In this document: positions 1 through 44,459 of the stretch, one piece after another
Layout of the letters: every line of letters starts with the position of its first letter
How positions within the stretch are numbered: position 1 is the first letter of the stretch
From: Methanobacteriota archaeon
Lineage (GTDB): Archaea > Halobacteriota > Methanosarcinia > Methanosarcinales > Methanosarcinaceae
NCBI GenBank assembly: GCA_030054735.1
Contig: JASGVX010000002.1
Span: 1 to 44,459, forward strand
Reading direction: 5' to 3'
DNA: 44,459 nt
Position numbers and translations under genes: made by a program
The notes under the pieces: generated by a model
The model's input: only the letters and a program-made list of their open reading frames with translations
Databases searched by the model: none
Told to the model about the DNA's origin: nothing

Positions 1-52
1 CAGCTTCTTGATCGACAAGATAATCTTTTATGAGAGAGAATAAATCTACCAT
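1..52 (-). CDS. N-terminus of an unidentified protein, truncated by window edge
   Basis: Read on the minus strand, an ATG at 52 opens a frame that runs off the window (MVDLFSLIKDYLVDQEA). It is preceded by an AAGGAGG Shine-Dalgarno sequence about 8 nt upstream, which strongly supports a real start. Only 17 codons are visible. A transposase is possible because the neighbouring DNA is full of repeats, but nothing here proves it. Confidence 0.6.
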   Translation of the reverse strand, partial: MVDLFSLIKDYLVDQEA

Positions 53-766
53 TGACTCTGCCTCCTTATTTTTGTGATGAAAGAAAAAGGATACAGAGTC
101 AATCATAATTTACAGAACTTTCGGTACACTATCTATATTAAACTAAAATAGAAATATATTAAACTGAAATAGAAATATATTAAACTGAAATAGAAATATA
201 TTAAATTGATTTAGTTATAGTCCTTTTAGTGAAAATTGAAGACTTTTGCGATAATAGGGTCTAAAGGATAATAACTAAAATAAACACAGTAAAACGGTTA
301 CTTTTTTTAGTTTTTTAAGATTATAGAATAGGGACGTTTCACAAGCAACATTTTGATACTGTTTAGAGACTGAGTGGACAGAATGGTTCTTAACTCCATA
401 TTCACAACCGTATAAAAGATCTCTCACTTATAAGGGACGCATTGATCTTGAGAATTACATGATCTTTGAGACTGTAACACAGCACCAATACATTCTTTTG
501 ACCTTAATTCTATTTTTGAGACAACCTGGAATACTGTTTATAAATCCAAAGCTTAACAATGAGAAGATATTTATCAGAAGAAATAGAAATTAGGAAATCC
601 TTTATTTCGTTGTTTATTAAATATATCATTTATAAAAAAAAGATTTTAAATTGAAAGAAAGGTCTTGTGAGTCCTATAGTCCATTACCTTTTCTTCACTA
701 CATTTTCTTACCAGGTATTTAAGAACAAATTTCATATTAAAAAATAAGTTTTTTTGAACAGGGAGA
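53..766. other. AT-rich gene-free stretch upstream of purD
   Basis: No convincing gene lies here. It holds the promoter side of the leftward partial gene, a 21-bp tandem repeat at 134-208 and the purD promoter region. A start-less frame of 78 codons is open from 357 to 593 on the plus strand. It looks somewhat protein-like but I do not recognise it, and it may be a decayed gene end. Confidence 0.5.
134..208. repeat. 21-bp tandem repeat, about 3.5 copies
   Basis: Units start at 134, 155, 176 and 197 with consensus TATATTAAACTGAAATAGAAA. The first has one change and the last is partial. The exact 21-nt period shows array growth rather than chance A+T richness. There is no coding potential. Confidence 0.9.
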
Positions 767-772
767 ATGAAA

Positions 773-2074
773 ATGAAGATTTTGCTTATCGGCGGTGGTG
801 GTAGGGAACACGCAATTGCCGAAGGAATTAAGAAAAGCAAGCATAACCCCATTCTTTATGCGTTAATGGCAAAGAAAAATCCGGGAATTGCCGCCCTCTG
901 TGAGGACTTCCTCCTCGAAAAAGAAACAGAGCTTGCAAAAATTGTTGAATACGCAAAAGCCAGGAATATAGATATGGCTTTTGTGGGGCCTGAAACTCCT
1001 CTTGCAGCAGGAGTTGCAGATGCCCTGTGGGAAGCCGGAATCCCTGTTCTAGGCCCTAAAAAAGCCTGTGCGGTTATTGAGTTTGATAAAGCCTGGGCAA
1101 GAAATTTCATGAAAAAATACGGAATCGAAGGCTGCCCCGCCTATGAAGTTTTCACGGACGAAGTTCCAGCACACGCTTTCATTGAAAAGCTGGGCGATGT
1201 TGCAGTCAAGCCCTCAGGGCTTACAGGCGGAAAAGGGGTAAAAGTTATGGGTGACATGCTCCCTGACCTCCAGGCTGCCAAGGAATATACAAGTGAGCTC
1301 CTGGAAAAAGGGCCTGTGGTTATTGAGGAGCGTTTCATAGGAGAGGAATTCACCCTCCAGGCTTTTGTTGACGGAAAGAACCTTGCCTTTTTCCCTGCAG
1401 TGCAGGACCATAAGAGGGCATATGAAGGAGACCTCGGACCAAATACAGGCGGCATGGGTTCATACACCGACGCAGGAGATATCCTTCCTTTCATGCTTTC
1501 CGAAGACATTGAGAAGGCAAAAAAGATTATGCAGCATACCGTAACAGCCCTGCTTGAGGAAACAGGAACAGGGTATCAGGGCATTCTTTATGGGCAGTTT
1601 ATACTTACATCCAGCGGTCCCAAAGTTGTGGAGTTCAATGCCAGGTTTGGAGACCCTGAAGCCATGAATGTCATCCCTCTTATAGAGACTGATTTTGTAG
1701 AAATTATGTCTGCTGTGATAAATGGAACTCTTGGAGACCTGCCTCTGAGCTTTAGCAGGAAAGCGACTGTCTGTAAATATGCAGTCCCGGCAGGCTATCC
1801 GGAAAATCCTGAAAAAGATAGCGAGGTAGTTGTAGGAGATATAGGGAAAGCTTCGGTCTACTATGCAAGTGTGTATGAAAAAGAAGGAAAAATTTACACT
1901 ACCAGCTCCCGCGCCATTGCCGCCGTAGGGTGCGCAGAAACAATAGAAGCTGCAGAAAAAATCGCTCAGAATGCTCTTGAAAATATTCAGGGTAAACTCT
2001 TTTTCAGGAGAGATATAGGAACTGCCAGTCTTATCCAGAAAAGAATAGACCACATGAAAGAAATTAGAGGCTGA
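773..2074 (+). CDS. purD: Phosphoribosylamine--glycine ligase
   Basis: Cytosolic ATP-grasp enzyme of de novo purine synthesis, joining glycine to phosphoribosylamine to give GAR. The N-terminal domain opens with the GGGGREH loop. The central ATP-grasp region carries [13 protein letters not shown] and the metal-binding NARFGDPEA motif, followed by the usual C-terminal GARS domain. At about 433 residues it is full length. Two in-frame ATGs exist, at 767 and 773. The GGGAG at 761-765 touches the first but stands 7 nt from the second, so I place the start at 773. It lies upstream of argF on the same strand, with an 80-100 nt gap. Confidence 0.95.
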
Positions 2075-2169
2075 TTGCTTAATAGATCTGCAGGAGTAAC
2101 GAGCGAAAATAAGTACTATACAGGAGTATATAGTCTAAATTCAGCTAGAAATAAGTAGGGGTTGAGACG

Positions 2170-3078
2170 ACGAAGAGAGATCTACTTTCTATAACTGACC
2201 TGTCCAGGGAGGAGATATACGAACTCCTTGAATCGGCCGTTGACCTGAAGAAAAAACGTAAGGCAGGAGAAGCTACCGAGTACCTGAAGCACAAAAGCCT
2301 TGGAATGATTTTTGAAAAAAACTCCACAAGGACCAGAGTATCCTTTGAAGTTGCAATGACAGACTTCGGAGGACACTCCCTTTATCTGAACTCCAGAGAT
2401 ATCCAGATAGAAAGAGGCGAGACCATTGAGGATACAGCCAGAACCCTTTCAGGTTATCTGCATGGGATCATAGCCAGGGTTTTGAGCCACGAGACCGTGA
2501 AAAAGCTTGCCGAGTTCTCGACCATACCTGTGGTCAATGCCCTCTCAGACATGGAACACCCCTGCCAGATACTTGCCGATTTCATGACTATAATGGAACA
2601 CAAAAACAGGTTTGAAGGCCTGAAATTTGCCTGGATAGGGGACGGGAACAATGTCTGTAATTCTGCCCTTCTTGGCTCGGCAATTATGGGAATGGAGTTT
2701 TCCATTGCCTGCCCTAAAGGCTATGAGCCCAAAACCGAGTTCCTTGAACAGGCAAAAGCCCTTGGAGGCAAATTCACGATTACGGATGACCCTAAAACTG
2801 CCGCAAAAGATGCAGATATAATCTATACTGATGTCTGGGTCTCTATGGGTGACGAAGCAGAAGAGGAAAAACGCCTGAGAGATTTTGCTTCTTTCCAGGT
2901 CAACGCCGAACTCCTTGGAGATGCAAAACCGGACGTAATAGTAATGCACTGCCTACCCGCCCGGAGAGGCTTTGAAATTACGGACGAGGTAATGGACGGC
3001 CCGAATTCCGTAGTCTATGAAGAGGCAGAAAACCGCCTTCATGCCCATAAAGCCCTTATCCTGAAATTGATGGGATGA
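2170..3078 (+). CDS. argF: Ornithine carbamoyltransferase, non-canonical (ACG) start
   Basis: Makes citrulline from ornithine and carbamoyl phosphate in arginine synthesis. Carbamoyl-phosphate motif STRTR, HPCQ motif and ornithine-site HCLP are all present. The frame stays open and family-like upstream of the first ATG (2305), giving [20 protein letters not shown], which is the helix expected at the OTC N-terminus. That extension runs back to an in-frame TAA at 2152-2154 without any ATG, GTG or TTG. ACG at 2170 stands where the initiator Met is expected, with a G-rich AGGGG run at 2157-2161 upstream. From there the product is 302 residues, normal for the family; from ATG 2305 it would lack 45 residues, including the start of the carbamoyl-phosphate domain. 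The start could be a true ACG initiator, a T-to-C mutation or a read error. Confidence 0.85.
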
Positions 3079-3237
3079 AATTTTCATCAATTTCACCAAT
3101 TATTAGTAAGGAAATGACAGAAAAATAAATATATTTCTCAGGTTGGTGGGCTTTTTCACCTTCCGAAAGGGTGCTCAAGGAAAAAGTTTAAGAATAAAGA
3201 GTACTACTATGTGCTACTACAACACAAGCTACATCAT

Positions 3238-3322
3238 GCGAGAGTTGCCCAGCCAGGTCAAAGGCGCCAGGTTCAGGGCCTGGTCTTGTAGGAGTTCGTG
3301 CGTTCGAATCGCACCTCTCGCA
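3238..3322 (+). tRNA. tRNA-Leu (anticodon CAG)
   Basis: An 85-nt class II tRNA. The acceptor GCGAGAG pairs with CTCTCGC, discriminator A follows, the anticodon stem CCAGG/CCTGG encloses TTCAGGG (anticodon CAG, G37), there is a long variable arm, and the T arm is GTGCG-TTCGAAT-CGCAC. The long variable arm and A73 fit leucine. No intron is seen and CCA is not encoded. Confidence 0.97.
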
Positions 3323-3811
3323 CTCAAAATAAAAGTTCTTTTGTAACTATTCAGCCTATCAAAACATCTCTGTTGGCATTGATTCTAACGAAAACGAGGA
3401 AAGCGAGAATTAACTTGTGAATAATGAGAAAACGCGGTCAATCGCCAGCAGTAAAAGAAAATCAAATTACAGAAATTTGTTGATTGAATATTAGTACATT
3501 AACTCCGACTTTTTGTATAGAATACACGAAAATCAATATTTATTTTATAAGTTATTTCAGTCCTTTTGATTCTGATTTTAATGAAAAAGTGGATGATAAA
3601 TATATTCTTACTCAATAGGGACTCAATAAGGAATATATCAAATATGCGCTTTTCCGTAATTAAGTCAATTGCATTTGAAAATAAATCAAATTTCCAATAA
3701 TTGAAATCCGTAGTTTTCGTAAATAAATCTGTAGTTTTCGTAAATAAATCTGTAGTTTTCGTAAATTAATGATTACACTAAGATTAGGAGAATTTTGAGG
3801 AAGAAATAGTT
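3323..3811. other. Gene-free AT-rich region with a 21-bp tandem repeat
   Basis: Between tRNA-Leu and the small leftward ORF I see no coding sequence or stable RNA. The only structure is the tandem repeat at 3710-3768. Confidence 0.5.
3710..3768. repeat. 21-bp tandem repeat, 2.8 copies
   Basis: GTAGTTTTCGTAAATAAATC plus T repeats exactly at 3710 and 3731, with a third, shortened copy from 3752. It has the same period as the array at 134-208 but an unrelated sequence. Confidence 0.9.
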
Positions 3812-3997
3812 TTATTTCTCTTTAGTTTTGGCTGCATAAAGCATTCTGAACCCTGGAGCTATTTTTTCTCTTCCTGCGTTTTCACCGGGCCGGGGTCGAC
3901 CTGTAAGCCGGATAAATCCTTCTTTTGACCCCAGAAGCCGGTTTTGCAATTCACACCGTATTTCGTTTCTAAAGTCTTCATATGCTAACGCATTCAT
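3812..3997 (-). CDS. Small hypothetical protein downstream of aglB
   Basis: A 61-residue frame begins 18 nt after the aglB stop on the same strand. The product is charged, with no membrane segment or recognisable motif. A GCGGAAAA tract upstream is only a weak ribosome site, and another ATG lies between it and the start. Its base composition is less AT-rich than the flanks, which argues mildly for a real or once-real gene. It could also be the relic of a longer gene. Confidence 0.3.
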   Translation of the reverse strand: MNALAYEDFRNEIRCELQNRLLGSKEGFIRLTGRPRPGENAGREKIAPGFRMLYAAKTKEK

Positions 3998-4015
3998 TTA
4001 CGCATTTTTTCCGCT

Positions 4016-6517
4016 TCAGACAGGGGTGTTTACCTTAATCCTATTACCGTTGACAATATCGTTTTCAGTCACCTGAACTCCAATGATGGTTGAGTTTTCT
4101 CCTGCGGTCAGAGAATAGGCAGATCTTGCATGAACTCCGTTTTCTGTGCTTTCAGTTGAGTAGGGAACAGTTATCTCAAATAAACCGTTTTCGTCCGCCA
4201 CGTTGCCTTTCTGATACACGAATTTTCTACCTGTGTTTGAGCTGATTTCAAGTGTTGCCATTACAATCTCTTTGGGGCTTACAGTTCCCGAAATCGTGGC
4301 TCCCTTTACATACTCGAATATCTTAACAGTATTATTTTTATTACTATTATCGTCTTCTGTTGTGTTCAAAGCACTTTCGTGGATCAGCCTGAAGTTTTCC
4401 AGTGAAGTTCCATCAAGTTTATGAAGCTTATATACCTGGGTCTGCAAAAGTGCCTGTTTGGGAGTCGCAACGGTTCTGAGGCCTGTATTTCCTTTAACGG
4501 TTTCGATATCGTAATAGTCTTCAATATTCTTTCCGGCTACTCTGGTAATAGCACTAAACTTACCTTCTGCCATCAGTGTGTCGGTTATTACATATTTTAC
4601 ATTGAGTTTTTCTATTATTGTTTTTGCTTCATCTTCGGAATCCGTCAGGAAGAAGTCCGCAGAATCTTCCATGCCTGTCTGGAAGTTATTTGATACTGCA
4701 GGCCGTTTTCCTACATATACTATCCAGTTTCCGTAGTCCCACCAGCTAAGGACCCCATACTCAGGAGTTTCTGAAGGTTCAAGATAATAGGAAGTTTCAG
4801 GTGTGGAAGCTGCAAGCCATTCAAGAGAGTCCTTCCATTCAGGACCAACTGAGACTGCATCTGTTATAAAAACTGCACAGCCCCATATGCTAGGTACAAA
4901 GACCAGACCTACAAGTACCACCCCTGAAACTAGTTTAAAGTAGTCCGCTTCTTCAGTCTTCCTATTTGATTCTGCCATTTTTCTGGCTTTTGATTTTGAT
5001 TTCGTTTTTAATGCTGTTTTTTTCCCTGTTTGAAGGGTGGGTTCCGAATCTATCTTTCTTTCCTTCCTGGGTTTTATAAGCTTTTTTAATTCATTTTCGA
5101 AATCAAATGATTCAAGCAGAATCCAGAGGACATAGGCAGTAAGAATTGAGATATTTACTGCAAAAAGATAGGTAAAGCGCCTCTGGGAGAGTGCAAGATA
5201 TGCATAAAACAGTGTCCATAAAAAGAAAAATATACTTTCTGGTTTTGTTTTTTCGTTTTTTAATTCCAGGGCGATCAGGAAAAACCCTGCAACTGCGGCC
5301 AGAAAAGTAAGTCCAAAACTTCCCAGTACTGCCGAGAAGGTAAGTTTTCCATCTGAGGTCAAAAAGAGGGGTGTTGCTTCAACAATTGTGCTTATGTATT
5401 CTCCTTTGCCTGAAAAGAACCTCACTCCTTCTACAATGAACGCGTAATATTCAGTGGAAAATATCCTGAGGAAAAGAAGCCCTGAGCCGGCAACGAGGAT
5501 TAAAATAGCAGGGTAATACTTCCAGTCCATCCCTTTCTTTGAGGCATATGCCGAAAAGCCCCAGAGAAGGAGAATTCCGGCAAGCATAATCAGTAAATAC
5601 ACTACCTGGAACCAGGAAAGGTACATAGCACTCATTTCAAGTCCCTGGCGGACTGCTCCTGCCGAGAGGGGGATGGTAAACAGAAATGTTGAAAACAAAG
5701 TTGCTGTCGAGCAAACGAATACGTAGTCCGATTCTTTTCCTGCTTTCAGGTCGAGTGTTGCCTGAACTAATGCATAAAGAACAATAAAACTGACGAATGC
5801 AGGAGCTCCTATCCATGTAAATATAAATAAGGAAAAAAAGAGCCCTGAGGCCATTGAAAGAAGCAGAGGATTTATGAGTTTTTTATCTGAGGATATATTT
5901 TTTAGTGAACTTAATGAAAGTTTACTTTCTCCTGCAAGTTTTAAGGCAAGTATGAAAAATGCATAAGCTACTGTTGAGAGGAAGACTTCGGCTACGTGGT
6001 GGTCAACTGTTCCAAAACGGGATATGTATACATGAGCAGGCAGAGCCGCAAAAACAAAAGCCCCTAGAAGTCCCGTTCTTCTGTCAAAGACTGAAGTCGT
6101 TAGCACATAAACCGGGATTATTGTCAGGACTCCCAGCAGTACTGGTAAGAGTGCACCTGCAAATTCGGCAGTATGAATGTCTGGCTGTCCTCCTCCCATA
6201 ATTATTGCAAGCAGGGCGCCTAAGAGGTCAAAGAACGGCGGCCACCCAACCTCAAAACCATATGGATAGTTAATGTAGGTATCAAAGTTGAGAAAATGGG
6301 GGAAATTAAAGGTTGTATAAAGAATGCGCCGCATATGATAAAATTCATCAAAGCCCGTGAAGGTTATGCCCCCATCTGCAGTAAGTGAAGCATAGGAGAG
6401 CATGCGCATAAGGAAAGCAACTATTATTGCAGCAATAAGTGAAATAAATTTAATTCTTGAACTATGAGATGATAGTTTTGACTCCAGATGCCTCATGTTT
6501 TTATTCATAGAGACCAC
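4016..6517 (-). CDS. aglB: Oligosaccharyltransferase AglB (STT3 family)
   Basis: Transfers the lipid-linked glycan to Asn of N-X-S/T sequons on the outer face of the membrane. The first half is a multi-pass membrane domain with an early acidic motif (GFDEFYH) in the first external loop and a second acidic/His motif (GTVDHHVAEV). A Lys/Ser-rich cytosolic loop near residues 480-530 precedes the last helix, and the soluble C-terminal domain carries the STT3 signature WWDYGNW near residue 592. At about 830 residues it is usual for the family. The open frame begins with GTG at 6517, but ATG at 6508 is better placed after GTGGTC. It lies divergent to wecB and a glycosyltransferase, which suggests a glycan locus. 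Confidence 0.95.
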   Translation of the reverse strand: MVSMNKNMRHLESKLSSHSSRIKFISLIAAIIVAFLMRMLSYASLTADGGITFTGFDEFYHMRRILYTTFNFPHFLNFDTYINYPYGFEVGWPPFFDLLGALLAIIMGGGQPDIHTAEFAGALLPVLLGVLTIIPVYVLTTSVFDRRTGLLGAFVFAALPAHVYISRFGTVDHHVAEVFLSTVAYAFFILALKLAGESKLSLSSLKNISSDKKLINPLLLSMASGLFFSLFIFTWIGAPAFVSFIVLYALVQATLDLKAGKESDYVFVCSTATLFSTFLFTIPLSAGAVRQGLEMSAMYLSWFQVVYLLIMLAGILLLWGFSAYASKKGMDWKYYPAILILVAGSGLLFLRIFSTEYYAFIVEGVRFFSGKGEYISTIVEATPLFLTSDGKLTFSAVLGSFGLTFLAAVAGFFLIALELKNEKTKPESIFFFLWTLFYAYLALSQRRFTYLFAVNISILTAYVLWILLESFDFENELKKLIKPRKERKIDSEPTLQTGKKTALKTKSKSKARKMAESNRKTEEADYFKLVSGVVLVGLVFVPSIWGCAVFITDAVSVGPEWKDSLEWLAASTPETSYYLEPSETPEYGVLSWWDYGNWIVYVGKRPAVSNNFQTGMEDSADFFLTDSEDEAKTIIEKLNVKYVITDTLMAEGKFSAITRVAGKNIEDYYDIETVKGNTGLRTVATPKQALLQTQVYKLHKLDGTSLENFRLIHESALNTTEDDNSNKNNTVKIFEYVKGATISGTVSPKEIVMATLEISSNTGRKFVYQKGNVADENGLFEITVPYSTESTENGVHARSAYSLTAGENSTIIGVQVTENDIVNGNRIKVNTPV

Positions 6518-7229
6518 ATCATTATATGTTTTAGTTTTTCAATAGTTTTATTTTATTTACAACTTTTTAAATAAGTGGGTATGTAAAAATAGTCCATTTA
6601 TTTCATTCGATTATTTGATATTATCTTATTTCTTCCAGCATCTTCTTATCACAAACAATTATGCTTTATATTAATGATACTTTCACTCTGAAAATACTAA
6701 TAGTTCTTAAATGTTTATCTTCTTCATGAATTTTCTAAATGGAACAGCATGTTTATTTTTTAGAAACATTCTTTGTTGAAAATCACATTAATTTAGTTAT
6801 TTATCGCTTCGGGAGTGTAGAGGGTCACTAATTATACTGCCTTCAGAGTTTTTTGCTAATTACATTCATTATAATCAAATTTTCGCTTTCGATTTTAATG
6901 CTTTATACCTAATTTACATGTTTTTGCCCCATATTGAATTATCGAAAAGCCTGTAATGGACATGAGTTTTGCACTTTGTTCTATCATTATTTATATTGTT
7001 TGTAGTAGAAAGGATTATACACATATTTCTATGATTATAAAGGTTATTAGTTAATGTTAATTTTTTGAGTAGAACTTGTCATACCTACCATTATTAAAAT
7101 ATGTTCATGAGTTTAGTTAAAAAATGAAATTTTTGTGTATAGAATCCTATCCAGAGATAAACTCTAAAATGTCCAAAATTTGATAAATCAATTTTAGTCA
7201 AAAATTTTTATTTTAATGGAGACCTTAAA
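6518..7229. promoter_or_regulatory. Divergent intergenic region between aglB and wecB
   Basis: About 710 nt of very AT-rich DNA with no gene that I can support. It must hold the promoters for leftward aglB and rightward wecB. Many TATA-like runs are present, so I cannot choose between them. The long gap suggests regulated promoters or a lost gene. Confidence 0.4.
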
Positions 7230-8303
7230 ATGAAGCTTTCTATAATCTTAGGTACAAGACCAGAAATAATTAAAATGTCTCCTCTGATAAGAGAATGTGA
7301 AAAAAAGAGTCTTGATTATTTTGTTCTGCACACAGGCCAGCATTATTCCTATGAGATGGATAAGGCTTTCTTCGATGACCTCGAGCTGCCGAAACCGGCT
7401 TATAATCTCGATGCAGGTTCCGGAAGTCATGCAGAGCAAACAGGTAAAATCATGCAGGGTATCGAAAAAGTCCTTATTGAAGAAAAGCCCGATGTTGTTT
7501 TAGTCCAGGGTGATACAAACACTGTACTTGCAGGTGCACTTGCTGCTTCAAAATTACATATAAAAGTAGGGCATGTGGAAGCTGGCCTGAGAAGTTATGA
7601 CCGTAGCATGCCAGAAGAAATAAACCGAGTTGTAGCGGATCATATTTCGGACTATCTCTTTGCGCCCACTGAACTTTCAAAACAAAATCTGCTGAAAGAA
7701 GGTATTGATGAAAGTAAAATCTTTGTAACTGGCAATACAATTGTTGATGCCGTTTTGCAAAATTTAGAGATTTCTAAGCAGAAAGTAGATGTTCTAAATG
7801 ATCTGGGCCTGAAGTCTAAAGAATACTTCCTTCTAACCTCTCACAGAGCTGAAAACGTCGATAACCGGGAACAATTGGGCAAATTATTGAAAGGCATTTC
7901 CACGATTCAAAAAGAATATTCGCTGCCTGTTGTTTTCCCTATACACCCGAGAACAGAAAAAAGAATCAAGGACTTTGGCCTTTCATTGGAAGGTATCAGG
8001 ACTATAAAGCCTGCAGGTTTTCTGGAGTTCCTGCAGCTTGAAGCAAATGCCAGACTTGTATTCACGGATTCAGGAGGGGTTCAGGAAGAAACCTGTATTC
8101 TGGGGACACCCTGTGTAACGCTAAGAGACAATACTGAAAGGCCAGAAACACTGGAAGCTGGCTCTAATATCCTTGCAGGGGTTGAACCTGACCGTATAAT
8201 TCAATCAGCTATCAAAATGATGCAGGAAAAAAAGAGCTGGGACAATCCTTTTGGAGATGGAAGGGCTAGAGAAAAAATAATTGAGATTCTGAGGGCCAAA
8301 TAA
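7230..8303 (+). CDS. wecB: UDP-N-acetylglucosamine 2-epimerase (non-hydrolysing)
   Basis: Interconverts UDP-GlcNAc and UDP-ManNAc, feeding ManNAc-type sugars to surface glycans. The 357 residues form a full GT-B-fold epimerase: GTRPEIIK at 8-15, HTGQH at 34-38, QGDTNT (Asp95), GHVEAGLR (Glu117), MPEEINR (Glu129/130) and TSHRAEN (His205). These match the catalytic acids and histidine of bacterial WecB. GGAG at 7218-7221 is 8 nt before ATG. The stop overlaps the next gene's start (TAATG). Its position beside aglB suggests a role in the N-linked glycan, which is inference. Confidence 0.93.
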   Translation: MKLSIILGTRPEIIKMSPLIRECEKKSLDYFVLHTGQHYSYEMDKAFFDDLELPKPAYNLDAGSGSHAEQTGKIMQGIEKVLIEEKPDVVLVQGDTNTVLAGALAASKLHIKVGHVEAGLRSYDRSMPEEINRVVADHISDYLFAPTELSKQNLLKEGIDESKIFVTGNTIVDAVLQNLEISKQKVDVLNDLGLKSKEYFLLTSHRAENVDNREQLGKLLKGISTIQKEYSLPVVFPIHPRTEKRIKDFGLSLEGIRTIKPAGFLEFLQLEANARLVFTDSGGVQEETCILGTPCVTLRDNTERPETLEAGSNILAGVEPDRIIQSAIKMMQEKKSWDNPFGDGRAREKIIEILRAK

Positions 8304-9439
8304 TGGCATCTTCAGCAGAGAGTGTCCCACTGGATATTGTCTGTTTCTCTGATATTTTCTGGGACGCTCTCTGGCAGAGGCATCAGCAATTATTTACAAG
8401 GTTCCCTTCTAACTGGAGAATTCTATTTATTGAGCCCACGTCAATTCCTGTTCTCCTTAAACAGCCTGGTCGGTTATTCACAAGAAAATATCTAAATATA
8501 GAGATTGTTTCATTACCATCAATCCCCCTGATTGACAGATCAGAGAATTTACGGTGGATTAATGATTCTTTAATCTCTTTCTGGCTCCGTTTCATATTAA
8601 AAAAGAAGAATATAAAAGAGCCTGTTCTTTTCTACTATGAGCCCAGATATTCGAGTTTAATCGGGAAGCTGCAGAATAAAATGGTTATCCTGGATTATAT
8701 TGATGATAAACTTGCATTCTCTAATGTCCCGTCCTGGATGAAAAAGTATATGGACCGCTTAATCGAGAAAGCAAACCTCATTTTCGTAGCTTCTTCATAT
8801 TTACATAAAAATATCCTGAAGACCAGAAAGAATAACGTGTATCTGATTGGTAACGGAGTTGATGTAAAGCATTTCAGAAAGGCAATGACAGATATCCCAA
8901 TTCCTGGCGATATGGAACACATAAAAAAACCGATTATAGGATACACTGGTGCCCTGAGTGACTGGGTAGACTTTGATATAATTAGAGCAATTGGAAAGGA
9001 ATATCCGGATTTTTCTCTTGTGCTGATTGGGCCGGAATTCCCCAATATAAAAAATGAAATTAATTCCTTAAAGCAATATCCAAATATATTTATCCTCGGG
9101 GCAAAACCTTATGAAGTGCTTCCGAATTACCTTAAAGCTTTTGATCTTTGTATAATCCCTTTCAAGATTAATGAGTTAACATTGAGTTCGAATCCCCTCA
9201 AATTTTATGAATATATTTCAAGTGGGAAAAATGTAATTTCGGTCAATTTACCTGAAGTAAAGCAGTTTGACCATACAGCATATGTTGCAAATAATTTAGA
9301 TGAATTCCTGCAGTTTATCCCTATTTCTCTCAATAAAAAAGTGAATGTTGAAGAAGTTCTTAAGATTGCAGGAGAAAACTCATGGGACCGAAAGTCGGAA
9401 AAGATGATTAAGTTGATCATTGAAACGTTGAAATTATAA
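8303..9439 (+). CDS. Glycosyltransferase, GT-B fold (group 1/GT4-like)
   Basis: A 378-residue putative cytosolic glycosyltransferase. The C-terminal half has the nucleotide-sugar domain pattern: a GYTGALSDW loop near residue 213, a VLIGPEF strand, and a FYEYISSGKNVIS helix where donor-binding acidic residues lie in the GT4 family. The N-terminal half is an acceptor-type Rossmann domain with little conservation visible. No membrane segment is evident. ATG overlaps the wecB stop (TAATG), so the two are probably translationally coupled. Donor and acceptor cannot be read from sequence; a ManNAc-derived donor is a reasonable guess from the neighbour. Confidence 0.85.
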   Translation: MASSAESVPLDIVCFSDIFWDALWQRHQQLFTRFPSNWRILFIEPTSIPVLLKQPGRLFTRKYLNIEIVSLPSIPLIDRSENLRWINDSLISFWLRFILKKKNIKEPVLFYYEPRYSSLIGKLQNKMVILDYIDDKLAFSNVPSWMKKYMDRLIEKANLIFVASSYLHKNILKTRKNNVYLIGNGVDVKHFRKAMTDIPIPGDMEHIKKPIIGYTGALSDWVDFDIIRAIGKEYPDFSLVLIGPEFPNIKNEINSLKQYPNIFILGAKPYEVLPNYLKAFDLCIIPFKINELTLSSNPLKFYEYISSGKNVISVNLPEVKQFDHTAYVANNLDEFLQFIPISLNKKVNVEEVLKIAGENSWDRKSEKMIKLIIETLKL

Positions 9440-9447
9440 AACCTACA

Positions 9448-9722
9448 TTCGGCAGGTCGATACTTAATTTTTCATAATTTTTGTTTATACCGGTTTTGAA
9501 ATAATTTTGAAATAATATAGTATTTGTACGCAACTTTTAGGTTTACATATGGCCAATTAATAATATCTCATACCAAACTTTTATGAAAAAATAATCCAGT
9601 ATTTATGTATGTGGTGATAGTTGAGCCACATGTTAAGCAACTTTCAATCTTATTTCTAGCTAGGGGTTAGCATAAAACGACATCAAGAAAAATGTTCTGA
9701 TTTTTAATGTCGACCTGCCGAA
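9448..9722. mobile_element. MITE-like element, copy 1 (about 275 bp)
   Basis: Inverted ends TTCGGCAGGTCGA (9448-9460) and its complement (9710-9722) are perfect over 13 bp, with partial matching outside them. The body has no ORF. It contains an ATGTGG...CCACAT hairpin within the longest conserved block. A second, same-orientation copy lies at 16406-16670 and matches through nearly all of its length. No clear target duplication is visible. I call it a non-autonomous transposable element because of the ends and recurrence. Confidence 0.85.
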
Positions 9723-9852
9723 AGTAGCTCCTCTTCATCTTGAAGTTTGATTAGCACCATGAAAAATAATATATCATTTAAAGTATAGGAAATGTATCAA
9801 ATTTAAATTGGTGAAACGCCAGCTACAGTTGTGTATGCAAGAAGGACGAAGT

Positions 9853-9897
9853 AATTATTGTACAAACAATTATTGTACAAACAATTATTGTACAAAC
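9853..9897. repeat. 15-bp tandem repeat, 3 perfect copies
   Basis: AATTATTGTACAAAC occurs three times end to end, stopping 12 nt from the radC stop codon. Each unit holds TTGTACAA, an 8-bp palindrome. Confidence 0.95.
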
Positions 9898-9909
9898 TAA
9901 TTCTTCGAT

Positions 9910-10599
9910 TTACTTTACAAACCCTTCATCTTTAAGGCTCACGTACCTGCCATCACCTATAATTATGTGGTCAAGGATATCGATCCCGAGGAGTTTTCCT
10001 CCCTCAACCAGTTTTTCAGTAACCATTATATCTTCCCTGCTCGGGCTTGGATCTCCTGAGGGATGGTTGTGGACCATGATTACGGACGCTGAGGATTCCA
10101 TAAGGGCAGATTTAAAAACCTCGCGCGGGTGAACGATGCTTGCATTCAGACTGCCTATGGAAACCGTTTCTTCTTTCAGGACCTGGTTTTTTGTATCAAG
10201 ATACAGTGTTACAAATTTTTCCTTTTTTTGTTCCCGCATCTTAGGGTACATCAATGAATAGACATCTTTAGGAGAACAGATTTTTCTTTTTGGCTCGTCC
10301 ACAAAAGTCTCAAGCCGCCTTGCGAGTTCAAAGACAGCAGCTATCTGGGCAGCTTTTGCTTTCCCTACCCCATGGACCTGCATAAGCCTTGAAACATTTG
10401 CAAGGCTTAGCTGCTTTATATTATATTCCATGAATATCCGGCTGCAAAGACTGATAACGTTCTCTTCTTTTGAGCCTGTCCTCAGAATTATCCCCAGCAG
10501 TTCAGCGTTTGAAAGGGACTCCGGCCCGTTCTTAATGAGCCGTTCCCTTGGACGCTCTTCTTCTGGAAGGTCATGAATCCTGATTTTACTTACTTCCAT
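9910..10599 (-). CDS. radC: RadC-family JAB/MPN metalloprotease-fold protein
   Basis: About 229 residues. An N-terminal UPF0758-type segment holds a helix-hairpin-helix (VHGVGKAKAAQ, near residue 75-85). The C-terminal JAB/MPN domain has the JAMM zinc site HNHPSGDPSPSREDI (two His near 177 and 179, Ser and Asp following). RadC proteins were named for repair, but their true function is unsettled. The start is ATG at 10599, 7 nt after GGGG on the minus strand; an in-frame TTG lies two codons upstream but too close to that site. It lies opposite the mobB fusion gene. Confidence 0.9.
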   Translation of the reverse strand: MEVSKIRIHDLPEEERPRERLIKNGPESLSNAELLGIILRTGSKEENVISLCSRIFMEYNIKQLSLANVSRLMQVHGVGKAKAAQIAAVFELARRLETFVDEPKRKICSPKDVYSLMYPKMREQKKEKFVTLYLDTKNQVLKEETVSIGSLNASIVHPREVFKSALMESSASVIMVHNHPSGDPSPSREDIMVTEKLVEGGKLLGIDILDHIIIGDGRYVSLKDEGFVK

Positions 10600-10605
10600 A
10601 TTCAA

Positions 10606-10921
10606 TCCCCTATTATCTTACTCTGACCACAAACCGAACAGACATTTTGCAACCATCACGACTCTGTGTGCAGAGTATACGAGATATACTCGTGATCGCA
10701 ATTCTTTTCGGGAATATAGTAAATGTTACAGTATCTAATACTATTAAGAGTTTCAATATTTGAACATTTCTAAAAACAAACCGGTTCTGGTAATATATTG
10801 GAAATTTTGTTATATTTTTTACACAGCGACAGACCTCTCGAATATTAAAAGGTTGTATTTAAAAGAGATTGCAGGAAGGTGCCAACCCTTACTTATACCG
10901 GAAGATCCATAAGGCTCTTTG
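10606..10921. promoter_or_regulatory. Divergent region between radC and mobB-moaE
   Basis: About 315 nt without a gene. It contains the GAGTATA-CGAGA-TATACTC dyad at 10673-10691 and, nearer mobB, AT-rich runs that can serve as TATA boxes. Promoters for both flanking genes should lie here. Confidence 0.45.
10673..10691. promoter_or_regulatory. Perfect 7-bp inverted repeat, candidate operator
   Basis: GAGTATA and TATACTC are separated by five bases, about 75 nt upstream of radC. The symmetry and size fit a dimeric repressor site. The next 5' bases (CTCTGTGTGCAGAG) also form a small stem. Confidence 0.4.
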
Positions 10922-11758
10922 ATGAAAGTCATTTCTGTTGTTGGGTATAAGAAATCGGGCAAATCAGCCCTTATTTCAGCTCTTGTCCGGCAGCTTTCCG
11001 GATTCGGGACAGTGGGCACTGTAAAACATATGGGAGAAGAGTACCTCAATCCCGAAGAAATGGATACAAGAAGGCATTTTGGTGCAGGAGCAGATATCTT
11101 CATAGGTATCACAGGCAGCGAGCTTGTCAGCTTTGCCAGAAACTACAGTCTTGAAGATGCCCTTGATATGCTCTGTGACCGGGGAATTGATTTTGCTGTC
11201 GTAGAAGGGTTTAAAGAAAGCAGCCTTCCAAAAATAGTACTTGGGGATCTTGAAGAAGCTTCCAATGTAGTTATCCGGATACCTGAAGACATTGGCCCTA
11301 ATGAGGAACTTACAGCTTCCCTCGCAGGAATCACCCTTGCCCAGCCAGACCGCTATACCCTGGAAGCCCTTATAAAAAAAGTCCGGAAAAACCCGAATAT
11401 TAGAAAAGCAGGAGCAATCGGTACCTTTTCAGGCATTGTCCGCGAGCTTTCCGGAGATACTAAAACCTCCAGGCTGGAGTTTGAAAAATACGAACCAGAA
11501 GCCTCAAAAGTCCTCGACAGGATCCGGGACGAAATAAAACTAAAAGAAGGGATCCTTGAAGTCCTCATCCATCACAAAACAGGTGTAATCGAAGCCGGAG
11601 AGGGCATTGTGTATATTGTTATTGCATCCGTCCAAAGGACCGAAATCTTCCCCGCCCTCAGTGAAGCTATTGAAAGGATAAAAGCTGAAGCTCCTATATG
11701 GAAAAAGGAGTTCACTGAAAAAGAGGAATTCTGGGTCCACGATAGAGAGAAGACCTGA
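10922..11758 (+). CDS. MobB-MoaE fusion: molybdopterin GTPase plus molybdopterin synthase large subunit
   Basis: Two molybdenum-cofactor domains in one chain of about 278 residues. Residues 1-150 are MobB-like, with the P-loop GYKKSGKS near 8-15 and the conserved EGFK motif. Residues from about 155 are MoaE-like: the GAIGTFSGIVRE strand, HHKTG, and APIWKKEF with the lysines used by MoaE in thiocarboxylate transfer. MoaE with MoaD converts precursor Z to molybdopterin; MobB assists MGD formation. AAGG 7 nt before ATG 10922 sets the start. mobA follows. Methanogens need this cofactor for formylmethanofuran dehydrogenase. Confidence 0.9.
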   Translation: MKVISVVGYKKSGKSALISALVRQLSGFGTVGTVKHMGEEYLNPEEMDTRRHFGAGADIFIGITGSELVSFARNYSLEDALDMLCDRGIDFAVVEGFKESSLPKIVLGDLEEASNVVIRIPEDIGPNEELTASLAGITLAQPDRYTLEALIKKVRKNPNIRKAGAIGTFSGIVRELSGDTKTSRLEFEKYEPEASKVLDRIRDEIKLKEGILEVLIHHKTGVIEAGEGIVYIVIASVQRTEIFPALSEAIERIKAEAPIWKKEFTEKEEFWVHDREKT

Positions 11759-11790
11759 TAAGAGAAGACCTGATAAGAGAAGACCTGATA
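11746..11790. repeat. 15-bp tandem repeat, 3 perfect copies, over the mobB-moaE stop
   Basis: AGAGAAGACCTGATA occurs at 11746, 11761 and 11776. The first copy encodes the last residues (REKT) and stop, and each later copy carries the same in-frame TGA, so expansion leaves the protein unchanged. Confidence 0.95.
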
Positions 11791-11835
11791 GCAGACAATA
11801 ATGCAAAGAATCCAAGCAGAAAAGATAAGGAAGCG

Positions 11836-11883
11836 ATGAAAAACAGATCCAGGAGCAGCAAAAACAGGGATGTAATTGAATGA
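11836..11883 (+). CDS. Possible 15-residue leader peptide overlapping mobA start
   Basis: ATG at 11836 follows an AAGGAAG ribosome site and opens a 15-codon frame rich in Arg, Lys and Ser. Its TGA overlaps the mobA start as ATGA. The strong upstream site and exact overlap suggest translational coupling, but such a short frame may be chance. Confidence 0.25.
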   Translation: MKNRSRSSKNRDVIE

Positions 11884-12554
11884 ATGGAAAAACAGAACTT
11901 AAACCGGGCAGGACAATCAGCAGAAACGCTATTATCCTGGCAGGAGGAAGAGGACGCAGAATGGGCATGGTCGAAAAAGCCCTTCTTGAATATGAAGGAA
12001 AAAGCATCCTCGAACACCTGCTTGAAAAGCTCTTTCGGGTTGTTGATGTAGTTATCCTTTCAGTCCGTGATACTTCGCAGAAAGAAAAACTCATTCCGCT
12101 GCTTGAAAAATTCCCGAACCGGCAAATCCGTTTCTGTTTTGATTCAAGAGAGGACGCCGGGCCCCTTGAAGGCATAAGGGCAGGGCTGCTTGAATCCGGA
12201 TCAGAATACTCTTTTGTATGTGCCGGAGATATGCCTTTTGTAAACTCTGAAGTTGTTTCCCTCCTGTTTAAGAAAGCAATAGGGCATGACGCTGCTCTCC
12301 CGAGGTGGGAAGAGAGAATGTTTGAGCCTCTTCATGCAGTCTATTCCAGAAATATGCTTCCTGAAATCGAAAAAGCCTTTGAGAGAGGTAAACTTTCGGT
12401 GCTTGCGCCGGTTTTTCAAATGAAGGATCTTATTTTTGTGGATGTTTCGGAGATTCGGGAAATTGATCCTGAGTTAAGGACCTTTGCGAATATCAATACG
12501 GTTGAAGACCTTGAGAGTATGATTGGGTCTGCGCTGAGAAAAGTGGAATTGTAA
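11880..12554 (+). CDS. mobA: Molybdenum cofactor guanylyltransferase
   Basis: Adds GMP from GTP to molybdopterin to make the guanine dinucleotide cofactor. The 224-residue GT-A-fold protein has the nucleotide loop LAGGRGRRMG (20-29) with Lys33, the GPLEGIRAGL segment and the metal-binding AGDMPFV. Residues 1-14 form a short extra N-terminus. A GGGATG tract lies about 8 nt upstream. It follows the MobB-MoaE fusion on the same strand. The last two codons (TTG TAA) overlap the presumed outer end of the IS21 remnant at 12550, so the native C-terminus may have differed slightly. Confidence 0.92.
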   Translation: MNGKTELKPGRTISRNAIILAGGRGRRMGMVEKALLEYEGKSILEHLLEKLFRVVDVVILSVRDTSQKEKLIPLLEKFPNRQIRFCFDSREDAGPLEGIRAGLLESGSEYSFVCAGDMPFVNSEVVSLLFKKAIGHDAALPRWEERMFEPLHAVYSRNMLPEIEKAFERGKLSVLAPVFQMKDLIFVDVSEIREIDPELRTFANINTVEDLESMIGSALRKVEL

Positions 12555-12560
12555 TAAAAT

Positions 12561-12687
12561 ACTCTATTAATTAACAGAATCTATTAAATCAGGTTTTTCA
12601 AGGAAGTTGTCCAGAACCTCTTCGATTGTATTAAATTTAAGGTATTGCAGGTTACTATGAAGTCTCTCATAACTGAAGTTTTTCATT
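12561..12687 (-). pseudogene. istB: istB N-terminal fragment (IS21 helper ATPase)
   Basis: ATG at about 12687 opens MKNFSYERLHSNLQYLKFNT and IEEVLDNFLEK, which reads like an IstB N-terminus. It soon runs into element-end DNA and stops at a TAA. The P-loop and all ATPase motifs are gone. Confidence 0.65.
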
Positions 12688-12705
12688 CAAAACCACCTTC
12701 ACTAA

Positions 12706-12828
12706 GGAATAGTTTAAATATGACTTCAAGTTTTCACTTTCCTAATGGCTCTTTAATTGCAGTTCCCAAAATCATTAATGACAATTTAGGGTATAAGTAA
12801 GTCTTTGAAATTAAATTTGCACCATTCC
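12706..12828 (-). repeat. About 120-bp interspersed repeat, copy A
   Basis: Reads (minus) from GGAATGGTGCAAATTT to ATTTAAACTATTCC. A closely similar copy is at 29351-29469 on the plus strand. The ends are imperfect inverted repeats (GGAATGGT / ACTATTCC), with no ORF. It sits inside the IS21 wreck, between the istA and istB fragments. It is probably a tiny non-autonomous element, distinct from the 275-bp one. Confidence 0.8.
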
Positions 12829-13235
12829 TCATCTTTCCATCAAGCTCAAGTTCTTAACTCTCCCCAGTCAACCTGAGCCTGTACACCTTGTTTTGTTTCG
12901 TAGTGATGCAGGGCAGGGACTCCCTACTCAGGTCGGACTTTTTGAACGAAGTCCTTGACTATGGTTTTTCCTCCATCAAAACCCATTTCTTTGACTTCAC
13001 GATAGGGTCGAATAGCAGTAAAGGGACCTTCTTTGAGTTTTTCAAGAATATAAGGTTTGAAAGGATCAGGCTTGCTCTTTCTTCCAGGACGTTTCTGAGG
13101 TTAAGGTAAGGTTTTCAGCCGAAGATATTTCCTTACAGTTTTCCTGCCAAAACCTCTTTGTCTGGAGATTTTACTGATCGAAAAGCCCTGTGAATACAAA
13201 TCTCGTATTAATAGCCATTCCCACACTGTCAACAT
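12829..13235 (-). pseudogene. istA: istA transposase fragment (IS21 family)
   Basis: ATG at 13235 opens MLTVWEWLLIRDLYSQGFSI, followed by an HTH-like stretch (SISKISRQRGFGRKTVRKYL). One reading frame continues through an internal TAA, a PGRKSKPDPFKPYI linker, a second stop, and then GVQAQVDWGE, the first catalytic-Asp motif of the IS21 integrase domain. Two more stops follow. The remaining DDE domain is lost where the 120-bp element begins. Confidence 0.82.
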
Positions 13236-13401
13236 TATTTATAATCCTCAAACTTTTCTAAAGGATTGGAAATTGGGGAATTTTAATCCGGCTAAAATAA
13301 GGAATTATTCACCGGCATTGACGATCAGATAGATCAGGACGAATCTTCTTCAAAAATATTGAAAAAGAAAATTTTGGGCTGAATTGTAGAAATGTCCCTG
13401 T

Positions 13402-14139
13402 TCAGTCCAACAGAGTAAAATACATTCTCCTGTTGCTTTTCCCTTTGTTCTGGAGTTTCTCAATTTTGATTCCCTTTATTTCTCCTGTATTTTTCAGGTG
13501 TGTCCCACCACAGGCTTCAATTGTCACGCCTTCGATTTCTACAAGGCGGACTTCTGTCACCTCTTCAGAGAAACCTCTGGCGAGTGTAGTAAGCCTTGAA
13601 AGTTTTTCTTCAGCTTCCTTGCGGCTGACCAGGTCGAAGTTTACAGGATGGTTCCCGGCTATTACCTCATTTGCTATTTTTTCGTATTCAGAAAACTTGC
13701 CCCTGTCAAAAGCATCAAGGCTGAAATCAACTCTGCTCTGGTCAAGCCCAAGCTGGTTTCCGGTAATCTGGGCTCCTGCTTCCCTTTCTATCACATTTGC
13801 AATCACGTGGGTTGCGGTATGCATGCGCATGTGCCTGTAGCGACGGTCCCAGTCAATAACTCCTTTTACCTTGTCTCCCGCTTTCAGGCATTCAGATCCG
13901 GTTTCACCTGCAAAGGCAATCTCGTGGCTTATATCTCCATTGAACTTGCCAGCATAAACAACTTCAAATTCAGCCCCATCGCTCTCTCGAATCAACTTTC
14001 CGGTATCATTGGGCTGCCCACCACTTTCAGGATAGAAAGCCGTGCGGTCAAGGACAATATACTTGCCTCCCGTAACTTTTTCAACGCTTGCTTCGAATTC
14101 TTTCAGGTAACAGTCAAGAAAGTAAAGCATTTCTGTCAT
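13402..14139 (-). CDS. alaX: Alanyl-tRNA editing hydrolase AlaX
   Basis: A free-standing trans-editing enzyme that deacylates Ser- or Gly-mischarged tRNA-Ala. About 245 residues: a beta-barrel region resembling the AlaRS C-terminal linker (residues 1-95), then the editing domain with the zinc ligands HTATH (His107, His111) and CGGTH (Cys210, His214). The length fits the AlaX-M class. ATG 14139 lies 6 nt after GAGGT; the in-frame TTG two codons upstream is too close to that site. The gene is isolated, between the IS21 relic and a repeat-rich gap. Confidence 0.93.
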   Translation of the reverse strand: MTEMLYFLDCYLKEFEASVEKVTGGKYIVLDRTAFYPESGGQPNDTGKLIRESDGAEFEVVYAGKFNGDISHEIAFAGETGSECLKAGDKVKGVIDWDRRYRHMRMHTATHVIANVIEREAGAQITGNQLGLDQSRVDFSLDAFDRGKFSEYEKIANEVIAGNHPVNFDLVSRKEAEEKLSRLTTLARGFSEEVTEVRLVEIEGVTIEACGGTHLKNTGEIKGIKIEKLQNKGKSNRRMYFTLLD

Positions 14140-14145
14140 TATCAA

Positions 14146-14759
14146 ACCTCTTTAATAAAATCAAAATATTATACCCACTGGAAGCAAAAATATACTATCA
14201 GGTAACTGGATCTTCCTTTAAAATAGTTTCCAAACAATACATTCATTCCCTAAAACCGGTTTTTAATTGTATTTAGCTTCAAGAATTGTGTCCCCAGATT
14301 TTCCGGAAACCAAACTCAAATTAAGGGAACAGAGGATATCTATATTTGGCATGAAAGTTCCTTCAATTACTTTCATTTGGCATGAAAGTTCCTTCAATTA
14401 CTTTCATTTTGGCATGAAAGTTTCTTCAATTACTTTCATTTTTGTGCCTGCTATTTAGAAAATTTCATGTGTGTTTTTCCTGTATATACAAGGACATTCA
14501 AGAATAAAATCTCCTGGCATGCTGCCGTTTATTGCCTCAGAAATAGAAGAATAAAGCCCGCTCCCATCAAGCGAAGTTAATGACTGTTACGACTGGCCCC
14601 TTTGAGTAGACGAAGGAGAGAGTTCTTGAAGATAAAAAATCCCTAAATAAAAAAAACATGTGAAAAAGATAAGATAAGATAAGAAGAAAGCATCAAGAAG
14701 CTATTCTTTCGAATCTTTTTACCTTTATTAATGCATTCAGGTTCTGGTATTCCGAAATT
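14146..14759. other. Repeat-bearing gap between alaX and a coiled-coil gene
   Basis: About 610 nt with no supported gene. It holds the 31-bp hairpin repeat at 14348-14442 and a short GATAA run near 14670. It should contain the alaX promoter (leftward) and the 3' end of the coiled-coil gene's transcript. Confidence 0.5.
14348..14442. repeat. 31-bp tandem repeat, 3 copies, each a hairpin
   Basis: Units begin at 14348, 14379 and 14411. Each contains ATGAAAGT, a 10-nt loop and ACTTTCAT, an 8-bp perfect inverted repeat, so three equal stem-loops stand in a row. Copy 3 has one C-to-T change in the loop. There are no spacers, so it is not a CRISPR array. Confidence 0.93.
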
Positions 14760-16037
14760 TCAGGTTAGGAATCGGATTTTTATACCGCTGTCAATGATAG
14801 CAACGCTGGCCTGAAGTTTTTCTTTTCTGGTTTTGAGCTCTTCTTTTAAGGCAACCAGTTTCTTTTCAGAACTTTCGATCTCTTCTTCAAGCAGGCGTGA
14901 TCTTGCGAGAAGTTCTGTTTCCTTATGTTCAAGGCCGGCAAGTTCTCCGGTATCCGAGCTTGCTAGTTCGGATTTTTTGGCTTCAAACGCATTTCGAGCT
15001 TCGACATACTCTCTTTTTTTCTCCTCAAAGCCCAGGATTGCAGACCTGACCTGTGCCAGAGCTTTTTCTTTTTTCTGGGTTTGTATATCAAGGGCAGAGT
15101 CTTCAAAAACCTTCTGAAGCTCCTGGAAAAAAGAAGTGTCAAGGTTAACAGGGGCTTCAAGGCAGATATCAAGCTGCTGCTTTACCTCTGGCTTTAAGGT
15201 ATATTTGCCGCTTTCATGGAGTTTCTTTATTCTTGAGAGGTTGCCTGAAAAAGGCAGGACAAGGGAGCTCAGGCCTGTTTCTGCTTTTTTGAGTCTGTCA
15301 CTTGCAAGGGCAAATTCTTCTTGAAGGCTTTGCAGTTTTTGCCAGGCTTCTCCATGTTTGAGTTTTTCAAGAGCCTGACTGTTTCCGGCAATTTCATCTT
15401 TTAGAGCCTGGATTTTCTGGTTTTTAGATTCCAGTTCCAGGTTTTCAGATTTTATTAAGGATGATAATTCCCTGACTTCGTTTATACCTTCAAAAGCTGC
15501 TTCAATAGATTCCATTTCCTGTTTATGGCCCTGGATTGTTTCACTGAGCTCGTTGAGGACCTTACCCAACCTGCCAAGGTTGTCAGTAATTTCTTTTGAT
15601 TCCTCGGGGAAGACAGGTCTGGTGTATCGGAAGCTCCTGTTCATATTTTCAAGGCAGGTGTTCAGGTTCTGCATAGCTGCTTCATGAAACTCTTTAAGAG
15701 CCCTGAAATCTTTATTTTCCGGAGTCTCGAGCTTATCTATAAATACTCCGACCTGTTTTGTCACATTTTCGCGGTTGCTCTTCGCTCGCTTTACAACTCT
15801 TATGTCAAAATTTCCCTCAACTTTTGCATCCAGAAGACTTTCATTGCTTTCTTTAAGTTCAGAAATTGCAGCCTCAAGTTCTCTAAAAAGGCCTGATACA
15901 TCCTTTTCTATTTCAGAAGATATTTTTTGAGAACTTTCCTCCAGCCGCTCAGGCAGTTCATCAAAACCGATTTCGCTGGAAATATTCTTTTCATGTGAAC
16001 TTTCTTGCTTTCCGAAGAGCTTTTTAATCCACTTCAA
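14760..16037 (-). CDS. Coiled-coil protein of unknown function
   Basis: I do not recognise the family. The 425-residue product begins with a basic patch (MKWIKKLFGK), then is mostly Glu/Lys/Leu-rich helix. Long coiled-coil runs occur at about 170-260 and 330-415. A less charged middle part near 255-300 contains VLPFSGNLSRIKKLHESGKY. No signal, membrane segment or nucleotide-binding motif is seen. The start is TTG at 16037 with AAGG 7-8 nt upstream; no ATG is available near the N-terminus. The architecture resembles SMC-like or cytoskeletal helper proteins, but this is only general similarity. Confidence 0.8.
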   Translation of the reverse strand: MKWIKKLFGKQESSHEKNISSEIGFDELPERLEESSQKISSEIEKDVSGLFRELEAAISELKESNESLLDAKVEGNFDIRVVKRAKSNRENVTKQVGVFIDKLETPENKDFRALKEFHEAAMQNLNTCLENMNRSFRYTRPVFPEESKEITDNLGRLGKVLNELSETIQGHKQEMESIEAAFEGINEVRELSSLIKSENLELESKNQKIQALKDEIAGNSQALEKLKHGEAWQKLQSLQEEFALASDRLKKAETGLSSLVLPFSGNLSRIKKLHESGKYTLKPEVKQQLDICLEAPVNLDTSFFQELQKVFEDSALDIQTQKKEKALAQVRSAILGFEEKKREYVEARNAFEAKKSELASSDTGELAGLEHKETELLARSRLLEEEIESSEKKLVALKEELKTRKEKLQASVAIIDSGIKIRFLT

Positions 16038-16162
16038 TTTAGGCCTTCCCTGAATTTGATGTTATATATGGAGCCAATAAATTTATAGTCAGATAACTTT
16101 GTGATAATTATAACATGATACGGTTTAATACCTTAACTAATAAATAATCTGGGTTAAATAAA

Positions 16163-16216
16163 TTGACTGAGTTAATGAATTTGACTGAGTTAATGAATTT
16201 GACTGAGTTATTGATT
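16163..16216. repeat. 18-bp tandem repeat, 3 copies
   Basis: TTGACTGAGTTAATGAAT at 16163 and 16181 is exact; the third copy at 16199 has two changes. It lies in the gap upstream of the coiled-coil gene. Confidence 0.9.
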
Positions 16217-16983
16217 TGGTAAAAGTTAGTGTCGTGACCATTTAATTTCTTCATATAAAACTTTGACATTTTCTCATCTGCATTCTTCCTCGTAAACCTC
16301 CATTCAATTTTCCTTTTGTGTTCATCCCTTCTCTTTGTCTATGAATCCACTTCATGTTAAAGTGTTTCCATGTCCTCAATCCTTCTTCCTGTATAATAAC
16401 TTTCTTTCTGCAGGTTGACATTTAATTATTTATAATTTTTGTTGATGCCGATTTTGAAATAATACATAGTATTTGTGCATAACTTTTAGGTTTACATATG
16501 ATCAATTAATAATATCTCATACTAAACTTTTATGAAAAAAATGATCCAGTATTTATGTATGTGGTGATAGTTGAGCCACATGTTAAGCAACTTTCAATCG
16601 CATTTCTAGATAGGGGATAGCATAAAACGACATCGAGAAAAATGTTCTGATTTAATATCGACCTGCCGAATCTAGGTTATTAGGCTTGGGATTATCGTAG
16701 CCAGAGCCTTTATTTTTCAATATCTTTTAACTCCGGTCTGAGGGGTTTATTCAAACACGAGGAAACTATAATAATATTTAATAAGAGTTATTTGTATTTA
16801 ATTCTTTGCTATTTTTACGTAGTTATATACTAAATGCTAATCAAAATAAGTATCATGAGGATAAATCCCTTTACAAATCATCTTAATTTTTTATAACATC
16901 AAAAAATTAAATGCGTGAACACCGTAACTCCAGATAAACCTGCAATTCTTGCAGATCACCCTAAGCTAATATCTTAAGATTTA
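16217..16983. other. Gene-free region around MITE copy 2
   Basis: Besides the element at 16406-16670, I find no gene. The stretch 16671-16983 is AT-rich and lies downstream of the leftward tRNA-Ala. Confidence 0.5.
16406..16670. mobile_element. MITE-like element, copy 2 (about 265 bp)
   Basis: Same orientation as the copy at 9448-9722 and collinear with it. Scattered substitutions and small indels separate the two. The right end TCGACCTGCCGAA (16658-16670) is intact; the left end TTCTGCAGGTTGA (16406-16418) has two changes. The ATGTGG...CCACAT hairpin block is fully conserved between copies, more so than the flanks of the body. Confidence 0.85.
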
Positions 16984-17055
16984 TGGACTCGGCGGGATTT
17001 GAACCCGCGGCCTTTACGTTGCGAACGTAACGATCTACCCCTGATCTACGAGCCC
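16984..17055 (-). tRNA. tRNA-Ala (anticodon CGC)
   Basis: A 72-nt cloverleaf on the minus strand. The acceptor GGGCTCG pairs with CGAGTCC and includes the G3-U70 wobble that marks alanine tRNA; A73 follows. The anticodon stem TTACG/CGTAA encloses TTCGCAA (anticodon CGC). The T arm is GCGGG-TTCAAAT-CCCGC. CCA is not encoded and no intron is seen. Confidence 0.97.
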
Positions 17056-17118
17056 ATTTACGAAAAAGAGAATAATGAAAAAGTTTTCCGGAAACTTTAT
17101 CCGGCACTTTTTTCTTTC

Positions 17119-17388
17119 TCAGATACGGTAGAGTTCCATAATCTGGATATTCTCGACACCCGGTACTTTGGAAAATGCTTCTTCTACGGCTTCGGTTCCC
17201 CCTTCTTCATCGTTTACAATCAGCGTAACAACCAGGGCCTTTAATCCAAAGGCTATTGGCGCTTCGGCTATGTCACCGTGAAGCTCGGCTCCTGCCGGAA
17301 TTACAGCTTTGAGCCTATCCTTCAGTTCTGCAAGGTCGGTGTCAACGCTTTCTGGCATAATTTTCATTTTTGCTGCAACATCGCCCAT
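17119..17388 (-). CDS. Translation elongation factor 1-beta
   Basis: Archaeal aEF1B, the nucleotide exchange factor that reloads EF-1alpha with GTP. The 89 residues equal the single C-terminal exchange domain of eukaryotic EF-1beta: MGDVAAKMKIMPES start, a central FGLKALVVTLIVND strand, and the PGVENIQIMELYRI end. GAGGT lies 7-8 nt before ATG. It is the second gene after a four-CxxC zinc protein, an arrangement I know from other archaea. Confidence 0.95.
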   Translation of the reverse strand: MGDVAAKMKIMPESVDTDLAELKDRLKAVIPAGAELHGDIAEAPIAFGLKALVVTLIVNDEEGGTEAVEEAFSKVPGVENIQIMELYRI

Positions 17389-17468
17389 TTAAATACCTCT
17401 TATTATTCATATTTATACTGTAAAACGTTTACAATTTATATCTGGATCTTCCGGCAATCTGTCCGAAA

Positions 17469-17654
<186 letters not shown>

Positions 17655-17831
17655 TTATTCTTTATAGGGAATTGCAATGAATTAACCGGTGAATCAGGCA
17701 CTTTCATTAAGCTCAAGTATCCTGCTTTTTTTTGGCACCTGTATCAACACATCAACAAATCTGCTGAATGAATCTAATTATGCTTTTTGGACACGGTTTG
17801 CTTCTCTCCCTAGTCATATACGATATACAAT

Positions 17832-18509
17832 TTAAATATTCCCCTTTACAGTCGTACAGGGTACAGGCTTCCCGTACACTGCCTGAATCACTCTTTCCGG
17901 GAATTTTCCATTTATAATTACGCACTCCATTTTGTTTTTTTGAAGGAATCCAGGCAGCACCGGGTCAATACAGCTCTTAAACCCTCCTGTTAAATCCGAT
18001 ATAAAAATTTCTCTGCTCAATTTTCCTTCCCTGAATATCCCGTCAACATCTGTAGCTTTAATAAATCGACTTCCTGTCTGCTTAGCTACCCAGGCAGCAA
18101 TCGTGTCCGAGGAAACATTCCATGAATGGGGTAGAGGATCTTCTGCTCTCAGGACCCTGTAAGGAAACAGAATGGAAACGCCAGTGGTCAGCTCTTTAAT
18201 CGAATCCGTGCTTTTTACATGGCTTTTGTCCTGAAGATAATAGGCATATTGTTCCATGGCAAGTATAGCCATCCAGTGAGCTGCGTCATCTCCGAAACCA
18301 AACCTCTCGTCAGCTCTTCTTACGCTGTTAGCGAATATCCCTCCCCCAGGCACAATAAGGATGGAAAAGGGCATTTTTTTGGAAATAAGCTCATCAGGAA
18401 CGGTCACATGCTCTCCTGACCCAAATTCTTTTACAAGCCTGTTAACAAGTTCTGGAGCTTCCTGGATCAGGCTCCCTCCTACTTTGATGACCACTCTACT
18501 AGATTTCAT
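17832..18509 (-). CDS. mfnE: [5-(aminomethyl)furan-3-yl]methyl phosphate kinase
   Basis: An amino-acid-kinase-fold protein of 225 residues. It has the KVGGSL phosphate loop near residue 9-14, LIVPGGGIFANSVR, and DTIAAWVAKQTGSRFIKATD in the nucleotide domain. In methanofuran synthesis MfnE phosphorylates the aminomethyl-furan phosphate intermediate to the pyrophosphate that MfnF then couples to glutamyl-tyramine. The assignment rests on the family plus mfnF and mfnD next door on the same strand. The upstream GTGGAT is a modest ribosome site about 10 nt from ATG. Confidence 0.85.
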   Translation of the reverse strand: MKSSRVVIKVGGSLIQEAPELVNRLVKEFGSGEHVTVPDELISKKMPFSILIVPGGGIFANSVRRADERFGFGDDAAHWMAILAMEQYAYYLQDKSHVKSTDSIKELTTGVSILFPYRVLRAEDPLPHSWNVSSDTIAAWVAKQTGSRFIKATDVDGIFREGKLSREIFISDLTGGFKSCIDPVLPGFLQKNKMECVIINGKFPERVIQAVYGKPVPCTTVKGNI

Positions 18510-18584
18510 TTATAGTTCTTATCCACTGTTTATTAACTACTTTAAATTTATTTCTATATTTCTTGCGAAGAGGATTCTAATGCC

Positions 18585-19574
18585 TCAATTTCTTAATGTC
18601 TCAGTTTCCAGTAATCGGGCGGCAGCATATGCAGGAAATACTTTAGATATCTCTTCTCCCCAATGCCCTGCAATCGAAATACATTCAAGTCCAAGCTTTT
18701 CTGCAGCTTCGGCTATTATAAATTCACCAAGTCCCGCTGCTGCAATTTTCTTAAGTCCGTTCCTTTTTGCAACCTCAGAAATAGCTTCAGCAAGGGTAGA
18801 AACCTGCTTTTCCTTTACCTGTTCTGCGATCTCGTATATCTCCTGCTCCCCCAGTTCTGAAAGGTCTGCACAGACCAGCCTTGCAATCCTGCGCATGGAA
18901 TCTATTTTAGTCCTGCCCGCTCCGTCAGCAGTCTCACAGGTATACTTGCTTTCATCAATTTTTCCGAGTATTAAATATGTATCTGCTGTTGTTGCAAAGA
19001 GTTCCGAAGAGGTTCTGCATGTGCCCTTTTCAAGATTTACTTTTTCAAGAAGTGCGGCGAGATTTGTCCTTAGAATGCCTGCATATACAAGTTCATTCCT
19101 GAGCAACCTTTCAAAGTCCGTATACCCTGCCCTGTGCTCTCCTGATATAATCGGAATAATATCGCTTGTGGTGCTGCCAACATCAACAAAAATACAGTCT
19201 CCGATTTCTTCCCCTATCAGTCTGGCCGAAGCTGCCCAGTTTGCAGCAGCAAGCTCTCTTAAGGAATCGCTTTCGCTCTGGAACCTTCCATGGCTGTTTA
19301 TATACGAGACATTCTCAGGGCCAAAAGCAGAATTAATATTTTCTTTTATGAAGCGTATGCCCTGCTCTTTATTCTCAAAACAATCGGCAAGTTCTCCAGT
19401 CATCACAACAGCGACTTTTTCAGGATTTAGCCTTTGCGAGATCTCTTTTAAGACTTCCGGAAGACGGGTATTTTTCCAGAGGGGCAGGTAATGAAGTTCT
19501 ACAAGAGTTCCGTCTGAGGAAGCAAGTTTTGTGTTTGCCCCTCCAATGTCAATTCCTATTATTTTTGAATACAT
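18585..19574 (-). CDS. mfnF: Methanofuran biosynthesis condensing enzyme MfnF
   Basis: Joins gamma-glutamyl-tyramine to the furfuryl pyrophosphate to form the APMF-Glu core of methanofuran. The 329-residue ASKHA-fold protein (hydantoinase/oxoprolinase-like) shows IIGIDIGGANTKLA at the N-terminus and the second phosphate motif FVDVGSTTSDIIPI near residue 130. The frame is open 39 codons further back, into mfnD, but AAAGGA stands 7 nt before ATG 19574 and the family starts at this motif, so I use 19574. It lies between mfnD and mfnE. Confidence 0.88.
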   Translation of the reverse strand: MYSKIIGIDIGGANTKLASSDGTLVELHYLPLWKNTRLPEVLKEISQRLNPEKVAVVMTGELADCFENKEQGIRFIKENINSAFGPENVSYINSHGRFQSESDSLRELAAANWAASARLIGEEIGDCIFVDVGSTTSDIIPIISGEHRAGYTDFERLLRNELVYAGILRTNLAALLEKVNLEKGTCRTSSELFATTADTYLILGKIDESKYTCETADGAGRTKIDSMRRIARLVCADLSELGEQEIYEIAEQVKEKQVSTLAEAISEVAKRNGLKKIAAAGLGEFIIAEAAEKLGLECISIAGHWGEEISKVFPAYAAARLLETETLRN

Positions 19575-19645
19575 TTCAATTCCTTTCCGCGTTTTTTCCA
19601 GGTCTGTAATTTCCAGATCTCGTCTTACTCGCACTTTTCCAGTTC

Positions 19646-20602
19646 TCAGTGCTTCCCAAAAAGCTCGCATAGCATATCTTTTGAAAAGCAATATTCTCCC
19701 TCGATTTTTACAGAATCAGGGAGGGACCCAAATCTATTCATGAGAAGAAGTTCAGCAATTTCCTCCCGCATGACCCTGCTGATTCCAAATAATGAGGCAG
19801 TAGGCCTTGGATTCACATCAACGACATAAGGACGACCTGAAAGCACAATATCAACACCCATATACCCGAAGCAGTCAAGGCATTTTACTGTAGATATTGC
19901 AGCCTCATAGAGTTCGTCTTTTCTGGATGTGTGATAAGGAGTAAGGCTACCATTATATTTTATGCCCGTAACTCCGGTTTTCTCATGATTTTCTTCTCTC
20001 TTCTCCTCGTAAAACTCGATGAATTGTTGGTTTACCGTAAGTGGGAGCGGCTTTTTTCCTGCAATAAGGCTTACGCTTAGATGTTCTCCTTCAATATATT
20101 CACTTGCAATAAATTCTCCGGTCTTTTCGAACTCTTTAAGCAGATATGTTGCCTCTGCACCGCACCCGAACCTTGGCTTTATAACATACTTTTTGCCCTC
20201 TTTTGCTTCCTGCACAATTTCAGGAGCACTAATTCCCGTTTTTTTCAGGATTTCCGTGCATTTGAGTTTATCTGCACAGAGAGCTGCAGCTTCCGGGGAG
20301 CACCCCAGGTTTACTGTATTCTCCTCAAGAAGCCGGTTCAGCTCCGGAAGCATCCCATCAGGAGCAATAATCAGTCCAGCATCACATTTCTTTGCTTCTC
20401 TTTCAACTACCTGCATGAAACTTTCAGCATTTGATTTCAGTGCTGTGCCTGCAGCTATTTCAGTTCCCGCAGAAGGATAATATATCTCGTGTCCTAGATG
20501 GACAAAGCTTTCGGCAAGCGTTTTTAACATAGCTGCCCCTTCAGGAATCAGGGGCTTTTCAATATTTGTAGCTACAGCGAATTCTGCAATCAGGATTTTC
20601 AT
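19646..20602 (-). CDS. mfnD: Tyramine--L-glutamate ligase (ATP-grasp)
   Basis: Adds the first gamma-glutamate to tyramine in methanofuran synthesis. The 318-residue ATP-grasp protein has KKYVIKPRFGCGAEA (ATP-binding Lys), an EYIEGEHLSVS strand, and VDIVLSGRPYVVDVNPRPT carrying the Mg-binding D/N residues. It is first in the mfnD-mfnF-mfnE run. No Shine-Dalgarno sequence is visible, but a TATA box is centred about 25 nt upstream of ATG, which points to a leaderless mRNA. Confidence 0.9.
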   Translation of the reverse strand: MKILIAEFAVATNIEKPLIPEGAAMLKTLAESFVHLGHEIYYPSAGTEIAAGTALKSNAESFMQVVEREAKKCDAGLIIAPDGMLPELNRLLEENTVNLGCSPEAAALCADKLKCTEILKKTGISAPEIVQEAKEGKKYVIKPRFGCGAEATYLLKEFEKTGEFIASEYIEGEHLSVSLIAGKKPLPLTVNQQFIEFYEEKREENHEKTGVTGIKYNGSLTPYHTSRKDELYEAAISTVKCLDCFGYMGVDIVLSGRPYVVDVNPRPTASLFGISRVMREEIAELLLMNRFGSLPDSVKIEGEYCFSKDMLCELFGKH

Positions 20603-20623
20603 CGAAAAAGAAAAACCCGGTCA

Positions 20624-20630
20624 TTTTATA
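20624..20630 (-). promoter_or_regulatory. TATA box of the methanofuran operon
   Basis: TATAAAA (minus strand) centred near 20627. Archaeal transcription starts about 25 nt downstream, which lands on the mfnD ATG at 20602; with no ribosome site present, a leaderless transcript is inferred. Confidence 0.5.
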
Positions 20631-20644
20631 TTATTTTTGTCTCA

Positions 20645-20704
20645 GCAGAGTTGCGGCTCTGCACTGCGCGGTCTGTTTCACTCGCTGCGCTCGCTCAAGC
20701 AGAC
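20645..20704. repeat. Two adjacent GC-rich inverted repeats
   Basis: GCAGAG-TTGCGG-CTCTGC (20645-20662) is a perfect 6-bp stem. GTCTGTTT...AAGCAGAC (20671-20704) is a near-perfect 8-bp stem around CACTCGCTGCGCTCGCTC. The local G+C is far above the flanks. Confidence 0.5.
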
Positions 20705-21107
20705 TAATTTGTAAGTTGTAGAACGAGCTAAACTCAAGAGGATTAATTTATGATAAGTTAATGGATTCTAACAAAAGTCTGCGCTCAAGAGGCTAAATTA
20801 TCGATATTTCTACTCTAGAAGCTTATTTGCTGTACCAATCTTCGCTGTACCAATCCAATTCCTATTGGCGGGCTGCCAGATGAGCTGGAGGAGAGGTTTA
20901 ATAGGGCGAATTTTAAATATCAGGTCAAATTAAGAAGTTTATGGGTAAAACTGGACAGGACAATAGAAAGTTAAGCAAACAAATTTATTTGAGGGCATGA
21001 AGGAAAATAAGAAAGCTGAACAACTGAGCAGGTGATTTAAGTAAAAGTTTATATAATTTATATAGATTATATAGTTTATAGGTTAAAAAATAAAGATTAA
21101 ATTCTTA

Positions 21108-21554
21108 ATGGTGGCTGGTAATATCAACAGCAGAAACCCAAATTCTCAGTCTTTGTTTGAAAATACTTTTTTGAGGACCCTATCTATAGCGTTGCTTATG
21201 AGTATATTCCTGGTTGACATGGGGCTCGGGTTATTTAATCTATTCTCTACGAAATCGAGTCCTCTACCATCGGCGTTTATGCTTATGATTTTTGCCGTGA
21301 TGTTTATCGGCGGAATGGTTTTTTATGAGAGGCAGGGACTTAATACCCTGAGTTCCCTTCTAGCAGGAGCGTTTGCAGGTTTTGGTTTTTCCTTCGTGTT
21401 TGTAACTCTTGTGGGAGGCGTCCAATTTATTCTGGGGGGAGGAATCTCTAGGCTTGGATGGGAGCAGGTAATCTCAGCAGTTGCGGCCTGTATGATTGCA
21501 GGTATAATTATGATTAAAGCACTATATAATAAACTTGAGAATCGCTTTTACTGA
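21108..21554 (+). CDS. Four-helix membrane protein of unknown function
   Basis: 148 residues with four hydrophobic segments at about 25-47, 57-73, 82-108 and 122-138, short loops, and a basic C-terminus (KALYNKLENRFY). The N-terminus is polar (NINSRNPNSQ). No motif I recognise. The start is ATG 21108 with no clear ribosome site. The gene lies just before the heat-shock genes, but a new TATA box follows it, so it is probably a separate unit. Confidence 0.7.
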   Translation: MVAGNINSRNPNSQSLFENTFLRTLSIALLMSIFLVDMGLGLFNLFSTKSSPLPSAFMLMIFAVMFIGGMVFYERQGLNTLSSLLAGAFAGFGFSFVFVTLVGGVQFILGGGISRLGWEQVISAVAACMIAGIIMIKALYNKLENRFY

Positions 21555-21590
21555 TTTTTCTTTTTTCTTCTTTTTGAAGAGGATTTACTA

Positions 21591-21616
21591 TTTATATAAC
21601 CGAAAAGTATTTATAG
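21591..21616 (+). promoter_or_regulatory. Candidate promoter of the grpE-dnaK-dnaJ cluster
   Basis: TTTATATAA at 21591-21599 and TATTTATAG at 21608-21616 are both good TATA boxes, 65-90 nt upstream of grpE. Two boxes 17 nt apart could allow alternate basal and heat-induced starts; that is inference. Confidence 0.45.
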
Positions 21617-21679
21617 AATTACAAACAATCACATATCAGGACGAGCGAGCCGTTAGAATAATTTCATGGTGATTGATTA

Positions 21680-22297
21680 ATGAAAAAGTCCAAAAAAAAG
21701 GAAAACATGGATTCTAAAGAAGAAAACCAGACAGAAGCTAAAAGTTCCGAAACCCGGAATTTTGAATCTCCGGCTGGAAAAGCCGGTGAAACAACAGCAA
21801 TTCCTGAAAATGAACCTGTAAGCACCGGAACTGAAAAAAGTCCGGAAGCTGCCTGCTGGGAGGAAAACAAACTTCTCAAGGACCAGTTTTTCCGTCTTGC
21901 AGCGGACTTTGATAACTTCAGAAAACGGAACGCCCGTCAGATGGAAGAAAACCGGAAAGCTGTGCTTGAACAGGTGCTTCTTGACTTTGTCGAAGTAACG
22001 GATAATTTCGACCGCGCCCTTAAATCTGCACGTACTGCAGAAGAGATGGGTTCAATAGTAAGTGGAATCGAGCAGCTTTCAAAGCAGTTTTTCTCTATTC
22101 TGGAAAAGTACGGGCTTGAAAGGGTTGAATGTGAAAAAGCAGGCGAGTTTGATCCTCACAAGCATGAAGCTATACAGCACATAGAAACCTCCGAAGTTCC
22201 GGACAACACTATCTTTGAGGTATACAAACAGGGATATACTTTAAACGATAAAGTCGTCAGGCCAGCTCTGGTTTCGGTAGCAAGAAACCCTGAATAA
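21680..22297 (+). CDS. grpE: GrpE nucleotide exchange factor
   Basis: Releases ADP from DnaK. 205 residues. The first 60 are polar and Glu/Ser-rich (disordered tail). A long helix region follows with DNFRKRNARQMEENRK near 76-91, then the beta domain with FDPHKHEAIQHIETSE and the VVRPALVSVARNPE end. GGTGAT, a perfect match to the archaeal anti-SD, is 6 nt before ATG 21680. It is first of the chaperone cluster. Confidence 0.95.
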   Translation: MKKSKKKENMDSKEENQTEAKSSETRNFESPAGKAGETTAIPENEPVSTGTEKSPEAACWEENKLLKDQFFRLAADFDNFRKRNARQMEENRKAVLEQVLLDFVEVTDNFDRALKSARTAEEMGSIVSGIEQLSKQFFSILEKYGLERVECEKAGEFDPHKHEAIQHIETSEVPDNTIFEVYKQGYTLNDKVVRPALVSVARNPE

Positions 22298-22646
22298 AAA
22301 TTCAAGATTATGTCTGATTTATACATTCAAAATCAAAGCTTTGTAACCCTGTGAGTAAGGGAAGGACAAAACAACTTAAAATTACTGATTTAATAAGAAG
22401 CGGTCTGTAATACTGATTTAATAAGAAGCAGTCTCTAAACTTCTCAGACTGAGCAATTAACCAGATCAAACTAAATAATTTACTGAATCCGGGTAATTTA
22501 CTAAACTAGAACCAGCTGGTCAGGTTATAACTGGTCAGATTAATGGAGTTAGTAAGCGTTTTTACCTGGCAATTTTACCGGATATTTAAAACAGACAACT
22601 ATCGATAATCTAAGTATAATTTGATAATTTATTTGAGGATAATAAT
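22298..22646. other. grpE-dnaK intergenic region
   Basis: 349 nt without a gene. It contains a 28-bp direct repeat (22383-22438), a 10-bp palindrome ACCAGCTGGT at 22511-22520, and two CTGGTCAG copies nearby. Its length suggests dnaK may have its own promoter. Confidence 0.5.
22383..22438. repeat. 28-bp tandem duplication
   Basis: TACTGATTTAATAAGAAGC plus nine bases, copied at 22383 and 22411, with two differences near the 3' end of the unit. Confidence 0.85.
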
Positions 22647-24509
22647 ATGGCAAAAATACTAGGTATTGACCTTGGTACTACCAACTCATGTGTGGCAGTG
22701 ATGGAAGGTGGGGAAGCTGTTGTGATCCCTAATGCCGAAGGAAGCAGAACAACTCCTTCAGTTGTTGGTTTCTCTAAGAAAGGTGAGAAACTCGTAGGTC
22801 AGGTCGCAAAGAGGCAGGCTATTTCAAACCCTGAGAACACTGTATACTCCATAAAAAGGCGCATGGGAGAAGCCAGCTACAAAGTAACACTTAACGAAAA
22901 AGCATATACCCCGCAGGAAATTTCTGCGATGATCCTCCAGAAGCTCAAAACAGATGCTGAAGCTTATCTTGGAGAGACATTCAAACAGGCTGTCATTACT
23001 GTTCCTGCATATTTCAACGATGCACAGAGACAGGCTACAAAGGATGCAGGAGCCATTGCAGGGCTCGAAGTCCTGAGAATCATAAACGAGCCAACAGCTG
23101 CATCTCTGGCTTACGGGCTTGACAAAGGAAATGTAGACCAGAAGATCCTTGTCTACGACCTTGGCGGCGGAACCTTTGATGTATCTATACTGGAACTCGG
23201 AGGCGGAGTCTTTGAGGTAAAGTCCACAAGTGGAGATACACGCCTGGGAGGCGATGACTTCGACCAGCGCATTATAGATTACCTGCTTGCAGAATTTAAG
23301 AAAACGGAAGGAATCGATCTTTCCAGAGACAAAGCTGTAATCCAGCGCCTGAAAGATGCTGCCGAAAGGGCAAAAATCGAGCTCTCAGGAGTCGCCAATA
23401 CTAATATCAACCTCCCATTCCTGACACTTGGAACTGACGGAGAACCAAAGCACATGGACATCGACCTGACCAGGGCCCAGTTCCAGAAAATGACTGAAGA
23501 CCTCCTTGAAAAGACCCTCGTATCCATGCGCCGCGCACTCAGCGATGCAAAGCTTACACCAAATGAACTTGATAAAGTGATCCTTGTAGGAGGCGCAACA
23601 AGGATGCCCGCCGTGGTTGAACTTGTGGAAAACTTCACAGGCAAGAAGCCCTACAAGAACATCAACCCTGACGAGGCAGTTGCAATCGGTGCAGCTATTC
23701 AGGCAGGAGTCCTGGGTGGAGATGTAAAAGATGTCCTTCTGCTAGACGTCACTCCCCTTACCCTGGGTATAGAAACCCTCGGAGGCATTGCAACACCGCT
23801 TATCCAGAGGAACACCACCATTCCAACTAAAAAGAGCCAGATATTCTCAACTGCTGCTGATAACCAGCCCTCAGTAGAGATCCATGTCCTGCAGGGAGAG
23901 CGTGGGATTGCTGCCGAAAACAAGACTCTCGGTCGTTTTACTCTTGACGGAATACCCCCGGCTCCGAGAGGTATTCCACAGATCGATGTTACCTTTGATA
24001 TTGACGCAAACGGTATTCTTCATGTAAGTGCAAAAGACCTGGGAACAGGCAAAGAACAGTCCATATCCATCCAGAAACCAGGCGGACTTTCTGATGAGGA
24101 GATTGACCGCATGGTCAAAGATGCGGAAATGCACGCAGAAGAAGACAAGAAGCGCAAAGAGGAAGTCGAGACAAGAAATAATGCCGAAGCTCTCATCAAT
24201 GCCGCAGAAAAGACGATCAAGGAAGCAGGTGATGTAGCCACTGAGGACCAGAAGTCAAAAGTCAATTCCGCAATTGAAGACCTGAAGAAAGCCCTTGAAG
24301 AAAAGGACGTAGAAGATATTAAGGCAAAGACCGATGCTCTTCAGGAAGCCATATACCCGATCTCAGCAGCCATGTACCAGAAGGCACAGCAGCAGGCTCA
24401 ACAGGCTGGTGGAGAGGGAGGAGCAGGAGGCCCTGATGCAAGAGGTCCTGAAGAAAACGTTGTTGACGCCGACTACGAAGTGGTTGACGACGAAAAGAGT
24501 AATAAATAA
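22647..24509 (+). CDS. dnaK: Chaperone DnaK (Hsp70)
   Basis: Cytosolic ATP-driven chaperone, 620 residues. The ATPase domain shows [13 protein letters not shown] (4-16), [12 protein letters not shown] and VGGATRMP; the substrate domain begins after [14 protein letters not shown]; the C-terminus is Gly/Ala/Gln-rich and ends [12 protein letters not shown]. The N-terminal domain lacks the 24-residue insertion typical of proteobacterial DnaK, so it resembles the Gram-positive form. Methanosarcina is known to have obtained this system from bacteria. GAGGAT is 6 nt before ATG. Confidence 0.97.
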
Positions 24510-24557
24510 AGAATAATTAGAGTAAAGAAACAATGCATGGGAATTCTCAGGCATGAC

Positions 24558-24593
24558 CGGAAACCTGTGAACAGGTTCCGTCCTTATTTTTTT
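24558..24593 (+). terminator. Hairpin with T-tract between dnaK and dnaJ
   Basis: CGGA-A-ACCTGT, loop GA, ACAGGT-TCCG forms a 10-bp stem with one bulged A, followed by TCCTTATTTTTTT. It resembles a bacterial intrinsic terminator. It could lower dnaJ expression relative to dnaK, or be a relic of bacterial origin. Confidence 0.55.
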
Positions 24594-24612
24594 AAAAACA
24601 AAGGGACTCCTG

Positions 24613-25767
24613 ATGGCTACCACACGTGATTATTACGAAATTCTCGGATTAACTAAAGAAGCTTCAACAGAAGATATAAAGAAAACATACCGGAAGCTTG
24701 CCCTGAAGTATCACCCTGACAGGAACAAGAACCCAGGGGCTGAGGAAAAATTCAAAGAAATATCCGAGGCTTACGCCGTTCTTTCAGATACAGAAAAAAG
24801 GGCTCAGTACGACCGCTTCGGACACGCAGGAATCAATAACCAATATAGCGCAGAGGATATCTTCCGGGGTGCGGACTTCAGCGGGTTCGGAGACATTTTT
24901 GAAATGTTTTTCGGAGGCGGCAGAAGAGGAGGGCCTATGGGGCCCAGGAGAGGGTCGGATCTCCAGTATGACCTCTATGTAACCTTTGAGGAAGCTGCTT
25001 TTGGAGGCCGTAAGGATGTCGAGATTCCAAGGACAGAAAGATGTACTGCCTGCTCAGGTACAGGAGCAAAAGCTGGTACAAGCCCAAAGCGCTGCCCTAC
25101 CTGCGGCGGCGCAGGACAGGTCCGTACCACCCGCACAACTCTGGGAATGCAGTTCGTGAGCAGCACAACCTGCAGCACCTGTCACGGCAGGGGCCAGGTA
25201 ATTGAGTCTCCATGTCCGACCTGTAGTGGTGCAGGCAGGGTCCGAAGCAAGAGAACAATAGCAGTCAACGTGCCTGCAGGAGCAGACTCAGGCATGACTC
25301 TCAAGCTCAGTGGAGAGGGAGATGCAGGAGAACCGGGAGCACCTTCCGGAGACCTTTATGTTGTCGTCCATGTGATGAAACACAAATATTTCAAGCGGGT
25401 CGATTACGATATAATCTCCGAGCTGTCAATATCCTTTACCCAGGCTGCACTCGGTGCAGACGTTATGGTTGATACTCTTTATGGCCAGGTCAAAATGAAT
25501 ATTCCCTCAGGGACTCAGACCCATTCCGTATTCAGGCTCAAAGATAAAGGCATACAGCGCCTGCAAGGGTTCGGGAAAGGAGACCAGCTCGTAAGGGTAA
25601 TAATCAAGACTCCTACAAAGCTTACTCAGGAGCAAAAAGAACTTCTTCGCCAGTTCGAATACCTGAGCAATGGAAAGAAGCCTGACGCAGAAGGAAAAGG
25701 TAAAGGCGAAAAAACGAAGAGAAGTAAAGGACTTTTCGAAAAAGTAAAAGATGCCCTTGAAGGTTGA
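24613..25767 (+). CDS. dnaJ: Chaperone DnaJ (Hsp40, type I)
   Basis: Stimulates DnaK and delivers substrates. 384 residues: J domain with [15 protein letters not shown] (HPD near residue 34), a Gly/Phe-rich linker ([10 protein letters not shown]), four zinc knuckles ([32 protein letters not shown]) at about 140-215, and two C-terminal beta domains. GGGA lies 6 nt before ATG. It completes the canonical grpE-dnaK-dnaJ order. Confidence 0.97.
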
Positions 25768-25879
25768 GAAAAAGGCTCTGCTTCAATATTTGCATATTTA
25801 TCCAGATTTTTCCCCATCTTTTTTTCCCTTTTTAACTTTTTTTCTATTAAATTTCTGCTTACATGATTCCTATATATAG

Positions 25880-25938
25880 ATAGTTTCTATGCTGAAAAAA
25901 TTTATATATGTCCATATAATTTTATGCTTAGAAACTAT
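25880..25938 (+). promoter_or_regulatory. Promoter flanked by a 10-bp inverted repeat, upstream of the trk array
   Basis: ATAGTTTCTA (25880-25889) and TAGAAACTAT (25929-25938) are perfect inverted arms; two more bases (GC/GC) match after one mismatch. Between them lies TTTATATATG (25901-25910), a strong TATA box. A regulator bound to both arms would bracket the promoter. Part of one arm, TTAGAAACT, recurs at 27841 before the second trkA. Confidence 0.6.
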
Positions 25939-25990
25939 ATTTATTTCGCAAAAGCATAGGTTTGATCTGCAAAACGTCTAATTTCCAGAG

Positions 25991-26254
25991 ATGATTAACA
26001 CGTTGATAAGTTCTGTTACAACTGGTCACATCTCAGGCAGCATATTTAACTTCAGTATCATGTCTGATATATTCTTTATGCTTACTTTAGCTTCATTTAT
26101 TTTTACTTTAAATGCTTTCACCCCGGCTACTTTTACTCTGGTTATTTTAACTATGAGTATTTTCCTTATCTTTCAAGCCTGTGCTTATTGCCTCTGGTCC
26201 CATAACTCCAAAAGTGCTGGATTCATAAAAACATTCCTGGAAGGTGTTCTATGA
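25991..26254 (+). CDS. Possible small membrane protein coupled to trkA
   Basis: 87 residues with hydrophobic segments at about 26-44 and 46-68. ATG follows a weak AGAG. The TGA overlaps the trkA ATG as ATGA, and the trkA ribosome site (GGAAGGTG) lies inside its last codons, as in real operons. I know no family for it. It could be a small Trk accessory subunit or a chance frame in the trkA leader. Confidence 0.4.
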   Translation: MINTLISSVTTGHISGSIFNFSIMSDIFFMLTLASFIFTLNAFTPATFTLVILTMSIFLIFQACAYCLWSHNSKSAGFIKTFLEGVL

Positions 26255-27597
26255 AGGCTGTAATTGTTGGTGCAGGGGAAGTAGGCTATCATATTGCAAA
26301 AGCCCTCTCTCCTAAAAATGATGTGGTAGTTATAGAGAAAAACGAGGAAGCATCAAGAAGGGTAGACGAACTTGACGTGCTTGTAATTGAAGGAAACGGT
26401 GCAAATGCAGAAGTCCTTTCAAAAGTCCTGCAAAATGCTGACCTTCTTGCAGCTGTAACAGGCATTGATGAAGTAAATATCGTTGCCTGCATGACTGCAA
26501 AATTGATTGCGAAAAACAAAAACGGCTGGAAGGACATAAAAACCATAGCAAGGGTCAGTAACCCTGACTACATAGACTCCCCATTTGCATCAAGAGCTCA
26601 GGCTGGGGTTGACCTTATGATATGTCCTGAGCTCGCTCTTGCCTCGGAAGTTGCTGATATACTCTCAAGCCCCTCCGCAATAGATGCGGAAATGTTTGCT
26701 GAAGGAAAGGTAAAGATGACTGAATTTGCAATTAGTCCTGAAAGCAAGCTTGTTGGAAAGTATATACAGGACCTTCAGCTTGCTGACTACTGCATTGTCA
26801 GTGCGATTTTCAGAGAAAATGAAATAATTATCCCTCACGGAGACGATTTAATTAAGGCAAATGACCACATGGTGGTTGTGGGCAAGCCGGAAACTATGGA
26901 AAATCTTGAGAACATTTTTGGGAGTGAACTGCCTCACAGAAGCAGAATTCTTGTTATTGGCTGTGGAATTGTAGGCTTATATCTGGCAAAACTGATCGAC
27001 AGAGAGGAAAATGTTGACCTGAGAATTATTGAGCAAAGCAGGAGCCGCTGCATAGAAGTTGCTGATATATTGAAAAATGCCCTTGTTCTCAATGGAGACG
27101 GCACTGATGTCAACCTTTTAAAAGAAGAAGATATTCAGGACATGGATGTTGTTGTTGCTATTACGGACAGTGATGAAAAGAACCTTCTCTGTTCCCTGCT
27201 TGCAAAGCAGCTCGGTGCAAAGAAGGTAATTGCAAGGGCTGACCGCTCGGATTATCTCCCTCTTTTCGAGATGGTCGGTATAGATATTGCCGTAAGCCCA
27301 AGGGAAGCAACAGTAAATGAAGTCCTTAAACTTACCATGGGAAGAGGTATACAGACGCTTAGAACTATCGAAGGTGAAAGAGCTGAAATCATAGAATATA
27401 CGGCGTCCGACAAGTCTAAAATTGTGGGCAAACCTTTGAAAAAGGTAAAATTCCCAAAGGGATCTCTTGTCAATATGGTAGTACGTGGAACAGAGACCAT
27501 AATTCCAAGAGGAGAGTTCGTTATCAATGAAGGAGACCGTGTTGTTATTTTTTCCATGGCTTCAGCTGTTTCGGAAGTAGAAAAATTTTTTAAGTAA
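26251..27597 (+). CDS. trkA: Trk potassium uptake regulatory subunit TrkA (copy 1)
   Basis: Cytosolic gating subunit of the TrkH channel. 448 residues in two RCK halves: the first Rossmann motif VGAGEVGYHIAK (6-17), the second IGCGIVGLYLAK near 234-245, each followed by a TrkA_C domain. Conserved ARVSNPDYI and ARADRSDYLP segments are present. GGAAGGTG is 6 nt upstream. It is closely similar to copy 2 by eye. The C-terminus (FSMASAVSEVEKFFK) differs from copy 2. Confidence 0.95.
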   Translation: MKAVIVGAGEVGYHIAKALSPKNDVVVIEKNEEASRRVDELDVLVIEGNGANAEVLSKVLQNADLLAAVTGIDEVNIVACMTAKLIAKNKNGWKDIKTIARVSNPDYIDSPFASRAQAGVDLMICPELALASEVADILSSPSAIDAEMFAEGKVKMTEFAISPESKLVGKYIQDLQLADYCIVSAIFRENEIIIPHGDDLIKANDHMVVVGKPETMENLENIFGSELPHRSRILVIGCGIVGLYLAKLIDREENVDLRIIEQSRSRCIEVADILKNALVLNGDGTDVNLLKEEDIQDMDVVVAITDSDEKNLLCSLLAKQLGAKKVIARADRSDYLPLFEMVGIDIAVSPREATVNEVLKLTMGRGIQTLRTIEGERAEIIEYTASDKSKIVGKPLKKVKFPKGSLVNMVVRGTETIIPRGEFVINEGDRVVIFSMASAVSEVEKFFK

Positions 27598-27950
27598 GTT
27601 TTACAGGAGAGGGATGCTATTATTCCTATCACGACTCATAGAATGATTTTTGGCATTTGCCTTTGACAAACCTGAAGAAGCTCTGGTTCCGGAGAATAAA
27701 GAGATGTTTGAAACAATGGTGTTTCTTGTAGCTCTTGCGTTTGAACGCCTATGAAGTAATATGAAAATAGACCATAAAAAGAAAGTACTGATAATTCAAT
27801 ATTTTCAAACTTTTTTATTCTTTTCACATTATATTATTTCTTAGAAACTCACCTATTTACGCTTTCTATCACTAATTTTCTATCTCCAAAGACTACTTAA
27901 GCAAGCAGGAGCAATCTATCTGAAAAGGGCTATTTTTTCGAGAGAATCTT
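27598..27950. other. trkA1-trkA2 gap with a gene relic and a repeated promoter motif
   Basis: 353 nt. The first half has the kinase-like relic at 27653-27754. The second half has TTAGAAACT at 27841-27849 followed by AT-rich DNA with partial likeness to the promoter region before trkA1, so trkA2 probably has its own promoter. Confidence 0.45.
27653..27754 (+). pseudogene. Short relic resembling a GAF-domain end of a KdpD-like kinase
   Basis: A 33-codon frame without start gives AFAFDKPEEALVPENKEMF then ETMVFLVALAFERL and stop. The pattern (Pro-Glu, acidic helix, ...ALAFERL) is like the end of the GAF domain in KdpD-type sensor kinases. That would suit a potassium locus, but the fragment is short and the match is by eye. 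Confidence 0.35.
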
Positions 27951-29297
27951 ATGAAAGCAGTAATTGTAGGAGCAGGCCAGGTAGGATTTCATATTGCAAA
28001 GTTTCTTTCCCTCACACACGATGTGATTGTTATTGAAAAAGATGAAGATGCCCTGAGAAGGGCCGATGAGCTGGACATTCAGGTCGTGGAAGGGAATGGT
28101 GCAAATGCGGATATTCTCGCAAATGTTCTTCCTGATACGGATATTCTCGTTGCTGTCACCGGGGTTGATGAAGTAAATATTGTTGCGTGTATGACTGCAA
28201 AACTTATCATAAAGTCACACCCTGGCTGGAAAGAAACTAAAACTATTGCCAGGGTCAGCAACCCTGATTACATTGATGTACCCGTTACATCCAGATCCCA
28301 GGTCGGAGTGGACATTATGATATGTCCTGAACTCGCTCTAGCTTCGGAAGTTGCTGATGTGCTTTCCAATCCTTCTGCAATATATGCGGAAATGTTTGCC
28401 GGAGGAAAAGTAAAGGTTACTGAGTTTGCCATACGTCCTGATAACAGGCTTGTGGGAAGGCAGATGTATGACCTCAAACTCGATGACTGCTGCATTGTCA
28501 GCGCTATTTTTCGGGAAAACGAAATAATTATTCCCCATGGAGACGACTTAATCAAAGCAAATGACCACGTGGTAGTCGTGGGCAAGCCCAGGGGCATGGA
28601 AGACCTGGAGAAAGTTTTTGGGAACATAGAGCCTCACAGAAATAAGATTCTCCTTATCGGGTGTGGAATTGTAGGTTTTTACCTTGCCAAGATTATAGAT
28701 AAAGACGAAAATACAGATCTCAAGGTTATTGAGTACAGGAAAAGCCGCTGTATAGAAGTTGCCGAGATACTTGAAAACACCCTTATACTTAATGGAGACG
28801 GCACTGATGTAAACCTCCTCAGAGAAGAAAGTATTGAGAATATGGATGTTGTAATTGCAGTTACTGACAACGACGAAAAGAACCTTCTCTGTTCTCTCCT
28901 TGCAAAGCAAATGGGTGCTAAAAAAGTAATTGCAAGAGCAGACCGTTCGGATTATCTTCCTCTTTTTGAGATGGTTGGAATTGATATTGCAGTAAGCCCG
29001 AGAGAAGCAACAGTAAACGAAGTCCTTAAACTTACCATGGGAAAAGGTATAGAGGCACTTGCAACGCTTGAGGGAGAAAAAGCAGAAATTATCGAGTATA
29101 CTGCATCAAGACAATCTAAAATAGTAGGGAAAAAACTTAGCAAGATTAAGTTCCCTAAAGGCTCACTCGTTACCATGGTGGTTCATGGCGAAGATGTCAT
29201 CATCCCAAGAGGAGAAACTGTCATCCTGGAAGGGGATAGAGTTATTGTTTTTGCCCTTTCTTCTGCTGTCAGGTCTGTTGAGAAATTGTTTAAATGA
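27951..29297 (+). CDS. trkA: Trk potassium uptake regulatory subunit TrkA (copy 2)
   Basis: Second 448-residue TrkA with the same two-RCK layout: VGAGQVGFHIAK and IGCGIVGFYLAK nucleotide motifs, and the same ARADRSDYLP block. The C-terminus (FALSSAVRSVEKLFK) matches the relic between the trkH genes better than copy 1 does. No strong Shine-Dalgarno is seen. The separate upstream motif suggests its own control. Two intact TrkA proteins beside two TrkH could form distinct or mixed complexes. Confidence 0.95.
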   Translation: MKAVIVGAGQVGFHIAKFLSLTHDVIVIEKDEDALRRADELDIQVVEGNGANADILANVLPDTDILVAVTGVDEVNIVACMTAKLIIKSHPGWKETKTIARVSNPDYIDVPVTSRSQVGVDIMICPELALASEVADVLSNPSAIYAEMFAGGKVKVTEFAIRPDNRLVGRQMYDLKLDDCCIVSAIFRENEIIIPHGDDLIKANDHVVVVGKPRGMEDLEKVFGNIEPHRNKILLIGCGIVGFYLAKIIDKDENTDLKVIEYRKSRCIEVAEILENTLILNGDGTDVNLLREESIENMDVVIAVTDNDEKNLLCSLLAKQMGAKKVIARADRSDYLPLFEMVGIDIAVSPREATVNEVLKLTMGKGIEALATLEGEKAEIIEYTASRQSKIVGKKLSKIKFPKGSLVTMVVHGEDVIIPRGETVILEGDRVIVFALSSAVRSVEKLFK

Positions 29298-29350
29298 GGA
29301 ATAAATACAATTCTTTTCTTTTGCTGCTCCTTATATCGAAATATCATTAA

Positions 29351-29469
29351 GGAATGGTGCAAATTTAATTTCAAAGACTTATGCCTTACATTGCCATTAA
29401 TGATACTGGGAACTGCAATTATAGAGCCATTAGCAAAGTGAAAACTTGAAATCATATTTCAACTATTCC
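29351..29469 (+). repeat. About 120-bp interspersed repeat, copy B
   Basis: Runs GGAATGGTGCAAATTT to CAACTATTCC and is the plus-strand counterpart of 12706-12828. It lies in the trkA2-trkH1 gap, so it is inserted in an operon-like setting and may alter trkH1 expression. Confidence 0.8.
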
Positions 29470-29535
29470 TGAGCAGGAATAAATACAAATACAAATACAG
29501 AGTAAGGGCATAAGTTTCAAAAAAAGAGGAGCAGC

Positions 29536-30969
29536 ATGAATTATAAAGTTGTCCTGTATGCACTTGGAGGTTTGCTCAGGCTCCTGGGTCTATTTATGAT
29601 AATCCCTTTAGGGGTTGCATACTATTACGGGGAAAGTTTAACTCCTTTTCTGGTTTCTATTTTTATAACTTCCCTTACAGGATTTCTCCTGCTCTCCTTT
29701 AAGACCAGAGATGAATGGATGCGGAAGGAGGGATTTGCTATTGTTGCTCTGGGCTGGCTTGCAGCTGCCATTTTTGGAGCAATCCCTTTCATAATGGATG
29801 GAATTTCCCCTCTTAATGCACTTTTTGAATCCATGTCAGGATTTACAACCACAGGATCATCAATTCTTACTGATATAGAAAGCCACCCGAAAAGCATCCT
29901 TTTCTGGAGAGGTTTGATTATGTGGATAGGGGGCATGGGCATTATTGTGCTCTTTATTGCAATACTTCCAAAACTGGGGGTTGCAGGACGCCAGCTTTTC
30001 CGTGCCGAATCACCTGGGCCAACTGAGGATAAACTTAAACCGAGGGTTAAAGATACTGCAAGAATTCTCTGGATGGTCTATTTTGTGATCTCATTGGCAA
30101 TGGTTATTGCTCTCATGCTTGCAGGCGTTTCTCTCTATGATGCACTTAATCACACTTTTACTACAATGGCTTGCGGAGGTTTCTCAAATTATGCACTGAG
30201 TATTGGAGCTTTCAGGAGCCCTCTAGTTGAGTATATAATAACCCTTTTTACCTTTATTGCAGGCGCAAATTTTGCTCTTCATTATAGAGCAATCTATATA
30301 GATAAGAACTTCCTTCTTAAAGACGAGGAATTCAGGTTCTACACCGCTATTGTCCTTTCAGCAAGCGGACTTCTTACTTTTCTGCTCTGGAGGGATATGG
30401 GTACAGGTCTTCTTGATTCATTCAGGCTTGCAATTTTCCAGGTAGTTACAATCATAACAAGTACAGGATTTTCATCAACAGATTTTAATCTCTGGTCCGA
30501 ACCTGCTAAAATGGTTCTTCTTGTAGTTATGTTCATTGGAGCCTGCGCCGGTTCTACAGGTGGAGGAATCAAAGTTGTACGCATTCTGATCTTACTCAAA
30601 CACAGCAGGGCAGAACTGTTCAAGGCCCTTCACCCGAGAGCCGTAAAAAGCATCAAATTCAATAATAAACCTGTCCCTGATGAAGTTGTCAGCTCTATTG
30701 TCTCGTTCACTGTTATATATCTCCTTGTCTTTCTCACAAGTGCACTTATTCTCTCGCTTCTTGGGTCGGATATTATAACTTCAATTACTGCTTCCATAGC
30801 TACCCTTGGCAATATAGGGCCGGGCCTTGGTGAAGTAGTGGGTCCTATGGGCTCTTTTGATCCAATTCCTCCTCCTGGGAAGTTAGTTCTGATTGCAAAT
30901 ATGTGGATCGGGAGGCTTGAAGTCTATACAGTTATTTCGCTATTGACGCCTGAGTTCTGGAAAAAATAA
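29536..30969 (+). CDS. trkH: Trk potassium uptake channel TrkH (copy 1)
   Basis: The membrane K+ channel/translocation subunit, 477 residues with four M1-P-M2 repeats. The pore loops show SGFTTTG (first), TTMACGGFSNY (second), TSTGFSSTDF (third) and ATLGNIGPGLG (fourth), each with the filter glycine. GAGGAG is 5 nt before ATG. The C-terminus (LLTPEFWKK) is usual. It pairs with TrkA. Confidence 0.95.
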   Translation: MNYKVVLYALGGLLRLLGLFMIIPLGVAYYYGESLTPFLVSIFITSLTGFLLLSFKTRDEWMRKEGFAIVALGWLAAAIFGAIPFIMDGISPLNALFESMSGFTTTGSSILTDIESHPKSILFWRGLIMWIGGMGIIVLFIAILPKLGVAGRQLFRAESPGPTEDKLKPRVKDTARILWMVYFVISLAMVIALMLAGVSLYDALNHTFTTMACGGFSNYALSIGAFRSPLVEYIITLFTFIAGANFALHYRAIYIDKNFLLKDEEFRFYTAIVLSASGLLTFLLWRDMGTGLLDSFRLAIFQVVTIITSTGFSSTDFNLWSEPAKMVLLVVMFIGACAGSTGGGIKVVRILILLKHSRAELFKALHPRAVKSIKFNNKPVPDEVVSSIVSFTVIYLLVFLTSALILSLLGSDIITSITASIATLGNIGPGLGEVVGPMGSFDPIPPPGKLVLIANMWIGRLEVYTVISLLTPEFWKK

Positions 30970-30979
30970 TTCCTTGAAA

Positions 30980-31111
30980 AATTCAATTCTTAGCATGATA
31001 GTTGATGGAAAAGACGTAATTGTCCCAGGAGGAGAATCTGTCATCCAGGAAAGGGATAAAACTATTGTTTTTGCTCTTTCTTTAACTGTCAGGTCTGTTG
31101 AGAAATTGTAA
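30980..31111 (+). pseudogene. trkA: trkA C-terminal relic between the trkH genes
   Basis: From ATG 30995 a 38-codon frame gives MIVDGKDVIVPGGESVIQER then DKTIVFALSLTVRSVEKL and stop. This aligns residue for residue with the end of TrkA copy 2 (MVVHGEDVIIPRGETVILEG, then DRVIVFALSSAVRSVEKL). Bases just upstream (AAATTCAATTCT) still echo the preceding trkA codons. The other 400 codons are deleted. It marks the site of a lost trkA directly before trkH2. Confidence 0.9.
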
Positions 31112-31170
31112 AACAAGGAATGAAACCGAGTACATTGAAAAAATCTTAAGCTGCAAAATGGTGGATCCAT

Positions 31171-32601
31171 ATGAATTATAAAGTCGTCCTGTATGCACTT
31201 GGAGGTTTACTCAGGCTTCTGGGCTTTTTCATGATATTCCCTCTTGGAGTTGCATATTATTATGGAGAAAGCTTAACTCCTTTTCTTGTCTCTATCTTCA
31301 TAACTAGCTTTACAGGATTTCTCCTGCTCTCCTTAAAGACTAAAGATGAATGGATGCGGAAGGATGGCTTTGCAATTGTTGCTCTGGGATGGCTTGCAGC
31401 TGCCATCTTTGGTTCAATCCCTTTTATAATGGATGGAATTTCCCCTCTTAATGCCCTTTTTGAAGCCATGTCGGGATTTACAACTGTTGGATCAACAATT
31501 CTTACTGATATTGAAAGCCATCCAAAAAGCATTCTTTTCTGGAGAAGTCTAATTATGTGGCTCGGTGGCATGGGTATTATCGTGCTTTTTATTGCCATCC
31601 TCCCTAAACTCGGAGTTGCTGGCCGCCAGCTATTCCGTGCCGAAATGCCTGGACCAACTGAGGATAAACTGAAACCAAGAATTAAAGATACTGCAAGAAT
31701 TCTCTGGACGCTTTATTTCGTAATTTCATTGGCAATGGTTCTTGCTCTTCTTCTTGCAGGAGTTTCTTTATATGACGCACTGACTCACACTTTTGCTGCA
31801 ATGAGTTGCGGAGGTTTTTCCAACTATTCATTGAGTGTTGCGGCTTTCAATAGTCCTCTTGTAGAATGCATAATAACTTTTTTCACTTTCTTTGCAGGTG
31901 TAAACTTTGTTCTTCATTATAGAGCAATTTATATAGACAAGAATTTCCTGCTTAAGGACGATGAATTCAGATTATATGTTACTATTGTCCTTTCAGCAAG
32001 CGGACTTCTTACTTTTCTGCTCTGGCGGGATATGGGTACAGGACTTTCTGATTCTTTCAGGCTTGCAATTTTTCAGGTCGTTACAGTCATAACAACTACA
32101 GGTTTTTCATTAACAGATTTTAATCTCTGGCCCGACTCTGCAAAAATGATACTTCTCATACTTATGTTCTCAGGGGCCTGCGCCGGTTCTACAGGTGGAG
32201 GAATCAAAGTTGTTCGTATTCTCATTTTACTAAGGCACAGCAGGGTGGAATTATTTAAGGTCCTGCATCCGAAAGCCGTAAGAAGTGTAAAATTCAACAA
32301 TAAAATTGTGCCAGATGATGTTATAAATTCTATTTTCTCCTTTATGGCGCTATATTTCCTTATTTTTGTGTCAAGCTCTCTCATCCTCTCAGTACTGGGT
32401 ATGGATATGATAACCTCAATTACTGCTACAGCAGCCACTCTAGGGAACTTAGGTTCAGGCTTTAATGTAGTAGGCCCTATGGGATCTTTTGACCCCATTC
32501 CTCCTCTAGGAAAATTAGTCCTGATAGCTAATATGTGGATCGGGAGGCTTGAAATATACACGGTGCTCGTACTCTTTACACCGGAGTTCTGGAAAAGATA
32601 A
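31171..32601 (+). CDS. trkH: Trk potassium uptake channel TrkH (copy 2)
   Basis: 476 residues, nearly collinear with copy 1. The pore loops are SGFTTVG, AAMSCGGFSNY, TTTGFSLTDF and ATLGNLGSGFN. The first and fourth loops differ from copy 1 next to the filter glycine (TTTG to TTVG; NIGPGLG to NLGSGFN), so ion affinity or gating may differ. GGTGGATCC lies just before ATG. Confidence 0.95.
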   Translation: MNYKVVLYALGGLLRLLGFFMIFPLGVAYYYGESLTPFLVSIFITSFTGFLLLSLKTKDEWMRKDGFAIVALGWLAAAIFGSIPFIMDGISPLNALFEAMSGFTTVGSTILTDIESHPKSILFWRSLIMWLGGMGIIVLFIAILPKLGVAGRQLFRAEMPGPTEDKLKPRIKDTARILWTLYFVISLAMVLALLLAGVSLYDALTHTFAAMSCGGFSNYSLSVAAFNSPLVECIITFFTFFAGVNFVLHYRAIYIDKNFLLKDDEFRLYVTIVLSASGLLTFLLWRDMGTGLSDSFRLAIFQVVTVITTTGFSLTDFNLWPDSAKMILLILMFSGACAGSTGGGIKVVRILILLRHSRVELFKVLHPKAVRSVKFNNKIVPDDVINSIFSFMALYFLIFVSSSLILSVLGMDMITSITATAATLGNLGSGFNVVGPMGSFDPIPPLGKLVLIANMWIGRLEIYTVLVLFTPEFWKR

Positions 32602-32703
32602 TTTTTTGAAAAAGCTGATAACCTGAGAAAACAAATACTTTGGAAAATAAAGTTTGCAAAAAATCTCATTCAGGCGGGTATAAAAAAAGAAATGGAATAA
32701 AAA

Positions 32704-32724
32704 GATGCCTGAAAAACAGGCATC
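32704..32724. terminator. Bidirectional hairpin terminator between trkH2 and the lipid genes
   Basis: GATGCCTG, loop AAAAA, CAGGCATC is a perfect 8-bp stem between convergent genes. T-rich tracts follow on both strands (TTTATTTTTTATC on plus, CTTTTTATTCC on minus). The reductase stop codon lies in the stem's right arm. Confidence 0.7.
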
Positions 32725-33946
32725 ATGGTTTATTTTTTATCACTTCTTTTGCTGCATCCTTAAAAAGCACACGAAGGTCCCAGAGCAGTTTTTTATTGGC
32801 TTTGAAGAGAGCCTGGAGCAGGTCAAAGAGGTTCATTCTTTCAAATTTCACATCTTTTAACGAATGAGCAAGCGAGTCAAGTTCAGCGTCATTAAGGTTG
32901 ATAAAGCAGTTCTTTACGATGAGGCTCATGTCGATATCATGACCTATAGTGGCTCTCCATTTTTCCTCATATAGCTCTTCAAGTTTTGCCAGGGAGACAT
33001 CGCCTGCAGATATGGCTTCGTAAGCAGCTTCTCCAGCCAGTTTGCCTGCATCCATGGCATTGATGATACCGCCGCCTGTGATCGGGTCTGAGTGGCGTGC
33101 AGCGTCTCCTACAAGCATCAACCCATTAGCTGAAGTTTTCTCGATGCTGCCTGATACCGGGACTCCGCCGAAAACCATCTCAACCACCCTGGCATCCGGA
33201 AACCTTTTTTGCAGGAAATCATTCAGATAATCAACAGGTTTTGCTTTGAATTTTCCCATTCTGCTCCCGAGAATCCCTACCCCGACATTGGCTTTGCCTT
33301 CTCCTTTAGGAAAAACCCAGATATAACCTCCGGGTGCGATCTCATTTCCTACATAGAACTCGCAGTATTCCTGATTTACGTCCGCGCCTGCTATCAGGAA
33401 CTGAGTACAGGTCTCAATATCTGCGGGCTTCAGTGCGGTATCGATTCCTGCCCACCTGCCTACTTTTGATTCGACTCCGTCAGCTCCTATTACTATTTCT
33501 GCACGCACCTCGTAATCTTTTCCTAGATGCATGAGTCTGGCTCCTTTTACGAAGTCGTCTTCAATGATAAGGCCTGTAGCTCTTGTTTTTACTCTAACTT
33601 CAACTCCAGCGAATGCAGCCTGTTCCGCAAGAGCCCGGTCAAAGACCTTTCTCTCAAGCACATAGCCGACCTCACTTCCTGAAATTTCCTCGGCCATCTC
33701 TATCTTTGTGCCGTCCGGAGAGAAAATTTGGGAACCTTTCAGGTCAGCACAAATCCAACGCTTGTCGATTTCTATATGTTTTTTAAGGTACTCTTTACTC
33801 ACGCCTTCGGCACAGCGTACAGGATCACCTATTTCCTGGCGTTTTTCAATTAAAAGTACATCAAGCCCTTTTTCCGCGGCTGTTTTTGCAGCGATGGAAC
33901 CTGCAGGACCGGCTCCTATGACCAGAACATCATATTTGTCCTTCAT
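32723..33946 (-). CDS. Digeranylgeranylglycerophospholipid reductase
   Basis: FAD enzyme of the geranylgeranyl reductase family, which saturates the isoprenoid chains of archaeal ether lipids. 407 residues: FAD loop [12 protein letters not shown] (9-20), the PVRCAEGVS motif with the family Cys near 45, the substrate-side [19 protein letters not shown], and the second FAD motif [15 protein letters not shown]. The ATG overlaps the stop of the upstream ferredoxin gene (ATGA), so the two are coupled; this kind of ferredoxin is the known electron donor for the Methanosarcina enzyme. It lies with the Tes-like gene. Confidence 0.93.
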
Positions 33947-34119
33947 TTCATTACCTCGATTGCTCCTACAGGGCAGATGCGATCACATATCCCGCATACT
34001 ATGCAGATAGTTTCATCTACTTCAATCCAGGTTTCTACAAGTTCGAGCGCTCCTTTAGGACAAACTCCCACGCAGGCTCCACAATATCCACATCTATATC
34101 TGTTTATGTTGATGCTCAC
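33943..34119 (-). CDS. 2[4Fe-4S] ferredoxin, donor to the lipid reductase
   Basis: 58 residues with two CxxCxxCxxxC clusters (Cys10/13/16/20 and 39/42/45/49). Start is GTG 34119, 4 nt after AGGTGA; the open frame extends to 34227 but the extra N-terminus is hydrophobic, has no ribosome site and is unlike ferredoxin. The stop overlaps the reductase start (ATGA). Coupled expression supports a dedicated electron-transfer pair. Confidence 0.9.
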
Positions 34120-34227
34120 CAGCTCACCTGTCAATTTTAAAAGTAAATCGTGATACTTATTTTGACTCCTTCGAAATGTAAATATTTTTGATATAAATAA
34201 AAATACTTGAATACATATAAATAACAA

Positions 34228-34653
34228 TTTTATTAGACTGATGATTGCAATATGGTTTCTAAGAGTTTCTTATTAAGCAATATTTTGAAACTTTATGCTC
34301 TACGAATAAACCTTTTTTAACTTCCATGATAATATTCTTATTACACAAATTCTCTTATCAAGAAAATCAGATCTGAATTCAGATTCATTCTTTTAAGAGC
34401 TTACTCTTTCGAATAGTTTTCACAATTAATGTATTTTTCTACTTAAAAGTTATTGGCTTTATTAGAGCGACGCATTCAGTATAAATATTCTTCTCTTGCT
34501 TTTCTCATTATTATATAAGTTATTTATATATCTATGAATTATATTTTAGCGTTTTAAGGAAATTTTCATTCTTTTATTTATTAAGCAGTAATGGAAAGAA
34601 AATTTGAGATATTTGAGATATTAGAGATATAATTCATTAAGGGAGTAGGAGAA
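34228..34653. other. Gap between the ferredoxin and Tes-like genes
   Basis: About 430 nt of AT-rich DNA with no gene that I can support. A small GAGATATTTGAGATATTAGAGATAT run lies at 34606-34630, just past the Tes-like stop. Its length suggests that the ferredoxin-reductase pair has its own promoter here. Confidence 0.45.
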
Positions 34654-36171
34654 TCAAGCTGCTCCTCTTTGCTGAACTTCCATGAATTCATTCTTATACT
34701 CCATAATTTCTTTGTATGGTTTCGAATATCTTGCTTCCACTTCTTCTCTGTGAAAATTGTTATAGGTGCAGAAGGGAATGACCCTGCCATCAGGGATAGC
34801 ATAGTGGATTCCGCAGCGTTTAGCTCTTTCCAGATCTATGTTGTAGAGATCCTGGAAGTGCATAGCCCCAAGAAAAAGCGTTTTTCTATGGAACTGAGCA
34901 ACCTGTTCTATTGAACCGGTTTTCAGAATATTGCTCACCAGGGAGAGTATTTTAAGGTCTTTTGGGATTCTGGATTCATCAATGTAGCGCGGAAGCTGAC
35001 TTATAACTTTTGCTACATTCTTTACGTGAAGACCCGGCTCATAAAATTCGGGAGTGACATCCTCAAGGAATTCAAGGAACCCTTCCACATCCACGAACTC
35101 ACTTATAGGAATTAGTTTTCCCTCTTTTTCAAAAACATAAGTGGCAGCTCCACAGAGAGGGTGCACTGTGAACTCGGGGAGTGGGACCTTTCTAAGCGCA
35201 GTCAGGAACCGGCTGATGGGTACTGCTGCAGATGCAGGGTACCAGGCTTCAATGGGGATTTCTCCTCCTGTTTGTTCTTCCAAGAGTGCTGCAAGATCGG
35301 GAATTGTAATTCTTTGCTCTTCACGCAGGGCCTGGTCAATACGGCCGGTGAATGCTACCGGCTGGAAATTTACTCCTTTAACCACGTCTCCGTTTCTTGC
35401 TGCAAAACGGACAATATCTCCAACCTGGTGCTCATTAACACCTTTTATTAGAGTAGGTACGAGCACAACACTGGTCAGGCCAGCCTGCCTGCAGTTCTTA
35501 AGGACCTTTTGTTTTACAGGAAAGGCATTGAATCCCCTTGTTGCCCTATATGGTTCCTCGGAGACCCCGTCAAAGGATAGATACACTGTATGGAGTCCTG
35601 CCTCCCTCAAGTCATTACAGTATTCCTGAGATTTTGCGAGCCTGATACCATTAGTTGCAATCTGGACCTGTGAAAAACCGAGTTTTCGTGCTAATTCGAT
35701 TATTTCGGGCAGGTCTTCCCGGACAGTAGGCTCACCTCCAGCAAACTGGATTGCGTAGCAGGGAACAGGTTTTTCATTCCGGAGAGTCAGCATCATTTCC
35801 CGGATCTGCTCAAATTCCGGTTCATATATAAAACCGCTTGCTTTTGCATTAGCAAAGCATACCGGACAATTGAGGTTACAGCGGTTTGTCAGATCAATGT
35901 TTGCAAGCAGAGTCCCCGACTCGTGTCCAGAGCAAATTCCGCAGTCCAATGGACAGCCAGAGTAAGAAGAAATTGTATAATTTAAGACCCCACTGCCGAT
36001 ATATGAATAGCGGTTGAACTTTTTGTAAAGTTCGCTATCCGACCAGTAAGTGTCCAAAAAGGTCCCATGTTCGGGGCACGTTTTTTTCAGCATTATCTTT
36101 CCATCTTCTTCAAACAAGGTGGAATCAAGAACTTTTTTGCATTCTGGACAAACAGACTTTATTTGTTTCAT
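34654..36171 (-). CDS. tes: Radical SAM protein, tetraether lipid synthase (Tes)-like
   Basis: 505 residues. Cysteine layout: CPEC (8-11) and CPEHG (Cys32) form a rubredoxin-like site with part of the N-terminus; CPLDCGIC (73-80) is an auxiliary cluster; CNLNCPVC (98-105) is the CxxxCxxC radical SAM motif, followed by GGEP at 145-148. More Cys near 350, 457 and 472 can ligate further clusters. This multi-cluster pattern is that of Tes/GDGT-MAS, which couples two diether lipids through their biphytanyl ends. GAGG is 7 nt before ATG. The neighbours (ferredoxin, geranylgeranyl reductase) are lipid genes. Another radical SAM role is possible, but this call fits best. Confidence 0.85.
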   Translation of the reverse strand: MKQIKSVCPECKKVLDSTLFEEDGKIMLKKTCPEHGTFLDTYWSDSELYKKFNRYSYIGSGVLNYTISSYSGCPLDCGICSGHESGTLLANIDLTNRCNLNCPVCFANAKASGFIYEPEFEQIREMMLTLRNEKPVPCYAIQFAGGEPTVREDLPEIIELARKLGFSQVQIATNGIRLAKSQEYCNDLREAGLHTVYLSFDGVSEEPYRATRGFNAFPVKQKVLKNCRQAGLTSVVLVPTLIKGVNEHQVGDIVRFAARNGDVVKGVNFQPVAFTGRIDQALREEQRITIPDLAALLEEQTGGEIPIEAWYPASAAVPISRFLTALRKVPLPEFTVHPLCGAATYVFEKEGKLIPISEFVDVEGFLEFLEDVTPEFYEPGLHVKNVAKVISQLPRYIDESRIPKDLKILSLVSNILKTGSIEQVAQFHRKTLFLGAMHFQDLYNIDLERAKRCGIHYAIPDGRVIPFCTYNNFHREEVEARYSKPYKEIMEYKNEFMEVQQRGAA

Positions 36172-36243
36172 TCATACGCCTCACAAATTCGTTTGTAGTC
36201 ATATCAGATTGCTTTTTCAGGCCTTTTCAGGAAGCATTTCTCT

Positions 36244-36873
36244 TCAAACCCTGTTGTGATTCTTTGTGTCTTTTTTTACAATATTCTCTGCCAGGAGATC
36301 AATAATAATCTTCATAATTTCTGGAAAATCATCATCCTCAGTTTCATTACTGAAATTTATGAGGGAAAGTACCATATGGGTGGTTTCAGCCAGCAGTCTT
36401 GCAGGTTTATCTATCAGAAGACCGGCAGCTTCCCACTCTTCAAAGAAAGGCAGAATTATTGCCACGTTATCTCTACGGATTTTTTTAATTTCTTCTTCAG
36501 AAGACCTTGAAATTGTCAGTTCAAGGTGTTCTTTTTCAAGGAAAACTTTTCTCCAGACCGGGTGGTTATTTACAATATGCAGTACATACTGGAGATAAGC
36601 CCTTAGAGCTTTATCAGGCTCAGTCCTGTATTTCAGGAAGGAGTTTTCCAGTATACTGTCCTTTAAGGCTTCTCGCTCTTCTGTAAAGATTTGCAGAAAG
36701 AGATCCTCTTTGCTGGTAAAAAAGGAATAAAAAGAACTCTTTGAAATTCCCAGGCCTTCGGTAAGATCTCCAATACCTGTTTTCTTAACTCCATATCTGG
36801 CAAAGCAGTCTTTCCCACGGTCTATAATATTTCGCTTTATGATCTCTCTTTCTTCATCTGTAAAAGATCTCAG
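36244..36873 (-). CDS. TetR-family transcriptional regulator, CTG start
   Basis: Continuous frame of 209 residues. The N-terminal HTH is typical TetR: RNIIDRGKDCFARYGVKKTG, then IGDLTEGLGISKSSFYSFF with SKEDLF. A helical ligand-binding domain follows. The frame has no ATG, GTG or TTG between an upstream TAA and the HTH. CTG at 36873 precedes RSFTDEEREIIKRN and follows GAGGTGAG, a near-perfect ribosome site, 4 nt away, so I take CTG as start. A mutated ATG (dead gene) is the alternative. It lies 72 nt upstream of the Tes-like gene on the same strand and probably controls it. Confidence 0.8.
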   Translation of the reverse strand: MRSFTDEEREIIKRNIIDRGKDCFARYGVKKTGIGDLTEGLGISKSSFYSFFTSKEDLFLQIFTEEREALKDSILENSFLKYRTEPDKALRAYLQYVLHIVNNHPVWRKVFLEKEHLELTISRSSEEEIKKIRRDNVAIILPFFEEWEAAGLLIDKPARLLAETTHMVLSLINFSNETEDDDFPEIMKIIIDLLAENIVKKDTKNHNRV

Positions 36874-36900
36874 TGCCTCACCTCTTCTGGAAAAAACTCC

Positions 36901-37537
36901 AGGGTTTTGCAGAGTTTATTGAGGATATAAAGTCTGAACGTATTTATTGAACGTATCTATTCGAGAATAAAAAATCAAAAATATCAATGAATTATTGATT
37001 TTTTTGTTCATAGCATAATGTACACACCAGTTATTTATATTTTATGTGGTGCTTTTCTATCGTCTGCTTCCTCAAATTTGGAATAGGCGTCAAATAAACC
37101 AATTATAAACTATTGTCATGTCAGTCATTAAGGATTATACAATTTTGAATTCTTGTAATCGATTATATACGATATTTTAATACTGACGCAACACTATTCC
37201 TTTAAACTTAAATTACGAAAAAAAGGCAAATTAGGCCATAATATAGATTAAATCAGATATGATCCACTATAACATATAATCTTAAACAAAAACAAAATAA
37301 AAGCTCATCATACACAACATATGTCTCAGTAAACAGATACAAAAACAGAAACTTCTCCGGAATCGCTTAATCTAACATGCAACTCTCCAAATTCCTCACC
37401 TTTAAGTGCAGGCATGTGAGAATTCTCTGTTGCAGGGCATCCACAAAAAAATTCAAAAAAAGAAATTCCAAAACGTGGAAACTTTCTTTTTTGAAAAAGC
37501 GCCTGGACTGGATAGCAGCACCTTTACTCAATGGGGT
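36901..37537. other. Gap between cofC and the TetR gene
   Basis: About 640 nt, AT-rich. A minus-strand frame ending at 37326 includes MPALKGEEFGELHVRLSDSG plus nine residues (ATG 37415); it reads like coding sequence, but no family is evident and it may be a relic. Upstream of tetR the TTATTTATATTTTATG TATA run is flanked by CACCA (37025) and TGGTG (37047). Confidence 0.4.
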
Positions 37538-38164
37538 TCAAAGCGGCACCAGTATAACTCTTCCTCTGCTGACTGCGAGTTTGAACTTCCGGTTAATGTA
37601 GTCCTTTGCAGGCCCTTTTCCATGTATGAGGAGTTCTACCAGGTCTTCAGGCTCATCTATGTCCGTGCCTGCCAGGAAGGAATCATAGATTTCAAAGCTC
37701 TGCCCAAAATCTGCTGCAATTGAGCAGTGAGTTAGAAAACTCGAACCGTAATACCTTACTCTGTATTTCGAAGGGTTCTTTATAAAAATGGCATTCGTAC
37801 CTCCGCCTTTTCCGGGGACGATGCAGATATCCTTTTCAGTTGAGGTTATCTCCTTTACATGCTCTGGAGAAAGGAGAGGAAGGTCCGCCATAACAATCAG
37901 GACAGGCCCATCTTCTTCTTCAAGATAGCTGTTAAGGGCTTCATTCAGGTCTTTTTCGTCCAGCAGAACTCTTGCTTTCTTCATGGCTTCAAGTCCGTAG
38001 CCTGAAGGGCTGAGAATATCGACATTTTCTATTACGGCTTCTGTGATGCAATCTATTACCTGGTTTAACATGAGTTCTACAAACTCTTCCCTTTCCTGCA
38101 AGCTCAGGACAGGCGATAACCTGGATTTTGCACCGGCTTTTTTGTAAGGGATTACAGCTCTCAT
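37538..38164 (-). CDS. cofC: 2-phospho-L-lactate guanylyltransferase
   Basis: Makes LPPG from 2-phospholactate (or enolpyruvate phosphate) and GTP, for the side chain of coenzyme F420. 208 residues with a GT-A-like fold: AVIPYKKAGAKSRLSPVL at the N-terminus, VIMADLPLL (metal and nucleotide), PGKGGGTNAIF and the GTDIDEPEDL end. Last of the cofG-cofH-cofC run, about 95 nt after cofH. GGAG lies 5-6 nt upstream of ATG. Confidence 0.95.
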   Translation of the reverse strand: MRAVIPYKKAGAKSRLSPVLSLQEREEFVELMLNQVIDCITEAVIENVDILSPSGYGLEAMKKARVLLDEKDLNEALNSYLEEEDGPVLIVMADLPLLSPEHVKEITSTEKDICIVPGKGGGTNAIFIKNPSKYRVRYYGSSFLTHCSIAADFGQSFEIYDSFLAGTDIDEPEDLVELLIHGKGPAKDYINRKFKLAVSRGRVILVPL

Positions 38165-38258
38165 CTGGGCTCCTGCATATTTTCGTTTTTTATTTTTGTT
38201 TTTTATTTAAGGAGAAGTCTATATTTATATAAAAGGTAACTCTTTTTTTTCAGGTTTT

Positions 38259-39413
38259 TTATTCTTTGCTGCCCATTTTTGCTCTTGCATAATTAGGAAG
38301 CAGGCGTTCCTGTTCTGAAAATCTGGGTTCTACCTTCCTGTAAAGCGTATCTCTCTGCATGGGGACTCTTCCTGCCCCTTTAATCATCCATTCAAACTCT
38401 GCAGGAGATACGTATTCTCCCTGGCTGCCCCCGGACGCTGTTGAGATCTGGTCTTCCACAAGAGTGCCTCCGAGGTCGTTTGCACCGCAGTGCAGGGCTA
38501 CCTGAGCAAGCTTCTTTCCTAATTTTACCCATGTAGCCTGAATATTTTTAACATGAGAATGCAAAATTACGCGGGAAATAGCTATAAGCTGGAGGTCTTC
38601 AAGCCCTGTGCTTGAGAATTTCCCGGATGCAAGCATCTTTTCCCCTATCGGGTTATTGTAGGGCAAAAAAGACATCGGGATAAATTCAGTAAACCCACCG
38701 GTCTCTTTCTGGATCTCACGGATAGAAAAAACATGGTCCAGGCGCTCTTTAAGGGTCTCGACATGCCCGTACATAATGGTGGCATTGCTGGAAATTCCTG
38801 TTTTATGTGCTGCAGTTATAGTATCAATCCACTGCTGGGAATTGATTTTTCCAGGGCATATGACCTTTCTCACCCTGTCAGAAAGGATCTCGGCCGAAGT
38901 CCCGGTAAGGGAATCAAGCCCGCTTTTTTTAAGCCTGCAGAGGGCTTCTTCAACGGACATGCCTGAGATTCCTGCTGCATAATTTACTTCCATAGGGGAA
39001 AGGGCATGAACGCAGATATCAGGGAATTCGGCTTTTATTGATTCTATAATCTCAAGATAAAACTCCATATCAGCTTCCGGGGTATATCCTCCTTGAATGC
39101 AGATCTCCACAGCTCCGGCTTTTACGGCTTCTCCTGTTTTACTAAGGATTTCTTCGACGCTCAGGATATATCCTTTATCTGTCCTGTAGGCGCAGAACCC
39201 GCAGTTTCCGATGCATTTGTTTGTTATATAGATATTCCTGTTCACCACATAACTGACAGCATCACCTGCAATACTGGCACGCAGGTCGTCGGCTAGCTCA
39301 AACAGCTCAAAAGGGTTTCCTTCGAGCAGGAGGAGGGCATCTTCTTTAGTGCATTTTCCCTGGTATGCCCTTTCAATTAGGTCTTCTGGAGTTGTCGGTT
39401 TTTTCGTGTACAT
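38259..39413 (-). CDS. cofH: F0 synthase subunit CofH (radical SAM)
   Basis: Transfers the hydroxybenzyl group of tyrosine to 5-amino-6-ribitylaminouracil, the first step to the F420 chromophore. 384 residues with CIGNCGFC (Cys67/71/74) radical SAM motif, the GGYTPEADM segment and the SGGSQGEYVSPAEF end shared with CofG/MqnC relatives. GGATGATC lies just before ATG. It works with CofG, whose gene is just upstream. Confidence 0.95.
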   Translation of the reverse strand: MYTKKPTTPEDLIERAYQGKCTKEDALLLLEGNPFELFELADDLRASIAGDAVSYVVNRNIYITNKCIGNCGFCAYRTDKGYILSVEEILSKTGEAVKAGAVEICIQGGYTPEADMEFYLEIIESIKAEFPDICVHALSPMEVNYAAGISGMSVEEALCRLKKSGLDSLTGTSAEILSDRVRKVICPGKINSQQWIDTITAAHKTGISSNATIMYGHVETLKERLDHVFSIREIQKETGGFTEFIPMSFLPYNNPIGEKMLASGKFSSTGLEDLQLIAISRVILHSHVKNIQATWVKLGKKLAQVALHCGANDLGGTLVEDQISTASGGSQGEYVSPAEFEWMIKGAGRVPMQRDTLYRKVEPRFSEQERLLPNYARAKMGSKE

Positions 39414-39469
39414 CCGATCATCCTTTTTTTAATTCCATCATTTCCCTGACTGTTACATGGCTGTCTGGC

Positions 39470-40534
39470 TTATTCGGAAATCCTGGATCCTGCAGCCCTT
39501 CCATGTTTCCTGTAGCCTTCTCTATCTGAGAGCCCTTCGATGAGGCTGCCAATCCTTTCCGAATACCACCCATTTTTCACATATTGAGGGTAAACTGGCA
39601 GGCGTTCTTTAAGCGGGATATCCCCCAGCTTTTTCTGCAGGTCCTTTACGTCGGGCCATTCTGCTTCGGGGTTGATCCAGTCAATTGTAAGAGGAGATAT
39701 GCCTCCAAGGTCTCTTACTCCCTTTGCGATAAGGGCTCTGGGGTCTATGAGATTGGGAGCAACCTGGACTGCCACGTCATGGGGGAGGACCCTGTAAGCA
39801 AGGGCTACAGAATCCATCATCTCTTCAACAGTTGGCGCAGGGAAATTTTCCATGGCAGTCCCTGGCTTAGGGGCAAAATTTTGTATAATTACTTCCTGAA
39901 TGTGGCCGTACTCCCTATGAAGCTCTGCTATTGCTTCAAGCGATTCTATTCTATCGTCCCTGCTCTCCCCTATCCCTATAAGGAGGCCTGTAGTATAAGG
40001 AATCTCCAGTTTTCCGGCATCCCTTATTGTCTCAAGCCTGCTTTCAGGAATTTTTCCGGGGCAGTCTTTATGGGCGTCCAGAACTGCTGTGCTCTCAAGC
40101 ATCAGCCCCATACTCGCATTCAGGGGCTTTAAAGCTTTAAGTTCAGAGCGGGTCATTATTCCTGCATTAGTGTGAGGAAGAATTCCAATATCGATTGCAG
40201 TTTCACAGAGGAAAAGCACATATTCAATAGTAGAGGAATAGCCAAGCTCTTCAAGCATTGTTCTGTATCCGTATACTTCTTCTGCCCGCTCTCCGAAGGT
40301 GAAAAGGGCTTCTGTACATCCCGCCTTCACCCCGTTTTTAAGGATAGAAAAAACCTCTTCAGGCTTCATGAGCCGGGCCCCGGGCTGTCCGGGCTTCCGC
40401 CGAAAACCGCAGTAAGCGCAGTGGTTTCTGCAGATATTGGTTAGAGGGATGAAAACGTTTTTTGAATAAGTTACAAAAGGGATTTTTTTCGATGGAATGC
40501 AAAACACCTGCTGAATCTGGTTTTCTGGCTTCAA
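39470..40534 (-). CDS. cofG: F0 synthase subunit CofG (radical SAM)
   Basis: Completes F0, the deazaflavin ring of F420, from the CofH product. 354 residues with CRNHCAYC (Cys35/39/42), the TFGERAEEVYGY motif and QNFAPKPGTAM. The start is TTG at 40534, overlapping the stop of the upstream flavoprotein gene (TTGA). cofH follows 56 nt after its stop. Confidence 0.95.
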   Translation of the reverse strand: MKPENQIQQVFCIPSKKIPFVTYSKNVFIPLTNICRNHCAYCGFRRKPGQPGARLMKPEEVFSILKNGVKAGCTEALFTFGERAEEVYGYRTMLEELGYSSTIEYVLFLCETAIDIGILPHTNAGIMTRSELKALKPLNASMGLMLESTAVLDAHKDCPGKIPESRLETIRDAGKLEIPYTTGLLIGIGESRDDRIESLEAIAELHREYGHIQEVIIQNFAPKPGTAMENFPAPTVEEMMDSVALAYRVLPHDVAVQVAPNLIDPRALIAKGVRDLGGISPLTIDWINPEAEWPDVKDLQKKLGDIPLKERLPVYPQYVKNGWYSERIGSLIEGLSDREGYRKHGRAAGSRISE

Positions 40535-41808
40535 CTCAGGATTTTTCCCATAACTTCCGAAACGCCAAGAGCTACTCCTTCTACTTCTATGCCTCCTTTT
40601 CCTTTGGCTCCGTCTCCAACGACATAGAGCCCGGAAAAAGGAGTTTTATTTCCAGGGTCCGTACCCGAAGCCGCCCTGTTTACAGGCCACTCGTCATGGT
40701 ATGACTGTATAAGAAGGACCTCGTACTTTTTACCCGGAAAAATCTCTTTAAGGTCCGCAAGGCCCATTTCGATTTCGGATTCGAGGTTTTTTACATTTTC
40801 AGGGGCGACATACTGGTGGGACATTGTAAGGTGCTTTCCAGGAGGGGCGAGTTTCGGGTCAGCCTGAGTAACTTCATTTACTCCGTTTATGCGCCTTGTA
40901 TATGGAGTCAAAAGGACTCCGTCATGCCCAACAAGAGGCTCGTCTGCAGCAAGGCAGATCTTTATGCCTGCAGAGGGTTTGAGGGTCTCAAGCATTTTAA
41001 GGTAAGCTGCATCCTCCTCTCTAGAAAGGGCTTCAGCGCAGAGCAAAGCAGTTGCAACATGGCCGAGGTTGCTGATTAGAATATCAGCTTCATATTTTTT
41101 GTTCTCAACAATTACCCCTGCAGCCTTCCCATTATCAATCAGAATTTTTGAGACTTCCTTTCCAGTATGTATTTTTCCTCCATTTTCAAAAATAACCTCT
41201 TCAAGAGCATCAATAACCCCTTTGCAGCCTCCTATAGGTACACCTGTTCCTCCGAAGCGGTACAAATTTTCAATAATCTCGAAAATTTCTTCTACCTGGA
41301 CTTCGCCGCTTTTCAGGCTGAGAGCCCAGCCACAGAAAGAATCGGCAAATTTAATCAGCCACTCATCATTGACCTGGGCCTTTATCCAGGCCTGAAGGGT
41401 GCTTCCCGAAGGGCGGTTCTTTCTCGTGCTCACAGTCAAGAGAGCTATTTTCATGCGGTCTTTATAGGAAAGAAGCGAAGGAAATTCATTAAAAGAAATA
41501 TCTTTAAAGCCTTCCGTGTAATCCGGTTTTCCTTTTTCTAGAGGCACACGTATACTGGTCTTTTCTGAGCGCACTATATCTACATCAGCCCCTATTTCCC
41601 TGAGCAGCATGGCAAGCGGGCCTCCCGGCCCATGAGGAATCATATGAAAAGCTCCGCTCGACAGCTGGAACCCTTTATAACTGAGGTTGGTAAACCTGCC
41701 TCCTGTAATAGGAAGCCTTTCAAAAACTTCAACTTCATGCCCTGCTTTTGATAAACGGGCAGCACTTAAAAGCCCTCCAAGCCCTGCCCCGATGACAATC
41801 GTTTTCAT
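40531..41808 (-). CDS. FAD-dependent oxidoreductase, phytoene desaturase-like
   Basis: About 425 residues. FAD-binding VIGAGLGGLLSAARLSKAG (5-23), then the GGR(F)T loop, and a C-terminal GLYVVGDGAKGKGGIEVEG flavin motif. The family includes carotenoid desaturases, isomerases and saturases. ATG 41808 overlaps the ferredoxin stop (ATGA), and its own TGA overlaps the cofG TTG, so it is translationally coupled on both sides. Substrate unknown: an isoprenoid, or an F420-pathway intermediate, are both possible from the context. Confidence 0.85.
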   Translation of the reverse strand: MKTIVIGAGLGGLLSAARLSKAGHEVEVFERLPITGGRFTNLSYKGFQLSSGAFHMIPHGPGGPLAMLLREIGADVDIVRSEKTSIRVPLEKGKPDYTEGFKDISFNEFPSLLSYKDRMKIALLTVSTRKNRPSGSTLQAWIKAQVNDEWLIKFADSFCGWALSLKSGEVQVEEIFEIIENLYRFGGTGVPIGGCKGVIDALEEVIFENGGKIHTGKEVSKILIDNGKAAGVIVENKKYEADILISNLGHVATALLCAEALSREEDAAYLKMLETLKPSAGIKICLAADEPLVGHDGVLLTPYTRRINGVNEVTQADPKLAPPGKHLTMSHQYVAPENVKNLESEIEMGLADLKEIFPGKKYEVLLIQSYHDEWPVNRAASGTDPGNKTPFSGLYVVGDGAKGKGGIEVEGVALGVSEVMGKILS

Positions 41809-41966
41809 GCCGGGACCTCTATGGCTTTTACCGGGCAGTAGGGGATACAGATCCCGCATTCCACGCAGGCATCAGTAACCCGTGCTCTTCCCTTTACTTC
41901 TATTGCTCCCTTTTTGCAAAAAGAAGCGCACTGGCCGCACCCTACACAATTATCGTTTATCTTCAT
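41805..41966 (-). CDS. 2[4Fe-4S] ferredoxin heading the F420 operon
   Basis: 53 residues with Cys7/10/13/17 and 34/37/40/44, a regular two-cluster ferredoxin. ATG 41966 follows GGTGGA at 4-5 nt; the longer frame to 42044 adds a basic, non-ferredoxin tail and is not used. The TGA overlaps the flavoprotein ATG. It probably feeds electrons to that flavoprotein. Confidence 0.9.
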   Translation of the reverse strand: MKINDNCVGCGQCASFCKKGAIEVKGRARVTDACVECGICIPYCPVKAIEVPA

Positions 41967-42051
41967 GCGTTCCACCAGCTTTCTATCGTGAAAAGACTTA
42001 TTATAATGTGTTGGTATAGCGTGTCGCTTACACGTTCTTAACATGACGGTG

Positions 42052-42081
42052 AGCAGAACTTCCCTTAGCAGAACTTCCCTT
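42052..42081. repeat. 15-bp tandem duplication
   Basis: AGCAGAACTTCCCTT occurs twice end to end in the leader region upstream of the F420-operon ferredoxin. Confidence 0.9.
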
Positions 42082-42700
42082 AATTATATGCCAGTCTTGA
42101 TATGCAGCAGATAATATACTATGGAATTATCCCCTTCGGAATAATGCATTGATTACACAGTAAATTTTCAGTATCTAAGTTCCTTATTTTTTCATGCCAG
42201 GAGTTGCTTCCAGAAGCCTGTGCTGTCCACATTAATCATTATTATTCATATCATGCTCATGGATTTCAGGAAATTAATTTCCGGGGCTCTACTGCTGTTA
42301 AAAATTAATAACATATTTATGGTGTATATATAATTTCGTGACCTGATCAGAGCTTTTCCTCTAATTTTTTCAACATGTCTATATTTTAAAAAGAGAGTTT
42401 TAATTATTTATATTCGATATTTATATAAAAGTAATTATCTAGTAAATAACTATAAATATCGTCTTATTTATTTGCAGAATTAACATAGCTGACTGTAATT
42501 TTAATTATTAGCTGTAATACCTTCACGCTAATTGAATCCAGGTCACTGGAAGGAGGGACATCTCCTGATTTTCGGGTCAAGTGGTTTTTAAATAACTGGA
42601 ACCCGTGTTACGTTTTTTTCGCCCTCAGATCTAAAAACTAGAAAATCATGATCATGCGACGCTGCAATTTCAGGTTGTTACACTTTGGATAGGTGCTGCA

Positions 42701-42899
42701 ATGTCTGGAATAATCGATAGCTATATACCGGTTGCTATATTTCTTGCCATGGGCTTAGAGTCTATAAGGGGCATGGGATTACTTCAATTGCAGTGCTTGA
42801 GATGATTGTATTTATCTTCATACTGCTCTTCGGATGCGTATATCTCTGGAAGATTTTCTTATTCATTTTATATGTGATATGTGATTTTTCATACATTTC
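42701..42899 (+). pseudogene. fpoA: fpoA pseudogene (F420H2 dehydrogenase subunit A), internally deleted
   Basis: ATG 42701, with AGGTG 5 nt upstream, gives MSGIIDSYIPVAIFLAMGL, the first helix of FpoA. The frame then shifts: from 42760 another frame gives VYKGHGITSIAVLEM and IVFIFILLFGCVYLWK, the last part of FpoA (NuoA family). Roughly 65 middle codons, including helix 2, are missing and the two parts are out of frame. The retained ribosome site suggests that a whole gene copy with its leader was once here. Confidence 0.8.
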
Positions 42900-43104
42900 T
42901 ATGTGATCATAATAAAAAGAAAACATTTATTAATATCTATAGCTTTTAAGCATTTATTTATATTTTATACAATATATACATATTTTATATATGTATCTTG
43001 TGAGGAAGTTAAAAATAGGTTTTTGATCTTATAGAAAGATCTGGATTATTTTAGTATATGAATAATGAGTGAGAGTCAAATTCACTCAGTCAACCCTAAT
43101 TTGA

Positions 43105-43151
43105 CAGATTCTGTTAATTGATTCTGTTAATTAATAGAGTATTTTATTACA
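43105..43151. mobile_element. IS21 end remnant
   Basis: The 32 bp at 43120-43151 equal, inverted, the outer 32 bp of the IS21 wreck at 12550-12581. GATTCTGTTAATT is present twice in tandem here, as expected for IS21 ends, which carry repeated transposase sites. No istA or istB sequence is nearby. Confidence 0.7.
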
Positions 43152-43169
43152 CAAAAGAGATCGCATTGA

Positions 43170-43191
43170 CACATTACATTTAAGTAATGTG
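43170..43191. promoter_or_regulatory. Perfect 8-bp inverted repeat
   Basis: CACATTAC, ATTTAA, GTAATGTG, 19 nt beyond the IS21 end. It could be an operator or a transcript hairpin; nothing in the context decides. Confidence 0.4.
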
Positions 43192-43735
43192 ATAAATGTC
43201 AAAAATTCATAAGATTCAACTGACTTTCTGCAAATGTCTGCAAAAAAATAACATTTTTACTGTTATTATTTTTGGAGAATTATTCGAAAATTTGCGTTAA
43301 ATGTCTCAGTTGAAGCTTTGGGAATGGAAATAGAAAGTATTATCAATGAAGGCAAAAGGTGAAAATTTCGGGAAATTCCAAAAATACATGTTTGAGTAAC
43401 CTAGTGTATTTAAGAAAAACAATAGCATAAAAAATTGTGAAAAATTGAAGGACATCTGCGGAAAGCCGATTACTAATTATATACATATTTTTTATGGACA
43501 TTGTAGGGTTTATTCATAATAATAAAAGAGTGTAAAGACGAGGAAGGTAAAGAAATCTGATCTTAGATTGTTCACAGTTCAATGAAAAAAAATGGGCGAG
43601 GTATTTCCGGAATGAAAATACATTCATTACAGAATATTTTGAACTTACACAACTGGAAAAATATTATGGTAAAAATAAAGTCAGATTTTTTAGACATATA
43701 TTAAAGCATAAAGGGAAAAAATAGGGGTAGAACAA

Positions 43736-44459
43736 ATGGAAAGTAAGGAAAAATTGTATTCAATATCTTTAGGAACATGCTTGATTTCATTCACTATTCT
43801 CTTATTATCAATGACAGCAGTTGCAGCGGTTGAACAAAATTCTTCACCAATGGTGCCATATGCATACATAACGAATTACGGCAGCAACAACGTTTCTGTA
43901 ATTGATACAGCTTCAAACACTGTTGTAGCAACAATTAACGTAGGATCCAGTCCTTGGGGAGTTGCAGTCAATCCGGATGGAACAAAAGTATATGTGGCAA
44001 ACAGGGACAGTAACACTATTTCTATAATTGACACAGCCACGAACAATGTTACAGCCACATTGAGTATAGGATATCCTCCTTACGGAATTGCATCTAACCC
44101 TACGAAGACAAAGGTATATGTGACCACCTATAACGGAAATGTCTATGTAATTGACACAATAACAAACACTTTTACAACCACGTTGAATGTAGGAGATTAT
44201 CCATATGGAATTGTAGTCAGCCCAGAAGGGACAAAAGCATATGTGACAAGCTCTAACTATGGAACAGTTTCAGTATTTGATACAGCTTCAAGCACTATTA
44301 CAGCAACGGTGAAAGTAGGGAGCAGTCCTTATGGAGTTGCAGTAACACCAGATGGAACAAAAGTATATGTGGCAAACTCAAACAGCAACAACGTTTCTGT
44401 AATTGACACAGCCACAAACAATGTTACAAAAACAATAGATGTAGGAAATGCTCCCAAGG
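43736..44459 (+). CDS. Secreted YVTN beta-propeller repeat protein, 3' end outside window
   Basis: 241 codons visible. An N-terminal signal/hydrophobic segment (about 8-30, LGTCLISFTILLLSMTAVAA) is followed by 42-residue repeats: YVxNxxxNxVSVIDTAxN, a T-V-T strand, then VGxxPxGVAVxPDGTK. At least four and a half repeats are seen; each forms one blade. In Methanosarcina such proteins are exported and surface-associated, often with PKD or other domains later. GGGGT lies about 9 nt before ATG. The repeats are also near-identical in DNA (for example 43882 and 44385), so copy number can change by recombination. Confidence 0.92.
   Translation, partial: MESKEKLYSISLGTCLISFTILLLSMTAVAAVEQNSSPMVPYAYITNYGSNNVSVIDTASNTVVATINVGSSPWGVAVNPDGTKVYVANRDSNTISIIDTATNNVTATLSIGYPPYGIASNPTKTKVYVTTYNGNVYVIDTITNTFTTTLNVGDYPYGIVVSPEGTKAYVTSSNYGTVSVFDTASSTITATVKVGSSPYGVAVTPDGTKVYVANSNSNNVSVIDTATNNVTKTIDVGNAPK

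Follow-up and report, generated by a model that had tools for sequence, protein, structure and literature searches.

Which genes does a TetR-family regulator control when it is encoded upstream of a tetraether synthase (Tes) and, further along the same strand, of a ferredoxin and a geranylgeranyl reductase (GGR)? This question is raised by a Methanosarcina genome of 2.88 Mb and 99.4% completeness, the contig C2 of which was analysed over 44,459 nt (hereafter the window). A reading of the sequence alone had placed saturation and cross-linking of membrane lipids in one cluster with its own candidate sensor of lipid state.

Genes of the locus

The genes lie on the minus strand in the order TetR, Tes, ferredoxin-GGR pair (Table 1). 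The gap between tetR and the Tes-like gene is exactly 72 nt, in agreement with the sequence-only reading, and Pfam and NCBIfam bear out the assigned gene identities as well as the ferredoxin-reductase pair that was said to follow on the same strand. The ferredoxin and GGR genes overlap by 4 nt and are separated from tes by about 0.5 kb.

Table 1. Features of the tetR-tes-ferredoxin-GGR locus, in window coordinates.
Feature	Position	Strand	Evidence
TATA-like box AAATATAAATA of tetR promoter	37032..37042	-	Conserved in 19/19 TetR genomes
17-bp dyad ATCAATAATTCATTGAT, candidate TetR operator	36983..36999	.	Conserved in tetR upstream regions; column permutations
Shine-Dalgarno-like GAGGTGA before tetR CTG start	36878..36884	-	Sequence and ortholog comparison
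TetR-family regulator, 209 aa, probable CTG start	36244..36873	-	Pfam TetR_N; start aligned with ortholog ATG/GTG; AlphaFold model with TetR fold
tetR-tes gap (72 nt) without conserved promoter	36172..36243	-	Gap alignment; PWM scan
Tetraether synthase Tes (MA_1486 type), 505 aa	34654..36171	-	NF045702; match to 7TOL; metal ligands
Conserved element AGCCAATAACTTTTAA preceding ferredoxin, candidate promoter of ferredoxin-GGR	34443..34458	-	Sequence conservation
4Fe-4S ferredoxin; GTG at 34119 is the likely start, with the open frame extending upstream of it	33943..34119	-	Pfam Fer4; place corresponds to MA_1485 in G001
Geranylgeranyl reductase	32723..33946	-	Pfam GGR_cat; TIGR02032

Tes scores 717.2 bits against NCBIfam NF045702 ("tetraether lipid synthase Tes", cut-off 450) over residues 4-485, and Pfam recognises a radical SAM domain and an N-terminal zinc-ribbon-type domain. 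It matches the structure of the tetraether synthase MJ0619 (7TOL, PMC9433317) with an E-value of 2.9e-176, aligned over residues 2-488, and the cluster ligands are common to both proteins. These are the rubredoxin-type CX2C-X20-CX2H (C8/C11/C32/H35), the N-terminal auxiliary cluster (C73/C77/C80/H83), the radical SAM CX3CX2C (C98/C102/C105), and the C-terminal auxiliary cluster (C340/C453/C468, assigned by alignment and not from the published text) with its labile methionine M437. Ferredoxin and GGR are recognised by Pfam (Fer4, 6e-13; GGR_cat, 1.4e-29) and GGR also by TIGR02032 (242.6 bits, above cut-off); the two components of an archaeal GGR system, a GGR catalytic domain and an adjacent 2[4Fe-4S] ferredoxin partner, are thus both present.

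Zeng et al. (PMC8941075) showed that expression of MA_1486 from M. acetivorans in Methanococcus maripaludis leads to GDGT, and that MA_1114 yields only traces of macrocyclic archaeol. Judged by its sequence, Tes of the window is the ortholog of MA_1486, the published tetraether synthase; formation of GDGT from archaeol has been shown for MA_1486 only. The window proteins are 80% (Tes), 92% (ferredoxin), and 86% (GGR) identical to those of genome G001, which we take to be M. acetivorans C2A. The order of MA_1486, MA_1485 (ferredoxin), and MA_1484 (GGR) is the same as in the window. Because this adjacency is published, having served Zeng et al. as a clue (PMC8941075, available part), the tes-ferredoxin-GGR neighbourhood is not new; MA_1484-1485 were later used together for archaeol production in E. 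coli (PMC12042123). The available part of PMC8941075 mentions no regulator. Unlike M. acetivorans, the window genome carries only the first Tes type and lacks a second one (MA_1114 type).

The frame of tetR is open from 36244 to 36915, and its first in-frame ATG/GTG/TTG occurs only at 36465, well within the coding region. At 36871-36873, the window genome, G025, G007, G009, and G027 have CTG, and the other orthologs ATG or GTG; GAGGTGA sits 4 nt upstream. The gene is intact, with CTG as its probable start codon. That it is broken for want of a standard start was ruled out by the alignment of CTG with ortholog ATG/GTG codons and by its recurrence in the four other genomes. The five related genomes with CTG at this position offer a naturally occurring example of a probable non-standard start codon in archaea.

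The protein has the helix-turn-helix of the TetR family at its N-terminus (TetR_N, PF00440, 39.7 bits vs. a cut-off of 24, 4.3e-10), followed by an all-helical C-terminal domain (Pfam, AlphaFold model). The model (pLDDT 78.6, weak around residues 101-140) matches TetR-fold structures, and the recognition region is nearly invariant among orthologs. FasR of NCBIfam reaches 27.6 bits against a cut-off of 330, and the other equivalogs are all far below theirs. The top VIA match (Z 14.0, 3.0 Å over 176 residues, 15% identity) is the DNA complex of FadR from Sulfolobus acidocaldarius (6EN8). FadR is also an archaeal TetR-fold regulator tied to lipid-related genes and, according to the available part of PMC6449355, regulates fatty acid metabolism; its complex with lauroyl-CoA has been solved. 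It differs from TetR of the window in pathway, and its scores are tied with those of many bacterial TetR proteins. Because the best matches, including FadR, tie with dozens of TetR proteins, the structure does not allow a ligand to be inferred. Searches of the open-licence literature found no report of GDGT synthesis being regulated by a TetR protein.

Further genes flank the locus. Upstream, on the same strand, are cofC, two cofG/cofH-type radical SAM genes, a CrtI-like oxidoreductase, and a second ferredoxin (37538-42044). Most relatives possess a further radical SAM gene (about 61% identity with the one at 38259-39413), and this copy is absent from the window. On the other side (26251-32601), sequence similarity indicates genes of potassium uptake type: two TrkA-like genes side by side (26251-27597, 27951-29297) and, after them, a pair of TrkH-like genes (29536-30969, 31171-32601).

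Distribution of TetR and tes in the genus

Among 31 Methanosarcina genomes, four states of the locus were distinguished, and wherever the contigs allow a view its place is constant, between cofC and ferredoxin-GGR. TetR occurs together with the MA_1486-type tes in 12 genomes (in G025 with ferredoxin-GGR on another contig), intact TetR without this tes in seven (G007, G008, G009, G011, G021, G024, G027), and a TetR remnant in one (G010). The remaining 11 have neither; in one of these (G020), GGR was not located.

This type of tes was never seen without TetR, and the two are adjacent in 12/12 Methanosarcina genomes that have it, so that the adjacency in related genomes, on which the sequence-only reading had made its proposal depend, holds. 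Because of these 12 genomes, a chance adjacency is ruled out. The hypergeometric chance of the co-occurrence is about 4e-4 by a hand calculation that counts the genomes as independent, which they are not. A regulator dedicated to tes is not supported: the seven genomes that keep TetR without tes have it directly upstream of ferredoxin-GGR. No convincing tes remnants were found in the tes-less loci.

In the locus-gene tree, several branches of which are weak, the tes-less genomes with TetR are found among the tes-bearing ones in at least two parts. If inheritance was vertical, tes would have been lost about four times while TetR persisted; transfer is the alternative. The ratio of mean dN to mean dS is 0.095 among the seven tes-less TetR genes and 0.145 among the other twelve (some synonymous distances are near saturation), and by this measure TetR is under purifying selection in the seven tes-less genomes. 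Since TetR is kept intact with a low dN/dS where tes is missing, it is selected for something besides tes, and its retention in several lineages requires at least one other use. GGR is present in all genomes that are at least 90% complete, many of them without TetR, and therefore saturation runs without TetR.

A close relative of TetR was not found in the family outside the genus. One distant TetR (32%) occurs in G104, about 25 kb from tes and thus not adjacent. The 20 tes loci sampled outside the genus have no TetR or GGR neighbour.

The first Tes type and a second one (63%) form sister groups (95/95 support), as would be expected from a duplication on the stem of Methanosarcina. Some Methanosarcina genomes have both paralogs (L041, L054 and relatives), some one or none. 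The second type is located elsewhere, with no relative of TetR or GGR of the window nearby. At L045 6085-7385 and L100 5646-6862, GGR of G026 is seemingly interrupted or frameshifted in the assembly, and that of G002 matches in two overlapping pieces.

Upstream regions of tetR and of ferredoxin-GGR

A TATA box upstream of tetR is common to all 19 TetR genomes. About 46 bp downstream, centre to centre, these genomes share a block centred on a 17-bp dyad. Of 301 column permutations, only 1 attained its mean palindromy (0.75 of pairs). Changes in its arms compensate, the outer pair being C-G in some genomes and A-T in others. The leave-one-out PWM score at tetR is 12-26 bits in 17/19 genomes; two tes-less genomes, G008 and G011, have a degraded dyad. 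We consider the dyad a candidate TetR operator at the regulator's own promoter. Archaeal transcription starts about 26 bp after the TATA centre. The dyad would therefore lie just inside the transcript, and a bound repressor would thus block initiation or early elongation. A sigma-70 promoter scan is irrelevant to archaea.

Before ferredoxin, PWM scores are within or near background. They are low in 11 of the 12 tetR-tes gaps, the exception being a 12.6-bit match in the long gap of G030, and the alignment of these gaps (58-273 nt) revealed no conserved promoter. Among the matches listed, hardly any further exact copy of the dyad turned up in the genomes examined. A recurrent second site that would indicate a wider regulon was not recognised in the genomes scanned, among the matches listed, few of which were inspected.

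Ferredoxin-GGR has an upstream element of its own. In TetR-bearing genomes, AGCCAATAACTTTAAA, followed by a conserved stretch, is usually located 310-390 nt upstream of ferredoxin (662 nt in G008; diverged in G013). The element also occurs in G010, which has the TetR remnant. Genomes that lack TetR entirely do not have it, and the majority of these have another leader in common. The genus thus has two types of ferredoxin-GGR upstream region, one found only with TetR or its remnant and the other only without TetR. In six genomes scanned, no recurrent second place of the element was recognised. That the two types track TetR is the strongest indication of a role of TetR in ferredoxin-GGR expression, although linkage between adjacent stretches of DNA would account for it just as well.

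As regards the proposed TetR-governed cluster, the promoter dyad and the lack of a conserved promoter in the aligned gaps are compatible with an autoregulated tetR-tes unit. A joint block with ferredoxin-GGR is not supported, given the 0.5 kb in between, the separate element, and the lack of a dyad in front of ferredoxin.

Reach of the regulator

On balance, we favour a self-regulated tetR-tes transcription unit, with ferredoxin-GGR apart from it and with a further use for TetR. The most likely binding site of TetR is the 17-bp dyad shortly after the transcription start of tetR, and from there it would repress the tetR-tes unit, whose co-transcription we infer; tetR may harbour a promoter near its 3' end, and TetR proteins can also activate. 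A ligand would release TetR, and only then would tes be made. Tes would join the tail ends of saturated archaeol chains to form tetraethers. Saturation would be carried out by the adjoining ferredoxin-GGR pair, which is probably not under the dyad because it is preceded by a separate element and occurs across the genus Methanosarcina.

TetR could instead mainly control ferredoxin-GGR, and hence saturation. In that case tes would be an optional passenger located between the two, and its loss would leave TetR in place. The position of TetR in the seven tes-less genomes agrees with this, as does the presence of the upstream element with TetR or its remnant, but we consider it unlikely, given that no tetR-type dyad was found before ferredoxin and that GGR is present in so many genomes without TetR. 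About equally doubtful is a self-regulated TetR with its main targets elsewhere, for example in stress response, and a merely historical place beside lipid genes. Purifying selection without tes is compatible with such targets, and so are the tied fold matches to general TetR proteins, from which no ligand is readable; the fixed co-occurrence with the MA_1486-type tes argues against them, and no recurrent second dyad site was recognised among the few matches inspected. By far the least probable is the original proposal of one coordinated saturation-plus-cross-linking cluster under a TetR that senses lipid state. The four genes do lie on one strand in conserved order, and the top structural match, FadR with its lauroyl-CoA complex, regulates fatty acid metabolism (PMC6449355, available part), but this match is indistinguishable from many other TetR proteins, and ferredoxin is preceded by the 0.5 kb gap and its separate element. 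The evidence does not reach as far as one co-regulated lipid cluster under a lipid sensor.

Returning to the self-regulated tetR-tes unit, TetR is not solely a tes regulator. Given its retention and the ferredoxin-upstream element confined to TetR genomes, it may also affect ferredoxin-GGR, and it might serve as a dedicated lipid sensor. We are sceptical of the wider view that a genus-specific one-component regulator controls tetraether membrane building via the tetR-tes operator and also tunes chain saturation. If TetR does tune saturation, this would explain its retention with the matching ferredoxin-GGR promoter type after loss of tes.

The Tes part of this locus is known and the regulator part is of modest novelty. 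Tetraether lipids are in wide use as biomarkers. If a transcription factor governs tes, how abundant these lipids are would depend on a signal. Methanosarcina is genetically tractable, and the dyad, together with the natural series of genomes with tetR-tes, with tetR alone, and with neither, makes the question directly testable.
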